Origin: Thiobacillus denitrificans
GTDB taxonomy: Bacteria; Pseudomonadota; Gammaproteobacteria; Burkholderiales; Thiobacillaceae
Direction: 5' to 3'
NCBI RefSeq assembly: GCF_001530125.1
Contig: NZ_LDUG01000033.1
Coordinates: forward strand, 42,143 to 106,142
DNA length: 64,000 nt
Below, in pieces: positions 1-64,000 of the stretch (positions are counted from its first letter, which is position 1; every line of letters starts with the position of its first letter). A program made the translations under genes and the position numbers. The notes beneath the pieces were generated by a model. That model saw nothing but the letters and a program-made list of their open reading frames with translations, was not told where the DNA came from and made no database searches.

Positions 1-2
1 AG

Positions 3-614
3 ACCATGATTGGCGGCGTTCGGCCTGGGAAGCGCGGACGCGGGGCTGCTGGCAAGGCTCTCGTCGCAGTGGCGGTTGAACAGATGCAGCCAAAAGGATT
101 CGGTCGGTGCCGGATTCAAGTCATCCCCAACGCCGAAACAGGCGCTCTGCGATCCTTTCTCCTGGCTCATGTTGAGCCCGGCTCCACGATCCATACTGAC
201 GGACTGGCATCCTATCCGGGAGCAGCCGGGACCGATTACGCCCACCAAAGTACCTCCATCAAGGGTTCCGGCAAAGACGCGCACGAAGTGCTCCCGGGAG
301 TGCACCGAGTCGCCGCTCTCGTAAAAAGGTGGCTGATGGGCACCCATCAAGGGTCGATTGGCGCCGACCACTTGCAGGCCTACCTGAATGAATTCGCCTT
401 CCGTTTTAACCGCAGAGGATCGCGCGCCAGGGGAATGCTCTTCTACCGGCTTCTTCAGCAGTCGGTTGCTATGCACCCAATGTCCTTTCGCGATCTCGTG
501 GCCAACCCAAAACCAAGGAAGGCGGGGCAAGACCGGCCCGCACCGCCTGGCGTGCGCCGCACAGCACCATCGTCGCTATATGTGCCAACCCCGTCAAATC
601 CTTGGCGTAGCTAG
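3..614 (+). CDS. IS1595-family (ISXO2-like) transposase, 5' end outside window
   Basis: The visible 203 codons match the catalytic half of IS1595-type DDE transposases. They show the IGGVRPGKRGRG block at the window edge, HVEPGS..HTDG around a catalytic aspartate, LPGVHRVAALVKRWLMGTHQG, and FRFNRR..RGMLFYRLL near the end. The reading frame is open to the window start, so the N-terminal zinc-ribbon half lies outside. The last 50 or so residues, rich in Pro and Arg, do not look like the family and may be read-through past the original end. It moves DNA by cut or copy and paste. Whether the element is intact cannot be judged here, and I found no terminal inverted repeat on the right side. Confidence 0.8.
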   Translation, partial: TMIGGVRPGKRGRGAAGKALVAVAVEQMQPKGFGRCRIQVIPNAETGALRSFLLAHVEPGSTIHTDGLASYPGAAGTDYAHQSTSIKGSGKDAHEVLPGVHRVAALVKRWLMGTHQGSIGADHLQAYLNEFAFRFNRRGSRARGMLFYRLLQQSVAMHPMSFRDLVANPKPRKAGQDRPAPPGVRRTAPSSLYVPTPSNPWRS

Positions 615-637
615 ATCGCCGCATTTGTATGGATACC

Positions 638-788
638 CCATTTCTTCAATGCGCGCCCATTCCCGGGTGTGGATCAACTTCGTCAGCCGGGGTGTCAGTC
701 CTTCAATTTCCCGACCCAGGCTAGGGATCAGTTCTTCCTGTACCACAGACCAACGTTGCAGCAGTCCAGCGCGTTGTGTAGCATCCAT
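638..788 (-). pseudogene. N-terminal remnant of an IS4/IS1182-like transposase
   Basis: An open frame begins at 788 on the minus strand. Its first 50 or so residues, including LLQRWSVVQEELIP and LTPRLTKLIHTREWARIEE, resemble from memory the N-terminus of a large DDE transposase group that starts with a similar helix-rich segment. The resemblance stops near base 638, and the frame ends at 594 without any catalytic domain. It is therefore a scrap, probably left when other insertion sequences, such as the IS1595-type element next to it, landed here. The family name is recalled rather than searched. Confidence 0.45.
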
Positions 789-1106
789 TTCGGGCGTCCG
801 ATGGTTGTCTCAACAGCCCCCATCTTGCCAGCAATGGCGGCGCCCAACCCCGCTTCTCACAACAATAATTCAGTAAGGATGGCGGGTTTTGCAACTACCT
901 CAGCTGACAAACAGTCCAGCAGCGGCATGCGACTGTAGACAGGGAGGTTGATCGCCCCGACATACCCATAAATCAGGCATCCATATTTCTGTAACCTGAT
1001 TTACGCAATATGTTGTTCTTTATTGCAGCTTTGCCCAGTTGATGCTGCTCGAAGATGGTCATGGATCAGCACCATTAAGCCGGGATATTCATAAGGAGAC
1101 TCAACC
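789..1106. other. Intergenic DNA between IS debris and the secretion operon
   Basis: About 320 bases hold no recognisable gene. The stretch must contain the promoter of the downstream secretion operon. The only clear signal is an AAGGAG ribosome-binding site at 1093-1098, nine bases before the GTG start at 1107. Confidence 0.6.
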
Positions 1107-1541
1107 GTGTTATCCACAAAACGGGTTGTCAGCATCCGTCGCCATGGCGGTTTCACCCTGCTTGAACTGCTGGTGGTGCTGGTCATTCTGGGTTTGCTGG
1201 CGGGCTATGTGGCACCCAAATATTTTTCCCAGATCGGCAAGTCGGAAGTGAAGACGGCCCAGGCGCAGATCGGGGCGCTGGAAAAGGCGCTCGACCAGTA
1301 CCGCATCGATACCAGACGTTACCCCAGCACCGAACAGGGGCTGGCGGCGTTGAACGCCAGGCCGGCCGACGAGGCGCGCTGGGACGGTCCCTATCTGAGA
1401 AAAGCGGTGCCAAACGATCCCTGGGGCAAGCCGTACCAATACCGCATGCCGGGCGAACATAGCGAGGTGGATATCTTTTCCTTCGGCCGCGATGGCGCGC
1501 CCGGCGGCAGCGGCGACGGCGCCGATATCGGCAACTGGTAA
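1107..1541 (+). CDS. gspG: GspG, major pseudopilin of a type II secretion system
   Basis: This is the main subunit of the periplasmic pseudopilus that pushes substrates through the secretin. The 144-residue protein has a short basic leader ending in Gly, then FTLLE with the glutamate at mature position 5, then a long hydrophobic helix (about residues 16-37). That is the substrate pattern of a prepilin peptidase. The C-terminal half has the typical GspG calcium-loop region (YPSTEQGL, DPWGKPYQY, SFGRDG). The start is GTG, supported by AAGGAG upstream; earlier frames lack such a site. It is the first gene of the operon and its stop overlaps the gspF start by one base. Confidence 0.95.
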   Translation: MLSTKRVVSIRRHGGFTLLELLVVLVILGLLAGYVAPKYFSQIGKSEVKTAQAQIGALEKALDQYRIDTRRYPSTEQGLAALNARPADEARWDGPYLRKAVPNDPWGKPYQYRMPGEHSEVDIFSFGRDGAPGGSGDGADIGNW

Positions 1542-2725
1542 TGCGCTATCGGGTAAAAGCCTTGCGTCCAGGCGCCGGCGTGACAGCGCTGACGGTTGAA
1601 GCGCTCGACGAAGCAGAGGCCACCGCACGGCTGCAACACGAAGGCGCGCAGGTGCTGTCCATCGTCGCCGAGCGCGGCAACTGGCTGGCAACGCGGCGCG
1701 CGCGCTTTCCGCTGCTGCTGTTCACCCAGGAACTGATCGCGCTGCTGGACGCCGGGCTGACCTTGACCGAAGTGCTGGAAACGCTGACCGAAAAGGAGAG
1801 TCGGCCTGAGTCGCGCCAGCTGATCGAACGCCTGCTTGCCACCATGCGCGAAGGGCGGCCATTTTCGGCGGCACTGGCGGCACAGGCCGAAACCTTTCCC
1901 CCGCTCTATGCCGCCACGGTGCGTGCGGCGGAAAACACCGGTGATCTGTCGCCTGCGCTGGCCCGCTACGTCGGTTATCAAAACCAGATCGACACGGTGA
2001 AAAAGAAAGTGCTGTCGGCGTCGATTTACCCCTTGCTCCTGATCAGTGTCGGCACGCTGGTGATCGGCTTTCTGCTCGGTTATGTGGTGCCGCGCTTTGC
2101 CACGGTATACGCCGACTCAGGTCGCGACCTGCCATGGATGTCACAGATGTTGCTGGCCTGGGGCGAGGCGGTCGAAGCGCACGGCGTCTGGATCGCGCTG
2201 GGGGTGGCGGGTGCCCTCGCCAGCCTCATCCTGGCGCTGGCGCAGCCTGCCACCCGCGCGGCGCTTACCCGGCTGGCCTGGCGCACGCCGGCGATCGGCG
2301 AGCACCTGCGTACCTTCGAACTGGCCCGTTTTTACCGCAGCCTCGGCATGCTGCTGGTCGGCGGCATTCCGATCGTTCCGGCGCTCGGTATGGTGTCGGG
2401 CCTGCTGTCCGCCCATCTGCGCAGCGGCGCGGCGACGGCAATGGACGCGATGCGGCGCGGCGAAACCATCTCGGCCGCATTCGCCCACGGCGAACTGACC
2501 ACGCCGGTGGCCGCGCGGCTGCTGCGAGTCGGCGAAAAAAGCGGCCGTATGGGTGAAATGATGGAGCGCATCGCCATCTTCCACGACGAGGAAATGGCGC
2601 GCTGGGTGGACTGGTTCATCCGCCTGTTCGAGCCGCTCTTGATGGTGTTCATCGGCCTGACCATCGGCCTCATCGTGGTGCTGCTCTATATGCCGATTTT
2701 CGAACTGGCGGGATCGATCCAGTGA
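1541..2725 (+). CDS. gspF: GspF, inner-membrane platform protein of the type II secretion system
   Basis: GspF/PilC-type polytopic protein that anchors the assembly ATPase and probably turns during pseudopilus growth. The 394 residues hold two repeats of the T2SSF domain (about 60-185 and 260-385), with membrane helices near 160-185, 210-230 and 360-385. FTQELIALLDAGLTL in the first repeat and FYRSLGMLLVGGIPI in the second are typical. It overlaps gspG by one base and gspE by four, which implies translational coupling. The length is normal for the family. Confidence 0.95.
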   Translation: MRYRVKALRPGAGVTALTVEALDEAEATARLQHEGAQVLSIVAERGNWLATRRARFPLLLFTQELIALLDAGLTLTEVLETLTEKESRPESRQLIERLLATMREGRPFSAALAAQAETFPPLYAATVRAAENTGDLSPALARYVGYQNQIDTVKKKVLSASIYPLLLISVGTLVIGFLLGYVVPRFATVYADSGRDLPWMSQMLLAWGEAVEAHGVWIALGVAGALASLILALAQPATRAALTRLAWRTPAIGEHLRTFELARFYRSLGMLLVGGIPIVPALGMVSGLLSAHLRSGAATAMDAMRRGETISAAFAHGELTTPVAARLLRVGEKSGRMGEMMERIAIFHDEEMARWVDWFIRLFEPLLMVFIGLTIGLIVVLLYMPIFELAGSIQ

Positions 2726-4398
2726 ACGCACCGCAACCCGAGCTAAACGCCGAAACCCTTGCCAAGCTGCGTCAGGAATCGCGCGCCGCTGGCCAGCCCT
2801 TCATGCTGCGGGTGCAGGAACAGTTCGGCCTCGACGCCGATGCCACGCTGCATATGTTGGCCGCACACAGCCACCAGCCGGCCTTCGACATGGGCGCGCT
2901 GAATGCGCTGACGGTCGACTTCAGCCAGCTGAATTTCAACGAGGCCGCACGACGGCATTGTCTGGCCGCGCGCGACGCCGATGCGCAACTGTGGCTGCTG
3001 CTGACCGACCCGTGGGACAGCGCCGGCCGCGCCTATGCCGCGCATGTGCTGGGCGTGCCGTTCAAGACCGGCCTGGCACACCCTGCCGATCTGGCTGCCC
3101 TGCTGGCGCGCCACGAAGAAGGCCTGCGCGCAATGGAAGGCGTGGGCGACAGCGGCGCGCTGTCGGTGCGGGATTCGGGCGCCGAGGCGCTGTCGTTTGC
3201 CAGTATCGCCGAGGACACCAGCCCGGTGGTGCGACTGGTCCGCTCGACGCTGTACGACGCCCTGAAAGCCGGCGCCTCCGACATCCACCTGGAAACCGAT
3301 CCGCGCGGACTGACGGTGAAATACCGCATCGACGGCGTGCTCTCGCACATTGCCCACGCGCCGGGAATGGAGGTGGCCGAACAGGCGGTGTCGCGCATCA
3401 AGGTGATGGCCGAACTCGACATCGCCGAGCGCCGGGTGCCGCAGGACGGCCGCTTCAAGGTGGCGATCCAGGGCCGCGAAGTCGACGTGCGCGTGTCGGT
3501 CATGCCGAGCGTGTTCGGCGAGGACGCGGTGCTGCGCATTTTGGACCGGCAGGCGCTGTCGGATGAACTCTCCGGCCTCACGCTGGAAGGCCTGGGCTAC
3601 GCCGGAACGACGCTGGCGCGCATCCGCAAGCTGGCGGCCGAACCCTACGGGATGCTGCTGGTGACCGGGCCGACCGGTTCCGGCAAGACCACCACGCTGT
3701 ACGCGGCGATTTCCGAAATCAACCACGGCCGCGACAAGATCATCACCATCGAAGACCCGGTCGAATACCAGCTGCCCGGCGTGCTGCAGATTCCGGTCAA
3801 CGAGAAAAAAGGACTGACCTTCGCGCGCGGCCTGCGCTCCATTCTGCGCCATGACCCCGACAAGATCATGGTCGGCGAAATCCGCGACGCCGACACCGCG
3901 CAGATCGCGGTGCAGTCTGCGCTCACCGGGCACCTGGTATTCACCACGGTGCATGCCAACAACGTGTTCGACGTCATCGGCCGCTTTATGCACATGGGGG
4001 TCGATCCCTACAGCTTCGTCTCGGCGCTCAACGGCATCGTCGCGCAGCGTCTGCTGCGGATAAATTGCCCGCATTGCGCCGCGCCCAATGTGCCATCGGC
4101 TGAAATCATGGAGCTGTCAGGATTGACTACCGAAAAAACCCATGATTTCACATTTCGCCAGGGCAGTGGTTGCGGCCATTGCCGCGGCAGCGGCTACAAA
4201 GGCCGCCGTGCGATCGCCGAAATCCTGCTGCTCACCGACGAGCTGCGCGAACTGATCGTGGCCCGCGCGCCGATCGGCCAGATCAAGGAAGCCGCCGCCC
4301 GCGGCGGCACCCGAAGCCTGCGCGAGGCCGCGCTCGCGCTGGTGAAGTCGGGCGACACCACGCTGGAAGAAATCAACCGTGTCACGCTGGTCGGCTGA
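2722..4398 (+). CDS. gspE: GspE, secretion assembly ATPase
   Basis: Cytoplasmic hexameric ATPase that powers pseudopilus assembly through GspF. The 558-residue protein begins at a GTG overlapping the gspF stop. The N-terminal 150 residues form the MshEN-type region that binds the GspL/PilM partner. The Walker A loop GPTGSGKTT lies at about 316-324, the Asp box and Walker B around LRHDPDKIMVGEIRD at about 374-388, and a His box (LTGHLVFTTVHANN) follows. Two CxxC pairs (CPHC and CGHC, about 449-490) form the zinc-binding C-domain seen in GspE and PilB. Confidence 0.95.
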   Translation: MNAPQPELNAETLAKLRQESRAAGQPFMLRVQEQFGLDADATLHMLAAHSHQPAFDMGALNALTVDFSQLNFNEAARRHCLAARDADAQLWLLLTDPWDSAGRAYAAHVLGVPFKTGLAHPADLAALLARHEEGLRAMEGVGDSGALSVRDSGAEALSFASIAEDTSPVVRLVRSTLYDALKAGASDIHLETDPRGLTVKYRIDGVLSHIAHAPGMEVAEQAVSRIKVMAELDIAERRVPQDGRFKVAIQGREVDVRVSVMPSVFGEDAVLRILDRQALSDELSGLTLEGLGYAGTTLARIRKLAAEPYGMLLVTGPTGSGKTTTLYAAISEINHGRDKIITIEDPVEYQLPGVLQIPVNEKKGLTFARGLRSILRHDPDKIMVGEIRDADTAQIAVQSALTGHLVFTTVHANNVFDVIGRFMHMGVDPYSFVSALNGIVAQRLLRINCPHCAAPNVPSAEIMELSGLTTEKTHDFTFRQGSGCGHCRGSGYKGRRAIAEILLLTDELRELIVARAPIGQIKEAAARGGTRSLREAALALVKSGDTTLEEINRVTLVG

Positions 4399-5137
4399 AA
4401 CGCTGCGCATCGCGCTCGCCCCCGGCGAAGCGGCCTTGCTGCATCCGCGCGGCACGCGCGTGCTGACCACGCATGAACGCAGCGCGACGAGCCTGCTGCC
4501 GCTGCTGGACGAGGCGCTTGCCGATCCAGCCTGGCATGGCCGCCGGGTCGAAGTGGTGCTGTCGCAGCACTTCGTGCGCCACGTGCTGACGCCGGCGCCC
4601 GGCAAGGCCTTGCGCCGGAACGAGGAAGCGGCGCTGGTGGCCGCCAGCCTGCGCGAGATATACGGCGACGAAGCGGCCCATTGGCGGGTTCAGGTGCACA
4701 GCCAGCCGCCGCAATACGGCCTGCTCGGCGCGACAGTGGACGAATCCTTCGCGCAGCAGCTGGACGCGCTGCTGGCCCGTCACGGCTTTCGCGACGTGGC
4801 CATCCGCCCGCTTGCCAGCGTTGCCGCGCATCATCTGCCGAAACGGTTTCAGGGCTGGTGGGTGCTCGCCGAGCCGGGCTGGCTGAGCCTGTTCGGCGGG
4901 GCAAATGGCGTCTGGCAGCATCTCGCCGGCCAGCCGGTCGACGCCGACTGGGCCGCGGCGCTACCCGAACTGATCGAGCGTGAGACCGCCTGGGCACCGC
5001 TGCCCGCGATGCCCACGGTGTGGATTCAGGCGCTCGGCGTCGGCTCGGTTTCAACGCCGGACTCCGTCAACGCGCGCTGGCAGGTGCTGCCGCACGATAG
5101 TCAGGTTCGTGGCGCACTGGCGCTGGCAGGAATATAA
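4379..5137 (+). CDS. PilM/GspL-like cytoplasmic assembly protein
   Basis: Likely the actin-fold cytoplasmic partner of the assembly ATPase, comparable to PilM or the cytoplasmic part of GspL. This rests mainly on position: it lies between the ATPase and a PilN-like protein. The 252 residues have no membrane segment. EVVLSQHFVRHVL and LREIYGDEAAHWRV resemble segments found in GspL/PilM-like proteins of betaproteobacteria. The GTG start overlaps the end of gspE by 20 bases, and the first residues fit only this frame. Sequence similarity is weak, so the family name is a contextual call. Confidence 0.7.
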   Translation: MSRWSAETLRIALAPGEAALLHPRGTRVLTTHERSATSLLPLLDEALADPAWHGRRVEVVLSQHFVRHVLTPAPGKALRRNEEAALVAASLREIYGDEAAHWRVQVHSQPPQYGLLGATVDESFAQQLDALLARHGFRDVAIRPLASVAAHHLPKRFQGWWVLAEPGWLSLFGGANGVWQHLAGQPVDADWAAALPELIERETAWAPLPAMPTVWIQALGVGSVSTPDSVNARWQVLPHDSQVRGALALAGI

Positions 5138-5139
5138 CA

Positions 5140-5655
5140 ATGGCGCGCCTCGATTTCGATTTCCATGCGCGCCCGGCGCGCTCCGGCAAGCTGGGCATCG
5201 CGCTGGCGCTGGCCGGCGTGGCGGCCCTGGTCTGGGCCTGGAGCAATCTGCAGGCGGCACGCACAACCGAAGCCGGTCTGGCGCTGCAGATTGCCGCCAT
5301 CGAGCAGGCCCGTCCGCGCCCTGCTGCCAAGCCCGCCTCACCCACCGATCATGCAGCGCAAACCACACAGACGCGTATCGCGGCGCAGCTCGCCTATTCA
5401 TGGCAGCCCGCCTTCGACGCGCTGGCCGCCGCGCGCAGCAGCAAGATCGCGCTGGTGTCGCTCGATGCGGTGCAGGCCAAGTCGCAAATAAAACTGGTGG
5501 CAGAAGCGCGGCAACTGGCGGATGCCGTCGCATTCATCGAAGTCCTGCAGCAGCAGCCGGGGATCAGACGCGCCGCGCTCACCCAGCACGAGGAGCAGGC
5601 GGACGACGCGCAAAAACCGGTGCGCGTCCACATCCTGCTGGAGTTGGATACATGA
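5140..5655 (+). CDS. PilN-like inner-membrane assembly protein
   Basis: The bitopic protein of 171 residues has a basic cytoplasmic start, one membrane helix at about 17-37, an Ala-rich coiled region, and a small periplasmic ferredoxin-like domain (KIALVSLDAVQAKSQIKLVAEA, AVAFIEVLQQQPGI). This layout matches PilN, which pairs with PilM in the cytoplasm and with PilO in the periplasm. It starts two bases after the PilM-like gene and its stop overlaps the next gene by four bases. Its role in aligning the pseudopilus motor is inferred from those families. Confidence 0.75.
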   Translation: MARLDFDFHARPARSGKLGIALALAGVAALVWAWSNLQAARTTEAGLALQIAAIEQARPRPAAKPASPTDHAAQTTQTRIAAQLAYSWQPAFDALAAARSSKIALVSLDAVQAKSQIKLVAEARQLADAVAFIEVLQQQPGIRRAALTQHEEQADDAQKPVRVHILLELDT

Positions 5656-6182
5656 ACACGCTGCGCTGGCATCTGCATCAATGGGTACGACGTCTGGGGC
5701 GCAGCGGGCTGGTGGGGCTGGGTTTGCTGACGGCTGCGCTGCTGCTGCAGGTGATCCAGGTCGAGTCCTCGCAGCAGGCAGTCATCGCACAGCATGAAAA
5801 GTTGACCGCGCTGCGCCTAGCCGCCGTCACGCATGACGCCGATCCTGTGCCGGCTCCGCTCAACCCGCTGGCCATGTTGCCGCCAACAGGCGAAGCCTCG
5901 CAACGCATCGGCGAACTGGAACAGCTGGCGCATGCACACGGCATAAGCTTGCCGCGCGGGCAATACAGCGTATCGCCGCTGGCGGGCACGACGCATGCGC
6001 GCTGGCAGCTGGTGCTGCCGATCGAGGCACCCTACCCGGCCTTGCATGCCTTTCTGGCTGCTGCGCTGGAGCGCCTGCCCAACCTGACGCTGGACGAACT
6101 GAAGCTCAAGCGCGAACGCATCGAGACAAGCGAACTGCAGGCCGAACTACGTTTGAGCCTGTTTGTGGAGACCGCTCCATGA
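5652..6182 (+). CDS. PilO/GspM-like inner-membrane assembly protein
   Basis: A 176-residue protein with one membrane helix (about 18-36), a short coiled coil and a periplasmic domain of the PilO type (WQLVLPIEAPYPALHAFLAAAL, LPNLTLDELKLKRE). The ATG at 5652 overlaps the PilN-like stop (ATGA). A longer reading frame opens at 4980 but is a shadow of upstream genes. With the PilN-like partner it should form the periplasmic collar joining the cytoplasmic motor to the secretin. The family call is by architecture and gene order. Confidence 0.75.
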   Translation: MNTLRWHLHQWVRRLGRSGLVGLGLLTAALLLQVIQVESSQQAVIAQHEKLTALRLAAVTHDADPVPAPLNPLAMLPPTGEASQRIGELEQLAHAHGISLPRGQYSVSPLAGTTHARWQLVLPIEAPYPALHAFLAAALERLPNLTLDELKLKRERIETSELQAELRLSLFVETAP

Positions 6183-6685
6183 CTAAAAAACAGCGGCGCT
6201 CGGTATTGTTCATCGCACTGGCGGGCGTCGTCGCGTGGTCGGCCTGGCTGGCATTCAACAAACCGGCGAGCGATGCGAATACCGATCTGGTCGAAGTGGC
6301 TGCGCCGGCGGCGCGCACAAACCCTCCAACCGCCGCAGTCGCCATTGCCCCGATTAAATCGCAGGCAGCCGCGCCGCGGCTGGCACTTTCCCGCGCCAAC
6401 CTGTTCCCCGAGCAGACCTGGTTCGTTGCGCCGCCCCCGCCTCCTGCGACCCCCTATGTGCCGCCGCCTCCGCCGCAGGCGCCTGCATTGCCGTTCAGCT
6501 ACATGGGACGCTGGCAGGAAGCCGACCAGACCACGTATTACCTGGCGCGCGGCATCCTGCCGGTCAGCGTGCGCGCAGGCCAGGTGCTCGACGGCGTGTG
6601 GCGGCTGGAGCCGGTGACCGGCGGCCAGTTGAATTTCACTTACCTACCGCTGGACCAGACGCGCAGCCTGCGCACAGGAGATTGA
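6179..6685 (+). CDS. PilP/GspC-like connector protein
   Basis: This 168-residue protein has an N-terminal membrane anchor (about 8-26), a long Ala/Pro-rich linker with two proline runs (about 83-102) and a small C-terminal beta domain (FSYMGRWQEADQTTYYLARG...LEPVTGGQLNFTYLPLDQ). The beta domain resembles the homology-region domain of PilP and GspC, which touches the secretin N-terminal domains. The start overlaps the previous stop by four bases, and the secretin gene starts one base after its stop. A lipobox is absent, so it is anchored by a helix like GspC rather than lipidated like PilP. Confidence 0.7.
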   Translation: MTKKQRRSVLFIALAGVVAWSAWLAFNKPASDANTDLVEVAAPAARTNPPTAAVAIAPIKSQAAAPRLALSRANLFPEQTWFVAPPPPPATPYVPPPPPQAPALPFSYMGRWQEADQTTYYLARGILPVSVRAGQVLDGVWRLEPVTGGQLNFTYLPLDQTRSLRTGD

Positions 6686-6686
6686 G

Positions 6687-8603
6687 TTGCAGCCTACCCG
6701 CCATTCCATTTTGACCACCGCGCTGCTCGCCCTGAGTCTGGCCGGCTGCGCCAGCACCGGCCTCAACGAAGGGCGCGAACTGATCGCCGCCGGGCAGACC
6801 GAAGCCGGCATCGCCCGTCTGCGCACGAGCCTGGCCGAGGAACCCGACAACATCGAGATCAAGGCCTATTACCACACGCAGCGCGAGCGATTGACCAGCA
6901 ATCTGTTGACCCAGGCGCAGCAGGATCTGGACGCAAGCCGCTTCGATGCTGCCGAAGTCACGCTGCGAAAGGCACTGGTACTGCATCCCGAGAATCCACG
7001 TGCAGGCATGCTCCTGTCCAACCTCGTCACGGCGCGCCAGCACGAGCAAACTTTGCAAACGGCGAACCAGGCATTGGCATCCCACCCGGCCGAATCCGAA
7101 CAGGCTGCGCGCCTGATCCTGGCGCAGGCGCCCGGTCATGCCGGTGCGCTGGCACTGCTGCAGCAGATCCAGGCGGCGCGCACAGCAGACGAACTCAACC
7201 CCCGCGAACTGGGCGCGGCCTACCGCAAGCCCATCACCCTGGAATTTCGAGATGCCACGCTGCGCAATGTGTTCGACATGATTGCGCGGCAGTCGGGCAT
7301 CAATTTCATCTTCGACAAGGACGTGCGACTGGACACCAAGGCTACGCTGTTCGCGCGCAACACGCCGATCGTTGATGCGGTGGACATGCTGCTGATGACC
7401 GGGCAGTTGTCGAAAAAGGTGGTCAACGCCAACACCCTGCTGATCTATCCTGACCTGCCGCAAAAGCAGAAGCAGTATCAGGAACTGCTGGTGAAAAGCT
7501 TTTATCTCGGCAATGCAGACGCCAAGTCGACCATGGCGATGCTGCGCACCCTGATCAAGGCCAGAGATTTATACGTGGACGAGCGGCTGAACCTGCTGGT
7601 GATGCGCGACACGCCCGAAGCCATCCGCCTGGCGGAGAAGATCATCGCGGTGCAGGACCTGGCCGAGCCGGAAGTGATGCTGGATGTTGAGGTGCTCGAA
7701 GTCAAACGCGGGCGGCTGCTCGATCTGGGAATACAGTACCCCAACCAGTTTTCGTTGCTGAATTTACCACCCGCGACCACTTCAACCATTGGCCAGGGGG
7801 GCGTTGTCACCAACACCACACCTCCTGCTTCGGTGCTGACCGTCGAGAGTTTAAAAAACATCGCCGCAAGCCAGATTGCCATCAGCCCCGTGCCCACGGT
7901 GAATTTCCGCAAGGACGACAGCGACGTCAACATTCTGGCCAACCCGCGTATCCGGGTGAAGAACCGCGAAAAGGCCAAGATCCACATCGGCGACAAGGTG
8001 CCGGTCATCACCTCCAACACCACGGCGACCGGCGTGATTTCGGAATCGGTGTCGTATCTGGACGTGGGACTCAAGCTCGACGTCGAGCCCAGCGTGCTGA
8101 TGCGCGATGACGTGCAGATCAAGGTCGGCCTGGAAGTCTCCAATATCGTGCGCGAAATCCGCAGCAACAGCGGCACGCTGACCTACCAGATCGGCACCCG
8201 CAATGCCAGCACCACGCTGCGCCTGAAGGACGGCGAAACCCAGGTGCTGGCCGGCCTTATTTCGGACGAGGACCGCAGCACCGCCAGCCGCATTCCCGGA
8301 CTGGGCGACCTGCCACTCCTGGGCCGGCTGTTCTCCAACCAGCGCGACGAACGCAGCAAGACCGAAATCGTGCTGTTGATCACGCCGCGCGTACTACGCA
8401 GCGACGCCACCCGCCAGCCGGCGCTGACCGAATTCCGCGGCGGCACCGAAAACGCCATCGGCGGCGGCTTGGTTCCCGCGCCCTTTGTGGTCGGGACGGA
8501 ACTGGTTCTGCCGTCGCAGCTCGTTCAGCCCGACGGCATCCCGGTGACGCCGCCGCTGCTGCCCGCCCCCCAGACGCCCCCGCCCACGGACACGCCTGAC
8601 TGA
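6687..8603 (+). CDS. gspD: GspD-type secretin, outer-membrane channel lipoprotein
   Basis: The multimeric outer-membrane gate of the secretion system. The 638 residues begin with a signal peptide ending in a lipobox (LSLAGC), then about 150 residues of TPR-like helices. The secretin N-domains start near [18 protein letters not shown], and the conserved secretin core follows ([61 protein letters not shown]). A Pro-rich tail closes the protein. The start is TTG, one base after the previous gene; no better start fits the signal peptide. A TPR module ahead of the N-domains is seen in some MshL/PilQ-like and betaproteobacterial secretins. Confidence 0.92.
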
Positions 8604-8605
8604 TC

Positions 8606-9091
8606 ATGCAAGCACGACGTCTTGGCGGCTTCAGCCTGATCGAGCTGGTGGTGACCCTGGCCATCCTCGCGCTGCTCGCCAGCATGGCAGTGCCGTTCGC
8701 CCAGCTGGTGCAGCAGCGTCACAAGGAAACCGAACTGCGCGAGGCGTTGCGGCAGATTCGCACCGCGCTCGACAAATACAAACAGATGGCAACGATGGAC
8801 AACGGCCCCATCACGAGAACCGAGGGCGCCAGCGGTTACCCGCCCGATCTCGATACCTTATGGAAAGGCGTGGCCGACCAGACCAAACCGGACGCGAGCA
8901 AGCTCTACTTCATCCGCCGTCTGCCGCGCGATCCGTTTTACCCCGACCCGGCCGCAGCTGCGGCCGAAACCTGGGGGCTGCGCAGCTATGCCAGCCCGCC
9001 CGATGCGCCGACACCCGGGCGCGACGTTTTCGATGTCTATTCGCTGTCGGCGAAAACCGGACTGAACGGCGTGCCGTATCGTGAATGGTGA
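8606..9091 (+). CDS. Minor pseudopilin with type IV prepilin leader
   Basis: A 161-residue protein beginning with a short basic leader, Gly at about residue 8, then FSLIE with the mature Glu5 and a hydrophobic helix (about 9-30). That is a canonical prepilin peptidase substrate. The globular part has DTLWKGV...[13 protein letters not shown] and [16 protein letters not shown], which recall the GspG fold. It begins two bases after the secretin stop and four bases before the next pseudopilin. It may act as an alternative major subunit or a tip component; which one cannot be told from sequence. Confidence 0.85.
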
Positions 9092-9095
9092 AGCC

Positions 9096-9476
9096 ATGCT
9101 GAAACAGACAAAACGCGGATTCACCCTGGTCGAACTGATGGTGGTGATGGCCATCATCGCGCTGCTGCTGGCGCTGGCGCTGCCGCGCTATTTCAATCAC
9201 CTGGAAAACTCGCGCGAAACCATTCTCAAGCAGGATCTCGCCGTCATGCGCGACGCCATCGACAAATACCATGGCGACCGCGGCCGCTACCCCGACAGCC
9301 TCGACGAACTGGTAGGTGCGCGGTATCTGCGCACGCTGCCGGTCGATCCGATCACCGAGCGCCCGGACACCTGGCAAGTGGTGGCACCGTCGGGCGACGA
9401 AGCCGGCGCGGTGTACGACATCAGGAGCGGCGCGCCCGGCACGGCGCGCGACGGCAGCGCCTATGCCGACTGGTAA
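9096..9476 (+). CDS. GspG-like pseudopilin
   Basis: A 126-residue pseudopilin. Its leader MLKQTKRG is followed by FTLVE, giving a prepilin cleavage site at Gly8 and Glu at +5, then a hydrophobic helix. The C-terminal half (AVMRDAIDKYHGDRGRYPDSLDELV, RYLRTLPVDPIT, DIRSGAPGTARDG) is GspG-like. I chose the ATG at 9096 over the GTG at 9081 because the shorter leader has the usual basic-plus-Gly form and does not overlap the previous stop. The 3' end overlaps the next gene by 14 bases. Confidence 0.85.
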   Translation: MLKQTKRGFTLVELMVVMAIIALLLALALPRYFNHLENSRETILKQDLAVMRDAIDKYHGDRGRYPDSLDELVGARYLRTLPVDPITERPDTWQVVAPSGDEAGAVYDIRSGAPGTARDGSAYADW

Positions 9477-9960
9477 GGCCGCCCAGTCCGGTTTCACCTA
9501 TCTGTATGTGCTGATGCTGATTGCGCTGATCGGCATGGGCCTCGCCGCCGCAGGCACGCTGTGGCATACCGATGCGCAGCGCGCACGCGAGACCGAGCTG
9601 CTGTTCATCGGCGCCCAGTATCGCCAGGCGATCCGCAGCTACTACGAGCTCGACCCCGCGCAGCCCCGCCTGCCGCAAAGCATCGACGATCTGCTGAAAG
9701 ACAACCGCCGCCCCGGCATCGTGCGACACCTGCGCCGCGCATATCGCGACTCCCTCACCGGTGGCGAGTTCGCGCTGATCCGCGCGCCCGATACCCGAGG
9801 CATCGCAGGCGTTTACAGCCTGGCAGCGGGACGCCCCTTCAAGATCGCAGGATTCCTGCCCGAAGACGAGGCGTTTTCCGGTGCGGCCAGCTATGCCGAC
9901 TGGCGCTTTGTCTTTAGCCTTCCAGCCACGCAGACACAGCAGGTGAAGCCGTCACCATAA
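9463..9960 (+). CDS. Atypical minor pseudopilin lacking Glu5
   Basis: A 165-residue protein with a short leader MPTGKAAQSG followed by FTYLYVLMLIALIGMG, so it has a prepilin-like cleavage Gly and membrane helix but no glutamate at +5. In type II systems that residue is missing from the tip subunit GspK, so a tip role is possible. The remainder (ETELLFIGAQYRQAIRSYYELDP, LPQSIDDLLKDNR, RHLRRAYRDSLTGG) is typical of pseudopilins found at the end of such operons. The ATG lies inside the preceding gene; a longer upstream frame from 9316 is mostly overlap. It is the last gene before the terminator. Confidence 0.82.
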   Translation: MPTGKAAQSGFTYLYVLMLIALIGMGLAAAGTLWHTDAQRARETELLFIGAQYRQAIRSYYELDPAQPRLPQSIDDLLKDNRRPGIVRHLRRAYRDSLTGGEFALIRAPDTRGIAGVYSLAAGRPFKIAGFLPEDEAFSGAASYADWRFVFSLPATQTQQVKPSP

Positions 9961-10050
9961 CAAGCCCATCAACCAATTGATCCGGACGGCTGGATCAGGA
10001 CGGTGCACAGTACTCCACTTCCATATCCCATACTGGGCGCACGAAATAAA

Positions 10051-10077
10051 AAGCCCCTGCCGAACCGGCAGGGGCTT
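10051..10077. terminator. Bidirectional rho-independent terminator
   Basis: A perfect 12-bp stem (AAGCCCCTGCCG and its complement) with a three-base loop AAC, flanked by A-rich sequence on the left and TTTAA on the right. It sits between the end of the secretion operon and the convergent PhoX-like gene and can serve both strands. Confidence 0.85.
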
Positions 10078-10113
10078 TAAGGCGAAAAGCGAATCAACGC
10101 CCCTCACATATCA

Positions 10114-11463
10114 TCAGTCATTGTGATGCTTGTCATGGCCTTTGTGCTGCTTGGTAATGGCCATGGTCTTGTCGTTGCCGGTGCCGGAATGCTGCACGTT
10201 GACGAACAGGGTGCGCGGATCCTTGCCGAAGTAGATGCCGCTGCCCTCGGCCGGCTTGTCCTTCAGTGAGGCGAACAGATGCACGCCATCCTTGTAGCCG
10301 TCGCCGTTGGCGTCTTTGGAGCGCGGGTCGTACACCCAGATATCGCTGAAGGCGTTGTCTTCGATGATCCACAGCTTGCCGTCGGGGCCGTTGGCCAGGT
10401 TGTCCGGGCCTTTGAAGCCGGTGATGCCGGCGGCCTGGTCTTCAATCGGCGCATTCTTGCCGGCGGAAACGACATAACTGACCATGGGCTTGTCGCCCAG
10501 TTCGACGGCCATTACCGCGCCCTTGCCGCTGGTGTTGGCGGGGTTGTCGACGTCCTCGCAGGTCAGCGCCACATACAGGGTGCTGTCGATGCGCTCGAGG
10601 TCCTCGGGGCGGCAGAACTCGGTGGCGCCAACCGCGGTCGCGGCAGCATGCGCCTTGATCTGGGCTTGGGTCATGTCGAGAGCAACCCATTCGGCGGCGC
10701 CGGTCTTGGCGCCGTCCATCACCTTCAGGGCATACAACTGGCCGCTGGAAAGATCGCCGTAGGTGGTCGGCACGAATTTGTAGATCGAACCCTTGCGGTC
10801 TTCGTCGATGACGTAGACGTTGCCTTCGGCGTCGATTTCGAGGCCTTCGTGGGCCAGCGCGCCGAGCATAGGACGCACGGTCACGCTCTCGGCGGACATG
10901 GGGTCATGCTTGTCCAGCTTGAGCTCATACACCAGGCCAGCCTGGGCTTGGGGCGCATCGGGATCGGGACGCGCAGCGGTACCGACTTCTTCGGCGAACA
11001 GGACGGTACGCCACGGGGTCCAGACGATGCCATCAAGCGCTTCCCAGTCGGCACGGCCAACCACTTCCTTGGAAATTCCGGTTTTCAGGTCGACCACGGA
11101 CACGGCACCGCCGCTGCCTCCGTCGACGCGCAGCGAATTGCCGTCGTTGCCGATGGCACCACCGCGCACTTCGTGCGTGCGGTACATGTAGCGGCCGGCG
11201 TGCTTGCCGGTCTCGTTGACGGTGTTCATGTCGTGCCAGTCATTGGCAACATAGATGTCCAGGTCGGTTTCGTCGGAGACGATGGACTGGACATAGCCCT
11301 CGGGAATCACCCAGGGGGTGGTGGTGATGTCAGCATCGTTTTCCATGCCGTAGGCGGAAGCGGCGATGGGGTTGAACGCCATCGGGCCATTTACGGCGGA
11401 ACCGGCATGGACATTGGCCGCAAAAGCAGCGACCAGGGTCAGGGCAAGCGTGGATTTTTTCAT
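10114..11463 (-). CDS. Secreted PhoX/DUF839-family protein, alkaline phosphatase-like
   Basis: A 449-residue protein with a Sec signal peptide (MKKSTLALTLVAAFAANVHA). It then shows PhoX-family landmarks: DGIVWTPWRTVLFAEE, ALAHEGLEIDAEGNVYVIDED, FCRPEDLERID and IIEDNAFSDIWVYDP, whose acidic residues match the metal sites of PhoX beta-propellers. PhoX enzymes are calcium/iron phosphatases; this one is shorter than the usual 600 or more residues, so substrate and activity are not certain. The frame is open to 11520, but the ATG at 11463 has an AGGAGA site and gives a proper signal peptide. Its place beside the secretion operon makes it a conceivable secretion substrate, which is only an inference. 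The C-terminus is His-rich. Confidence 0.85.
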   Translation of the reverse strand: MKKSTLALTLVAAFAANVHAGSAVNGPMAFNPIAASAYGMENDADITTTPWVIPEGYVQSIVSDETDLDIYVANDWHDMNTVNETGKHAGRYMYRTHEVRGGAIGNDGNSLRVDGGSGGAVSVVDLKTGISKEVVGRADWEALDGIVWTPWRTVLFAEEVGTAARPDPDAPQAQAGLVYELKLDKHDPMSAESVTVRPMLGALAHEGLEIDAEGNVYVIDEDRKGSIYKFVPTTYGDLSSGQLYALKVMDGAKTGAAEWVALDMTQAQIKAHAAATAVGATEFCRPEDLERIDSTLYVALTCEDVDNPANTSGKGAVMAVELGDKPMVSYVVSAGKNAPIEDQAAGITGFKGPDNLANGPDGKLWIIEDNAFSDIWVYDPRSKDANGDGYKDGVHLFASLKDKPAEGSGIYFGKDPRTLFVNVQHSGTGNDKTMAITKQHKGHDKHHND

Positions 11464-11624
11464 TGAAAACTCTCCTGAAACTGTAGGGATAAAAGGCGGG
11501 GCGACACGGCTATGCCGCACTGAGCATTGTTCTCAGGATGTATTGCGGACGTGTGATGGTTTCGTGAAATTGGCAAAAAGCGGATCGGAATGATCACGCA
11601 CCTGCCCGGCGCCGGCATGATGCC

Positions 11625-14600
11625 TTATTCACCGTCCGGAAGCGCTTTCCCGTACCACAGCGAATACACCACGGGAATCAGAATCAGCGACAGCAAAGCG
11701 GCCGACACCATGCCGCCGACCAGCGGGGCGGCGATGCGCTTCATGACGTCGGCCCCCGTGCCCTGGCTGAACAGGATCGGCAGCAGGCCGACGATGATGA
11801 CGGACACGGTCATGATCTTGGGGCGGATGCGCAGCAAGGCACCTTCCACGATGGCCTGGTGCAGGGCCGCGCGGTCTTTCAGTTCGCCGGCCTGGCGAAA
11901 GCGCTCGATGGCGTTGTCCAGGTACAGCAGCATGACGATGCCGAACTCGGCGGCCACGCCGGCCAGCGCGATGAAGCCGACCGCCACGGCGACCGAAAGC
12001 GGGTAGCCCAGCGCATAAATCAGCCAGAAGCCGCCCACCAGCGACAGCGGCAGGCAGGCCATCACCAGCATGACCTTGCCGGCATGGCGGAAGTGCATGT
12101 ACAGCAGCAGCAGCACCAGCAGGAGGGTGAGCGGCACCACCCACATCAGTCTGTCCCTGGCGTGCTGCATATGCATGTACTGGCCGGTCCACGCCACCGC
12201 ATAGCCGGGCGGCAGCTTGACGGACTGGTCCACTGCCGCCCTCGCCGCCTTGACGTAGCCGCCCTGGTCGCTGCTTTCGATATCGACGTAGACGTAGCCG
12301 ACCAGCCGCCCGTTTTCGCTCTTGATTTCAGCGGGCCCATCGACGACACGCACGGACGCAATCTCGCCCAGCGGCACGTGCAAGCCGGCGGGCGTGGTGA
12401 CCCGGCTCGCGGCCAGCGCGTCGAGCGAGTCGCGGTGGCCGCGCGGGTAGCGCAGGTTGATCGAATAGCGCTCGCGGCCATCGACCACCCTGCCGATGGT
12501 GTCGCCGCCGATCGCGGTGCGCACCAGGTTCTGCACATCGGCGACCCGGATGCCGTAGCGCGCCGTCTTCGCGCGGTTCACCTCAATATCGATGTAGCGC
12601 CCGCGGGTCACGCGTTCGGCAAACGCGTTGCGGGTGCCCGGCACCTCGCGGACCACCGCCTCGATCGCCTGTGCGACCTCGACAATACCCTGAAGGTCCG
12701 GCCCGGTGATCTTGGCGCCGACGGCGGTGCGAACGCCGGTCGACAGCATGTCGATGCGGGTGCGGATGGGATAGCCCCAGGAATTGGTCAGCCCCGGCAG
12801 GTTGACCGTCTCGTCCAGCTTGCGGATGAGGTCCTCGACGCTGGAGCCGGGCGGCCACTGGTCACGTGACTTCAGCAGGATGGTGGTTTCCAGCATGGAC
12901 AACGGCGCCGGGTCGGTGGCGGTGTCGGCCCGCCCAGCCTTGCCGAACACGCGCTCGACTTCCGGCATTTGAAGAATCAGCCGATCGGTGATCTGCAGGA
13001 TATGGGCGGCCTCGTCGATCGACAGCCCGGGCAAGGTGGTGGGCATGTAAAGCAGGTCGCCTTCATACAGCGGCGGCATGAACTCGCTGCCTGCCCTGCC
13101 CGCCGGCCAGGCGATGCTGGCCAGCGCCAGCGCGGCAACCAGCAGCGTGGCGCGCGGCCGCCGCAGCGCCCACAGCAGCAGCGGGCGGTAGGCGTTCTGC
13201 AAAAAACGGTTAGCCGGATTCCGGGTTTCCGGGGTGATGCGACCACGGACCAGATAGCCCATCAACACTGGCGTCAGCGTCACCGCCAGCGCCGCGCCGG
13301 CAGCCATGGCATAGGTCTTGGTGTAGGCCAGCGGCGCAAACAGCTTGCCTTCCTGCCCGGTGAGGGTGAGCACGGGGAGGAAGGAAACGGTGATGACCAG
13401 CAGCGAGAAGAACAACGCCGGGCCGACCTCGATCGCGCTTGTGCGTGCCACCTCCCAGACATCGTAATCCGGGCCCGCGCGCTCCAGGTGCTTGTGCATG
13501 TTCTCGATCATGACGATGGCGGCGTCGACCATGGCGCCGATGGCGATGGCGATGCCGCCCAGCGACATAATGTTGGCGGTAATGCCTTGTTGCTGCATCA
13601 CGACGAAGGCGGCCAGGATGCCCAGCGGCAAAGTCACCACCACCACCAGCGCGGAACGCAGGTGGAACAGGAAGACGAGACAGACGAGCGCGACGACGAT
13701 GGATTCCTCCATCAGCTTGCCGCCTAGGGTGTCGACTGCGCGCCCGATCAGGCCTGAGCGGTCGTAGGTCACCACCAGTTCGACGCCCGGCGGCAGCCCC
13801 GGTTTGAGTTCCTCCAGGCGCTGCTTGACCCGGGCTATTGTGTCCAGCGCGTTCTCGCCGTAGCGCATCACCACGATGCCGCCCGCCACCTCGCCCTCGC
13901 CGTCGAGGTCGGTCACCCCGCGGCGAGCTTCCGGGCCAGTTTGGATATGTGCCACATCGCCCAGCCGGATCGGCACGCCTTTTGCGTCGGTGCCAAGCGG
14001 GATGGTCGCAAAATCCTCCACCGATTTGAGGTAGCCGCGGACGCGCACCATGTATTCGGCGTGGCCCATTTCCATCACCGCCCCGCCGGTTTCATCGTTG
14101 CTGGCGCGCACGGCGTCCCCGATCTGCTGCAGGCTCAGGTTGTGACGCGACAGCCGGTTGGGGTCCACCTCGATCTGGAACTGCCGCACCGTGCCGCCGA
14201 CGCTGGCGACTTCGGCCACCCCGGGCACGTTCTGCAGTTCGACCTTCAGGAAGAAATCCTGCACCGCGCGCAGCCGGTCAAGGTCATAGCGGTTCTCGCG
14301 GTCGACCAGCGCATATTCGAACACCCAGCCGACGCCGGACGCATCAGGGCCCAGCGTCGGGCGGACGCCTTCGGGCAGCTGCGGCTGCGCCTGGGCCAGA
14401 TACTCCAGCACCCGGCTGCGCGCCCAGTAGGGGTCGGTTCCGTCCTCGAAAATGACGTAGATGAAGGATTCCCCGAACATGGAAAAGCCGCGCACCGCGG
14501 TGGATTTCGGCACTGCGAGCAAGGCGCTGGTCAGTGGATAGCTGACCTGGTCCTCCACCGTTTGCGGGGACTGGCCGGGGTACGATGTCTTGACGATGAC

Positions 14601-14756
14601 CTGCACATCGGACAGGTCGGGTATGGCGTCCAGCGCGATCTGGCGCGTGCTGAAATAGCCCGACGTGGCGAGCACGATGCCGGCGAGCAGCACCAGCAGG
14701 CGGTTCTTCAGCGACCATTCGATCAGGCGGACGACCATCCCGTTTTCGGCCATCAT
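11625..14756 (-). CDS. cusA: CusA-type heavy-metal RND efflux pump (Cu/Ag)
   Basis: Inner-membrane proton antiporter of a tripartite efflux system, 1043 residues, full length. The N-terminal helix (NRLLVLLAGIVL), DAIPDLSDVQVIV and YPGQSPQTVEDQVSYPL are typical of HME-RND pumps. The fourth membrane helix reads AIGAMVDAAIVMIENMHK, as in CusA/SilA rather than the CzcA form. EFMPPLYEGDLLYMPTTLPG and RTRIDMLSTGVRTAVGAKI carry methionines in the positions used for Cu(I)/Ag(I) in CusA. It overlaps cusB by four bases (ATGA). No outer-membrane CusC or CusF is visible here, so those parts must be elsewhere. Substrate is inferred from these motifs and the neighbouring copper enzymes. Confidence 0.93.
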   Translation of the reverse strand: MMAENGMVVRLIEWSLKNRLLVLLAGIVLATSGYFSTRQIALDAIPDLSDVQVIVKTSYPGQSPQTVEDQVSYPLTSALLAVPKSTAVRGFSMFGESFIYVIFEDGTDPYWARSRVLEYLAQAQPQLPEGVRPTLGPDASGVGWVFEYALVDRENRYDLDRLRAVQDFFLKVELQNVPGVAEVASVGGTVRQFQIEVDPNRLSRHNLSLQQIGDAVRASNDETGGAVMEMGHAEYMVRVRGYLKSVEDFATIPLGTDAKGVPIRLGDVAHIQTGPEARRGVTDLDGEGEVAGGIVVMRYGENALDTIARVKQRLEELKPGLPPGVELVVTYDRSGLIGRAVDTLGGKLMEESIVVALVCLVFLFHLRSALVVVVTLPLGILAAFVVMQQQGITANIMSLGGIAIAIGAMVDAAIVMIENMHKHLERAGPDYDVWEVARTSAIEVGPALFFSLLVITVSFLPVLTLTGQEGKLFAPLAYTKTYAMAAGAALAVTLTPVLMGYLVRGRITPETRNPANRFLQNAYRPLLLWALRRPRATLLVAALALASIAWPAGRAGSEFMPPLYEGDLLYMPTTLPGLSIDEAAHILQITDRLILQMPEVERVFGKAGRADTATDPAPLSMLETTILLKSRDQWPPGSSVEDLIRKLDETVNLPGLTNSWGYPIRTRIDMLSTGVRTAVGAKITGPDLQGIVEVAQAIEAVVREVPGTRNAFAERVTRGRYIDIEVNRAKTARYGIRVADVQNLVRTAIGGDTIGRVVDGRERYSINLRYPRGHRDSLDALAASRVTTPAGLHVPLGEIASVRVVDGPAEIKSENGRLVGYVYVDIESSDQGGYVKAARAAVDQSVKLPPGYAVAWTGQYMHMQHARDRLMWVVPLTLLLVLLLLYMHFRHAGKVMLVMACLPLSLVGGFWLIYALGYPLSVAVAVGFIALAGVAAEFGIVMLLYLDNAIERFRQAGELKDRAALHQAIVEGALLRIRPKIMTVSVIIVGLLPILFSQGTGADVMKRIAAPLVGGMVSAALLSLILIPVVYSLWYGKALPDGE

Positions 14757-16117
14757 TGCGCCGGGGCTTGGCTGGCGCGCATGCGCTGCGCGCTATCGGC
14801 AATGGACGCGGCGGCATCCAGCAGGAACAGGCCGTTGACCGCCACCTGATCGCCCTCGTCGAGCCCGTCACGAATCGCGATGCGCTCGGCGGTCTCGATG
14901 CCGGTGACGACCTTGACCGGCATGAAATGTCCCTTGTCCAATGCGCGCATCACAAAATTGCCGCGCCCGCTGCGCATCACCGCGCTCTTCGGCACCGACA
15001 GCACCTCGCGCGGCGTGGCATGGATCGTCACCTGGGCATATTCGCCCAGCCTGGGCGTGCGCGAGAGCGTCACCGGCATGCGTACCCGAAGCGTGCGGGT
15101 CGTCTCGTCCAGCAGTGGATGCAGGCCACGCAGCTTTGCCTTGATCGTTTCGCCGTCAGAAAACACCAGGGTGACGGCATTGCCCTCCTCCACCCAGTTG
15201 AGCTGGTCCGGGTACAGCACCATTTCGATCTGGGCGTGCGCCGGGTCGACGCAGTGCAGGATCTCGGTCATGGTGCCCACCGTCATGCCCGGCCGCGCCA
15301 TCACCGCCTGCACCACGCAGTCGCGCTGTGCCCGGGCCTGCACCACGCCGAGCGCCTCATCGGTTTGGATCAGCCGGTCCAGCATGGCGTCGCTAAAGCC
15401 GATTTGCTGCAGACGCAGCTTCACTCGCGCGCGGTCGCGCTCCAGCGGCTGCAGGATCGACCTCAACTGCTCCTCGCTCTGACGGACGCCGCGCTCGGCC
15501 TGCTCAAGTTCGGCGGGATCGTAGTCACGCGCTTTTTCCAGAATGACGCGATTCTGCCCACGCCGTTCCGTCGCCATGTTCATGGCGGGCAAGCCGCGCC
15601 GCAGAATATCGATGTATTCGTACTGGAGATCCAGGGCTTCCTGCGAGGACAGCTCGTACAGCAGCTGGCCGCGCTCGATGCGCTGGCCGACGCGGCTCAC
15701 ATGCAGCCGCGTCAGCAGGCCGCTTACATTGGGGGTAATGCGCAGCACCGCGCTTTCATCGGCCACCAGCGTCCCGTAGATGGGCATGTCGTGCGTCAGG
15801 GTGGCGCGTTCTGCTTTCGCCAGGCGCACGCCGAGCTTTTGCTGCGTCGCGGTGTCGACGTGGATCTGGCTGTCTACCGCGCCGGACGCATCCTTCAGCA
15901 CCACCAGATCCATGCCGCAAATCGGGCAATCGCCGGCGTGATCCTGGGCAATGTGCGGGTGCATCGGGCACACATAGGTCTGCCCGGCAGCCGAGGTGGC
16001 CGGTTGTGATAAAGCATCAAGGGAAGCGGGCGGGGATGAAGCCTGGCGGGTTCCCAGCCAGAAACCGCCTGCGCCGACGGCCACCGCGATCAGCAATACC
16101 AGCGCTGCTTTATTCAT
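14753..16117 (-). CDS. cusB: CusB-type periplasmic adaptor with heavy-metal-binding domain
   Basis: A membrane-fusion protein of 454 residues that links the RND pump to an outer-membrane channel. It starts with a signal anchor, then a small metal-binding domain (YVCPMHPHIAQDHAGDCPICGMDL, about 49-72, with paired CPMHP and CPICGM motifs) found in CusB and copper ATPases. Lipoyl/barrel-sandwich and coiled-coil segments (about 110-270) and the MFP C-terminal domain (EVLSVPKSAVMRSGRGNFV) follow. It is translated with cusA through an ATGA overlap. A terminator from the oxidase genes lies just upstream, so cusBA probably has its own promoter in the 90-base gap or depends on read-through. Confidence 0.93.
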   Translation of the reverse strand: MNKAALVLLIAVAVGAGGFWLGTRQASSPPASLDALSQPATSAAGQTYVCPMHPHIAQDHAGDCPICGMDLVVLKDASGAVDSQIHVDTATQQKLGVRLAKAERATLTHDMPIYGTLVADESAVLRITPNVSGLLTRLHVSRVGQRIERGQLLYELSSQEALDLQYEYIDILRRGLPAMNMATERRGQNRVILEKARDYDPAELEQAERGVRQSEEQLRSILQPLERDRARVKLRLQQIGFSDAMLDRLIQTDEALGVVQARAQRDCVVQAVMARPGMTVGTMTEILHCVDPAHAQIEMVLYPDQLNWVEEGNAVTLVFSDGETIKAKLRGLHPLLDETTRTLRVRMPVTLSRTPRLGEYAQVTIHATPREVLSVPKSAVMRSGRGNFVMRALDKGHFMPVKVVTGIETAERIAIRDGLDEGDQVAVNGLFLLDAAASIADSAQRMRASQAPAQ

Positions 16118-16151
16118 TCAGGTCGCACCGAAATCAATCAGAAAACAGGAT

Positions 16152-16202
16152 GGCCATGCCAAAAAAAAGGGGGGAAGCCCCCCCTTTCAACCTGGCATGG
16201 CC
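16152..16202 (-). terminator. Nested hairpin terminator after the oxidase genes
   Basis: On the minus strand a GC-rich stem of six G-C pairs with loop CTT is followed by eight T residues, the classic rho-independent form. It is enclosed by a second perfect repeat, GGCCATGCCA at 16152-16161 and its complement at 16193-16202. It lies directly behind the stop of the second oxidase gene. Confidence 0.8.
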
Positions 16203-16208
16203 GTGCGC

Positions 16209-17186
16209 TCAGGTCACGTTGATGCGCGTGCGCGCCGTCCCCATCACCGCGCCGGTGCGCCAGTGCAGGAACTGGACGGTCACGGTCCAAGTCCCGGTGG
16301 TAGTCGGCTTGATGATGCAGTCGTAGCGCTCGGCCGAATGAGCCTCGATCGCCTGGGTCTGCCAGACTGCGGGCAGCGGGCGGCCGTCGGAGGCCACCAC
16401 ATCAACGGTGAGGCCGCCGAAATCGATCTTTTGCGGATGGAAGCCGGCGCAGATATAGCGCGCCAGCAAGGTCTGGCCGAGCGTCATGTCGACCGCCACG
16501 CCCGGATGGGTCAGCGCAGAGCTCGCGCCGTCCACGCCGCTGATGATGAAATACTTGGGATTGAGGTTGTTCAGTCCGACATCGCCGCCGCAGGTGCCCG
16601 CATACCACGGCAGGTTGTGCCAGGCCGGGTCGATTTCATCCGCCGCCCAGATCGCTTCCACATCGTAGATCGGTCCGTTGGCAAAGGCGCGCCGCGTCCC
16701 CGCCGGATCGTTCGGATCCGGCTTCGGATCCACGATCAGCCCGCCATACATGCCCATTTCCGCATGCAGCGGGGTGTTGGTATGGCAGTGATAGAAATAG
16801 GTGCCCGCGCTAGAAGGCCGCCACTGATAGGTGTACGTCCCATTCGTGACATCCCATGAAAAATGCCCGACGCCGTCGTTCTCCTCGCTCGGCTCGATGC
16901 CGTGATGATGGATGGTATGCATCCACATCATGCCCACCGTCAGTTCGGTATGGACGATCTGCCCTTCGGTCACGCGGATCGCTGGTGACGGGAAGGAGCC
17001 GCCGCCCATCCCGTCGTCCTGCCCTTGCCCTGCCGCAAGGTCGGTAAAGCCCCAGATCGTCACCGATTTTCCGTCGTCGAAGCTCATCGAGCCGTTCATG
17101 TAGATGCCGCGTCGGAACAGCACGTCGGGCGTGACCCGTCCCGGCGTCGCCGGCGCATCCGGATACACATAGCAGGCATCGCTCAT
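16209..17186 (-). CDS. Multicopper oxidase subunit carrying the type 1 copper site; no signal peptide
   Basis: A 325-residue cupredoxin protein with two domains. Domain 1 (about 65-155) holds HTIHHHG (H90, H93-H95) and FYHCHTNTPLHAEMGM (H133, C134, H135, H141, M146). These match type 1 copper ligands (H90, C134, H141, M146) and half of a trinuclear centre (H93, H95, H133, H135). Domain 2 (about 180-325) has lost most ligands. The start is fixed by GAGGAG nine bases upstream and only 20 bases after the partner gene, and the protein begins MSDACYVYPD with no export signal. It would have to leave the cytoplasm with its Tat-tagged partner or work inside. The oxidised substrate is unknown; copper(I) is plausible given cusBA next door. 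Confidence 0.82.
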   Translation of the reverse strand: MSDACYVYPDAPATPGRVTPDVLFRRGIYMNGSMSFDDGKSVTIWGFTDLAAGQGQDDGMGGGSFPSPAIRVTEGQIVHTELTVGMMWMHTIHHHGIEPSEENDGVGHFSWDVTNGTYTYQWRPSSAGTYFYHCHTNTPLHAEMGMYGGLIVDPKPDPNDPAGTRRAFANGPIYDVEAIWAADEIDPAWHNLPWYAGTCGGDVGLNNLNPKYFIISGVDGASSALTHPGVAVDMTLGQTLLARYICAGFHPQKIDFGGLTVDVVASDGRPLPAVWQTQAIEAHSAERYDCIIKPTTTGTWTVTVQFLHWRTGAVMGTARTRINVT

Positions 17187-17206
17187 TTGTCAGTCTCCTC
17201 GATTTT

Positions 17207-18229
17207 TTATTTGAATACGATTTCGGTCATCGCGCCGAACTGGTACATGCCACCACCAGCGGTCTGCGACATCTCATCGTGCAGGTGCATGGGGAAATGC
17301 CCCGTGGTGACCGGCGGATAGGCATCGGGCGGCGCCTCGAACGGGTAGATGGCGTCGATCTTGCCCAGCTTGTTGCGCACCTGAATCGTGTCCTTCTTCC
17401 ACACCTGGGGCCGCACCGAACCGCGATCGGTTAGCCACTCCATATGGTTGGCATGCACATGCATCGAATGCGTACACATGCCCGCATTCAGCATGCGAAC
17501 GAGGGTGCGGTCGCCCAGATATCCCGCCAGCTGAGAACGCGTGTCGAACAGGGCGTCGCGCGTGGGATCGCCATGACCCGGCGCGCCCGGCGGCAACGAG
17601 GTGAGGCCATTGATGGTGAAGTAACGCGGGGTGAAACTGGTGGGAATGGCCGTGCCATCCTGCACCGCCTTGTTCAGCGCCGGATCGATGTCGTTGAAGA
17701 TCCAGAATGTCTGCTTCTTGAACGTCGGGCTGCCCGAATACATCTGATTGGTCTTGCCCGCCGGCATGATCGCCAGCCCGCCGTGCAGACCGAGGAAGAC
17801 GTTGTAGTTCGTCTTGTTGTCGTAAAACAGGTAGGAGCCTGCTTTGCCGGTGGGGATGGTGTAGGTGATGGTCTTGCTGCCACCCCCCGCGATGTCGCCG
17901 GTGCTGGCCAGCGGCGCATCGCCTGCCTTGAGGCCGCCGATCACGAAGTTATGCGTCACCGCGAGGCGGTTGATCACCGTGATCTCCAGCGTGTCGCCTT
18001 CCTGGCAAATGATCGGGGTGGCCGGGATATTGAGGTCGGCGGACGAATCGCTGAACCCCTTGACGTAAATCGACACGCCGTCCGGCATCGTCTGCGTGCC
18101 GGCGGTAATGTAAAACGTCTTGCTGATGGTGGCCGCTTCCGAACGGGTTGACCACGACAACAAGCCGGTCCCCGTCATCAAGCTGGCAAACCCGGCCGTT
18201 CCGGCCTTCAAGAACCCTCTACGCTCCAT
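17207..18229 (-). CDS. Tat-exported multicopper oxidase subunit lacking the type 1 copper cysteine
   Basis: A 340-residue protein starting MERRGFLKAG, a twin-arginine export signal ending near SEAA (about 29-33). Domain 1 (about 35-160) is cupredoxin-like but where HCH is expected it reads YDN (136-138). Domain 2 keeps THSMHVHANH (H254, H257, H259, H262) and HFPMHLHDEM (H311, H315, H317), corresponding to the HxxHxH and HCH motifs of the last domain of laccases, with Leu316 in place of the copper cysteine. On its own it cannot form a complete oxidase. It is followed after 20 bases by the subunit that has the missing type 1 site, and both share one terminator. Confidence 0.82.
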   Translation of the reverse strand: MERRGFLKAGTAGFASLMTGTGLLSWSTRSEAATISKTFYITAGTQTMPDGVSIYVKGFSDSSADLNIPATPIICQEGDTLEITVINRLAVTHNFVIGGLKAGDAPLASTGDIAGGGSKTITYTIPTGKAGSYLFYDNKTNYNVFLGLHGGLAIMPAGKTNQMYSGSPTFKKQTFWIFNDIDPALNKAVQDGTAIPTSFTPRYFTINGLTSLPPGAPGHGDPTRDALFDTRSQLAGYLGDRTLVRMLNAGMCTHSMHVHANHMEWLTDRGSVRPQVWKKDTIQVRNKLGKIDAIYPFEAPPDAYPPVTTGHFPMHLHDEMSQTAGGGMYQFGAMTEIVFK

Positions 18230-18289
18230 GGTCTTCTCCTTTTGCTTGTGTGATGCTGTTTTGAACTACAGGGGTGATGCAAGCCATGC

Positions 18290-18319
18290 GTGAAAGCCGC
18301 CCGGCTGAGCGGCTTTCAC
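18290..18319. repeat. Short inverted repeat upstream of the oxidase genes
   Basis: An 11-bp perfect stem (GTGAAAGCCGC and complement) with an eight-base loop, 61 bases before the oxidase start. No T-run follows on either strand, so a terminator is unlikely. It could be an operator or an RNA structure in the leader. Confidence 0.5.
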
Positions 18320-18324
18320 ATCAG

Positions 18325-18463
18325 CTTAGAGAGACGCTGATTAATCCGTCTTTGCGAGGAGCGAAGCGACGCGGCAATCCAGAAAGCCTGCTTAATCAAT
18401 GCGCTGGATTGCCGCGCTTCGCTCGCAATGACGGCTATATCGAATTAATCAGTGTTTCCTTAG
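18325..18463. repeat. REP-like palindromic repeat, copy 1
   Basis: A long imperfect palindrome. The core arms read TTGCGAGGAGCGAAGCGAC and, on the far side, GCTTCGCTCGCAATGACGG, with GGCAATCCAG and CTGGATTGCC inside. Outer arms are CTGATTAAT and ATTAATCAG. A second copy with the same core lies at 28534-28671. The type is a dispersed intergenic repeat common in proteobacteria and is non-coding. Confidence 0.8.
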
Positions 18464-19134
18464 TCCTGGCTTGGGGTACGTTGGGGCGGAGACACGCTGC
18501 CAAGCAATTCGGAAGGAGGACAGCGTAAAGGGGCGATGCGTGCTTCATGGTCGTCTCCGCCAAGCTTACTCGTTACGCCAATAATTTATTTTATGGCCTT
18601 CTTGTTTATTGGTTTGTAATGTTTATGTATAGGCATTGTTTTTCCGCTGAATCTTTTCAGCAATAGTACTTTTGTGACCACATCATCAAAGTGGGAACTG
18701 AAATGAAGATACAAGCGCGCCGGCGCGAGGCGACATTCGCCACAGAACCGGCCCACCAGGCCGCGCCTCACATGCGCTTCATCTGCACGCATGCCGTTTT
18801 CACCCCCTTGCGGATCGGGACGATGAGCCCTCGGCCACGGGTATGAATTGCACTGGTGCAATCGGATTCCCCGCAGTGCTACGCCTCAGCGGGAATGCTT
18901 ATCTTCGCCGCGCGCCCTGTTTCGCGGCGGTGCGGGCGAACGTCTCCGCAATCTCGCCAAGCGATAGCCACACGATGTCGGCGGGGCCTGCCTGCCAGAG
19001 GGGCCTGTCGAATCGCGGAAAAGCATTTTTCCAACGTAGTGCGGGAGTGGGTCTTGAGGGATTCGCTTGGCGATACGCCAGCTTTTTCAATACAGCGATA
19101 CGCCGGGGGTAGGCGTTGGGGGTTTGGTGTTAGA
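18464..19134. other. Intergenic region without a convincing gene
   Basis: About 670 bases between the REP copy and tRNA-Ser. The left 200 bases are comparatively A+T-rich. On the minus strand 18899-19090 can encode 63 residues (MKKLAYRQANPSRP...) ending GEIAETFARTAAKQGARRR. I recognise no family and see no strong ribosome-binding site, so it remains only a possible small gene. Other frames in the stretch are short and of odd composition. Confidence 0.4.
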
Positions 19135-19224
<90 letters not shown>

Positions 19225-19294
19225 GGCGGCGCGTATTGTAACCGAGCCGCGCGGTTTGCTGGACGAAAATTTCACACTCGGGCAGACTGTGGCC

Positions 19295-20707
19295 ATGCCA
19301 GTCAAAAAAATAATGGCTTGTCTCGGGAGGGGCGCCGCGCTTGCATTGAGCCTGGCACTGGCTGCCTGCAGCCAGCCGGTGCCGCCGCCGGAAATCAGCG
19401 GCGAGTTGCGGGTCGGCGCGCGCAACAGCCCGGCCACCTACTACATCGCCCCCAACGGCGAGCCCGCCGGGTTCGAGCACGACTTGATCCGGGCCTTCAG
19501 CCAATCGCAGAACTGGTCGCTCGACTGGACGGAAAAATCCCGCCCTGAAGCATTGTTCGAACTGCTCGACAGCCATCATATTCACCTGGCGGCGGCGGCC
19601 CTGCCGCGTGCTGTCGTCAAGGATCGCCATCTGATTGCCGGGCCTGTTCTGTTCGAGACCCCGGTCCATATCGTGTATCGCACCAGCGACAAGCAACCGC
19701 GCAGCATGGCCGACCTGTCGGACAAGAGGCTGGCGCTGATTATCGGTGCCGGGCACACCCCCATCCTGATGCGCCAGAAGCGCAAGCACCCTGGCCTCAG
19801 CTGGGCGGCGCTTGAGAATGTCTGGCCGGAGGAACTGCTGGCGCAGTTGCAGGCTGGCAAGTACGACGCGGTGGTGATCAACGGCATGGATTTCGACCCG
19901 ATGCGCAATGTCTACCCCGGCCTGGCCGTGGCGTTCGACATCGGCGACACGCAACAAATCGTGTGGGCGTTGCCGCCCCGCAGTTCGCAGGCGCTGCGCA
20001 ATGCGCTGGCACGCTTTGTCGAGCAGGCGCGCAAGGACGGCACCATCAAGCGCATTTACGAGCGCTATTTCGGCCACGTCAGGAAACTGGACAGCGGCGA
20101 TATCCTCGGCATTCTGCAGCGCCGTCCGCAGCGGCTGCCCGGACTGCGCCAGCATTTTCACGAGGCGCAGACGCTCACCGGCATTGACTGGCGCCTGCTG
20201 GCCGCGATCGGTTATCAGGAGTCGCAGTGGAATTCCATGGCCACCTCGCCGACCGGGGTGCGCGGCCTGATGATGCTGACCGGGCAAACGGCCGACCGCA
20301 TGGGCGTTTCCAACCGCCTCGACCCCCGCCAGAGCATCCTGGGCGGCGCGCGCTATCTGGCACTGATGAAAGACAGCCTGCCCGCCCGCATCCCCGAACC
20401 CGACCGCACCTGGCTGGCGCTGGCCGCCTACAACCAGGGACAGGGGCACATGGAAGATGCGCGCCGCATCGCGCAGGCGCGCGGCGGCAATCCGGACAAC
20501 TGGGTCGATGTTAAGGAAGCGCTGCCGTATCTGGGCCGCGGCACCTATTCGAAAGTGATGCGCTACGGCTACGCCCGCGGCGGCGAAGCCCTGCACTTTG
20601 CCGAGAACATCCGCAACTATTACGACATCCTGCTGCGGCTGGAACCGGAGTTCAACCCGCTGATCAATCTGGGAAGCAGCGAGGATGGGCTGGCCGCACC
20701 GGGCTGA
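19295..20707 (+). CDS. mltF: MltF-type membrane-bound lytic transglycosylase
   Basis: Outer-membrane lipoprotein that cleaves peptidoglycan glycan strands. The 470 residues start with a signal ending in a lipobox (LALAAC). A solute-binding-protein-like domain follows (GELRVGARNSPATYY...YERYFGHV, about 37-270), then a SLT transglycosylase domain with the catalytic glutamate in GYQESQWNSMATSPTGVRGLMMLT and AAYNQGQGH (about 300-440). This two-domain order defines MltF. The frame runs open back to 19067 through the tRNA, so the ATG at 19295 (or 19313) is the real start. It is convergent with serS. Confidence 0.92.
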   Translation: MPVKKIMACLGRGAALALSLALAACSQPVPPPEISGELRVGARNSPATYYIAPNGEPAGFEHDLIRAFSQSQNWSLDWTEKSRPEALFELLDSHHIHLAAAALPRAVVKDRHLIAGPVLFETPVHIVYRTSDKQPRSMADLSDKRLALIIGAGHTPILMRQKRKHPGLSWAALENVWPEELLAQLQAGKYDAVVINGMDFDPMRNVYPGLAVAFDIGDTQQIVWALPPRSSQALRNALARFVEQARKDGTIKRIYERYFGHVRKLDSGDILGILQRRPQRLPGLRQHFHEAQTLTGIDWRLLAAIGYQESQWNSMATSPTGVRGLMMLTGQTADRMGVSNRLDPRQSILGGARYLALMKDSLPARIPEPDRTWLALAAYNQGQGHMEDARRIAQARGGNPDNWVDVKEALPYLGRGTYSKVMRYGYARGGEALHFAENIRNYYDILLRLEPEFNPLINLGSSEDGLAAPG

Positions 20708-20713
20708 CCCGAC

Positions 20714-22003
<1,290 letters not shown>

Positions 22004-22057
22004 TTACAAGCAGTACGTTGAAGAAAGGATTGTCCATGATCGCGCCGGCTATTGCCA

Positions 22058-22399
22058 TCAGTCGCCGGCAATGCCGGTCGATTCGTCCAGCAACCACGCC
22101 GGAATATCTCGCTGGCTATGCAGCACCCGCCAGACATCGATGTGGTCGGCACGCTCGACATAGAAAACCAGATAGGGGTAAGTTTTCAGCGGCCAGCTTC
22201 TCAGCCCGGGGAGATTCAGTTCAAGCGCGTATCGCGCCGAGCCCGTGGCCGGATGACGGGCGATATGCGAATACGCGCGTTCCAGCGCATCGACCAGACC
22301 AAGCGCCGCCTGCGCCGCATTCTCATTCAGATACCAGGCGATGGCCTCGTCCACATCCCGGTTGGCAAGCGCACGCGGGATGATGGGCTTTACTTTCAA
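22058..22399 (-). CDS. parE: ParE-family toxin
   Basis: A 113-residue RelE/ParE-fold protein (IPRALANRDVDEAIAWYLNENAAQAALGLVDALERAYSHIARHPATGSARYA...LKTYPYLVFYVERADHIDVWRVLHSQRDIPAWL). ParE toxins generally inhibit DNA gyrase. The start overlaps the antitoxin stop by four bases, the usual antitoxin-first order of type II modules. Key aromatic and basic residues of the C-terminal strand are kept, so it may be active. Confidence 0.88.
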   Translation of the reverse strand: MKVKPIIPRALANRDVDEAIAWYLNENAAQAALGLVDALERAYSHIARHPATGSARYALELNLPGLRSWPLKTYPYLVFYVERADHIDVWRVLHSQRDIPAWLLDESTGIAGD

Positions 22400-22632
22400 C
22401 CGCCGTGTCCGCCGACGCGGCGACGCAAGCCCTCGAAATACGAGGCGTCCGCCGGGCCGGCCGGTGCGGAGGCCGCGCCTTCAAGCAGCAGACCGCGTAA
22501 ATGCTGGCGCTCTTGATCCTTGCGGATCAGTTCGCGCACGTATTCGCTGCTGGTGCCGTAGCCGCGCTGCGAGACCTGTTCGTCGACGAAGGTCTTGAGC
22601 GAGTCGGGCAGGGAAATGTTCATCGTGCTCAT
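22396..22632 (-). CDS. parD: ParD-family antitoxin
   Basis: A 78-residue ribbon-helix-helix protein (MNISLPDSLKTFVDEQVSQRGYGTSSEYVRELIRKDQE) with a disordered Ala/Pro-rich C-terminus that would wrap the toxin. It should bind its own promoter as a dimer and repress the operon, with tighter binding in complex with ParE. The start could be ATG at 22632 or the next ATG three codons in. Confidence 0.88.
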   Translation of the reverse strand: MSTMNISLPDSLKTFVDEQVSQRGYGTSSEYVRELIRKDQERQHLRGLLLEGAASAPAGPADASYFEGLRRRVGGHGG

Positions 22633-22762
22633 GGCTTGATGCTAGGCAGTTTGGCAAATTTTGGCAAGTGGCCCGCACAGGCATGTTTGATTGCGCCAAT
22701 AAAACACTGTCGCCAACAAAACACTTGATATGGCCTCTGCCAGCCAGCAAGATTTAGGCAAA

Positions 22763-22772
22763 CAAACGTTTG
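22763..22772. promoter_or_regulatory. Perfect palindrome before the tetR start
   Basis: CAAACGTTTG ends ten bases before the ATG at 22782, and a direct repeat of CAAA precedes it. TetR proteins often repress themselves through such dyads. No footprint-like consensus is known to me, so this is a candidate operator only. Confidence 0.35.
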
Positions 22773-22781
22773 GTATTGACA

Positions 22782-23327
22782 ATGAAGAAGACCGACCCGG
22801 AATCTATCCTTGATAACGCCTTGTCCCTGTTCAGAGCCAAGGGTTACAAGAGTATGTCGATGGCGGATATCGGCAAGGCTTCTGGCCTGCTCAAGGGAAG
22901 CATCTATCATCACTTTCCGAGCAAGGAAGCGATACTAATCAGCTCGATTGATCGCTTGTCCGACCATTTCGAGAAGGCCGTTTTTTCGCTGGCGCACTCT
23001 GAAAGCATGAGCGAGAAGCAAAGGCTCGAAGCGATGGTCTCTGCCATAGAAGGCTACTTTATAGAAAACAAAGCCTGTGTAATGGCGCATCTGTCCATGG
23101 AAGCGATGCAGGACACAACACAGGCCAAAAGCCAGATTCAGTCCTTCTTCCGACGGTGGCGTCGCGCATTTGAGAGTGTTCTGGTTTCACGTCACGGCGC
23201 TCCCGTTGCGCGGCGTCTAGCCGAGGATGCCGTTTCTCAACTCGAAGGAGCCATTCTCTGGCTCAACATCTTCGGCGATCCGGCTCCGCTGAGGTGGATG
23301 TGCGGCTCAATCAAAGAACTGCTGTAA
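22782..23327 (+). CDS. TetR/AcrR-family transcriptional regulator
   Basis: A 181-residue regulator. The N-terminal helix-turn-helix reads ILDNALSLFRAKGYKSMSMADIGKASGLLKGSIYHHFPSKEAIL, closely fitting the TetR DNA-binding domain. The C-terminal ligand domain resembles TetR_C regions of NemR/AcuR-like regulators. A frame four codons longer begins with TTG at 22770, but the ATG is more likely. The downstream genes (broken ferredoxin, PNPOx-fold flavoprotein) may once have been its targets. Base composition is less G+C-rich than the flanks, and the gene lies in a patch of decayed genes, which suggests acquired DNA. Confidence 0.85.
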   Translation: MKKTDPESILDNALSLFRAKGYKSMSMADIGKASGLLKGSIYHHFPSKEAILISSIDRLSDHFEKAVFSLAHSESMSEKQRLEAMVSAIEGYFIENKACVMAHLSMEAMQDTTQAKSQIQSFFRRWRRAFESVLVSRHGAPVARRLAEDAVSQLEGAILWLNIFGDPAPLRWMCGSIKELL

Positions 23328-23340
23328 TTATTTTTTCTTA

Positions 23341-23502
23341 AATTAAAAGGCTCTTTCACCGTTAGCTGTTGGCGAACATGCAACCAATTGAATTTATTGG
23401 GAAACATGGTTTTTGGTTCCTCTACGTAACCACCTGTTATCAAACGGGAATCTGAAATTACTTGTTGGGATCAACAAATAACGGTGAAAGAGCCAATTAA
23501 AA
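23341..23502. mobile_element. MITE: 146-bp element with inverted repeats and 8-bp target duplication
   Basis: The element spans 23349-23494. Its ends are perfect 16-bp inverted repeats beginning GGCTCTTTCACCGTTA, with a further matching TGTTG inside. It is bracketed by identical 8-bp direct repeats AATTAAAA at 23341-23348 and 23495-23502. It has no room for a transposase and no open frame of note. The GGCTCTTTCACC-type end and 8-bp duplication fit ISL3-family elements as I remember them; the family is therefore tentative, but the transposon structure itself is directly visible. Confidence 0.88.
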
Positions 23503-23533
23503 ACAACGGCGTTTGTTTGAAATAAGGAGGTGA

Positions 23534-23707
23534 ATTAATAGAGATACACAAAACAGCTCCGGCTGCCTTGGCAGATGCAACGAGGGGCCAGTCCTTGTCA
23601 TTTACCCAGAGGGTGTCTGGTACACCTTTGTCGACGAGGATGATGTGCGTGAAATCCTCCATGAACACATTCTTCATGGCCGTATCGTGCAGCGGCTGAG
23701 GCTGTGA
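23534..23707 (+). pseudogene. C-terminal half of a thioredoxin-like [2Fe-2S] ferredoxin
   Basis: Reading this frame gives 57 residues ending in a TGA at 23705-23707. SSGCLGRCNEGPVLVIYP and EGVWYTFVDEDDVREILHEH followed by GRIVQRLRL are typical of the C-terminal half of Shethna-type (2Fe-2S) ferredoxins of about 100 residues. The last two cluster cysteines (CLGRC) are present; the N-terminal half with the first two cysteines is missing. The frame is closed by a TGA at 23531 and has no ATG. A perfect AAGGAGGTGA sits just before an ATT codon at 23534, but a half protein could not hold the cluster. It is most simply a truncated gene. Confidence 0.72.
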
Positions 23708-23734
23708 CCGACTGCCCCTTAGAAAGGAATTTGA

Positions 23735-24289
23735 ATGCAGATCAAGAATAAAGAGGACATCCTCCATGAGGGGGAATTAGAGGCTCAGCGACGCTTCTGT
23801 GCCAGACAACCCTGGAATGACGCCAACCTGAGCGCCATGATCCAGGATCAAATCGCTCCGTCATGGGCCAGATTCCTGGAGAGCCAGCCATTCTTCTTCA
23901 TCGCAACGTCCAACAACTGCGGCCAATGCGATTGCAGCTTTAGGGGGCGCGAGTTCAATGTCTCCGGCCAACCTTATCCCCTGCTCAAGGTGCTTGGCCC
24001 TAAGACCATCGTGTTCCCCGACTACAGCGGCAACAACCTCTACAACTCTCTCGGTAATATTCTGGTCAATCCTCACATTGGCATGCTTTTCGTGGACTTC
24101 CAGACCCGATCCAGGGCGCGGGTGAACGGGGCGGCGGAAATCATTGAGGACAAGAATGCGTATGCAGAATTGTGGCCTCTCGCCTTGCGCTACGTCAGAG
24201 TCACCGTGGAGCAGGCTTATCCCAACTGTAAGGCCAGAATTCCGAGAATGACGATGGCACCCCTCACTGATGAGTTTTTTGACGAGTGA
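23735..24289 (+). CDS. PNPOx-fold FMN-binding protein (pyridoxamine phosphate oxidase-like)
   Basis: A 184-residue protein of the split-barrel flavin family. IAPSWARFLESQPFFFIATSN, GQCDCSFRG, VLGPKTIVFPDYSGNNLYNSLGNILVNPHIGMLFVDF and RARVNGAAEI follow the conserved strands and the arginine/lysine FMN-phosphate sites of general stress and pyridoxamine-oxidase-like proteins. The substrate is unknown; true PdxH is longer and has other motifs. A GAAAGGA ribosome site lies nine bases before the ATG. It is six bases upstream of the next gene and probably co-transcribed with it. Confidence 0.85.
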   Translation: MQIKNKEDILHEGELEAQRRFCARQPWNDANLSAMIQDQIAPSWARFLESQPFFFIATSNNCGQCDCSFRGREFNVSGQPYPLLKVLGPKTIVFPDYSGNNLYNSLGNILVNPHIGMLFVDFQTRSRARVNGAAEIIEDKNAYAELWPLALRYVRVTVEQAYPNCKARIPRMTMAPLTDEFFDE

Positions 24290-24295
24290 CCAGGC

Positions 24296-24631
24296 ATGTT
24301 TAAGCTCCCCAAGGCTCTAAGTGCGTGGAACACCGACGCCTTTGAACAGACTCTTAAAATTGAGATCCGAAATCTTGGCATAGATTCGCTGCCTTTGTCC
24401 CATGGACTTGACATGGGCGGATATGTGGATAACGGACACATCACGATCATGGTCTTGCGTGCTGTAGATGTAGGCGTTGCTATCCAGTGTAAGGTGGGGA
24501 TCTTTTTTACCGAGATTGTTCCGTGCTGCGGCTGCCCCATTGAGCCCATGGAAAGAGACGCCTATTGCGTGATGCAGGTCAGGATTGACAAATCCACCGC
24601 AGATGCCGAGTTCGTTGCAACCCCGGGCTGA
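24296..24631 (+). CDS. Conserved hypothetical protein, cysteine-containing
   Basis: A 111-residue protein with no signal peptide and no membrane segment. The middle reads GGYVDNGHITIMVLRAVD, then VGIFFTEIVPCCGCPIEPME and AYCVMQVRIDKSTADAEFV. I have an impression of similar short proteins in other betaproteobacteria, in which the CxC segment is conserved, but I cannot name a family or function. It follows the PNPOx-like gene by six bases, so the two likely form an operon. Confidence 0.65.
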   Translation: MFKLPKALSAWNTDAFEQTLKIEIRNLGIDSLPLSHGLDMGGYVDNGHITIMVLRAVDVGVAIQCKVGIFFTEIVPCCGCPIEPMERDAYCVMQVRIDKSTADAEFVATPG

Positions 24632-24701
24632 ACCTTCTCGTCATCAACGGCCAATTTCTTGTCTGCATGTAAGCTGGGGGACCTGGATGGAGACTGCGTG
24701 A

Positions 24702-24941
24702 CGGAAGTACGAATTCGCTGCTGAGGATGGCGGGTTTGAACTGGAACAGGTGGCGGTTTTCGCCGGAATACGCGGCTTTTCGCACGGTTTTGTCTATGCC
24801 ATCAGGACACGTCGCAAGAACCACCGTTTGTTGAATAATTTTCCGTTTCTGAATGGCCTAATCCAGTCCCAACCGGACTATCGCGTTGACAATCCTGACG
24901 GCCCGTTCCTGGCCGATAACGGCCTGCAAGATGGCGTTTAA
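24702..24941 (+). pseudogene. Possible C-terminal remnant of a SAM-dependent methyltransferase
   Basis: Between the hypothetical gene and smc lies about 350 bases. In one frame, following a TGA at 24699, it reads KYEFAAEDGGFELEQVAVF and GIRGFSHGFVYAIRTRRK, which resembles the last strands of class I methyltransferases (a GF motif, then a final hydrophobic strand). No start or SAM-binding motif precedes it, and the frame continues another 40 unrelated residues to a stop at 24939-24941. I regard it as a decayed fragment with low certainty; otherwise the region holds nothing I recognise. Confidence 0.25.
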
Positions 24942-24987
24942 TCAACTCACTGCTTTTTTCGCAAGTCTTTGATCGACAGAAGCCCAC

Positions 24988-27900
24988 TCAGGCCGCTTCG
25001 ACCATCCCCACCGCCTCTTCCACATCGACCGCGACGATGCGCGACACCCCCGGTTCCTGCATGGTGACACCGGCGAGGTGCTGGGCCATTTCCATGGTGA
25101 CGCGGTTGTGGGTGATGAAGAGGAACTGCGTATGCTCGGACATCGCCTTGACCAGCTTGCAGTAGCGCTCGGTGTTGGCGTCGTCGAGTGGGGCATCGAC
25201 TTCGTCGAGCAGGCAGAACGGCGCCGGGTTGAGCTTGAACATGGCGAACACCAACGACAGCGCGGTGAGGGTTTTTTCGCCGCCGGACAGCAGGTGAATG
25301 GAGGCGTTTTTTTTGCCGGGCGGCTGGGCGAAGACCTGCACGCCGGCGTCGAGCAGTTCGTCGCCGGTGAGGATGAGCCGCGCCTGACCGCCGCCGAACA
25401 GCTGCGGAAACAACTCGCCCATATGCTGGTTGACGGTGTCGAAGGTTGCCTTGAGCTTGGCGCGCGATTCCTGGTCGATGCGCTGGATGGCAGCTTCCAG
25501 CGTGGTGACGGCCTCCAGCAGGTCGGCGCATTGCGCGGCGAGATATTCGCTGCGTTCCTGCGCCTGGGTCAGTTCATCCAGCGCGGCCAGGTTGACGGCG
25601 CCCAGCGCGGCGATCTCGGTCTGCAGGCGGCTGATCTGCGCCTGCAACTGGGCGGGTTTGGGGCTGTCGGTCAGGCCCGATTCGAGGCTGGCCTCGTCGG
25701 CCGCCGCCTCGCGCAGCTGCAGTTCGAACTGCGACTGCAGCAACATGGCTTCCTGATCCTTGAGCTTCAGTTGCTCGATGATGCGGCGCAGCGGGTCGAG
25801 CCCCTGCTCGCACGCCATGCGCGCCTCGTCGTGGCTGCGCAACTGGGCAGTCAGGCCTTCCAGCGTGTCGCGCGCGGCGGCCAGCGCGGTTTCGGCCTCG
25901 ATGCGCGCGGTCAGGGCACCTTGCAGCTCGGCGTCGAGGGCATCGGCCGGCAGGCGCGCCAGTTCGTCGCGCGCCTGGGTCAGGCGGGTTTCGTCGTCCG
26001 CGATTTCCTGGTCGATGCGGGCCAGCGTTTCGCTGCGCTCCTTGAGCTTGTTGGTGCAGGTGGTGAGCGCGAAGCCCGCTTCCTGATGCCGCCGCTCGGC
26101 CGCGCGCTGCAGTTCGCGCGCCTCGAACACGGCGCGGTCGGCCTGGTCGCGCTGCTGGCGCGCAGCGTACAGCGCCTCGCGGGCGGCTTCGCCCTGCGTG
26201 CGATACTCCTTGAGGCGGGTTTCCAGGGTGTCCAGCGTGGCGCGCTCGCTGGTCAGCAGGCGAGTGACCTCGTCCAGTTCCTGGGCGATCTGCGTCGCCC
26301 GGCTCTGCACCCGCTCCACCGCCTGCTGCAGGCGCAGCAGTTCCATCTGCGCGGTGTGGTGGCGGCTTTGCGTCTGGCCGGTCTGCGCGCGCAGCGCCTG
26401 GACCTCGCGCTGACGTTCCAGGCAGCGCTGCTGCGTCTCGGCGTAGGCGGCGTCGAGCCGCGCCACGTCTTCGCGCAGTTGCACGGCATCCACCGTCAGC
26501 CTTTCGAGTTCACGCCCGCGCGCGAGAATGCCTTCCACCGCCGTGTGCGAGCCATGGAAGGTGACGCTGTGGCGGCTGAACAGGTGGCCTTGCGGGGTGA
26601 CCACGCATTCGCCGGCCGCGAGGCTGGTGCAGCGGGCCTGCGCGGCGTCCACGTCATCGGCCCAGTAGACGCCGGTGAGCCAATCGCCCAAAGCCGCGCG
26701 CGCGGCGGCATCGTCAGTGTCGATCTTGCTGGCCAGCCCTTCCGGTGCAGCCAAAGCCGCAGCGCCATTCCCGGCCCATACCGTGAGCCGTGCCGGCGGT
26801 GCATCGGCAAACCATCCAGGCTGCGCATCGGCCGCCACCGCCTGCAGGCGTTCCCTCAGCACCGCTTCGACCGCCGCTTCCCAGCCTGGGGCGACGCGCA
26901 GTTTTTCCCACAGGCGCGGCGCAGCATCCAGGCCGCGGCTACGCAGCCAGGCGCCGAGTTTTTCGTCGGCCTTGAGGCTCTCCTGCAGTTTTTTCAGCGC
27001 AGCAAGTTCGGCTTCGGTCTGGTGCAGGGCGCGGCGCGCGGCTTCGAGTTCGCGCGTGTGCTGGGTGCGCGCGGCGTCGAGTTCGGGCAAGGCGGTCTCG
27101 GCTTCCTTGAGTCCGGCCTGCGCGGTCGTTAATGTTTGCGCCAGTTCTTCAAGTTCGACCTGCTTCTTCGCCAGACCGGCCGTATCGGTACGCGGCAGCT
27201 GCGCCTGTTCCTGGGCGAGCCTGCGCTGGCGCGCGTCCAGTTGTTCGAGCTGGCGCTTGGTATGGCCGAGGCTGTTTTCGTCGACCTGGCGCGCCTGCTC
27301 GGCTTGCGACACCACGCGCTGCGCCTCGCCCACGCCCTGCTGCGCCTCGCGCAGCGCCGCTTCCTTCTGCGGCAGCGTGCTGTCGGTGGCCTGGCGCGCG
27401 GCGGCCTCGGCGTCAACCAGCGCGGCCTCAAGGCCGGGCTGCTGCGCGTTCACCTCGTTCAGTGCCTCAAGCGTGGTGGTGTGGCGCGCCTGCTGCGACG
27501 CCATGCGCGCGCCCAGGTCCTGCACCTGGCGATACAGCCGATCGCGGGTGGCGTTCTGGTGCGCCATGGTCTGCTCGATGCGCGCGACTTCGGATTGCGC
27601 CTGGTAATACGTGGCCTGCACAGTGTTCAGCGTGTCCTGCCCGGCAAACTGGGTCTGGCGCGCGGTTTCCAGCTCGGATTCGATATGGCGCAGCCGTGCG
27701 GTTTCGGCTTCCAGCCGGCTCTGCGCCTCGACCAGATCCTTGTCGATGCGCGCACGCTGCTGGGCGGCGTCGTGCTTGCGGGCAAACCACAGGCGATGCT
27801 GTGAAAAGGTCAGGTCGGCCTGCAGGCTGCGGTAGTGCTGGGCGACTTCGGCCTGCGCGGCAAGCTTTGCGACCTGGGTCTTGAGTTCGCGCTGGATGTC

Positions 27901-28485
27901 CTCGACGCGATTCATGTTGTCGCGCGCGTCCTTCAGCCGGGATTCGGTTTCCTTGCGGCGTTCCTTGTATTTGGATACGCCCGCGGCTTCTTCAAGGTAG
28001 CCGCGCAGTTCCTCCGGCTTGGCCTCGATCAGCCGCGAGATCATACCCTGCTCGATAATGGCGTAGGCACGCGCGCCGACCCCGGTGCCCAAGAACAAGT
28101 CGGCAACGTCGCGCCGCCGCACCCGCATGTTGTTGATGTAATAGGTGGAGTCGCCGCTGCGGTCGAGCACGCGTTTGACCGCAATCTCGGCGTATTGCGA
28201 CCACTGGCCGGCAGCGCGGCCGAGCTCGTTGTTGAACGCCAGCTCGACCGAGGCGCGCGACGATGGCTTGCGGCTGGCGGAACCGTTGAAGATCACGTCC
28301 TGCATGGTTTCGCCGCGCAGATTCTTGGCCGACGATTCGCCGAGCACCCAGCGCACCGCGTCGATCACGTTCGACTTGCCGCAGCCGTTCGGCCCCACCA
28401 CGCCGGTCAGCTGCGCGGGGACGGGAATGACGGTGGGATCGACGAAACTCTTGAATCCGGCAAGTTTGATGTGGGTTAAACGCAA
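24988..28485 (-). CDS. smc: Chromosome segregation ATPase SMC
   Basis: Condensin subunit that organises and helps segregate the chromosome. The 1165 residues show the N-terminal ABC head with Walker A GPNGCGKSN (about 32-40), a long coiled coil, a hinge around residues 500-640, a second coiled coil, and the C-terminal head with signature LLSGGEKTLTALSLVFA and Walker B FCLLDEVDAPLDD. Length and order are those of bacterial SMC. The ATG at 28485 opens the canonical MRLTHIKLAGFKSFVDPT. ScpA and ScpB are not next to it. Confidence 0.97.
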   Translation of the reverse strand: MRLTHIKLAGFKSFVDPTVIPVPAQLTGVVGPNGCGKSNVIDAVRWVLGESSAKNLRGETMQDVIFNGSASRKPSSRASVELAFNNELGRAAGQWSQYAEIAVKRVLDRSGDSTYYINNMRVRRRDVADLFLGTGVGARAYAIIEQGMISRLIEAKPEELRGYLEEAAGVSKYKERRKETESRLKDARDNMNRVEDIQRELKTQVAKLAAQAEVAQHYRSLQADLTFSQHRLWFARKHDAAQQRARIDKDLVEAQSRLEAETARLRHIESELETARQTQFAGQDTLNTVQATYYQAQSEVARIEQTMAHQNATRDRLYRQVQDLGARMASQQARHTTTLEALNEVNAQQPGLEAALVDAEAAARQATDSTLPQKEAALREAQQGVGEAQRVVSQAEQARQVDENSLGHTKRQLEQLDARQRRLAQEQAQLPRTDTAGLAKKQVELEELAQTLTTAQAGLKEAETALPELDAARTQHTRELEAARRALHQTEAELAALKKLQESLKADEKLGAWLRSRGLDAAPRLWEKLRVAPGWEAAVEAVLRERLQAVAADAQPGWFADAPPARLTVWAGNGAAALAAPEGLASKIDTDDAAARAALGDWLTGVYWADDVDAAQARCTSLAAGECVVTPQGHLFSRHSVTFHGSHTAVEGILARGRELERLTVDAVQLREDVARLDAAYAETQQRCLERQREVQALRAQTGQTQSRHHTAQMELLRLQQAVERVQSRATQIAQELDEVTRLLTSERATLDTLETRLKEYRTQGEAAREALYAARQQRDQADRAVFEARELQRAAERRHQEAGFALTTCTNKLKERSETLARIDQEIADDETRLTQARDELARLPADALDAELQGALTARIEAETALAAARDTLEGLTAQLRSHDEARMACEQGLDPLRRIIEQLKLKDQEAMLLQSQFELQLREAAADEASLESGLTDSPKPAQLQAQISRLQTEIAALGAVNLAALDELTQAQERSEYLAAQCADLLEAVTTLEAAIQRIDQESRAKLKATFDTVNQHMGELFPQLFGGGQARLILTGDELLDAGVQVFAQPPGKKNASIHLLSGGEKTLTALSLVFAMFKLNPAPFCLLDEVDAPLDDANTERYCKLVKAMSEHTQFLFITHNRVTMEMAQHLAGVTMQEPGVSRIVAVDVEEAVGMVEAA

Positions 28486-28533
28486 GACAGCGGACCTAAG
28501 CTTTTATAATGGGTGTCGTCTCAACGCGTAGTT

Positions 28534-28671
28534 AGGGAAGTTCTGAGCAAGCCGTCATTGCGAGGAGCGTAGCGACGTGGCAATCCAAAAAGGCCTTTAT
28601 TTATATTGATACGCTGGATTGCCGCGCTTCGCTCGCAATGACAAAGATTCAGGTTTGTTCAGGAGTTCCTT
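28534..28671. repeat. REP-like palindromic repeat, copy 2
   Basis: Core arms GTCATTGCGAGGAGCG...GGCAATCCA and TGGATTGCC...GCTCGCAATGAC match copy 1 at 18325-18463 almost base for base, while the loop and outer arms differ. Outer arms around 28534-28550 and 28655-28671 also pair imperfectly. It lies between smc and queF, about 40 bases before the queF start. Confidence 0.8.
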
Positions 28672-28711
28672 GGCGGCGTCTGATTTCGTCACATTCTACA
28701 CCGAGCCCCAT

Positions 28712-29131
28712 ATGCCCTCCACGCCTACCAAAACCCTGGAAACCTTTCCCAACCCCAAAGTTGGGCGTGACTTTCACATTCACATGGAAGTCCCTGAATT
28801 CACGTGCCTTTGCCCCAAGACGGGGCAGCCCGATTTCGCCACCTTGATTCTCGACTACATCCCCGACAAGACCTGCGTCGAGCTCAAGAGCCTGAAGCTC
28901 TATATGTGGAGCTTTCGCGAGGAAGGCCATTTCCACGAGGACGTCACCAACCGCATCCTCGATGACCTGGTCAAAGTGACGAAGCCGCGCTTCATGCGGC
29001 TCACCGCCAAGTTCTACGTGCGCGGCGGCATCTTCACCAATGTGGTGGCCGAGCACCGCAAGAAAGGCTGGGCGCCGGCCCCGCGCGTCGACCTTACGCA
29101 GTTCGAGCATCAGTCGAACACACGCGGATAA
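28712..29131 (+). CDS. queF: NADPH-dependent 7-cyano-7-deazaguanine reductase QueF
   Basis: Reduces preQ0 to preQ1 in queuosine biosynthesis, in the cytoplasm. The 139-residue protein is of the short, type I unimodular form. It has the catalytic cysteine in [16 protein letters not shown], the QueF signature [20 protein letters not shown], and the tunnel-fold end [14 protein letters not shown] longer frame opens at 28619 inside the REP repeat; the ATG at 28712 is preferred because earlier codons are repeat sequence. No preQ1 riboswitch was recognised upstream. Confidence 0.95.
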
Positions 29132-29135
29132 TCCA

Positions 29136-30404
29136 TTGTATTTTATTGGAATTGACTTCGGCACCAGCGGCGCGCGCAGCTGCGTAATCGACGCCGAAGG
29201 TAAGCTTATTGCCGAGGACGCGCGCGATTTCGGCGAACTCGCCGAGTTCGAGCGCGCCGGCATCTGGCGCGAGGCGCTGTGGGATCTGGTCACGGCGCTG
29301 CCCCCCGCGATTCGCACGCAGCTGTCGGATATCGCGCTCGATGGCACCTCCGGCACCGTGCTCGCCTGCGACGAGGCGCTTGCGCCGCGCCACCCGCCGC
29401 TGCTGTACAACGACGACCGCGCGGTCGACGAAGCGAAGCTGATCGCGAAAACCGCCACTCCGGGCCACCCCGCCGCCGCCGTCACCTCGGGGCTGGCCAA
29501 GGTGCTGTGGCTGAAAAAACGGCTCGGCCTGACCGGGGCGCGGCTTTATCTCAACCAGGCCGACTGGCTCTCGGGCCTGCTGACCGAGCGCGCTGGCGTT
29601 TCCGACTACCACAATGCGTTAAAAATGGGGCTCGACCTCGATACGCTGAAATGGCCGGCGTGGGTGGATTCCCTGGCCGATGCCGGCACCCTGCCGACGC
29701 CCGTTGCGCCGGGCACCCCAATCGCCACGGTGTCCCGCTCACGCGCCCGCTATCTGGGCGTTCACCCCGGCTGCAGGGTGCACGCCGGCACCACCGATTC
29801 CATCGCCGCATTTTTGGCCGCTGGCGTCACTCACAGCGGCGACGCCGTCACCTCGCTCGGCAGCACGCTGGTGCTGAAACTGCTGTCCGACACCCGGGTG
29901 GAATCGACCGAGCACGGCGTCTACAGCCACTGGTTCGGTGCGCGCTGGCTGGCGGGCGGCGCCTCTAATTCAGGCGGCGCGGTGCTGCGGCAGTTTTTCG
30001 ACGACCGCCAATTGGCCGCACTCAGCGAAAAAATCGATCCCACCGTCGTCAGCTTGCTCGACTACCTGCCGCTGCCGAAACCCGGCGAACGCTTCCCGGT
30101 CAAGGACCCGCAGCTTTCGCCGCTTCTCACGCCGCGCCCGGCCGACGACGCCGAATTCCTGCACGGCCTGCTGGAAAGCCTGGCCCGTATCGAGGCGCGC
30201 GGCTATGGCCTGCTGGCCGAATTCGGCGCCTCGCCGCTGCGCCGGGTCGAAACCGCCGGTGGCGGTGCCCGCAATCCTGCCTGGACACGCATCCGCCAGC
30301 GCCTGCTCGGCGTGCCGGTGGCACGCGCCATCCACACCGAAGCGGCCTACGGTGCCGCGCTACTGGCGCGCGACGGCCTGGGGCTTTTCAAGTCGGCGAG
30401 CTGA
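29136..30404 (+). CDS. FGGY-family carbohydrate kinase
   Basis: A 422-residue sugar kinase with the actin-like ATPase fold: IGIDFGTSGARSCVID (phosphate 1), IALDGTSGTVLACD, GLAKVLWLKKRLG, HAGTTDSIAAFLAAGV with the catalytic aspartate, LGSTLVLKLLS and ETAGGGARNPAWTRIRQ (adenosine site). The FGGY group includes xylulokinase, ribulokinase and glycerol kinase; this short form resembles D-ribulokinase/YDK1-like proteins, but the sugar is not certain. The best start is TTG at 29136, four bases after the queF stop, because the family begins with the IGIDFGT strand; an in-frame ATG at 29040 lies inside queF. Confidence 0.88.
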   Translation: MYFIGIDFGTSGARSCVIDAEGKLIAEDARDFGELAEFERAGIWREALWDLVTALPPAIRTQLSDIALDGTSGTVLACDEALAPRHPPLLYNDDRAVDEAKLIAKTATPGHPAAAVTSGLAKVLWLKKRLGLTGARLYLNQADWLSGLLTERAGVSDYHNALKMGLDLDTLKWPAWVDSLADAGTLPTPVAPGTPIATVSRSRARYLGVHPGCRVHAGTTDSIAAFLAAGVTHSGDAVTSLGSTLVLKLLSDTRVESTEHGVYSHWFGARWLAGGASNSGGAVLRQFFDDRQLAALSEKIDPTVVSLLDYLPLPKPGERFPVKDPQLSPLLTPRPADDAEFLHGLLESLARIEARGYGLLAEFGASPLRRVETAGGGARNPAWTRIRQRLLGVPVARAIHTEAAYGAALLARDGLGLFKSAS

Positions 30405-30451
30405 CCGCGACACGCCAGGGTTTCGATATGAAGCGCTGGGGTAACCCGCGC

Positions 30452-31930
30452 TTAGCCGAACGTGTATTTCATCCCGGTCGCGTGCCAGTGAACCGCCTCC
30501 TCCTCCAGCGCACGCTGGGTGAGTGGGCGACTTTCCAGCCAGCCTTCGGGCAGGGTCAGACGAAAACGCTTGCCGCTGGCGTCCACTGCCACTTCGGGTA
30601 GCTGGGGCTCAGCGCGGCTGCGGCAAAGGATGGCCGCCTGGCGCAGCAGCCAGACCAGCAGGCGATCGTTGTCGGGCAAGGTGGCGTCAGCGGAAAACTG
30701 CGGCAGCTTGACCAGCGCGCCGCGCTGGGCACGTGCCAACAGCGCCAAGCGCGCCTGATCGGACCTGGAAAACCCTGGCATGTCGGCGTTTTCCAGGATG
30801 TAGCCTGAATGGCGATGGTAGCCGCCGTGCGACACCGACAGGCCGATTTCGTGCAGACGCGCCGCCCAGTCGAGAAAGCGCACGTCGTTTTCGTCGCCGC
30901 CGCCAGCTGCCGCCAGCAGCTTCAGCGCCACCCGCTTGACGCGCGCAGCCTGCTGGGGGTCGATGTGATAGCGGCGCATGAATTCGTCCACGGTCGCTTC
31001 GCGCATGTCCTGCTGGTGGAAGCGTCCCAGCAAATCGTAGAGGATGCCTTCGCGCATGGCGGTTTCGGCGACGTCCATCTGCTCGATCTCGAGCTCGGCG
31101 AACAGCCCGGCCATGATGGCGAAGCCACCGGCGATGACCGGTCGGCGGTCGCGCGACAGGCCGGGCAGTTCGAGCGCGTCGACATGGCCGGCCTTGATGA
31201 ACTGGGCGCGCAACAGCGCCAGCCCGTCGGCGGTGATGCCGCGCGCAGACCATCCGCTCTGTTCGAGGATTTCGCGCAGCGCGCGCGCGCTGCCGGACGA
31301 GCCGATGGCCTGCTGCCAGTTGCCTTTGGAAAACGCTTTGGCAATGATCTCGGCCTCGACCCGCGCGGCCACTTCGGCGGCTTTCAGTGCGGCCTTGTCG
31401 ATCACCCCGCCGGCAAAAAAACGCTGCGAGAAATTGACGCAGCCCATGTGCAGGCTTTCGCGCTCGTGCGGCTTCAGGCCATGTCCAATGATGAGCTCGG
31501 TGGAGCCGCCGCCGATGTCGACCACCAGCCGCCGGTCGGGCGAGGCCGGCAGTGAATGGGCGACGCCGAGATAGATCAGCCGCGCTTCTTCGCGCCCGGC
31601 GACGATTTCGATCGGGTGGCCGAGCGCGGCTTCGGCTTGACGAATAAAGACATCGGCGTTGCGGGCGACGCGCAGGGTCGAGGTGCCGACGCAGCGGACC
31701 GTTTCCGGCGACAGGCCGCGCAGGCGTTCGCCAAAGCGTTGCAGACAGGCCAGCGCACGCGTCTGGGTGGCTTCGTCGAGCTGCTTGTCGGCGGCAAGCC
31801 CGCCGGCCAGGCGCACGGTTTCCTTCAGCGAATCGAGCGGATACAGCTGGTCGCCGGCCACCCGCGCCACTTCCAGGCGGAAGGAATTGGAGCCGAGGTC
31901 GACCGCCGCGAGGGTGTCGTAGGTTTTCAT
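30452..31930 (-). CDS. ppx: Ppx/GppA-family exopolyphosphatase
   Basis: Hydrolyses inorganic polyphosphate or pppGpp. The 492 residues have the actin-like fold with AAVDLGSNSFRLEVARV, CVGTSTLRVARNADVF, AGREEARLIYLGVAHSLP, VVDIGGGSTELIIG and IGSSGSARALREIL, then a C-terminal HD-like helical domain (about 310-480). The frame stays open upstream to 32995, but that part is a shadow of the spmAB gene. The ATG at 31930 overlaps the preceding stop by four bases, so the two are co-translated. Ppx and GppA cannot be separated with certainty by eye. Confidence 0.93.
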   Translation of the reverse strand: MKTYDTLAAVDLGSNSFRLEVARVAGDQLYPLDSLKETVRLAGGLAADKQLDEATQTRALACLQRFGERLRGLSPETVRCVGTSTLRVARNADVFIRQAEAALGHPIEIVAGREEARLIYLGVAHSLPASPDRRLVVDIGGGSTELIIGHGLKPHERESLHMGCVNFSQRFFAGGVIDKAALKAAEVAARVEAEIIAKAFSKGNWQQAIGSSGSARALREILEQSGWSARGITADGLALLRAQFIKAGHVDALELPGLSRDRRPVIAGGFAIMAGLFAELEIEQMDVAETAMREGILYDLLGRFHQQDMREATVDEFMRRYHIDPQQAARVKRVALKLLAAAGGGDENDVRFLDWAARLHEIGLSVSHGGYHRHSGYILENADMPGFSRSDQARLALLARAQRGALVKLPQFSADATLPDNDRLLVWLLRQAAILCRSRAEPQLPEVAVDASGKRFRLTLPEGWLESRPLTQRALEEEAVHWHATGMKYTFG

Positions 31931-33165
31931 ACGGATGCACCAAAAAACAGATAGGCCATGCCGATGGCGGCGAGGATGCCGGCCACATCGGCGATCAAGC
32001 CGCAGGCGACGGCGTGGCGCACGCGTTTGATGCCGATCGCGCCGAAATACACCGCCAGCACGTAAAACGTCGTCTCGGTGCTGCCCTGTACGATCGACGC
32101 CAGGCGGCCGGCGAACGAATCCGCGCCGTGCGCCTGCATGGTGTCGATCATCATGGCACGCGCGCCGCTGCCGGAAAACGGTTTCATCAGCGCGGTGGGC
32201 AGGGCGTCGACCCAGCGCGCGTCGTACCCCAGCGCCAGCACCATGCCGCGCATCCCGTCTATCAGCAGGTCGAGCGCGCCGCTGGCGCGAAACACGGCGA
32301 TCGCCACCAGCATCGCGACAAGATACGGAATGATCGTGACCGCCGTGTGAAAGCCTTCCTTGGCGCCTTCGACGAAAGCCTCGTAGGCATTGACGCGGCG
32401 CCGCACCGCCATCAGCAGGAAGGTGACGATGAGGCCAAACAGCAGCACGTTGCTCAGGATCGACGACTGCCGCGTCATCGCCGCGGCGTCGAGGCTGCCG
32501 AAATACAGCACCAGTCCGCCGATCAGCGCCGTTGCCCCGCCCAGATAGGCCATGGTGACGCGATTCCACAGGTGCAGGCGCTGGAAGAAGCCGGTGACAA
32601 AGAGCCCGACCAGGGTGCCGATGTAGGTGGTGATGAGGAGCGGCACGAACACATCGGTGGGGTCGGCCGCGCCCAACTGCGCGCGGAAGGTGAAAATGGT
32701 CACCGGCAGCAGGGTGACCGACGCGGTATTGATCACCAGAAACAGGATTTGCGCGTCGCTGGCAGTATCGCTGGACGGGTTGAGTTTCTGCAGTTCCTGC
32801 ATCGCCTTGATGCCGAGCGGCGTCGCCGCATTGTCCAGCCCCAGCATGTTGGCGCCCATGTTCATGGTCATCGCGCCAAGCGCCGGATGGTTGGGCGGCA
32901 CGTCGGGGAACAGGCGGCGAAACAGCGGCGCGAGGCCGCGCGTCAGCACCTCGAGCATGCCGGCACGCTCGCCGATTTTCATCACCCCCAGCCACAACGC
33001 CATCACACCGGTCAAGCCCAGCGCGATTTCAAATGCGGTCTTGCTGCTGGCGAACAGCGCTTTTACCAGCGCGGCGAAGATGTCGGCATCGCCGAGGAAA
33101 ACCAGTTTGAACAACGCAATCAGAAAGGCGGCCAGAAAGAAGCCGATCCACAGCGCGTTGAGCAT
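31927..33165 (-). CDS. SpmA-SpmB fusion, nucleoside-recognition (Gate) membrane protein
   Basis: A 412-residue polytopic membrane protein in which two Gate domains are fused. The first half has NHPALGAMTMNMGANMLGLDNAATPLGIKAM (SpmA-like); the second has AVTIIPYLVAMLVAIAVFRASGALD and SGARAMMIDTMQAHGADSFAGRLASIVQGSTETTFYVLAVYFGAIG (SpmB-like). In Bacillus the two are separate spore maturation proteins; in Gram-negative bacteria the fused form is common and its function is unknown, perhaps transport. It is coupled to ppx by an ATGA overlap and follows the CobD-like gene after 21 bases. Confidence 0.9.
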   Translation of the reverse strand: MLNALWIGFFLAAFLIALFKLVFLGDADIFAALVKALFASSKTAFEIALGLTGVMALWLGVMKIGERAGMLEVLTRGLAPLFRRLFPDVPPNHPALGAMTMNMGANMLGLDNAATPLGIKAMQELQKLNPSSDTASDAQILFLVINTASVTLLPVTIFTFRAQLGAADPTDVFVPLLITTYIGTLVGLFVTGFFQRLHLWNRVTMAYLGGATALIGGLVLYFGSLDAAAMTRQSSILSNVLLFGLIVTFLLMAVRRRVNAYEAFVEGAKEGFHTAVTIIPYLVAMLVAIAVFRASGALDLLIDGMRGMVLALGYDARWVDALPTALMKPFSGSGARAMMIDTMQAHGADSFAGRLASIVQGSTETTFYVLAVYFGAIGIKRVRHAVACGLIADVAGILAAIGMAYLFFGASV

Positions 33166-33186
33166 GACTGGCGGCGGGGTTAACGC

Positions 33187-34104
33187 TTAAGCGAACCAGC
33201 CGGCGATGACGACCAAGAGGCCCGCCACCAGCCAGATCGCCAGGCCGCGCCAGATCATGCTGACGGCGCTGTCGATGCAGTCGGCGTCGGGCGCCTGCCC
33301 GGTTCCGAGCTCGGGCCGCCACACGATTTCCCCGCCCACGTTGACGCTCTGCCCCAGGCGTACGCCCATGGCGCCGGCGCCGGCGGCGAGCACCACGCCC
33401 TCTTCCGTTTCCGGCCAGGCGGATGCCTGGGTCCGCCAGCAATAGGTGGCGTCCTCGAAGTTGCCGGCGATGGCGTAGGTCAGCGCGGTCAGCCGGGCGG
33501 GCAACCAGTTGATGACGTGAAACGCACGTTGCGCAAACACGCCGAAATGGCCATTGGCGTTTGCCCAACGCCGCGCCAGAATCGAGGCGCTGCGGAACAG
33601 CACCGCGCCAACCGGCCCCAGCGACGACAGCAGCACAAACCACAGCAGCACGCCGAACATCTGGCGATGGCTTGCGGCCATCACCTGCTCGATGGTGACC
33701 CGCGCCAGATCGTCGGCGCTGAACTGGCTGGCATCACCGCCGCGCCAGGCGTCGAGACGCGCACGCGCGCCTTCGATATCGCCGGCGCGCAGCAGACGCG
33801 CAATCTGTTCGGCGGCGTCGCTGAAATATTTGAACCCAAGGGTGAAATACAGCACGGCCACATTCCATATCCAGCCGAGGACCGGGCTGATGCCATCGAG
33901 CAGGGCAAAAACCAGCCACACCCCAGCCAGTACCGGCAGCACCGCCAGCGCCCAGGCAATCGCACCGTGGCTGTATTCGCCGGCATTGAAGCGACGCTCA
34001 AGCCACTGGGTGAGGCGGGTGTAGTGCCGGTAGTACGACAGCGGCTGCCGCAACGGGCGCAAGTGTTCGAAGACAACGGCGGCGAGAACGGAAAGGAAAG
34101 CCAT
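33187..34104 (-). CDS. CobD/CbiB-family membrane protein
   Basis: A 305-residue membrane protein with about five hydrophobic segments. It matches the CobD/CbiB superfamily in layout (ALAVLPVLAGVWLVFALLDGISPVLGWIWNVAVLYFTLGFKYFSDAAEQIARLL, HVINWLPARLTALTYAIAG, ATYCWRTQA). CobD/CbiB attaches aminopropanol to cobyric acid, but proteins of this branch occur outside cobalamin operons, and no other cobalamin gene is present here. The function is therefore open. It overlaps the next upstream gene by one base and probably belongs to the same transcript as spmAB and ppx. Confidence 0.8.
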   Translation of the reverse strand: MAFLSVLAAVVFEHLRPLRQPLSYYRHYTRLTQWLERRFNAGEYSHGAIAWALAVLPVLAGVWLVFALLDGISPVLGWIWNVAVLYFTLGFKYFSDAAEQIARLLRAGDIEGARARLDAWRGGDASQFSADDLARVTIEQVMAASHRQMFGVLLWFVLLSSLGPVGAVLFRSASILARRWANANGHFGVFAQRAFHVINWLPARLTALTYAIAGNFEDATYCWRTQASAWPETEEGVVLAAGAGAMGVRLGQSVNVGGEIVWRPELGTGQAPDADCIDSAVSMIWRGLAIWLVAGLLVVIAGWFA

Positions 34105-34631
34105 CAGCGGTTCATCTCCAGGGTAAAGCTACCGATGCGGTTTGCCTGCCCTGCCGGGCGATACAGTTCGACCGTCGGCATGACGATGGCCTGCCCGCGC
34201 GACTCAAGCGTATCGGACAGCGCCTGGTAGGCCTTGGACGGTGCCAGTAGCACCGCTGCCTGCACCTTGGCGGCAAACACTGGGCGACGTTCGATGCGGC
34301 CTTCCTTCAGGCCATCCGGGATCGGGGCGTTCTCGGCCAGGGTGTAGCCCAGTTGCGCGCGCACCTTGCCGTCGGCTACGCGCGGGTCGGTCAGGATCAC
34401 GCTGATTGTGTCGCCCGCCGCCACCTTGGCCGCAGTGAAATGATCCAGCGCCGTGCGATGCGATTTCCGCAGGTTGCTGATCGGGCCATCGTAATCCAGA
34501 TAGGCATAGCGATAAGGCCCCGCCTCGGTTTCGGTCACGCTGACCGGGTTGAATCCGCCCCACCACCAGAACACCGCCAGCAGCGGCAATATGAATGCCA
34601 GCACAAACGCCGGCCACTGTTTTTTGAACAC
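34104..34631 (-). CDS. Membrane-anchored GyrI-like domain protein
   Basis: A 175-residue protein with an N-terminal membrane anchor (about 8-26: FVLAFILPLLAVFWWWGGF) and a periplasmic domain whose spacing (YRYAYLDYDGPISNLRKSHRTALDHF, DTISVILTDPRVADGKVRAQLGYTL, RPVFAAKVQAAVLLAP) is reminiscent of GyrI/SOUL-like small-molecule binding folds. I do not know a function. It is first in the run leading to cobD-like, spmAB and ppx, so membrane or phosphate metabolism is possible. Confidence 0.65.
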   Translation of the reverse strand: MFKKQWPAFVLAFILPLLAVFWWWGGFNPVSVTETEAGPYRYAYLDYDGPISNLRKSHRTALDHFTAAKVAAGDTISVILTDPRVADGKVRAQLGYTLAENAPIPDGLKEGRIERRPVFAAKVQAAVLLAPSKAYQALSDTLESRGQAIVMPTVELYRPAGQANRIGSFTLEMNR

Positions 34632-34742
34632 GCCTGAGACTCCCCGTTACAGCTTTGAAGATATCACAGCATCACCCTCTGGTGCCCAGACTGCCGCCCG
34701 CCCTCTCTATAATGTGTGCATCCCCGTCGATGGATAACCACC

Positions 34743-35690
34743 ATGCAACGTATTCTGCTCGCACTGTTCTGCCTTGCCTTGCCGCCTGCCGCCTGGGCCA
34801 AAACCGAAGTTGCCACCGTGCCGATGGAGGCCGTGCAACTGGGTCCCCACAGCTATTTCGTGCAGGGCCTGCCGGGCGCGGCGTCCAGCGAGAACGAGGG
34901 CTTCATGTCCAATGCCGGGTTTGTCGTCACGCGCGACGGCGTGGTGGTGTTCGATGCGCTGGCCTCGCCGCCGCTGGCCGAAAAACTGGTCAGCCTGATT
35001 CGCCAGATCACCGATCAGCCAATCAAGCGCGTCATCGTCAGCCATTACCACGCCGACCACTTTTACGGCCTGCAGGTATTCAAGGCGCTGGGGGCCGAAA
35101 TCTGGGCGCACCGCTTCGCCGAAGGCGCCACCCGCAGAGAAGGCGCGGCCGAGCGCTTTGAGCAGCGCAAGGAAGTGCTTTTCCCCTGGGTCGACGACGA
35201 CACGCAGTTGCTGGAGGCAGACCGTTTTCTGGCGGGCGACATGGACTTTGAAATGGGCGGCGTCGAGTTCGCGCTGCGTCACGTCGGCCCGGCCCACTCC
35301 AGCGAGGATCTGGCGATGCTGGTGAAGCAGGACGGCGTGCTCTATGCCGGCGACCTGGTGTTTCGCGGCCGCGTGCCTTTTGTCGGCGACGCCGACAGCC
35401 GCGCCTGGATCGCCGCGCTCGACAAGCTGATTGCGCTCAACCCCAGGGTGCTGGTGCCCGGCCACGGCGAGCCCTCGCACGCACCGCGCACCGACCTCGT
35501 CTTCACCCGCGACTATCTGCGCTATCTGCGCGACCAGATGGGTCCGGCCGCACGCAAGCTCGTGCCGTTCGAGGAAGCCTATGAAAAAACCGACTGGTCG
35601 AAATACCGCGCCATGCCGGCATTCGACGAAGCCAACCGGATCAACGCGTACAACCAGTATTTGCGACTGGAGCAGGAAGGCGGAGAGTGA
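34743..35690 (+). CDS. Secreted metallo-beta-lactamase-fold hydrolase
   Basis: A 315-residue periplasmic protein with a Sec signal (MQRILLALFCLALPPAAWA). The binuclear metal motif is HYHADHFYG (about 102-110), followed by HVGPAHSSED, YAGDLVFRGRVPF and VPGHGEP, the standard MBL ligand set. The best resemblance is to the SoxH-like or quinoprotein-relay MBL group, whose substrates are poorly defined, rather than to a beta-lactamase. The ATG at 34743 is chosen because it gives the clean signal peptide; it is monocistronic and divergent from the GyrI-like gene. Confidence 0.88.
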   Translation: MQRILLALFCLALPPAAWAKTEVATVPMEAVQLGPHSYFVQGLPGAASSENEGFMSNAGFVVTRDGVVVFDALASPPLAEKLVSLIRQITDQPIKRVIVSHYHADHFYGLQVFKALGAEIWAHRFAEGATRREGAAERFEQRKEVLFPWVDDDTQLLEADRFLAGDMDFEMGGVEFALRHVGPAHSSEDLAMLVKQDGVLYAGDLVFRGRVPFVGDADSRAWIAALDKLIALNPRVLVPGHGEPSHAPRTDLVFTRDYLRYLRDQMGPAARKLVPFEEAYEKTDWSKYRAMPAFDEANRINAYNQYLRLEQEGGE

Positions 35691-35830
35691 ACACAGCAAG
35701 CACGAGGGGTCTGGCGCGTCCGGATTCAAGTACATGGCGCGGCGAATCGCGTTGCCGCAACCCAAACCATCCATAAAGCGCGATAATTATTAGTTACGCC
35801 TCAACAAAAAAAACTTATCCAGCTCGTTCC

Positions 35831-37435
35831 ATGCTCTGCTCACCCGAAGAACTCCTGCAAAAAAACCAGGCATTGTCGAACACTTGGCAGCGTTATCAAG
35901 CGCTGCCAAGTTTTGACAGCTTCGTCGAGCTGGCGGTATCGATCAACAGCTTCACCGAGTTCCTGATCGACAAGGGCATCACGGCCCTGCATCACGCCAG
36001 CCACCAGCTGGAGCAGGTGACGCTGACCTTGTTCAGCGAAGACGTGGCGCATCCGCTGCCGCAAGCCGCGCTGAACGACCTGAACGAACGCGTGCTTGCG
36101 CTGGGCCGCATGGCGAATACCCATGCCACAGCCACCGCCGATCTGGCCGAGCGGCGCCATGACCCGTTGCACCCCGCCCCCCATGACATGCCGATGGACC
36201 AGTCCTGGCTGATCGGGCATGACCAGTCGGCCTGGGCTGACTTACAGGCCCAGCTGGGTTATTTCGGCATGGCCGCGCAGTTCATCACCTGGCAACAGCC
36301 CTTGCCGGACAACGCAGGCGTTGCCCCCTTGCTGCTGCTCGACATGAGCAGCCTGCCGGAAGCTGAGTGGAGCAGCCGAATCCAGACCCTGCGGCAACGC
36401 TTCGTGATGGGGCAGCTGATCGGTCTCGGGGTGCGCTCCGATTTCGAGCGGATGCAACAAGCCCTGCGCGGCGGGTGCGACAGCTGTCTGCTGGAAGGCA
36501 CGCCCTCGCATACCATCGTCGAGCACATCCTGGAACTGAACGAGCGCCAGGATCAGGAAGCGTATCGCGTGCTGATCGTGGAAGACTCCAAGACCGCCAG
36601 CCACCTGATCCGCCGCACCCTGGAAGAAAACCAGATTGACACCAAGATCGTCAACGATCCGCGACAGACGCTCAATGCGCTGCGGCAGTTCAATCCCGAC
36701 CTGATCCTGATGGACATGTACATGCCGAACTGCACCGGCGTCGAGGCCGCGCGCATCATTCGTCAGCATAGCGAGTTCCTCAGCACCCCGATCGTCTACC
36801 TGTCCGGCGAAACCAACGTCGCCCTGCAGGTCGACGCCATGCGGCTGGGCGGCGATCACTTCCTCACCAAACCGTTCAACCCGGTATTCCTCAACGCGAT
36901 CGTCAAGAGCAAGATCGAGCGCTATCGGGCGCTGCGCCGCACCATGTACAACGACAGCCTGACCGGCCTGCTCAATCACTCCAGCGGCAAGAACACGCTG
37001 GATATGCTGCTGTCCAGTGTGGCGCACGATGGCGGTTTCCTGTCGGTGGTGATGATGGACATCGACCATTTCAAGCAGGTCAACGACACCTACGGCCATC
37101 CCGTGGGCGACCAGGTCATCCGCAGCCTGTCGTGGCTGCTCAAGCAGCGCCTGCGCAAGCAGGACATCATCTGTCGCTACGGCGGCGAGGAATTCCTCAT
37201 CGGCCTGCCGCACACCGATGCCGAAAACGCGTTCGCCATCATGAATCGTATCCGCCAGGATTTTTCGCAAATCCGCCATCCCGTTGACGACCGCCATTTC
37301 GTTGCCACTGCCAGCGGCGGCATCGCCACCTACCCACTCTATCAAAACGGCGATTCGCTGATCAAGGCAGCGGACGAGGCGCTCTACCAGGCCAAGCGCG
37401 ATGGCCGCAACCGCATCCACGCCGACGAAGATTAG
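35831..37435 (+). CDS. Diguanylate cyclase with receiver domain (GGDEF response regulator)
   Basis: Makes cyclic di-GMP when its receiver is phosphorylated. The 534 residues comprise an N-terminal helical, Hpt-like segment (about 1-115), a degenerate receiver-like segment (about 120-240), and a true receiver (about 246-365) with E251/D252, phosphoacceptor D295 in LILMDMYMP and K347. A GGDEF domain (about 375-530) follows, with active GGEEF at 451-455 and an inhibitory RxxD site at R442-D445, so product feedback is likely. No histidine kinase gene lies nearby. The 140-base upstream gap should hold its promoter. Confidence 0.93.
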   Translation: MLCSPEELLQKNQALSNTWQRYQALPSFDSFVELAVSINSFTEFLIDKGITALHHASHQLEQVTLTLFSEDVAHPLPQAALNDLNERVLALGRMANTHATATADLAERRHDPLHPAPHDMPMDQSWLIGHDQSAWADLQAQLGYFGMAAQFITWQQPLPDNAGVAPLLLLDMSSLPEAEWSSRIQTLRQRFVMGQLIGLGVRSDFERMQQALRGGCDSCLLEGTPSHTIVEHILELNERQDQEAYRVLIVEDSKTASHLIRRTLEENQIDTKIVNDPRQTLNALRQFNPDLILMDMYMPNCTGVEAARIIRQHSEFLSTPIVYLSGETNVALQVDAMRLGGDHFLTKPFNPVFLNAIVKSKIERYRALRRTMYNDSLTGLLNHSSGKNTLDMLLSSVAHDGGFLSVVMMDIDHFKQVNDTYGHPVGDQVIRSLSWLLKQRLRKQDIICRYGGEEFLIGLPHTDAENAFAIMNRIRQDFSQIRHPVDDRHFVATASGGIATYPLYQNGDSLIKAADEALYQAKRDGRNRIHADED

Positions 37436-37452
37436 CAGGCGGTCCGCCCCGT

Positions 37453-37573
37453 TGTAGGAGGATCGCCCCCGGCCCGATGCACGGTGCGAAAATCGCGGCG
37501 AGGGCGACGGTGCGTGGTGGTTGCCGCTTTAGCGGCTTACCAACACGGCCTACCCCTTGCGGGTACTCCTACA
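37453..37573. repeat. Palindromic intergenic repeat with TGTAGGAG ends
   Basis: Outer inverted repeats TGTAGGAG (37453-37460) and CTCCTACA (37566-37573) enclose a GCCGC/GCGGC hairpin at 37523-37536. The ends resemble the TGTAGGAGC-type REP sequences spread by RAYT transposases in many proteobacteria. It fills the gap between two convergent genes. Confidence 0.6.
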
Positions 37574-37593
37574 GGTGATGTCCGCAGTGCTTC

Positions 37594-38343
37594 CTAGCTC
37601 AGGATCAGCTTCAGGCCGATCAGGATCGTCACGATCTCGAACGCCCGCTTGATCCACAGGTTGCCTTTTTTGATCGCCAGATGGCTGCCCAGATAGCCGC
37701 CGAGGATCGAGCCGGCCAGCAGCGCCGGCATCCAGTCCCACGCTACCGTACCGATCACACCTAGTATCAGCGCGCCGGTGCCATTCCAAACCAGTCCGCA
37801 CAGAATCAGGGTGTAGGCCACGGCCCGCGTGTAATCGAGGCCGAACCAGCGGATCAGCCAGAGGGTGAGAAACAGCCCGGTGCCGCTGGTAATCGAGCCA
37901 TTGAGAAAGCCGACGACAAACAGCCCCGCCATGCCGCCGATCAACGCCGCGCCCTGCCGGTTCCTGGGCGTGTGGTCCATGCCGAGACGGGGTTTGAACA
38001 CCGAATACAGCCCCAGCCCGAGCGTCAGAACACCCAGCGCCAGGGTGGCGATGCGCTCGGGAATCTGCAGGATCATCAACGCGCCCAGCACCACGCCGGG
38101 CAGACCCGCACCGAGAATGATCAGCGAAAAACGGCGTTCGAGATGCGATTCCTTCAGATGCCGCAGCGTGGCGCCCAGGCCAAGCGCGACGCTGGCGACT
38201 TTGTGGGTGGCAAGCGCCACGCCGAACGGCAGCCCCAGAAAAATCAGCATGGGAAACTGGATCAGCCCCGCCCCGCCGCCCGACAGCGCCGAAAAGAAAT
38301 TCGCCGCCAGCGAAGCGACGAACAGGATCAGCTGGTCGAGCAC
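37594..38343 (-). CDS. TauE/SafE (TSUP) family anion exporter
   Basis: A 249-residue membrane protein with about eight helices. FFSALSGGGAGLIQFPMLIFLGLPFGVALATHKVASVALGLGATLRH and LIGGMAGLFVVGFLNGSITSGTGLFLTLWLIRWFG show the two inverted repeats with G/S/T-rich motifs of sulfite/sulfonate exporters. In sulfur bacteria such proteins export sulfite, but the substrate cannot be told from sequence. It begins five bases downstream of the DUF190 gene and may be the last gene of a crcB-DUF190-tauE transcript. Confidence 0.9.
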   Translation of the reverse strand: MLDQLILFVASLAANFFSALSGGGAGLIQFPMLIFLGLPFGVALATHKVASVALGLGATLRHLKESHLERRFSLIILGAGLPGVVLGALMILQIPERIATLALGVLTLGLGLYSVFKPRLGMDHTPRNRQGAALIGGMAGLFVVGFLNGSITSGTGLFLTLWLIRWFGLDYTRAVAYTLILCGLVWNGTGALILGVIGTVAWDWMPALLAGSILGGYLGSHLAIKKGNLWIKRAFEIVTILIGLKLILS

Positions 38344-38348
38344 GCTTA

Positions 38349-38660
38349 CTAAAGCGTGACGCCTATTTCTGCCGGCAGTCTGGCGTAGACGAGCTTCAGA
38401 CCGGCGTCGGCGATGACTTTCAGCAACTGGTCTGCCAGCGCCGCATCGACGAAGAACTCCACCACCACCGGCAGTTCGCCCGCCAGCTCGAAGAACCCGG
38501 CATCATGCCGGCCGTGGCGGCCGAAGCCGGCCAGCGCAAGGAACGCCGAGCCCCCGCTGACACCGAGTCCCTGCGCCGCATCGAGCAGCCATTCATACGT
38601 CAGCTTGCTGTGATGGCGGCTGGCTTCTGACACAAACACCTGCAGGCAGACCGCGTTCAT
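38349..38660 (-). CDS. DUF190 (PII-like) protein
   Basis: A 103-residue ferredoxin-like protein (LQVFVSEASRHHSKLTYEWLLDAAQGLGVSGGSAFLALAGFGRHG, PVVVEFFVDAALADQLLKVIADAGLKLVYARLPAEIG). DUF190 proteins resemble the nitrogen regulator PII and are repeatedly found beside crcB; they may sense or regulate fluoride export, though this is not established. The ATG at 38660 overlaps the crcB stop by four bases. The longer frame above it is a shadow of crcB. Confidence 0.88.
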   Translation of the reverse strand: MNAVCLQVFVSEASRHHSKLTYEWLLDAAQGLGVSGGSAFLALAGFGRHGRHDAGFFELAGELPVVVEFFVDAALADQLLKVIADAGLKLVYARLPAEIGVTL

Positions 38661-39031
38661 TTGAAAAGCCTCATCGAATAAAACCCCAGCCCGGTGGCCA
38701 TAAAAGAGCCCAACATGTGGGAAAACGCAATCAGGCCGCCGGTCATCCACAGGCCGCGCATCATCGCCGTGACGACTTCGGCGGAAAAGGTGGAAAACGT
38801 GGTCAGCCCGCCGAGCAGGCCGGTAATGAGAAACAGCCGTGCTTCCGGTGGCACGCCGGGGTGATCGGCAAACCAGGCGATGACCAGGCCAACGAAATAG
38901 CCGCCGATCAGATTGGCGGCCAGCGTGCCGAGCGGCATGGAGGGAAACACGGGGTTCAGCCACAACCCCAGCCCCCAGCGCAGCCACGCGCCGATGGCCG
39001 CACCTAGGCCAATGGCGAGGAAGGCGGTCAT
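38657..39031 (-). CDS. crcB: Fluoride channel CrcB (Fluc)
   Basis: Dual-topology inner-membrane channel that lets fluoride leave the cell. The 124 residues form four helices and include GAAIGAWLRWGLGLWLN, PLGTLAANLIGGYFVGL, RLFLITGLLGGLTTFSTFSAEV with the TFSTF phenylalanine box, and an Asn in the second helix. It is followed by DUF190 through an ATGA overlap. I did not find the crcB fluoride riboswitch motif in the short upstream gap. Confidence 0.95.
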   Translation of the reverse strand: MTAFLAIGLGAAIGAWLRWGLGLWLNPVFPSMPLGTLAANLIGGYFVGLVIAWFADHPGVPPEARLFLITGLLGGLTTFSTFSAEVVTAMMRGLWMTGGLIAFSHMLGSFMATGLGFYSMRLFK

Positions 39032-39049
39032 GGATGGTGCGAGGCGGCT

Positions 39050-39081
39050 GGTGTCATGCGCGGATTCTAGCCGATGACACC
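39050..39081. terminator. Hairpin between the DUF302 gene and crcB
   Basis: GGTGTCAT and ATGACACC form an eight-bp stem with a partly paired loop (CGG/CCG). It lies just after the DUF302 stop and upstream of crcB on the same strand. There is no clear T-run, so it may be a weak terminator or a leader structure. Confidence 0.4.
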
Positions 39082-39091
39082 AGTCAAGGGC

Positions 39092-39550
39092 TTACATCGC
39101 GTCCTTGATGATGTCGGTGAGCAGTTTTTCCAACTCGACCAGTGTCTTCTTCAACGCCGGATTCTTGGTGGCAGCCGGCTTGCGGTAAGCGAGGTATACC
39201 GTCTTGTCGTTGGGAATCGTGTAGACCACCACGCTGTACGGGCACATCACGATCGAGTGCGGGTCGGCTTCCATCATGTGGCGCGAAATGGTGGCACTGC
39301 AGAATTCGAACTGCTCGGCGTTTTCGTACACCTGCCGGGTCTCGCCGATATCCATGCCGGTGCGTTCCAGCATTTCGGCGATCTTGTTGGTGTTGGTGAT
39401 TTTCAGGCCCTTGCCCTCGATCGAGAATTGAAGCAAATCGCGCACCTCCTGGAAGCTTCCCTGGGTCTTGAACAGCACGGTGTAGCTTTCGACGGCCTGG
39501 GCAGAAAACGGCAGGCAGAGCATCGCGCAGACGGCGAGCAGTTTTTTCAT
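39092..39550 (-). CDS. Periplasmic DUF302-family protein
   Basis: A 152-residue protein with a Sec signal (MKKLLAVCAMLCLPFSAQA). The domain follows DUF302: FKTQGSFQEVRDLLQFSIEGKGLKITNTNKIAEMLERTG, EFCSATISRHMMEADPHSIVMCPYSVVVYTIPNDKTVYLAYRKP. Two cysteines (FCSA and MCPY) might form a disulfide or a metal site. DUF302 proteins are common in sulfur-oxidising bacteria near c-type cytochrome or persulfide genes, but their function is unknown. It is divergent from the ModE-like gene, with about 80 bases between starts. Confidence 0.82.
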   Translation of the reverse strand: MKKLLAVCAMLCLPFSAQAVESYTVLFKTQGSFQEVRDLLQFSIEGKGLKITNTNKIAEMLERTGMDIGETRQVYENAEQFEFCSATISRHMMEADPHSIVMCPYSVVVYTIPNDKTVYLAYRKPAATKNPALKKTLVELEKLLTDIIKDAM

Positions 39551-39631
39551 GGCACTCTCCTTGGATTACAGTTTTATCAATTCTCTGCCGCCCGCACGAG
39601 AACGGCAATGGTCGTTTGCTACACTCGCCGC

Positions 39632-39967
39632 ATGACGACGCGATCCAAGACAGCGCAACTCAAGGCGGACGGCCGCTTCTGGCTGACGCTCGATGGCAGG
39701 AATTTCCTCGGCCGCGGCCGCGTCGAACTGCTGCAGCGCATCCGTGAAACCGGCTCCATCTCCAAGGCCGCCAAGGCCATGAAAATGAGCTACAAGGCCG
39801 CTTGGGATGCGGTGGATGCGATCAACACCGCATGGCAGTCGCCACTGGTCGAAAGTGGTCCCGCCGGCAGCCGCCTGACCGAAGACGCCGAGCGGCTGAT
39901 CGCGGCCTTCCACAAGGCTGAAGCGCGGCATGCGGCCTTCATGGAAAAACTCGCCGCCAGTCTTTAG
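39632..39967 (+). CDS. One-domain ModE/LysR-type winged-helix regulator
   Basis: A 111-residue DNA-binding protein equal to the N-terminal domain of ModE (FWLTLDGRNFLGRGRVELLQRIRETGSISKAAKAMKMSYKAAWDAVDAINTAW, then LVESGPAGSRLTEDAERLI). It lacks the two molybdate-binding (Mop/TOBE) domains of full ModE. Such short forms regulate molybdate transport or molybdoenzyme genes in several proteobacteria. The ATG at 39632 is chosen because the longer frame overlaps the divergent gene. A Mo-box-like dyad in front of moaA/mobB at 48322-48345 is a possible target. Confidence 0.85.
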   Translation: MTTRSKTAQLKADGRFWLTLDGRNFLGRGRVELLQRIRETGSISKAAKAMKMSYKAAWDAVDAINTAWQSPLVESGPAGSRLTEDAERLIAAFHKAEARHAAFMEKLAASL

Positions 39968-39996
39968 CGTGAAACTCGCGCAGCGACTCGTTCGCC

Positions 39997-40020
39997 CCCT
40001 CGCCCGCTTGCGGGAGAGGG
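39997..40020. repeat. Short palindrome, possible terminator
   Basis: CCCTC and GAGGG enclose CCCGC and GCGGG with one mismatch, forming a strong hairpin 30 bases behind the ModE-like stop. The sequence type (CCCTCGCCCGC, then GAGAGGG) is a frequent intergenic repeat. It lies between convergent genes. Confidence 0.5.
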
Positions 40021-40082
40021 TTGGAGAGAGGGAAACGGGCAGGGTGAGTTTCATTGTCAGGGGTGGCAACTCGCCATGCCCG

Positions 40083-42047
40083 TTAGGCCCGCGTTTTGAA
40101 GAACATCAGCGGCGCGCTGTTTTTTGCGACCGCCGGTTTCAGTTTCCCCACCACGTGCATCTCGCACGGCTTGCAATCGAAGCGCAGGATGAGCTTTTCG
40201 CTGCCGTTGATCAGCGTCAGCGGCGCGGCACGCACGGTGCCCTGCACGCCGGTCACGCCCTTGGCCTGCTTGGGACACAAACTCAGCGAGTAGCGCACGC
40301 AATGCTTGGTGATCATCAGCGAGACTTCGCCGGTTTCCTCATGGCTTTCGTACGCGGCGGCAATGAGCCTGACGCCGTGCTTCGCATAGAAATCGCGCGC
40401 CTTGTGGTTGTAAACGTTGGCGAGATAAGAGAGCGTGTCCTCGGGGTAGATCGCCGGCGGCTCGACCGCCTGTGCACACGCGGGACGGACATAAGCGGCG
40501 GCGCGCGCGGTTTCCAGCGCGGCGACCGCATCGCGGCGCAACGCATTGAGGAAGGACGCCGGCACGAACCAGGGCTGCCTCAGTTCGAGCGCAATGCCCA
40601 TGGCGGCAAACGGCGTGGTGCCGAGCTTGCCGAGGTGCTCGCGTAGCGTCGCTTCGGCTTTTGCCGCGTCCTTGGCCACTTCTTTGGCGTGCGCGGCATT
40701 CACCGCCGCGGTGTTGCCTTCTTCGTCGACCAGCGTCAGCGCAAATCCCGCGTCGGTTTCGTCCAGCCGCAGCCACACGCCGATGCGGCGTTCGCTCGAC
40801 GGCCTGTCCAGCAGACGCGTCCAGTTCATGTCGCGGTTGCGGTTGACCAGTGTGCCGGCGCGCAAGTCCTTGAAGCTTGCCATCGGGTCTTTCGGGAACA
40901 CGCGCCACACGCCCGAGCCCTGCTTTTCTGAACGGTTGATCGCGAGACCGGCCAGATCCTTCTGCAGCGTGTAGTAGCACAGACCATCGCCGTTGTTGAG
41001 CACGATGTCGGGCGAATCGGTCTGCAGTTCGACCCATTTGTCGCCGACCTTGCTGACGTAGCCGATGAAAAGGCCGGGATTCTTCGGCGTGTCGAACGCG
41101 CCAATGTCGTCCTTGCGGCCGCTGACAAAGTAGTCGGTGAACTCGCGGTTGAAGTTCTGGTTGGGATCGGGCGTGAAGGCAAAGGTGGTGCGGCCTGCGG
41201 ACGCGCGCGCGAATTCCGGGCGGCGGTCGATGATCTCGTCGAGCAGGGTGCGGTAATGGGCGGTAATGTTCTTCACATAGCCCATGTCCTTGTAGCGGCC
41301 CTCGATCTTGAAGCTGCGGATGCCGGCGTCGATCAGCGCCTCGAGGTTGTCGCTCTGGTTGTTGTCCTTCATCGACAGCACATGCTTGTCGTGCGCGACG
41401 ATGCGGCCTTTCATGTCGGTGACCTGGTAGGGCAGGCGGCAGGCCTGCGAGCAATCGCCGCGGTTGGCGCTGCGCCCGGTGTGGGCGTGGCTGATGTAGC
41501 ACTGGCCGCTGTAGGCGACGCACAGCGCGCCGTGGACGAAAAATTCCAGGGTGGTTTCAGGTCGTGTGGCGGCGCGAATGGCGGCGATCTGGCCGAGATC
41601 GAGCTCGCGCGCGAGAACAATCTGACTCAGCCCCACATCCTGTAAAAAGCGGGCTTTCTCCGGCGTGCGGATGTCGGTCTGGGTGCTGGCGTGCAGCTGG
41701 ATCGGCGGCAGGTCGAGTTCCAGCAGGCCCATGTCCTGGATGATGAGCGCGTCGACGCCGGCGTCGTACAGCTGCCAGATCTGCTGGCGCGCCGGCTCGA
41801 GTTCGTCGTCGCGCAGGATGGTGTTGAGGGTGACGAACACGCGCGCGTTGAAGCGGTGGGCGTGGTCGACCAGTCGCGCGATGTCGGCGATATCGTTGGA
41901 CGCCGCCGCGCGCGCGCCGAACGACGGCCCGCCGATGTATACCGCATCGGCGCCGTGGTTGACAGCTTCGATGCCGATGTCGGCGTCGCGCGCGGGCGCG
42001 AGCAGTTCTAGTTGATGGGGTTGCACAGGGGTCGTTCCGGACAGCAA
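40083..42047 (-). CDS. rlhA: Peptidase U32-family protein, RlhA-like 23S rRNA hydroxylase
   Basis: Probable 23S rRNA C2501 hydroxylation enzyme. The 654 residues match RlhA/YdcP of Escherichia coli in length and order: ELLAPARDADIGIEAVNHGADAVYIGGPSFGARA at the start, VLARELDLGQIAAI, the U32 signature EFFVHGALCVAYSGQCYISHAHTGRSANRGDCSQACRLPY with its cysteines, and a long C-terminal region. Other U32 members (TrhP, UbiU/V) are shorter. Role is by family; iron-sulfur or prephenate dependence is known from the homologue. Confidence 0.88.
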   Translation of the reverse strand: MLSGTTPVQPHQLELLAPARDADIGIEAVNHGADAVYIGGPSFGARAAASNDIADIARLVDHAHRFNARVFVTLNTILRDDELEPARQQIWQLYDAGVDALIIQDMGLLELDLPPIQLHASTQTDIRTPEKARFLQDVGLSQIVLARELDLGQIAAIRAATRPETTLEFFVHGALCVAYSGQCYISHAHTGRSANRGDCSQACRLPYQVTDMKGRIVAHDKHVLSMKDNNQSDNLEALIDAGIRSFKIEGRYKDMGYVKNITAHYRTLLDEIIDRRPEFARASAGRTTFAFTPDPNQNFNREFTDYFVSGRKDDIGAFDTPKNPGLFIGYVSKVGDKWVELQTDSPDIVLNNGDGLCYYTLQKDLAGLAINRSEKQGSGVWRVFPKDPMASFKDLRAGTLVNRNRDMNWTRLLDRPSSERRIGVWLRLDETDAGFALTLVDEEGNTAAVNAAHAKEVAKDAAKAEATLREHLGKLGTTPFAAMGIALELRQPWFVPASFLNALRRDAVAALETARAAAYVRPACAQAVEPPAIYPEDTLSYLANVYNHKARDFYAKHGVRLIAAAYESHEETGEVSLMITKHCVRYSLSLCPKQAKGVTGVQGTVRAAPLTLINGSEKLILRFDCKPCEMHVVGKLKPAVAKNSAPLMFFKTRA

Positions 42048-42080
42048 AGACGCATTTTACCGGAGACCGTCCTGTCCGGC

Positions 42081-42656
42081 TTATTGCGCCGGCTGATTGA
42101 CCGCCTCGATCGCCAGCGTCAGCGTGACTTCGTCGCTAACAAAAGGCACATTCTTGCCCATGTTGAACTCCGAGCGCTTGACCTGGGTGGTCGCGTTGGC
42201 GCCGCAGGCGTCGACTTTCAGCATCGGATGCGGCTGGCACTTGAAGTGGGTGATGGTGAGCGTCACCGGGCGGGTCACGCCCTTGATCGTCAAATCGCCT
42301 ACCAGGCTCACCGGCTGGTCGCCCCTGAACGCCATCTTGTTTGATTTGAACGTGATCGTGGGGTGATTGGCGGTATCGAAAAAGTCAGCGGCCTGGAGGT
42401 GTTCGTTGAACACCGCATGGCCGGTGTTGACCGAGGTGGCGTCGATGGTCACAACGACCGAACCGGCTCCCCCTTCACGGTCGAGCACCACGGTGCCGCT
42501 GCTCTTGTCGAACTTGTGGGTCTGGTTGGAGAAACCCAGGTGGTTGTAGCTGAAATGCGGATAGGTGTGGCTGTTGTCGATGGTGTAGGTGACCGGCGCG
42601 GCCTGGGCGGCAACGGATACGGCGGCGAGTGCGGCGAAGAGGGCAAGACGTTTCAT
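42081..42656 (-). CDS. YceI-family periplasmic lipid-binding protein
   Basis: A 191-residue secreted protein with a Sec signal (MKRLALFAALAAVSVAAQAA) and the YceI lipocalin-like barrel (YTIDNSHTYPHFSYNHLGFSNQTHKF, SVVVTIDATSVNTGHAVFNEHLQAADFFDTANHPTITFKS, GDLTIKGVTRPVTLTI). YceI proteins bind polyisoprenoid lipids and often lie beside cytochrome b561 genes. The longer frame to 42683 lacks a signal-peptide start; the ATG at 42656 is used. A second YceI gene lies upstream, beyond two inverted repeats. Confidence 0.92.
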   Translation of the reverse strand: MKRLALFAALAAVSVAAQAAPVTYTIDNSHTYPHFSYNHLGFSNQTHKFDKSSGTVVLDREGGAGSVVVTIDATSVNTGHAVFNEHLQAADFFDTANHPTITFKSNKMAFRGDQPVSLVGDLTIKGVTRPVTLTITHFKCQPHPMLKVDACGANATTQVKRSEFNMGKNVPFVSDEVTLTLAIEAVNQPAQ

Positions 42657-42686
42657 GTAAGGCTCCTTGAGATGGATGAACAACGG

Positions 42687-42730
42687 GTTATTGAAGGGAA
42701 ATTCAAGTTCTTGAATTCCCCTTCAATAAC
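42687..42730. terminator. Long hairpin between the two yceI genes
   Basis: Arms of 21 bases (42687-42707 and 42710-42730) pair with a single mismatch around a two-base TT loop; the arms begin GTTATTGAAGGG and contain AATTCAAG. It is too stable to be neutral in RNA. No T-run follows, so it may be a processing or attenuation structure rather than a plain terminator. Confidence 0.55.
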
Positions 42731-42747
42731 GTGCCTGGGTTTAAACG

Positions 42748-42838
42748 ATATTGATCCGAAACCAGACGTGGCATTCGGGCCAATCTGTGATTTTCGGGAT
42801 CATCGGGCGTTTCAAGTCCATGGATATCGGATCAATAT
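42748..42838. repeat. 12-bp inverted repeat enclosing 67 bases, overlapping a yceI stop
   Basis: ATATTGATCCGA at 42748-42759 and TCGGATCAATAT at 42827-42838 are perfect complements. The right arm covers the last codons and stop of the upstream yceI gene. Together with the neighbouring hairpin it gives a compact block of symmetry that might be a small repeat element. Confidence 0.55.
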
Positions 42839-43389
42839 GTGCCGGTGGCGGCAATTCTGAATCGGACCTGGACTTCGTCGGCGACGGTGGAGACGTCGGC
42901 CCACATGCCTTCGCCGATGCCAAAGTCGAGGCGTTTGAGGACAAAACTGCCGTCGAAGATGGAGGCGTTTTTACCGGGCACGTAGGTCACCGACACGGTC
43001 ATCTCGCGACTTTTGCCCTTGAGCGTGAGCGTGCCGCGCATCTCGTAGCGGTTGTTGCCCAGCGCGCGCACCTGGCTGGAGACGAAAGTCGCCTTCGGAT
43101 ACGCGCTGCGGTTGAACCACAGCTTGCCGGCGGATTCGTCGTCGGCCTCGGGCGAACCGGCGTCGATGCTGGCAAGGTCGATCTCGATCTGTGCGCGGGC
43201 AGCCTCGGGTTTGGCCGGGTCGAACGCCATTTCAGTAGTGAAGCGCTTGAAGCCGCCCTTCACCGGCACGCCCATCTGGCGGAATTCGAAGTGGATGGTG
43301 CTCTGCTTCGGCAGCACCGTGCGGTATTCCACCGCGTGCGCCGCCGGCGCTGCAAGCGCCGCAAGCAGGACCAATTGGGTGATTTTCAT
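42832..43389 (-). CDS. YceI-family protein, second copy
   Basis: A 185-residue secreted YceI protein (signal MKITQLVLLAALAAPAAHA). The barrel reads YRTVLPKQSTIHFEFRQMGVPVKGGFKRFTTEMAFDPAKPEAARAQIEIDLASIDAGSPEADDESAGKLWFN, KATFVSSQVRALGNNRYEMRGTLTLKGKSREMTV and DFGIGEGMWADVSTVADEVQVRF. It is the third gene of a marR-cytochrome b561-yceI operon; its ATG overlaps the cytochrome stop by four bases. Similarity to the first yceI copy is moderate, so an old duplication or separate recruitment is possible. Confidence 0.92.
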   Translation of the reverse strand: MKITQLVLLAALAAPAAHAVEYRTVLPKQSTIHFEFRQMGVPVKGGFKRFTTEMAFDPAKPEAARAQIEIDLASIDAGSPEADDESAGKLWFNRSAYPKATFVSSQVRALGNNRYEMRGTLTLKGKSREMTVSVTYVPGKNASIFDGSFVLKRLDFGIGEGMWADVSTVADEVQVRFRIAATGTY

Positions 43390-43934
43390 GTGCGCTCCTT
43401 TCTGCCCCAGCCCATGCGCTGCAGGAAGGGCTGGCGTTCGATGAAATGGTGTTTGAGTGCCGCGCCCACGTGCAGGATGACCAGGCCCAGCAGCGTGAAG
43501 TTCAGCACTTTGTGCACACTTGCGAGCAAGTCGCCCAGTTCGCGGTTTTTTTCTAACAGGTCGGGCAAAGGCAGCACGCCAAACCACACGGTCTGGAAGC
43601 CCTTGGCCGAACTCATCAGCCAGCCCGACAGCGGAATCGCAAGAATCAACGCATACAACAGGCCATGCACGATCTGGCTTGCACGACGTTGCCAGACGGC
43701 AATACCGGCCGGCAAGGACGGCGGGGTATGCATCAGCCGCCAGCTCACCCGGACAGCGACCAGCAGGAACACCGTGATGCCGATCCACTTGTGGTAGCTG
43801 TAGAGCTTCAGCTTGTCGGGCGACAGCGGCAGGTCGACCATGTAAACGCCGAGCGGAAACCCCACGAAGATCAGCAGCGCCACCAGCCAGTGCAGCACGA
43901 TGGCCGGCGTCGAATAACGCATCGCGACGCTCAT
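43386..43934 (-). CDS. Cytochrome b561-family membrane protein
   Basis: A 182-residue four-helix di-heme b-type cytochrome, probably passing electrons between quinol and a periplasmic partner. RYSTPAIVLHWLVALLIFVGFPLGVYM, YSYHKWIGITVFLLVAVRVSWRL, QIVHGLLYALILAIPLSGWLMSSAKG and LASVHKVLNFTLLGLVILHVGAALKHHFIE give the helices and the heme histidines. The longer frame upstream is read-through inside marR; the ATG at 43934 overlaps the marR stop. Its partner YceI is a frequent neighbour in other genomes. Confidence 0.92.
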   Translation of the reverse strand: MSVAMRYSTPAIVLHWLVALLIFVGFPLGVYMVDLPLSPDKLKLYSYHKWIGITVFLLVAVRVSWRLMHTPPSLPAGIAVWQRRASQIVHGLLYALILAIPLSGWLMSSAKGFQTVWFGVLPLPDLLEKNRELGDLLASVHKVLNFTLLGLVILHVGAALKHHFIERQPFLQRMGWGRKERT

Positions 43935-44371
43935 GCGCTCCCCTTCCTGAAAGCCTGCTCCAGCGTCCGCAAGGCGGCTTGCCAACGCTTGTGCTCGGCG
44001 GCGCTCGCCCCGGCAAAACACGCGCCCAGATGCGCCAGATGCGCCGGGAACACCCTGGCAAACAAGGCCTCGCCCGCCTGGGTCAGCCGGACAATCTGAC
44101 AGCGCCCATCGCTGACGTGCGCGATTCGCTCCACCCAGCCGCGATCAGCCAGGCGGTCGACCACGCCGGTCAGCGTGCCCTTGGTAATGAGCGTTTTTTC
44201 GCCGAGTTCGGTGGCGGTCATCCCGGGGGTATTGCCAAGTGTTGCAATGACGTCGAACTGCGGCGGCGTCAGCCCCAATTCGCGGATGTGCGCGGCAGAA
44301 AAGCTTTCAAACGCCTGATAGCACCGAACCAGTGCTTGAACAGTCGGCAGGAATTCTGCTTGCGAATTCAT
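43931..44371 (-). CDS. MarR-family transcriptional regulator
   Basis: A 146-residue winged-helix regulator (LGLTPPQFDVIATLGNTPGMTATELGEKTLITKGTLTGVVDRLADRGWVERIAHVSDGRCQIVRLTQAGEALF). It heads the operon with the cytochrome b561 and second yceI genes and is coupled to them by an ATGA overlap. A perfect long dyad lies just before its start, so self-repression is very likely. The inducer is unknown; a redox or phenolic signal would fit the family. Confidence 0.92.
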   Translation of the reverse strand: MNSQAEFLPTVQALVRCYQAFESFSAAHIRELGLTPPQFDVIATLGNTPGMTATELGEKTLITKGTLTGVVDRLADRGWVERIAHVSDGRCQIVRLTQAGEALFARVFPAHLAHLGACFAGASAAEHKRWQAALRTLEQAFRKGSA

Positions 44372-44383
44372 TGAAAACCTTAA

Positions 44384-44424
44384 TTAGTTCTAACACAAAC
44401 CAATTTAGTTCGTGTTAGAACTAA
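44384..44424. promoter_or_regulatory. Operator-like dyad upstream of marR
   Basis: TTAGTTCTAACAC (44384-44396) and GTGTTAGAACTAA (44412-44424) are perfect 13-bp complements, 12 bases before the marR start. A further TTTAGTTCG inside repeats half of the arm. The AT-rich form and place are typical of a MarR operator, and a promoter must overlap it. Confidence 0.75.
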
Positions 44425-44481
44425 TGTCAAGCAGTTCAGCAAGCTGACAGCGGGTTGCGCTGCAAGTGCATGTCTAGCGCA

Positions 44482-45363
44482 TCAAGGCGCGGGGTGGTTG
44501 TCCTGGTCGACGGGTTCGTGGGTAACTTCGTGAGCCCACGCGCTCACTGCATCTTGCATCGCGGGCTCCGTCTGTCTGCCCTCTATCAGATAATCGAGCC
44601 AGGCATTGGATAGCTTTTCTTGAACGCTGTTTTGTCCCTGGCGCGCCAGCAGATTCTTGAAATCGAGTTCAAACAAAGGCTGGTGTTGGTTGAAGCAGGA
44701 AAAGACATACCTGGATGGCTCACCTGTCACGCTGTCCACATGACGACAGAGACACTGGGCGCAGACTTCCTTCATCATGCACTGCATGGGGCTGTTCACT
44801 GCGGCAATCGCATTGAAACCGGGTTTCAGATAGGGCTTAAGATCGCCACTCAACATCGTGCGGAAGATTTCCATCGATTCGGGATGGTCGGAGAGGATGA
44901 GCTGGTCTGTGCTGCTTACCCACTCAGCGAAAGGTGCGTCCATCTCTGCACACGATTGCAGAAACTCATCCAGCCCGTGCACAAAGCAGGCATCCTGTTG
45001 CCGCCTCAGTTTCAGGGCCGGCCCTTCGTCCAGCACCCAGATGGCCTGATCCGTCAGGATCTCGATGGCACGCTGGACTGCACGTGCCCGCTCCGCATCG
45101 CGAAAATGCCCGATAAACACAATCCGGTTGCCCGCAGCGCGCCACATCGCCGCACCGTCCACCGTGCTGGTCACGGCGGAGTGACTACCCGCCACCGTCA
45201 CGGTTGCGTTTTCGGGCACGGGCAGGCCGGTGCCGGTCGGCCCCATCAAAATCACGCGGGTGCCGGGTTTGAGCGTGGACGCGATATGGCTCGACACGCC
45301 CACGGCGTTGATCAGCAACTGCACTTCGCCACGCGACGGGTCGACATGCACGCCATCGATGAA
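44482..45363 (-). pseudogene. C-terminal part of an iron-sulfur flavoprotein reductase, truncated
   Basis: The frame opens at 45396, but its first dozen residues belong to the neighbouring GntR gene in another frame. From about 45361 it reads FIDGVHVDPSRGEVQLLINAVGVSSHIASTLKPGTRVILMGPTG and HFRDAERARAVQRAIEIL, then SPMQCMMKEVCAQCLCRHVD and GEPSRYVFSCFNQHQPLFELDF. This looks like the NAD(P)-binding and cysteine cluster part of a ferredoxin-NADP reductase/PyrK-like subunit. No FAD-binding front half exists, so the gene lost its 5' end in a deletion. About 290 of the residues are real protein sequence and still open, so the event may be recent. Confidence 0.62.
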
Positions 45364-45586
45364 TCTTGAAAATGAGGCCTTCCTTTTGCAGATCACCCAA
45401 TGCCTGCCTCACCGTGATACGCGATACGCTAAAGGTGTTCATCAGTTCGCTTTCGGATGGCATCTGCTGATGTTCCTGGTAGGTGCCGTCGAGGATGCGG
45501 TCACGCAGAATTTCCTTGATCTGTGTATACAGCGGCACCGGCGACATCTGCAGCACCGCTGGATTCTTCTTTCGGGTTTTCTCCAT
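45360..45586 (-). pseudogene. GntR-family regulator, N-terminal DNA-binding half only
   Basis: The first 76 residues are a clean GntR winged helix: PVPLYTQIKEILRDRILDGTYQEHQQMPSESELMNTFSVSRITVRQALGDLQKEGLIFKIH. The usual next motif (GKGTFV) is replaced at about 45360 by sequence that is out of frame with the flavoprotein fragment, and the effector-binding domain is absent. Reading on gives an Arg-rich tail to 45185 that is only a shadow. A dyad that looks like its former operator is preserved upstream. The start is ATG at 45586. Confidence 0.75.
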
Positions 45587-45601
45587 ATCTCGTCACGCTC
45601 C

Positions 45602-45623
45602 ATTACTTGTTATGACGAGTAAT
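45602..45623. promoter_or_regulatory. Dyad upstream of the truncated gntR
   Basis: A 22-base imperfect palindrome has ATTACT and AGTAAT as its ends and GT..AC half-sites in the middle, 16 bases before the gntR ATG. The ACTTGT-N4-ACGAGT core is like HutC/GntR-type operators. The rest of the gap to moaE (45624-45917) holds nothing I recognise. Confidence 0.45.
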
Positions 45624-45917
45624 GACAAAGCAACGCCCATGCCAACCATGCGGCGTGATTAGTGAAACAATCCGAAAGCATTGTGGATATTGGCTTGCAG
45701 CCAATATGGGTGGACGAATAAACGCCCATGATTGAGCGATGCGTGCAGCACTGGCTTAGTGCGTAGATCGCTAAACTTGTTTTAGATTGGTGCAGACAGA
45801 GGGATAAAAGTACGCCCCTGCGAGGCGTCGTCATACCCTGAACAACGTGGTGAGAAACTACAGTTAAGGCACTGGGGAAATGCCTTGGTAGCCCCGATCA
45901 GGTTTGAGTTTGAGGAA

Positions 45918-46373
45918 TCAGGAATCCGTCCAGCGCGCTGCGGCTGCGTCGTCGCTGACACGCGCATCCACCCAGCGCTCGCCCTCAGGGGTTTCTTCCT
46001 TCTTCCAGAACGGCGCGCGGGTTTTCAGCGCATCCATGATGTATTCGCAGGCGGCGAACGCTTCGCCGCGGTGGCTGCTGGCCACGGCCACCAGTACGAT
46101 AGAGTCGCCCGGCAGCAGCCGGCCGACCCGGTGGATTACGGTGACGTCAAGCAGCGCCCAGCGCGAGCGTGCCTCATCGACCAGCGCGGCGAGCGCCTTC
46201 TCAGTCATGCCGGGATAGTGTTCCAGCGTCATCGCCTGCACGCCACTGCCTTCGTTGCTATCCCGCGCCAGACCGACAAAACTCGCGATGGCGCCGATGT
46301 CGGTGTGGCCCTGGCTGATGGCATTCACTTCGGCACCCAAATCGAAGGCTTCGGCCTGAACAAGTATCTTCAT
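45918..46373 (-). CDS. moaE: Molybdopterin synthase large subunit MoaE
   Basis: Catalytic subunit that, with thiocarboxylated MoaD, converts cyclic pyranopterin monophosphate to molybdopterin. The 151 residues include VNAISQGHTDIGAIASFVGLARDSN, LEHYPGMTEKALAALVDEA, VTVIHRVGRLLPGDSIVLVAVASSHRGEAFAACEYIMDALKTRAPFWKKE, with the conserved lysines of the active site. It follows moaD by four bases. The same transcript carries moeA and mobB. Confidence 0.96.
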   Translation of the reverse strand: MKILVQAEAFDLGAEVNAISQGHTDIGAIASFVGLARDSNEGSGVQAMTLEHYPGMTEKALAALVDEARSRWALLDVTVIHRVGRLLPGDSIVLVAVASSHRGEAFAACEYIMDALKTRAPFWKKEETPEGERWVDARVSDDAAAARWTDS

Positions 46374-46377
46374 CAGA

Positions 46378-46629
46378 TCAGCCTCCGGTCACCGGCGGAA
46401 AAATCGCGACTTCGGCGTGATCCGGCAGTATCGCGTCGAGCGTAACGATGTCCTGATTCACCGCGACACGAAACGCCCGGCCTGCGGCCAGTTCTTCAGC
46501 CCACACGCCGCCGCGCGCCTGCAGCTGCGCGACCAGATCGGCCGCGGTGGCGCCAGCGAAGTCCACATTTTCTTCGGCCAACCCGAAGTGCTCGCGCAGG
46601 CGGGCGAAATACAGCACACGGAGGTTCAT
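46378..46629 (-). CDS. moaD: Molybdopterin synthase small subunit MoaD
   Basis: Ubiquitin-fold sulfur carrier of 83 residues, ending in the diagnostic Gly-Gly (VAIFPPVTGG) that is adenylated and thiocarboxylated. LRVLYFARLREHFGLAEENVDF is the typical first strand and helix. Its ATG overlaps the moeA stop by four bases, and moaE follows after four bases. Confidence 0.95.
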   Translation of the reverse strand: MNLRVLYFARLREHFGLAEENVDFAGATAADLVAQLQARGGVWAEELAAGRAFRVAVNQDIVTLDAILPDHAEVAIFPPVTGG

Positions 46630-47819
46630 GCAAGGAGTTCCGAGAAAGGAATGAAGCGCACCCAGTCGCCCGCCTGCACGGTCTGGCCCACTTCAAGGTC
46701 AATCAGGCCGTCGGCCCAGGCGCACGAGGTCAGCACGCCCGAGCCCTGGTTGGGGAACAGCGCCAGCTTGCCGTTGGCCTGAAGTTGCGCGCGCAGGAAC
46801 TCGCGCCGCACGCCCGGTTTCGTCCAGGCGAAATCCGCCTGGACGACAAACGCGCGGTACAGCACGTCGGACGCGCCCATGCGCTTTAGCAGGAAGGGCC
46901 GAACGAACAGGCAGAAGGTGACGAAGGCCGACACCGGGTTGCCGGGCAGACCGATGAAGTCGGCGCCATTCACGCGTCCATAGACAAGCGGCTTGCCGGG
47001 CTTCATCGCGACTTTCCACATCTCGACGCGGCCGAGTTTTTCGACCGCCACTTTCACGTAGTCGGCCTCGCCCACCGACACGCCGCCGCTGGTGATGACG
47101 ACGTCGGCCAGGCTGGCGGCGCGCGCCAGCGCGGCTTCGGTCGCCTCCAGCGTGTCGGGCACGATGCCGAGGTCGATCAGTTCGCAGCCCAGGCCGTTCA
47201 GCAGCCCGGTCAGCGTGTAGCGGTTGGAGTTGTATATCTGGCCGGGCAGCAAGGGCGCGCCTGGCGTCACCAGTTCATCGCCGGTGAAGAAACACGCGAC
47301 CTTGAGCTTTCTGAAAACCGGCAATTCAGCCAGTCCGACCGAGGCAGCAAGGCCCATTTCTGCCGCGCCGAGGCGGGTACCGGCAGCGAGAACTTGCGCA
47401 CCCAACTCGATATCTTCGCCCGCGTGGCGGATATTTTCGCCTGGCTGCGGCAGTTTGTTGATGACGACGGATTCACCCTCCGTCGCGCAATATTCCTGCA
47501 TCAGCACGGCGTTGGCGCCCGGCGGCACCGGTGCGCCGGTGAAAATGCGCGCGGCGGTGCCAGGCTGCAGCGGCGACCCGACGGTGCCGGCGAGGATGCG
47601 CTGCGACACCGGCAAGCGCACGCCGGCCACCACCACGTCGGCGGCGCGCACGGCGTAGCCGTCCATTGCGCTGTTGTCGAGCGGCGGCACGGTGATGGCA
47701 GAGGTCTGCGGCGCGGCAAGCACGCGCCCGAGCGCATCCGTCACGGACACGGTCTCGGTTTCGGTTACCCCGTGCGCACGTTCGAGCAGGGCATCAAGCA
47801 GTTGGTCGGCTGAGAGCAT
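46626..47819 (-). CDS. moeA: Molybdopterin molybdenumtransferase MoeA
   Basis: Inserts molybdenum into adenylated molybdopterin. The 397 residues show [81 protein letters not shown] and [19 protein letters not shown], the MoeA signatures in order. The frame opens further upstream, inside mobB, but [12 protein letters not shown] at 47819 is the natural start and gives only a 26-base overlap with mobB. Confidence 0.95.
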
Positions 47820-48294
47820 GGTCAATAATGAAATCGGTAAGTTGGGAAATAGCATCGAGGTCGATGCGGGGAAAATCGGTAGGCGGACCGACGTCGGACG
47901 CCACCGCCAGAATATCCGGGTCGTCCGGAAACAGCCAGGGCTTGGCGGTCTCGGCGCGATGCACTTCCAGCTTTGGGATGGGCTCACGCTTGTAGCCTTC
48001 GACCAGCACCAGATCGCACGGCGGCAGTTGCGCAAGCAGATCATCCAGCAAGGGCGGCGTGTCGCGATGCTCGGTCAGCACCGCCGTGCGGTGGTCCGAC
48101 GCCAGCAGCACCGCCGCCGCGCCCGCCTCGCGCGCACGCCAACTGTCCTTGCCGGGGCGGTCGATGTCGAAGTCGTGGTGGGTGTGCTTGATCACCGCCA
48201 CCTTCAGCCCGCGCGCCGCCAGTTGCGGCAGCACGCGCTCGATCAGCGTGGTCTTGCCGCTGCCGCTGTAACCTGTGATGCCGAATACTTTCAT
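47794..48294 (-). CDS. mobB: Molybdopterin-guanine dinucleotide biosynthesis adaptor MobB
   Basis: A 166-residue GTP-binding protein assisting MobA in making the guanine dinucleotide form of the cofactor. Walker A is [16 protein letters not shown] (about 8-22), followed by [34 protein letters not shown] and [24 protein letters not shown]. It is first in the mobB-moeA-moaD-moaE transcript and divergent from moaA. MobA is not in this window. Confidence 0.93.
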
Positions 48295-48321
48295 GCTTGC
48301 GTTGCCAGTCCGACTGAATAG

Positions 48322-48345
48322 GGTTATATTTTTTCATATATAACC
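48322..48345. promoter_or_regulatory. Mo-box-like dyad between mobB and moaA
   Basis: GGTTATATT-TTTTCA-TATATAACC lies between the divergent mobB (start 48294) and moaA (start 48375) genes. The known ModE consensus in Rhodobacter is CGnTATATA-N6-TATATAnCG; the spacer length and nearly all core positions agree. The flanking bases extend the pairing to GGGTTATAT and ATATAACCC. A short ModE-like regulator is encoded at 39632-39967. Confidence 0.6.
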
Positions 48346-48374
48346 CATTCCTGCCAACCACTTCCGCTCTCATC

Positions 48375-49358
48375 ATGAACGCTACCGTTCTCACCGATCA
48401 GTTTGGCCGCCGCATCGACTACGTACGGCTGTCGGTGACCGACCGCTGCGACCTGCGCTGCAGCTATTGCATGCCGGAAGGTTTCACGGGCTTCGAGGAA
48501 CCCGAGCACTGGCTCAACTTCGACGAGATCGAACGCCTGATCGGCGCGTTTGCGCGGCTCGGCGTGAGCCGCATCCGCCTGACCGGCGGCGAACCGCTGC
48601 TGCGACGCGACATCGCCGGACTGGCTGGGCGCATTGCCGCCCTGCCCGGCATTCATGACCTGTCAATGTCGACCAATGCCACCCAGCTCGACCGCCACGC
48701 ACAGGCACTGAAAGCCGCCGGCGTGACGCGGCTCAACGTCAGTCTCGATTCGCTGCAGCAGGCGCGGGTGGAAAAAATCAATGGCCGCGATGTACTGGCC
48801 AAGGTGATGGCGGGGCTCGCCACCGCGCAGGACGCGGGCTTCACGCCGATCAAGCTCAACATGGTGGCGCTTGCCGGCACCAACGACGACGAAATCGACG
48901 AAATGGTGGCCTTCTGCATGGCGCGCGGCTTCGTGCTGCGGCTGATCGAGGCGATGCCGATGGGTGACACCGGCCGCAACGCCGAATACCTCGACCTGCA
49001 GCAGGTGAAGGAACGCCTGCGAGCGCAGTTCGATCTGGTCGAAACCACTCTGCATGGTGCCGGGCCTGCCCGCTATCTGGGTACCGCCGACGGCCGCTTC
49101 AACGTCGGCTTCATCACACCCATCTCGCAGCATTTCTGCCAGACCTGCAACCGTATCCGCGTCGCCGTCGACGGCACCGCCTACATGTGCCTGGGGCAGG
49201 AGGAAAAATTCGAATTCCGCCCGCTGCTGCGCGGCGGCTGTAGCGACGCCGAACTGGAAGCGGCCATTCTCGAAGCGATCAACCTCAAGCCGGAACGCCA
49301 CGAATTCAACGAATCGCCGCACAAGATCCTGCGCTTCATGTCGATGACCGGCGGCTGA
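48375..49358 (+). CDS. moaA: GTP 3',8-cyclase MoaA (radical SAM)
   Basis: First enzyme of molybdenum cofactor synthesis, acting with MoaC. The 327 residues have the radical SAM cluster motif in DRCDLRCSYCMPEG, the SAM-binding RLTGGEPLLRRDI, a C-terminal second cluster in CQTCNRIRVAVDGTAYMCLG, and the essential terminal Gly-Gly (SMTGG). The ATG at 48375 follows the dyad by about 30 bases. moaC is not adjacent. The 3' end is convergent with the EgtB/SenA-type gene, five bases apart. Confidence 0.97.
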   Translation: MNATVLTDQFGRRIDYVRLSVTDRCDLRCSYCMPEGFTGFEEPEHWLNFDEIERLIGAFARLGVSRIRLTGGEPLLRRDIAGLAGRIAALPGIHDLSMSTNATQLDRHAQALKAAGVTRLNVSLDSLQQARVEKINGRDVLAKVMAGLATAQDAGFTPIKLNMVALAGTNDDEIDEMVAFCMARGFVLRLIEAMPMGDTGRNAEYLDLQQVKERLRAQFDLVETTLHGAGPARYLGTADGRFNVGFITPISQHFCQTCNRIRVAVDGTAYMCLGQEEKFEFRPLLRGGCSDAELEAAILEAINLKPERHEFNESPHKILRFMSMTGG

Positions 49359-49363
49359 ACCGC

Positions 49364-50521
49364 TTAAGCCGAACTTGCAGTGCGGAATCCCGCAAACGGA
49401 TCGCGCCGATGCGGCAGGTAGAAATTGCGGAAGCCGGGACGCTTGAGGGACGGGTCGGTGACCGGCCCGCCGCCGCGCAATTCCCCGTGGGTGTGGAACC
49501 AGGGCTCTGAATAATCGTGATACGGATCGGGCGCAAAGCCCGGATACGGTGTGAACGGATCGCGCAGCCATTCCCACGCCATGCCCCAATGAAAATCCGG
49601 CTGCGCCACCGCACGCAGCCACTGCGCAGCCGTCGGCAGGCGCCGGCCCCTCCACGCAGCGAAAGCTTCGGCCTCAAAGCGGTTCACATGCAGCATGGGC
49701 GCCTCTGCACTCAGCGGCAGCCAGCGGTTGAAACGGCGCACCTGCCAGCCGCTGTTTGCCTGCTTCCAGTACACGGGATGATGCGCGTCGCTGGCCAGGC
49801 GCCAGGCCCAGCCGTCAGCCGACCATCCCGCCCGGCACTGGTAACCCCCCGCCTCGACGAATTCGGCGAAGGCCGTCTCGGACAGTGGATTTGCGTCGAT
49901 GTCGAACGCCGCGACCGGAACCGTATGGCGCCATTTTTCATTGTCGAAAATGAACCCGTCGTCCGGTCCGCTCCCCAGCACCACTTCACCCCCACCAATC
50001 GCCAGCCGCTGCGCAGACAGCACGCCGGCAACGTCGGGGCGGGCGGGCGGCGCATAGCCCAGATCCTGGAAGGCCATCCACCAGGCCTCGATGTGCATCA
50101 GCTCGTGATAGAGACACAACTCGGCGAAATACGCGATTTCGGCGTCGAGTCCGCTGCGCAGGCGGGCGGTCACGGCATCGGCCACCTGGCTCGCGTAGGC
50201 GTCGACTGCCGCCGGCTCCAGCAAAGGCAGGTCCCAACGAACGTCGTGCGGTACGCTGGAGGAATCGTACAAGGCGTCGGCACCACGCAACAGGCTGGGC
50301 GCGCGCGCGCCGTCGGGCCTTTCGCGCAGGCACCAGCGTTCCTGGAACCAGACGATGTGTCCGTATTCCCACAGCGGCGGGTTCAGACGCTCTGCGCGCG
50401 GCCCCAGCCAGCCGCCGGCCGGCAGGCAGTCGATCAGTGCGCGCAAGCGGCCGCGCGCCCGCTCAAGCCGGTCGATAAGTTGGTCTGCGGTATGGCCGCT
50501 GACGGGTCGAGTTCGATTCAT
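49364..50521 (-). CDS. EgtB/SenA-family sulfoxide or selenoneine synthase
   Basis: Non-heme iron enzyme that joins a chalcogen to hercynine. The 385 residues hold a DinB-like helical domain with H55 (EYGHIVWF) and HX3HXE at H139/H143 (YHELMHIEAW), matching the iron triad of mycobacterial EgtB, and a C-terminal FGE-sulfatase domain (about 180-370; GGYQCRAGWSADGWAW, VNRFEAEAFAAWRGRRLPTAAQWLRAV, GFRNFYLPHRRDPFAGFR). I favour the SenA branch because selD and egtD are divergent from it, but sequence alone does not separate SenA from EgtB by eye. The start is ATG at 50521; the frame above it is read-through of the divergent region. Confidence 0.82.
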   Translation of the reverse strand: MNRTRPVSGHTADQLIDRLERARGRLRALIDCLPAGGWLGPRAERLNPPLWEYGHIVWFQERWCLRERPDGARAPSLLRGADALYDSSSVPHDVRWDLPLLEPAAVDAYASQVADAVTARLRSGLDAEIAYFAELCLYHELMHIEAWWMAFQDLGYAPPARPDVAGVLSAQRLAIGGGEVVLGSGPDDGFIFDNEKWRHTVPVAAFDIDANPLSETAFAEFVEAGGYQCRAGWSADGWAWRLASDAHHPVYWKQANSGWQVRRFNRWLPLSAEAPMLHVNRFEAEAFAAWRGRRLPTAAQWLRAVAQPDFHWGMAWEWLRDPFTPYPGFAPDPYHDYSEPWFHTHGELRGGGPVTDPSLKRPGFRNFYLPHRRDPFAGFRTASSA

Positions 50522-50585
50522 GTGTAATATAAAGCACTGTAGCCCAGCATTCCGGGTGCCCACTCTCGACAGACGAATTCGGACC

Positions 50586-51656
50586 ATGAACGATACCCTC
50601 CTCGCTCCCCCCATCCGATTGACCCAGTTTTCCCACGGCGGCGGCTGCGGCTGCAAGATCGCACCCTCGGTGCTGCGCGAGATCCTGTCCGACACGCCCT
50701 TCGCGTCGCACCTCGCGGCGGCGTACCCTGATCTTTTGGTGGGCATCGAGCACGGCGACGATGCCGCAGTCTACCGGCTGAACGACGAACAGGCGATTGT
50801 GGCGACCACCGACTTCTTCATGCCCATCGTCGACGATCCCTACGAGTTCGGCCGCATCGCCGCTACCAATGCGCTATCCGACGTCTATGCCATGGGCGGA
50901 CGGCCGTTGTTCGCCCTGGCCATCGTCGGCATGCCGATCGGCAAGCTGCCCAACAGCGTCATCCGGCAAATCCTCGCCGGTGGCGAGTCGGTATGCAAAG
51001 CCGCCGGGATTCCCATTGCCGGCGGCCATTCCATCGACGCGCCGGAGCCGATCTACGGCTTGGTCGGCATCGGCGTGGTGAATCCGCGCAAGGTCAAGCA
51101 GAACGGCGGTGGCCAGGCCGGCGACCTGCTGATTCTCGGCAAGCCGCTGGGCGTCGGCATCTACAGCGCGGCGCTGAAAAAGGGCCTGCTGAGCGCGGAT
51201 CAATATGCGGTGATGATTGCCGCCACCACCCAGCTCAACACCGCGGGTGCCGATCTGGCCGAAATGGAGGGGGTGCATGCGATGACCGACATCACCGGCT
51301 TCGGCCTGCTCGGCCATCTGCTCGAAATCACCCGCGCATCGCAACTGTCGGCGCGCGTCGAATTGGCCCGTCTGCCCCTGTTTCCAGGCGTAGGCGAGTT
51401 GGCTCGGGGCGGCCATATCACCGGCGCCAGCGAGCGCAACTGGGCGAGCTATGGCAGCGAAGTCAATCTGGCCGACGGCATCGCCGACTGGCAGTGCGCC
51501 CTCTTGACTGATCCGCAAACCAGCGGCGGCTTGCTGGTGAGCTGCGCGCCTGAATCTAGAGAAGCGGTGCTGGAAATCTTTAGCCGGCACGGCTTCGCGC
51601 AGGCGACGGAAATCGGACGACTGGACGCCGGCAGCCAGGTTTCGATCGGGGCCTGA
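50586..51656 (+). CDS. selD: Selenide, water dikinase SelD (selenophosphate synthetase)
   Basis: Makes selenophosphate from selenide and ATP. The 356 residues start with IRLTQFSHGGGCGCKIAPSVL, with C21 and K24 equal to catalytic Cys17 and Lys20 of the E. coli enzyme; the active residue is Cys, not Sec. DDAAVYRLNDEQAIVATTDFFMPIVDDPYEFGRIAATNALSDVYAMGG and LLTDPQTSGGLLVSC complete the AIR-synthase-like fold. The egtD start is the base after its stop, a strong sign of one transcript for hercynine and selenophosphate. No selA, selB or mnmH is visible nearby. Confidence 0.95.
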   Translation: MNDTLLAPPIRLTQFSHGGGCGCKIAPSVLREILSDTPFASHLAAAYPDLLVGIEHGDDAAVYRLNDEQAIVATTDFFMPIVDDPYEFGRIAATNALSDVYAMGGRPLFALAIVGMPIGKLPNSVIRQILAGGESVCKAAGIPIAGGHSIDAPEPIYGLVGIGVVNPRKVKQNGGGQAGDLLILGKPLGVGIYSAALKKGLLSADQYAVMIAATTQLNTAGADLAEMEGVHAMTDITGFGLLGHLLEITRASQLSARVELARLPLFPGVGELARGGHITGASERNWASYGSEVNLADGIADWQCALLTDPQTSGGLLVSCAPESREAVLEIFSRHGFAQATEIGRLDAGSQVSIGA

Positions 51657-52607
51657 GTGTCCTTTACCTTCAAGGATTTCCCCGCTGCGTGCGACGATTT
51701 GCGCCGCGACGTGCTGGCCGGTCTGGCCGCCCGCCCCAAGTCCATTCCGCCCAAATACTTCTACGACGAAGCGGGCTGCCGGCTGTTCGAATCGATCTGC
51801 GCGCAGCCCGAATACACGCTCACCCGAACCGAAGAGGCGCTGCTGCGTGACCGGCTCGGCGACATCGCCGCCACCATTGGCCCGGTGGACTGCATCGTCG
51901 AACCGGGCGCCGGTGAGTGCGCCAAGGTGCGCCTGTTGCTGGAGGCCCTGCGCCCCCCCCACCTGGTCGTGCTGGACATTGCCGGCGCCCCGCTCGCTGC
52001 TGCGGCCGAACCACTCTCACGCGATTACCCGGGGCTTGCCGTCACCGCGCTGGGGATGGACTTCATCCACGATCTGGAAGCCGCGACACCCTGGCTGCCG
52101 GCCGGACGGCGGCTCATCTACTATCCCGGTTCAAGCATCGGCAACTTCGCGCCGGATGCAGCAACTGCCTTGCTAACCCGCTTTCGCCAGCTGGCCGGCG
52201 CGGAAGGCCAACTGCTCATCGGCTTCGACCTCAAGAAAGACCCGCAGCGGTTGCACGCCGCCTACAACGACGCTGCCGGCATCACCGCCGCCTTCAACCT
52301 CAACCTGCTTGAGCGGCTGAACCGCGAACTGGACGCCGACTTCGACCTCGCCCACTTTCGTCACTACGCGTTCTACAACCCAACCGCCGGCCGCATCGAA
52401 ATGCACCTGGTCAGCCTCGCCGGACAGCATGTGACCGTCGCGGGCCGGCGCTTCAATTTCGCCCTCGGCGAAACGCTGCACACCGAAGACTCCTACAAAT
52501 TCCGGCGCGACGAATTCAGCGCAATTGCGACAAACGCCGGCTGGCAGCTCGCTGCGGAATGGGAACACGACGGGTTCGCGATCCATCTATACAGGGGTTC
52601 CCGCTAG
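51657..52607 (+). CDS. egtD: L-histidine N-alpha-methyltransferase EgtD
   Basis: Trimethylates histidine to hercynine, the precursor of ergothioneine and selenoneine. The 316 residues show PPKYFYDEAGCRLFESICAQPEYTLTRTEE at the start, VEPGAGECAKVRLLLEAL as the SAM site, RLIYYPGSSIGNFAPDAA, LLIGFDLKKDPQRLHAAYNDAAGITAAFNLNLL and the substrate loop near the end (EDSYKFRRDEFSAIATNAGW). The start is GTG, directly after the selD stop (TGAGTG); no ATG lies in a plausible position. Confidence 0.95.
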   Translation: MSFTFKDFPAACDDLRRDVLAGLAARPKSIPPKYFYDEAGCRLFESICAQPEYTLTRTEEALLRDRLGDIAATIGPVDCIVEPGAGECAKVRLLLEALRPPHLVVLDIAGAPLAAAAEPLSRDYPGLAVTALGMDFIHDLEAATPWLPAGRRLIYYPGSSIGNFAPDAATALLTRFRQLAGAEGQLLIGFDLKKDPQRLHAAYNDAAGITAAFNLNLLERLNRELDADFDLAHFRHYAFYNPTAGRIEMHLVSLAGQHVTVAGRRFNFALGETLHTEDSYKFRRDEFSAIATNAGWQLAAEWEHDGFAIHLYRGSR

Positions 52608-52742
52608 AAGCCGAGTTCGAGCAGAGAACGATTGCGCGCGCCATGCAGGATGAAATGCAGTTCATGTTTTTCCTCAAGCATTGAGTGATAACCCTGAAGT
52701 CGGACGGGTCGCGCAAACCTTGCAAGGCCGTAAAATTTCCAC

Positions 52743-54209
52743 ATGCCCAAACTTGAATCGCTCATCTTCGACAACGGCTTCGCCCGCCTGCCGGAAGCCT
52801 ATTATTCGCGTGTCTGCCCGACGCCCGTCCCCGATCCCTACCTGGTCTGCTACAGCCCGGAAGCGCTGGCCTTGCTCGACCTCGATGCAAGCGAAATGAC
52901 GCGTCCCGAGCTGATCGAGGCGCTGGCGGGCAACCAGCTGCTGCCGGGGATGGACGCGATCGCCGCACTGTACGCCGGCCACCAGTTTGGCCATTTCGTG
53001 CCCCAACTGGGCGACGGCCGCGCGATCCTCTTGGGCGAAGTCAAAAACGCAGCAGGCGAAGGCTGGGAAGTGCAGCTGAAGGGCGCCGGCCGCACCCCCT
53101 ACTCGCGCGGCGGCGACGGCCGCGCGGTGCTGCGCTCGAGCATCCGCGAGTTTTTATGCTCGGAGGCGATGCATGCGCTCGGCATTCCCACCACCCGCGC
53201 GCTCGCCATCGTCGGCAGCGACCGCCCGGTGTACCGCGAGGATCAGGAGACCGCCGCGCTGGTCACCCGGCTGGCGCCGAGTTTCGTGCGCTTCGGTTCG
53301 TTCGAAGTCTTCTACTACCGCAACCAGATCGAGTCGATCAAACAGCTGGCCGACTACGTCATCGCGCGCTACTACCCGGAACTGGCCACGCTTTCCGACC
53401 CCTACCCCGAATTCCTGCGCCAGGTTGCGCTGCGCACGGCCGAACTGATGGCGCAGTGGCAGGCGGTGGGCTTTTCGCACGGGGTGATGAACACCGACAA
53501 CATGTCCATCCTCGGCCTCACGCTCGACTACGGCCCGTTCGGCTTTCTCGACGCCTTCGATCCTGGCTATATCTGCAACCATTCCGACACGAGCGGGCGC
53601 TACGCCTTCGACCAGCAGCCGGACGTCGCCGCGTGGAACCTCACCAAGCTGGCACAGACGCTGGTGCCGCTGATGTCGGTGGAAACCGCATCGCAGGCGA
53701 TCAGCGAATATCCGCAGGTGTTCGGCCGCGCCTACCTCGAGCGCATGGCCGCCAAGTTCGGCCTGCCGCCGGGCAGCGAAGCCGCCACGTTGGTCATGGA
53801 CGCGCTGCAGCTGCTGGCGCAGAACCATGTCGACTACAGCATCTTCCTGCGCCGCCTGTGCGACTTCGACAGCGGGGAAAGTGCCCCCAACACGCCGCTG
53901 CGCGACCTGTTCCTCGACCGCGCAGGCCTCGATGCCTGGGCGGCGCGTTACGCCGCCACGCTGCGCCAGCAGGCTTCAATCGACGCCGAACGTGGTCAGG
54001 CGATGCGCATGGTCAATCCCAAATACATCCTGCGCAACCATTTGGCCGAAATCGCCATCCGCCGAGCGACAGACGATCGCGATTACAGTGAGGTCAATCG
54101 CCTGCACGCGCTGCTGACGCGGCCGTTCGACGAACAGCCGGAATACGAGGCCTACGCCGCCGAGCCACCCGACTGGGCCAGGCAGATTGAGGTAAGCTGC
54201 TCTTCGTGA
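52743..54209 (+). CDS. selO: Protein adenylyltransferase SelO (YdiU family)
   Basis: Pseudokinase that transfers AMP to proteins in redox stress. The 488 residues include QFGHFVPQLGDGRAILLGE, QLKGAGRTPYSRGGDGRAVLRSSIREFLCSEAMHALGIPTTRALAIVGSD, SHGVMNTDNMSILGLTLDYGPFGFLDAF and NPKYILRNHLAE, the family core. The C-terminus ends VSCSS; in animal SelO the same place has selenocysteine, but here the codon is TGC, so this is a cysteine protein despite its gene name. The frame continues to overlap the next gene by four bases. Confidence 0.95.
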   Translation: MPKLESLIFDNGFARLPEAYYSRVCPTPVPDPYLVCYSPEALALLDLDASEMTRPELIEALAGNQLLPGMDAIAALYAGHQFGHFVPQLGDGRAILLGEVKNAAGEGWEVQLKGAGRTPYSRGGDGRAVLRSSIREFLCSEAMHALGIPTTRALAIVGSDRPVYREDQETAALVTRLAPSFVRFGSFEVFYYRNQIESIKQLADYVIARYYPELATLSDPYPEFLRQVALRTAELMAQWQAVGFSHGVMNTDNMSILGLTLDYGPFGFLDAFDPGYICNHSDTSGRYAFDQQPDVAAWNLTKLAQTLVPLMSVETASQAISEYPQVFGRAYLERMAAKFGLPPGSEAATLVMDALQLLAQNHVDYSIFLRRLCDFDSGESAPNTPLRDLFLDRAGLDAWAARYAATLRQQASIDAERGQAMRMVNPKYILRNHLAEIAIRRATDDRDYSEVNRLHALLTRPFDEQPEYEAYAAEPPDWARQIEVSCSS

Positions 54210-54928
54210 ACCGTAGTCCCACCCTGCTCGCCGGCCTCATGATCGTTACCCTGCTCGCCGGGTGCAGCGGGCAACCCATCCAGCGCCGTGACGGCAGCAG
54301 CAGCGTGCGCAGTTTCAGTATGAAGGAGCTGGTCAAGGGCGATATCGACACGGTGGTGGAAATCCACCAGCAGGAAATCATTGGCATCCTCAGGACGCTG
54401 ACGCTTAAGTTCTATCGCCGCAATCCCAACGAGTGGCGCAAATCCGGCTTTGCCAGCGCCGACGCGGCAACCGCGGCCCTGTTCAAGCCGCTGCAGCACT
54501 GGCAGCTGGCGCAACAGAAAAACCTCCCCTGGGAAACCGTCCTGCTCGAACCGTGGCGTGCCGATTTCACCGGCGACCGGGTGAAGGCCCTGATGGACGG
54601 CCTGCTGGTCATGCACATGGCGGCATACAACCACCAGACCGAGTTTTATCTGCTGACCGAAGTGGATGCGCAGAAGCTCTACAACGCCGCACGCAATACC
54701 GAGGCCGTGGCGTGGAAGCTCTCCAATGCCAGAAATCTGCGCGGCGAGTTCATCCTGCTCTCCAACAGCATGGATGCCGGCGGCGTAGCCAACCTCAGCT
54801 TCGAGCGCGAATTCGGCAAGCTCATCGGCATCCAGGACACGCTGGCCCGGATCATCGAAGACAAAAGCAACCGCGCGATCCGCTTCGGCGTGGTCAACGT
54901 CGCCAGCATGGTCTTCCTGCCGATCTGA
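54206..54928 (+). CDS. Predicted lipoprotein of unknown function
   Basis: A 240-residue protein with a signal peptide and lipobox (LMIVTLLAGC) starting at a GTG that overlaps the selO stop by four bases. The mature part is helical (FSMKELVKGDIDTVVEIHQQEIIGILRTLTLKFYRRNPNEWRKSG, LLVMHMAAYNHQTEFYLLTEVDAQKLYNAARNTEAVAWKLSNARNLRGEFILLSN). I recognise no family with confidence. Translational coupling to selO may be meaningful or only an arrangement of this genome. Confidence 0.75.
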   Translation: MNRSPTLLAGLMIVTLLAGCSGQPIQRRDGSSSVRSFSMKELVKGDIDTVVEIHQQEIIGILRTLTLKFYRRNPNEWRKSGFASADAATAALFKPLQHWQLAQQKNLPWETVLLEPWRADFTGDRVKALMDGLLVMHMAAYNHQTEFYLLTEVDAQKLYNAARNTEAVAWKLSNARNLRGEFILLSNSMDAGGVANLSFEREFGKLIGIQDTLARIIEDKSNRAIRFGVVNVASMVFLPI

Positions 54929-54929
54929 C

Positions 54930-55619
54930 ATGCGCGATCAGCAGGATGCCCATGCCCGTTGCGCCGCACTGACGCGCGACCAGTGGGCGTGGGAATTCCT
55001 CCGCCGCAACCCCGACTACCAGACCGACTACCGCCGCTTCATCGCGCTGTGGCGCGCGCTCGAAGCCGACTATGGCATGCCGCCCAATCGTGATTTCCAG
55101 CGCTGGAAGCGCGACCCGCGCGCCTATGGCCCGCTGCCGGGCGAGGCACCGCTCGCTGCGCCCAGCGGCGACCTGTGCGTGGGGGACGATGACCGCGTGC
55201 TGCTCGAATGCTGGATGGGCGCGAAATGGGGCTTCTACAAGTTCCCGCTCGATCCCGCGCGCACCGCGCCGCCCGGCTCCGACGAACTCGCCTGGCGCCC
55301 GCCGCAGCCCGCCGCACTTGTCGATGAGGCCTTTCGGCTGGACATCCGCTTCGACCTGTCGCTGCCGCTGCCGCCGCAACTGGAAGCGGCCAAATTCCAC
55401 CTGGTCAGCCGCGCGGCCGAACTGCGGCGCAGTGGCCTTGCCGCGCCAATGACGGTGGCGAACCAGCGTGAACGCTGGACGATGATGTTGCAATTGCTGG
55501 ATACAGGGAAAGCCTGCAGTGAGGAAGAAACGGCCCTGCTGCACGAAGCACGGGCGATGACGCGCTGCGGCTATCGGGAGATTCTGCGGCTGGTTGAACC
55601 CGGCGCGGACACAAAATAA
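54930..55619 (+). CDS. DUF6499/DUF2285-type protein
   Basis: A 229-residue soluble protein. The N-terminal segment LTRDQWAWEFLRRNPDYQTDYRRFIALWR is the short domain (DUF6499) often labelled transcriptional regulator-like, and the remainder resembles DUF2285 (LVSRAAELRRSGLAAPMTVANQRERWTMMLQLLDTGKACSEEE). Such proteins are frequent in integrative elements, where they lie near recombination genes, but no integrase is present here. It starts one base after the lipoprotein stop and ends at a terminator. Confidence 0.75.
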   Translation: MRDQQDAHARCAALTRDQWAWEFLRRNPDYQTDYRRFIALWRALEADYGMPPNRDFQRWKRDPRAYGPLPGEAPLAAPSGDLCVGDDDRVLLECWMGAKWGFYKFPLDPARTAPPGSDELAWRPPQPAALVDEAFRLDIRFDLSLPLPPQLEAAKFHLVSRAAELRRSGLAAPMTVANQRERWTMMLQLLDTGKACSEEETALLHEARAMTRCGYREILRLVEPGADTK

Positions 55620-55648
55620 AACCGGGACGCGATGCCCCGGTTTTATTT
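55614..55648. terminator. Rho-independent terminator
   Basis: AAATAAAACCGGG (55614-55626) and CCCGGTTTTATTT (55636-55648) pair perfectly around a nine-base loop, giving an A-run before and a T-rich tail after the GC core. It covers the stop codon of the DUF6499-type gene and could serve both directions. Confidence 0.85.
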
Positions 55649-55727
55649 GATTCACCCTGCCAGCAAGCTGGATCAGGCAAGTCGCTTCTGTAAGCTGATT
55701 TTAGCGAGTCGCTTCCGCGAAGCCGGC

Positions 55728-56312
55728 TTAAGCGAAATTCGCTTCCGCGAATTTCCAGTTCACCAGCTTGTCGAGGAAGGTCTCGACGAACTTGGGGCGC
55801 AGGTTGCGGTAGTCGATGTAATAGGCATGCTCCCACACGTCGATGCACAGCAGGGCCGTGTCGCCGGTGGTCAGCGGGGTGCCGGCGGCGCCCATGTTGA
55901 CGATGTCGACCGAGCCGTCGGCCTTTTTCACCAGCCAGGTCCATCCGGAACCGAAGTTGCCGACGGCGCTGGTCTGAAAGGCTTTCTTGAATTCGTCGAG
56001 GCTGCCCCACTTGGCATTGATAGCGTCGGCCAGCGCGCCAGTCGGTGCACCGCCGCCGTTGGGCGACAGGCAATTCCAGAAGAAGGTGTGGTTCCACACC
56101 TGGGCGGCGTTGTTGTAGATGCCGCCAGCAGGGGCAGTCTTGACGATGTCCTCGAGCGACTTGCTCTCGAAGTCGGTGCCCTTGATCAGGTTGATGAGGT
56201 TGGTCACGTAGGCCTGATGGTGCTTGCCGTAGTGGTACTCAAAGGTTTCCTGGGACATGTGCGGCACAAGTGCGTCCATGGCAAAAGGCAGTGCGGGCAA
56301 AGTGTGTTCCAT
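55728..56312 (-). CDS. sodB: Superoxide dismutase (Fe type)
   Basis: Converts superoxide to hydrogen peroxide and oxygen in the cytoplasm. The 194 residues contain HYGKHHQAYVTNLNLI-like metal histidines (YHYGKHHQAYV), AAQVWNHTFFWNCLSPNGGG and the DVWEHAYYIDYRN signature with the metal Asp and His; the glutamine-free pattern and FFWNCL suggest iron. The ATG at 56312 is chosen from the family N-terminus (MEHTLPALPFAMDAL); the longer frame is read-through. The last residues (KFAEANFA) fall in a short repeated sequence at the 3' end. Confidence 0.93.
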   Translation of the reverse strand: MEHTLPALPFAMDALVPHMSQETFEYHYGKHHQAYVTNLINLIKGTDFESKSLEDIVKTAPAGGIYNNAAQVWNHTFFWNCLSPNGGGAPTGALADAINAKWGSLDEFKKAFQTSAVGNFGSGWTWLVKKADGSVDIVNMGAAGTPLTTGDTALLCIDVWEHAYYIDYRNLRPKFVETFLDKLVNWKFAEANFA

Positions 56313-56529
56313 GACTCTCTCCAGAATTGAATGAACAACAATCAATATAGTGTGTCGCGCAAGCGTGACAAGCTGATGGGGCGGCACGATTGAGCGCAAT
56401 GGGAAATGTGCCGGGATCCCATCAAGGATTTATCCCTGGGGACATCGACGATGGCTTGTGTGTGGCCGGACGAGATGTGTGTCCGGCTGAGGTTGTGGCG
56501 TGCTAAATGTTGCACGCACAACGGGAAAC

Positions 56530-56607
<78 letters not shown>

Positions 56608-56653
56608 TCAAGCCCGCAATTCTAACAGATGAGCCGCGTCTGGCGGAAGCCCG

Positions 56654-57013
56654 TCAGGCCAATATTTTCAGGATGGCCGTGATTTCGGCGCGCAGTTTGC
56701 CGACATCAAGCGCGCTTGAAGCGGGCGCAGTCTCGGGTGGGGTTTCGCTATCGTGCTCCAGGCGTTGCCGCGCGCCGCTGATGGTGAATCCCTCTTCGTA
56801 CAGCAGTTCACGGATGCGGCGGATCAGCAGCACCTCGTGGTGCTGGTAGTAGCGCCGGTTGCCGCGCCGCTTGACCGGACGCAGCTGGGCGAATTCCTGC
56901 TCCCAGTAACGCAACACATGCGCCTTGACGGCGCACAGTTCGGACACTTCACCGATGGTGAAATAGCGTTTCGCCGGAATCGGCGGGAGTTCACTCTTCG
57001 CTGGGCGTTCCAA
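56654..57013 (-). CDS. MerR-family transcriptional regulator
   Basis: A 119-residue protein with the MerR winged helix ([70 protein letters not shown]) and no metal-binding C-terminal domain. This short form next to ihfA is conserved in beta- and gammaproteobacteria, and its target is unknown. The start overlaps ihfA by 23 bases, suggesting shared translation of the operon. Confidence 0.9.
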
Positions 57014-57302
57014 TTTGGGCGCCTTCGACCTGGGACTTGAGTTTCTGGCTGGCGTGGAAGGTCACCACGCGACGCGCGGAAATCGGCATTTCTTCGCCGG
57101 TTTTTGGATTGCGGCCCGGCCGCTGCGGTTTCTCGCGGCACTGAAAATTGCCGAAACCGGACAGTTTGACGATGTCGCCCTTTTCGAGGGACAAACGGAT
57201 TTCGTCGAAAAACGACTCGACGACATCCTTGGCCTCGCGTTTGTTCAGGCCCACTTTTTCGAACAGCAGTTCGGCTAGATCAGCTTTGGTGAGGGTGGTC
57301 AT
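56991..57302 (-). CDS. ihfA: Integration host factor subunit alpha
   Basis: DNA-bending histone-like protein of 103 residues, working as a heterodimer with Ihf[85 protein letters not shown] show the HU/IHF fold with the beta-arm proline. It lies 70 bases behind pheT in the conserved order pheT-ihfA-merR. Confidence 0.96.
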
Positions 57303-57372
57303 GCTTGTGTGTTGTCAGGGGGTGGCTGGTGAAAAATAGGGTCACGCACGCGCCAACAAAATTAGTTTTGCG

Positions 57373-59718
57373 TTATGCACGCAAACTGGCATCGCACTGA
57401 TGACGCGCGGCGCTAACCAGTTTTTGCACGGCTTCGTCCACTTCCTGATCCGTTAATGTGCGTTCAGTATCTTGCATAACTACCCGTATGGCAAGGCTTT
57501 TTTTGTTTTCAGGCATGCCTTTTCCGCGGTAGTCGTCGAATACATCGATCGACCGTACACAGCCGGCCGAGGCCTCGCGCAACGCGGCCAGCAACTCGCC
57601 TGCGGGCATCCGGACGTCCAGCACGAACGCCAGATCGCGCCGCACCTGCGGGAAGCGGGACAACGCTGCATGCCGCGATAAGCTGCGCTGGACGAGCACC
57701 TGACTGCCGAGTTCGAACAGCACCGGCGCGGCCGGCAGGTCGAACGCCTGCACCAGACGCGGATGCAGGGTGCCGACCCAGCCGATGGACTGGCCTTCGG
57801 CCCACAGTTCGGCACACTGTCCGGGGTGCAGGGCGGGATGTGCACCGCTGCGGGCATCGAGCGCATGCCCGAACAGCCGTTCCAGGTCACCCTTGAGGTC
57901 GAAGAAATCGACGCGGCGCGATGGCGCGCCCCATTGCTCGGGAAGCGCGTCGCCGTAGACCAGGCCGCCCAGTTTCATCGGCTGCTCGGCAAGCGATGCA
58001 TACACCCGCCCCAATTCGAAAATCCGCACCCGCTCCTGCTGGCGATTGAGGTTGTGACGCAGGGTTTCGATCAGGCCGCCCCACAGGGTCGTGCGCATTG
58101 CCGATAACTGGCTGGCGAGGGGGTTGGCGAGCAGCAGCGGACGCGCGCCGGCATCCAGCGCCGTTTCCCACGCGGGATCGACAAAGCTGTAGGTGATGAC
58201 TTCCTGATAATCCAGGTCGACCAGCATCTGGCGCAGGGTGTCGTCGGCCAGCACCGTCTCGTCCTGCGGCAGCATGCGCGAAGGCGCCGCCGGCGGCTGG
58301 GCGGGAATGTTGTCGTAGCCGAACAGGCGCACCGCCTCTTCGATCAGGTCTTCCTCGATTGCGAGGTCGAAACGGAAACTCGGCGGCGTGACGACGAGGC
58401 GGTCGTCCTGGCGTTCGACATTCATGCCCAGCGCGGCGAGGTCGCGCGCCACCTGGTCGGCGTCGAGCTCGATGCCCGCCACGCGCGTCAGGCGCGCCAG
58501 CCGCAGAGTGATCGGCTCGCGCCTGGGCAATTCGGCGACTGCCTCGGTGATCGGTCCGGCCTGGCCGCCGCAGATGTCGAGGAGCAGCTGCGTCGCGCGT
58601 TCCATCGCCTGGCGGGTGGCGCCGAAATCGACGCCGCGCTCGAAGCGGTGCGACGAATCGGTCGACAGCCCCAGGCGGCGCGCGCGGCCGGCAATCGCCG
58701 CCGGTGCGAAAAATGCGGCCTCCAGCATGACGTCGACGGTGACGCGCTCCACGCTGGTCGGCTTCCCGCCCATGATCCCGGCCAGCGCCACCGGCCCGCC
58801 GGCATCGGCGATCACCAGCATGTCGGGGGCAAGTTCGGCGACCTGGCCGTCCAGCAGTTCGAGTGTCTCGCCCGCACGGGCCAGCCGCACCTCGATGCCG
58901 CCGTTGAGGCGCGACAGGGCGAAGGCATGCATCGGTTGGCCGAGTTCGAGTAGCACGTAGTTGGTGATGTCGACCGGCGCCAGCAGCGGACGGATGCCGC
59001 TGCGCTCCAGCCGTTCCGCCATCCAGCGCGGGGTGCTGGCCTGCGCATCGATGCCGCGCACCACCCGCGCCAGATAGCGCGGACAGGCCTCGGGCGCCGA
59101 TAGCTGCATCGGCACCATGTCCTCGATGCGTTCAGCGACCCCGCCAATCTGCGGCAGCCGCACCTCGGCGCCGGTGATCGCGCCGACCTCGCGCGCCAGG
59201 CCCTGCATCGACAGGCAGTCCGCGCGGTTGGGCGTGAGCTTCAGCGTGATGAGGGTGTCGTCCAGATTGAGCCAGTTGCGGAAGTCCTCGCCGACCGGCG
59301 CATCGGCATCCAGCACCATCAGGCCGTCGGCCGCCCCTTCCAGGCCCAGTTCCCTGGTCGAGCACAGCATGCCGAAGGATTCGACGCCGCGCACCTTGAC
59401 GACCTTGATCTCGAACCCGGGCAATTTGGCGCCGGGGCGGGCGCACGGTACCTTGAGTCCGGCCGCTGCGTTGGGCGCACCGCACACGATGGTGACCGGC
59501 GAAGATTCGCCGACATCGACCTGGCACACGCGCAGACGATCGGCGTCGGGATGGTTCTCCGCTGACAGGATTTCGGCCACCACCACGTTGTTGAAAGGCG
59601 GCGCGGCAGGGGACAAGGCCTCTACCTCCAGTCCAGCCATGGTCAGGGCATGGGCCAGCTGGGCGGTATCGAGCGCGGGATTGACGAGGCTGCGCAGCCA
59701 GGATTCTGGAAATTGCAT
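57373..59718 (-). CDS. pheT: Phenylalanyl-tRNA synthetase beta chain
   Basis: The larger subunit of the (alpha-beta)2 enzyme. The 781 residues contain an N-terminal tRNA-binding OB-fold domain (HPDADRLRVCQVDVG, about 40-150), the B3/B4 editing domain, a B5 domain, a non-catalytic synthetase core, and the ferredoxin-like anticodon-binding domain at the end (SLSRHAALSRFPQVRRDLAFVLD). It starts 11 bases after the pheS stop. Length and order are normal. Confidence 0.97.
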   Translation of the reverse strand: MQFPESWLRSLVNPALDTAQLAHALTMAGLEVEALSPAAPPFNNVVVAEILSAENHPDADRLRVCQVDVGESSPVTIVCGAPNAAAGLKVPCARPGAKLPGFEIKVVKVRGVESFGMLCSTRELGLEGAADGLMVLDADAPVGEDFRNWLNLDDTLITLKLTPNRADCLSMQGLAREVGAITGAEVRLPQIGGVAERIEDMVPMQLSAPEACPRYLARVVRGIDAQASTPRWMAERLERSGIRPLLAPVDITNYVLLELGQPMHAFALSRLNGGIEVRLARAGETLELLDGQVAELAPDMLVIADAGGPVALAGIMGGKPTSVERVTVDVMLEAAFFAPAAIAGRARRLGLSTDSSHRFERGVDFGATRQAMERATQLLLDICGGQAGPITEAVAELPRREPITLRLARLTRVAGIELDADQVARDLAALGMNVERQDDRLVVTPPSFRFDLAIEEDLIEEAVRLFGYDNIPAQPPAAPSRMLPQDETVLADDTLRQMLVDLDYQEVITYSFVDPAWETALDAGARPLLLANPLASQLSAMRTTLWGGLIETLRHNLNRQQERVRIFELGRVYASLAEQPMKLGGLVYGDALPEQWGAPSRRVDFFDLKGDLERLFGHALDARSGAHPALHPGQCAELWAEGQSIGWVGTLHPRLVQAFDLPAAPVLFELGSQVLVQRSLSRHAALSRFPQVRRDLAFVLDVRMPAGELLAALREASAGCVRSIDVFDDYRGKGMPENKKSLAIRVVMQDTERTLTDQEVDEAVQKLVSAARHQCDASLRA

Positions 59719-59729
59719 GTTAAAGCGCT

Positions 59730-60896
<1,167 letters not shown>

Positions 60897-60919
60897 AAAC
60901 TCGTTTGAACAATACCAAC

Positions 60920-60945
60920 AAAAAAAGGCCTTGCGGCCTTTTTTT
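60920..60945 (-). terminator. Terminator or attenuator between rplT and pheS
   Basis: AAAAAAAGGCC and GGCCTTTTTTT form an 11-bp stem with loop TTGC, giving a T-run on either strand. It lies 16 bases behind the rplT stop on the minus strand. In many bacteria the infC-rpmI-rplT unit ends here while pheST has its own promoter. Confidence 0.75.
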
Positions 60946-60961
60946 GTGACGGTTTGACGGC

Positions 60962-61321
60962 TTACGCCGCCAGCTTGGCCTTGACCTGATCGACGATCTT
61001 GGCAAAGGCATCCTTGTCGAAAATCGCGATATCGGACAGCACCTTGCGGTCGATCCCGATCTCGGCGCGCGACAGGCCGTTCATGAACACGCTGTAGGTC
61101 AGGCCGTACTGACGCGCGGCGGCGTTGATACGGGCAATCCACAGCCTGCGGAACTGGCGCTTGCGCTGACGACGGTCGCGGTACTGATACTGACCGGCTT
61201 TCATCACCGCTTCGTTGGCAACGCGGAATACGTTCTTGCGACGACCGCGATAACCCTTGGCGGCGTCGATGATCTTTTTGTGACTGGCGCGGGCGGTTAC
61301 ACCCCGTTTGACGCGTGGCAT
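60962..61321 (-). CDS. rplT: 50S ribosomal protein L20
   Basis: A 119-residue basic protein needed early in 50S assembly; it also represses its own operon in other bacteria. The sequence ([83 protein letters not shown]) is typical. It follows rpmI by 12 bases. Confidence 0.98.
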
Positions 61322-61333
61322 GGTCTTTCTCCT

Positions 61334-61531
61334 TTATGCGTAGGGCAACATGCGTGAAACCGACTTGTGGTCGCTGGCATTGACAGTTTCCATGCCGCGC
61401 AACTGGCGCTTACGCTTGGTGCTCTTCTTGGTGAGAATGTGACGCATGAACGCGTGCGAGCGCTTGAATCCGCCGCCGCCCAGTGCACGGAACCGCTTGG
61501 CGGCGCCGCTCTTGGTCTTCATCTTAGGCAT
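61334..61531 (-). CDS. rpmI: 50S ribosomal protein L35
   Basis: A 65-residue basic protein with the L35 pattern ([46 protein letters not shown]). It lies between infC and rplT in the conserved operon; the gap to infC is 136 bases. Confidence 0.98.
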
Positions 61532-61667
61532 GATGCTTCCTTTTATCTCATGCGGCCAGGTGATCCCACGACGTGGAATGCTTCACCAACCCGACTGCAC
61601 GTATTGTGGCGTTTTTACCCTCTCGGGTTGAGAAACGCCGGTCTCATTGAATCTAAATCTTCCTGGC

Positions 61668-62192
<525 letters not shown>

Positions 62193-62298
62193 GAGTTGTT
62201 CTCCAAATGAAAACCTGACGCTGCGCGTCGAGGCAAAAAGGCCAAACCAAAAATAAAGAAGGCGCGGGACGAAGTCCCTACGCCTTGTTTGACCGCTA

Positions 62299-64000
62299 TT
62301 ACTGGCGCGCCAGCGTTTCCGCTTTCAGGCGCGCCATCAAGTCATCCAAACTGAGCTGCCCCAGATCCTGGTTGCCGCGGGCACGGACGGAAACCATCCC
62401 GGTTTCCATTTCCTTGTCGCCGACCACCACCTGATAAGGCAGCTTTTGCAAGCTATGTTCGCGGATTTTATAAGTAATCTTGTTATTACTCAAGTCCGAC
62501 ATCGCACGGATGCCTGCCTCGCGCAGCGCGCGGGTGACTTTTTGCGCATATTCGGTCTGGCGCTCGCTGATATTCATCACCATCACCTGCACCGGCGCCA
62601 GCCACAACGGGAAGTTGCCGGCATGGTGCTCGATCAGGATGCCGATGAAGCGCTCCATCGACCCAAGAATCGCGCGGTGCAGCATCACCGGGGTTTTGCG
62701 GCTGTTGTCCTCGTCGACGAATTCGGCGTCGAGGCGCACCGGCAGGTTGAAATCGAGCTGGATGGTGCCGCACTGCCACAGCCGGTGAAGCGTGTCTTTC
62801 AGCGTGAACTCGATCTTGGGGCCGTAGAACGCGCCCTCACCCGGCTGCAAGTCGTAGGCCAGCTTGCTCTTGTCGAGCGCCGCCGCCAGCGCCGCTTCGG
62901 CCTTGTCCCAGGACGCGTCCGAGCCGACCCGCTTGTCCGGCCGGGTCGACAGCTTGACCAGCACATCCTCGAAGCCGAAGTCAGCGTAGGTCTTCTGCAG
63001 CATGACGATGAAGTCGGCGACTTCCTGCTCAATCTGGTCTTCGGTGCAGAAAATGTGGGCGTCGTCCTGGGTAAAACCGCGCACCCGCATGATGCCGTGC
63101 AGCGCGCCCGAGGGCTCGTTGCGGTGGCACGAACCGAACTCGGCCAGGCGCAGCGGCAGGTCGCGATAGGAATGCAGGCCGCTGTTGAAAATCTGCACGT
63201 GGCCGGGGCAGTTCATCGGCTTGACCGCGTAGTCGCGGTTTTCCGACGACGTGGTGAACATGTTGTCGCGGTAGTTTTCCCAGTGGCCGGACTTCTCCCA
63301 CAGGCTGCGGTCCATCACCGCCGGGGTGCGTACTTCCTGGTAACCGTATTCGACGAACTTCTGCCGCATGTACTGCTCGATCTGCTGCCACACGATCCAG
63401 CCCTTGGGGTGCCAGAACACCATGCCCGGCGCCTCGTCCTGCATGTGCAGCAGGTCGAGCTGCTTCGCCAGCTTGCGATGGTCGCGCTTCTCGGCCTCTT
63501 CCAGCCGATACAGGTAGGCTTCGAGGTCTTCCTTCTTCGCCCATGCCGTGCCGTACACGCGCTGCAGCATCTCGTTCTTCGAGTCGCCGCGCCAGTAGGC
63601 GCCGGCCAGCTTCATCAGCTTGAAGTGTTTGAGCTTGCCGGTCGACGGCACGTGCGGGCCGCGGCACAGGTCGATGAAATCGCCTTCACGGTAGAGCGAA
63701 ATGTCCTCATTGCTCGGGATCGACGCGATGATCTCGGCCTTGTAGGCTTCGCCCATATTCTTGAAGAAGGTCACAGCCTCGTCGCGCGGCATCACGCTGC
63801 GCTCGACCGGGATGTCCTGCTTCGCCAGCTCGGCCATTTTCTTCTCGATAGCCACCAGGTCTTCCGGCGTGAACGGGCGCTTGTACGAGAAATCATAAAA
63901 GAAGCCGTCCTCGATCACCGGGCCGATGGTGACCTGCGCATCGGGGAATAGCGACTTCACCGCATACGCCAGCAGGTGTGCGGTGGAATGGCGAATCATG
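62299..64000 (-). CDS. thrS: Threonyl-tRNA synthetase, 5' end outside window
   Basis: Charges tRNA-Thr. About 567 residues are visible: the second additional/editing domain ([35 protein letters not shown] with the HxxxH site and [12 protein letters not shown]), the class II catalytic core ([57 protein letters not shown], zinc residues included, and [23 protein letters not shown]), and the anticodon domain ([21 protein letters not shown]). The frame runs open past the window end, so the N-terminal TGS domain and start are missing. It is upstream of infC, the usual order. Confidence 0.96.

Follow-up and report, generated by a model that had tools for sequence, protein, structure and literature searches.

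Two adjacent genes lie on the reverse strand of the 64,000-nt stretch of Thiobacillus denitrificans DNA that we analysed (the window; positions are numbered from its first base). The first, P1 (17207..18229), encodes 340 aa and the second, P2 (16209..17186), 325 aa, both as open reading frames where the preliminary description had them. The gap between the P1 stop codon and the P2 ATG is 20 bases, and by eye an AGGAG-like site precedes P2. On the same strand, 3′ of P2, is a terminator-like hairpin with a T run (16170..16184), counted as three overlapping registers of one site against a mean of 1.8 (sd 1.2) in shuffled sequences; this is only suggestive of a P1–P2 two-gene unit. A promoter scan at the locus found none. 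Two neighbours on the reverse strand lie outside the enzyme: an open reading frame for a CusB-like adaptor with a heavy-metal-binding domain (14753..16117), supported by homologue matches (its homologue L006:2570-3931 scored 99.1 bits with RND_mfp and also matched HlyD_D23 and HMBD), and one for a CusA-like efflux pump (11625..14756), named by reading the sequence. A REP-like element is found upstream of P1 (18359-18380), with a second copy differing by two mismatches at 28565-28586.

Homologues were collected by one pattern scan of a species-genome collection, which gave 76 loci, and three loci (L001, L006 and L007) were added from whole-genome searches. The resulting set held 70 complete P1 and 73 complete P2, with two genomes present twice and one P2 (L074) lacking a proper start. 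Removal of incomplete and then of identical sequences left 68 distinct P1 and 71 distinct P2, the window's own included, for the conservation counts. Four longer oxidases from the same genome as the window (L002-L005) were kept apart from the homologue set and from the adjacency and neighbourhood counts. Among the 76 loci were Thiobacillus, Gallionellales, Thiogranum, Sedimenticola, Thioalkalivibrio, Sulfurimonas, Nitrosomonas communis and many other Gammaproteobacteria; the pair occurs in Beta-/Gammaproteobacteria and Campylobacterota.

P1 carries half of a trinuclear copper site in its second domain. The ligands are H257 and H259 (H257-V-H259, codons at 17453..17461, reverse strand) together with H315 and H317 (H315-L316-H317, 17279..17287, reverse strand), and each was His in 68/68 sequences. 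Leucine occupies the type 1 Cys position in the window, and position 316 was L in 62, F in 3 and C in 3 of the 68. The first domain has no copper ligands and neither HxH nor HCH, in line with the preliminary description. That description had also named an HxxHxH motif, of which the first His, H254, is not conserved (H in 36/68, Q in 29/68); a P1 lacking a type 1 site would be expected to show this. In the P1 proteins that bear HCH (Thioalkalivibrio and a plasmid-borne gene of Indioceanicola), the second type 1 His is still missing. P1 matched Pfam Cu-oxidase_3 at 26.9 bits (cut-off 21) and Cu-oxidase_2 at 20.1 bits, slightly below the 20.4 cut-off.

P2 holds the other trinuclear half and a complete type 1 site, both in its first domain, and its second domain is free of copper ligands. 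All eight residues proposed earlier are present: the type 1 ligand H90 with the trinuclear H93 and H95 (H90 to H95 at 16902..16919, reverse strand), the trinuclear pair H133/H135 flanking the type 1 C134, and the type 1 His and Met, H141 and M146 (H133 to M146 at 16749..16790, reverse strand). Every one was invariant in 71/71 sequences except H93 (70/71), for which the sole deviation is N in one homologue (L058). The H90/H95 spacing had been taken as a mark of NirK-type domains, a point we do not retain, as H-x-x-H-x-H also occurs in single-gene two-domain oxidases, including 3g5w. P2 matched Cu-oxidase_3 at 52.5 bits. Two cysteines were also conserved in core P2, C5 (17172-17174; 70/71) and C199 (16590-16592; 71/71), and both were missing in 20/20 P2 of a sister group, in which the alignment near C5 is uncertain. 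Since they are kept or lost together, P2 probably contains a C5–C199 disulfide, and this would be consistent with a location in the periplasm. In the predicted models (pLDDT 85.9 for P1, 78.7 for P2), confidence fell below 50 at residues 319-328 of P1, after HLH, and in stretches of P2 that include both copper loops (94-100, 102-109 and 134-146). Such values would be as expected of an interface that is disordered in the monomer, and may have other causes too.

The division of ligands between P1 and P2 is real and conserved, a trait of the family. In 68/68 complete pairs the genes were adjacent on one strand with P1 first, separated by 11-187 bases, and the histidines of P1 (68/68) and ligands of P2 (71/71 bar one H93N) were partitioned throughout as first proposed. 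The only homologues seen to combine all ligands in a single chain were more distant single-gene oxidases. When the pair was aligned with such relatives from Deinococcus and Halomarina, which have both halves per chain, the losses in P1 and P2 were complementary and fell in the same columns; the profile alignment of P2 to 3g5w placed its losses at these columns too. Sister pairs came from 369 class genomes (27 matching, some of them single-gene oxidases) and from order searches in which 12/57 and 5/11 genomes matched, the genomes being partly shared; four loci were set aside from these sets, L122 (two P2-like genes and no P1 on the contig) and the single-gene oxidases L128, L129 and L131. In the sister pairs, H257/H259 of P1 were present in 20/20, H315/H317 in 19/20 and the P2 ligands in 20/20, and the odd P1 row is probably L124, whose P1 frame is broken. 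A regular-expression count over 106 distinct pairs recovered the ligands in 100/106 P1 and 105/106 P2; the six P1 misses, L124 among them, carry HxHGYH, which lies outside the pattern, and the single P2 miss is the L058 sequence with N at 93.

P1 and P2 cross-match in many loci and are, by sequence comparison, paralogous two-domain cupredoxin proteins. In a tree of 41 selected rows that included single-gene oxidases, P1 formed one clade and P2 another (support 100/99). Distances within P1 and P2 were correlated over 64 pairs (r 0.816; permutation maximum 0.303), although shared host history alone would also raise r. Because each forms one clade and the distances correlate, the split is old and has been retained. 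Foldseek gave 2zwn and 3g5w as best matches for both predicted models. Two cupredoxin domains per chain, as in two-domain multicopper oxidases (2dMCOs), were found by Pfam, in the models and in structural matches over both domains; against this assignment, NirK chains scored equal to 3g5w in the structural alignment of P1. Type C 2dMCOs have the type 1 copper in domain 1, and 2dMCO trimers share their clusters between protomers (PMC13151041). P2 has its type 1 site in domain 1 only (71/71), and P1 has none. The type C homotrimer has both trinuclear halves on one chain, whereas here they are split between P1 and P2, and so the pair is a variant of type C and not a plain member.

The two proteins differ in their export signals. 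P1 begins with a Tat signal peptide (about residues 1-33, its end judged by eye; 18131..18229, reverse strand), composed of ERRGFLK and a hydrophobic stretch, and scored 16.5 bits with TIGR01409, slightly below the cut-off of 16.7. An RRxF[LIMV] motif was present in 70/70 complete core P1. P2 starts MSDACYVYP with no hydrophobic segment, and no signal peptide was found on P2 in 68/68 core pairs, so that both halves of the preliminary signal assignment stood. The pattern is that of Tat hitchhikers, a signal-bearing subunit with a signal-less partner, known from hydrogenase or DMSO reductase subunits. A hidden P2 signal was also sought: 1/73 P2 exceeded the hydrophobicity threshold, in an upstream reading (L072) judged to be outside the gene. 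Many P2 homologues have Gly/Met-rich tails ahead of a conserved ACYVYP, and the called P2 start at L016:5896 crosses long Thr and Gly tracts.

One sister group keeps the ligand partition and has a Sec signal on P1 and an own Sec signal on P2. By an automatic rule, the 106 distinct pairs comprised 82 Tat/none (74 core and 8 of a lower-score class, including one with a truncated core P2 and the Indioceanicola pairs), 12 Sec/Sec (11 two-gene and 1 three-gene), 5 with the P1 start cut off (P2 Sec in 3, none in 2) and 7 others; this count left out L002-L005, L162 and the single-gene oxidase loci L088-L090, L095-L100, L128, L129 and L131. Inspection of the seven others by eye gave Sec/Sec for L139 and for L177, L178 and L179 (three-gene group), a genuine Tat/Tat pair whose P2 resembles a lipoprotein (L118) and no signal on either protein in Arthrobacter L085; the remaining one, L024, is Tat/none, its automatically called P2 'Tat' being an upstream reading over the end of P1. 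The pair L124 was counted as Tat/none, although its P1 frame is broken and the start of its P2 uncertain, and the P2 of L142 has a Sec signal when read from its likely start. Both types occur side by side in two genomes, where each type shows the signals expected of it (L109 and L120 in G746; L113 and L130 in G677).

Sec threads unfolded chains, and a passenger cannot be carried. The pairing of a Sec-type P1 with a Sec-type P2 is therefore the direction that a hitchhiker model predicts, and the contrast between Tat/none and Sec/Sec favours Tat 'hitchhiking' of P2. Sec-type P1 and Sec-type P2 form matching clades in a tree of 62 selected rows (L124 was left out), and so the contrast amounts to about one evolutionary switch and not to many independent tests. 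The earlier proposal that the proteins leave the cell by Tat as a complex thus gains support from this contrast, tempered by the single switch and by the L118 exception.

The best explanation of the partition, conservation, adjacency, paralogy, fold class and signal pattern is that P1 and P2 are unlike subunits of a heteromeric 2dMCO derived from a duplicated type C gene, with P2 as the Tat passenger of P1; we put its probability at about 0.84. From these observations we infer the assembly of P1 and P2 and its order, their export, copper loading, activity and substrate. An ancestral type C gene, whose product would have been a trimer with clusters between protomers, would have duplicated; the P1 copy would then have lost the type 1 site and the domain 1 half of the cluster, and the P2 copy the domain 2 half. 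A complete O2-reducing site would exist only at the P1–P2 contact, and electrons would pass from the type 1 copper of P2 through its H-C-H motif to the shared cluster, where O2 would be reduced to water. For the window's lineage, the likeliest course is that P2 folds in the cytoplasm, binds P1 there and passes Tat as a passenger. Our first guess is that the enzyme oxidises a metal, either as a cuprous oxidase in the periplasm or with some other metal as substrate. In 80 neighbourhoods (a few genomes counted twice), the clusters found near the pair were cusB-like (22), cusA-like (18) and a Crp/Fnr-type regulator (11), and no further identified cluster was common. Conserved neighbours are thus few and point to no particular substrate.

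It is unlikely, with perhaps one chance in ten, that the heteromer is right and P2 is exported alone by an unrecognised route, or that the complex is cytoplasmic and the Tat signal serves part of the P1 pool. P2 has no classical signal, the Gly/Met-rich start of many homologues is unusual, and the case for its export is indirect. A cytoplasmic P2, however, would be parted from P1 by the Tat motif on every complete core P1, and the own Sec signal of P2 beside a Sec-type P1 indicates that P2 works outside the cytoplasm there. The joint retention or loss of C5 and C199, with the alignment of C5 uncertain in the sister group, likewise suggests a disulfide.

A further alternative, that the two proteins form separate homomers, with P2 a type 1 electron carrier or a NirK-like enzyme and P1 a copper-binding scaffold, is very improbable. 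P2 does have a complete type 1 site and a weak similarity to Cu nitrite reductase, and NCBIfam gave sub-threshold CopA similarity for both proteins and CueO, Cu nitrite reductase and others for P2. As a nitrite reductase, P2 was rejected: it scored 31.6 bits with TIGR02376 against a cut-off of 296.3, and P1 was not listed there. The third type 2 His of NirK comes from domain 2 of a single gene product; domain 2 of P2 is without the HxH motifs of its relatives. Moreover, the four domain 1 trinuclear histidines of P2 would be useless without domain 2 partners, P1 keeps exactly the four that P2 lacks, and all complete pairs are adjacent. That both copies are degenerating pseudo-enzymes of a decaying operon is scarcely credible: half of the ligands of the ancestor are gone from each copy and the pair is patchy (3/60 relatives, all of the own genus and including the own genome; 1/398 phylum genomes, the own genome), yet the remaining ligands are invariant across deeply diverged Beta-/Gammaproteobacteria and Campylobacterota and in the sister group, and mean identity is 59% for P1 and 67% for P2 (64 pairs with intact frames).

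The heteromeric 2dMCO may contain more than one copy of a subunit. A P1-profile search of 300 order genomes (11 matching) gave four loci with three cupredoxin genes each (L187:4895-9453, L188:3869-8287, L189:3979-8460 and L190:4897-9633). In all four, subunit a has an HTVHFHG-type motif, HCH and the type 1 site, subunit b has an HPLHTHGN-type motif and HSHNE, and subunit c has no trinuclear ligands, with a cadherin/Ig-like tail in L187. L190 also encodes a cytochrome c and, by eye, an SCO1/SenC-like stretch. In a tree of 48 selected rows, b and c grouped with P1 (98/95) and c was sister to b (97/96; one c row was long-branched), and a grouped with P2 at 91/86, below the starred support level. 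Three unlike two-domain subunits with one ligand set point to a three-membered ring that has a single active site.

These relatives bear on the claim of an obligate heteromer. The conserved partition, the constant adjacency and descent from two-domain oxidases with centres between subunits strongly support a composite trinuclear centre in an obligate heteromer. The plain 1:1 form is doubtful because 2dMCO relatives are trimeric and the third subunit of the three-gene form lacks trinuclear ligands. By analogy, a three-membered ring with a single active site would be at least as likely as a plain 1:1 dimer, and 2:1, 1:2 and plain 1:1 are all candidates for the two-gene form. Tentatively, and at slightly less than even odds, we propose a family of asymmetric oxidases in which three-subunit rings hold a single type 1/trinuclear unit and the third position is taken by a second copy, probably P1, or by a dedicated, adhesive-tailed subunit that lacks trinuclear ligands. 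The choice of P1 follows from the sister relationship between the third subunit of the three-gene form and its P1-like subunit. If so, export of the pair by Tat after its assembly would serve as quality control, letting only complete half-sites out of the cell.

Several loci depart from the simple pair. Paenarthrobacter aurescens pTC1 has an intact P1 and only weak P2 fragments, in a search that covered the plasmid. In L074 and L076 the P2 start is truncated or odd and no P1 lies alongside, perhaps through assembly breaks. We sought an intact natural P1–P2 fusion among the loci and found none; on an Arthrobacter FW305-BF8 plasmid (L085:4496-6843), a P1-like frame enters the P2 start and P2 goes on in another frame, which may reflect a sequencing error, a real break or recoding. 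Two tandem P1–P2 pairs occur at L062:2315-6951. L122:2944-5024, at a contig end without P1, has two tandem P2-like genes, of which that at 2944-4122 has a Tat-lipoprotein-like start.

Multicopper oxidases are textbook single-gene enzymes. Two type C enzymes, as that type is defined in PMC13151041, are the closest: 3g5w, a blue copper oxidase of Nitrosomonas europaea, and 2zwn, a two-domain laccase from a metagenome. In both, the two half-sites belong to one product, whereas here they belong to two. CopA/PcoA (TIGR01480) was the best NCBIfam family for both proteins (P2 73.1 bits, P1 25.7 bits; cut-off 478.95), and copper-efflux-like neighbours at the locus add to the likeness, but CopA is one long chain (593-position model). 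Fungal heterodimeric laccases (POXA3) share with P1–P2 the use of two unlike chains; in those laccases every copper ligand is on the large chain, and the small one is an unrelated protein.

Among published systems, Slit_1816-1818 of Sideroxydans lithotrophicus ES-1 are three adjacent cupredoxins, of which two have multicopper motifs and the third, a larger protein, has none; SCO1/SenC and a cytochrome are encoded nearby, and expression was higher in late cultures on magnetite than in those on Fe(II)-citrate (PMC12016527). The layout of L187-L190 matches this published description, which is the basis of the comparison, and the parts of that account used here describe no split site (PMC12016527). 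The three-gene form differs from P1–P2 in its larger partner without trinuclear ligands, cadherin-like-tailed in L187. MnxEFG is, like P1–P2, a multicopper oxidase complex of unlike subunits; MnxG is the oxidase, MnxE/MnxF resemble no characterised protein, and a paralogous splitting of the trinuclear site is not mentioned in the sections drawn on (PMC5622069).

Our search of the open-access literature found no report of a trinuclear centre split between two genes, an absence that such a search does not prove, and we regard the P1–P2 partition as a new variant among two-domain multicopper oxidases. Accounts of the evolution of these enzymes start with two-domain homotrimers and end with single chains of three or six domains. 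This lineage would instead have broken symmetry through gene duplication and complementary loss, and the resulting natural heteromer would allow one half-site to be mutated without the other. Since the equivalent pair of a sister lineage uses two Sec signals, the pair would also offer a ready test of Tat co-export. Finally, the finding suggests a reading for gene pairs that, in oxidisers of sulfur, iron and ammonia, are labelled only 'multicopper oxidase domain' or 'hypothetical'.
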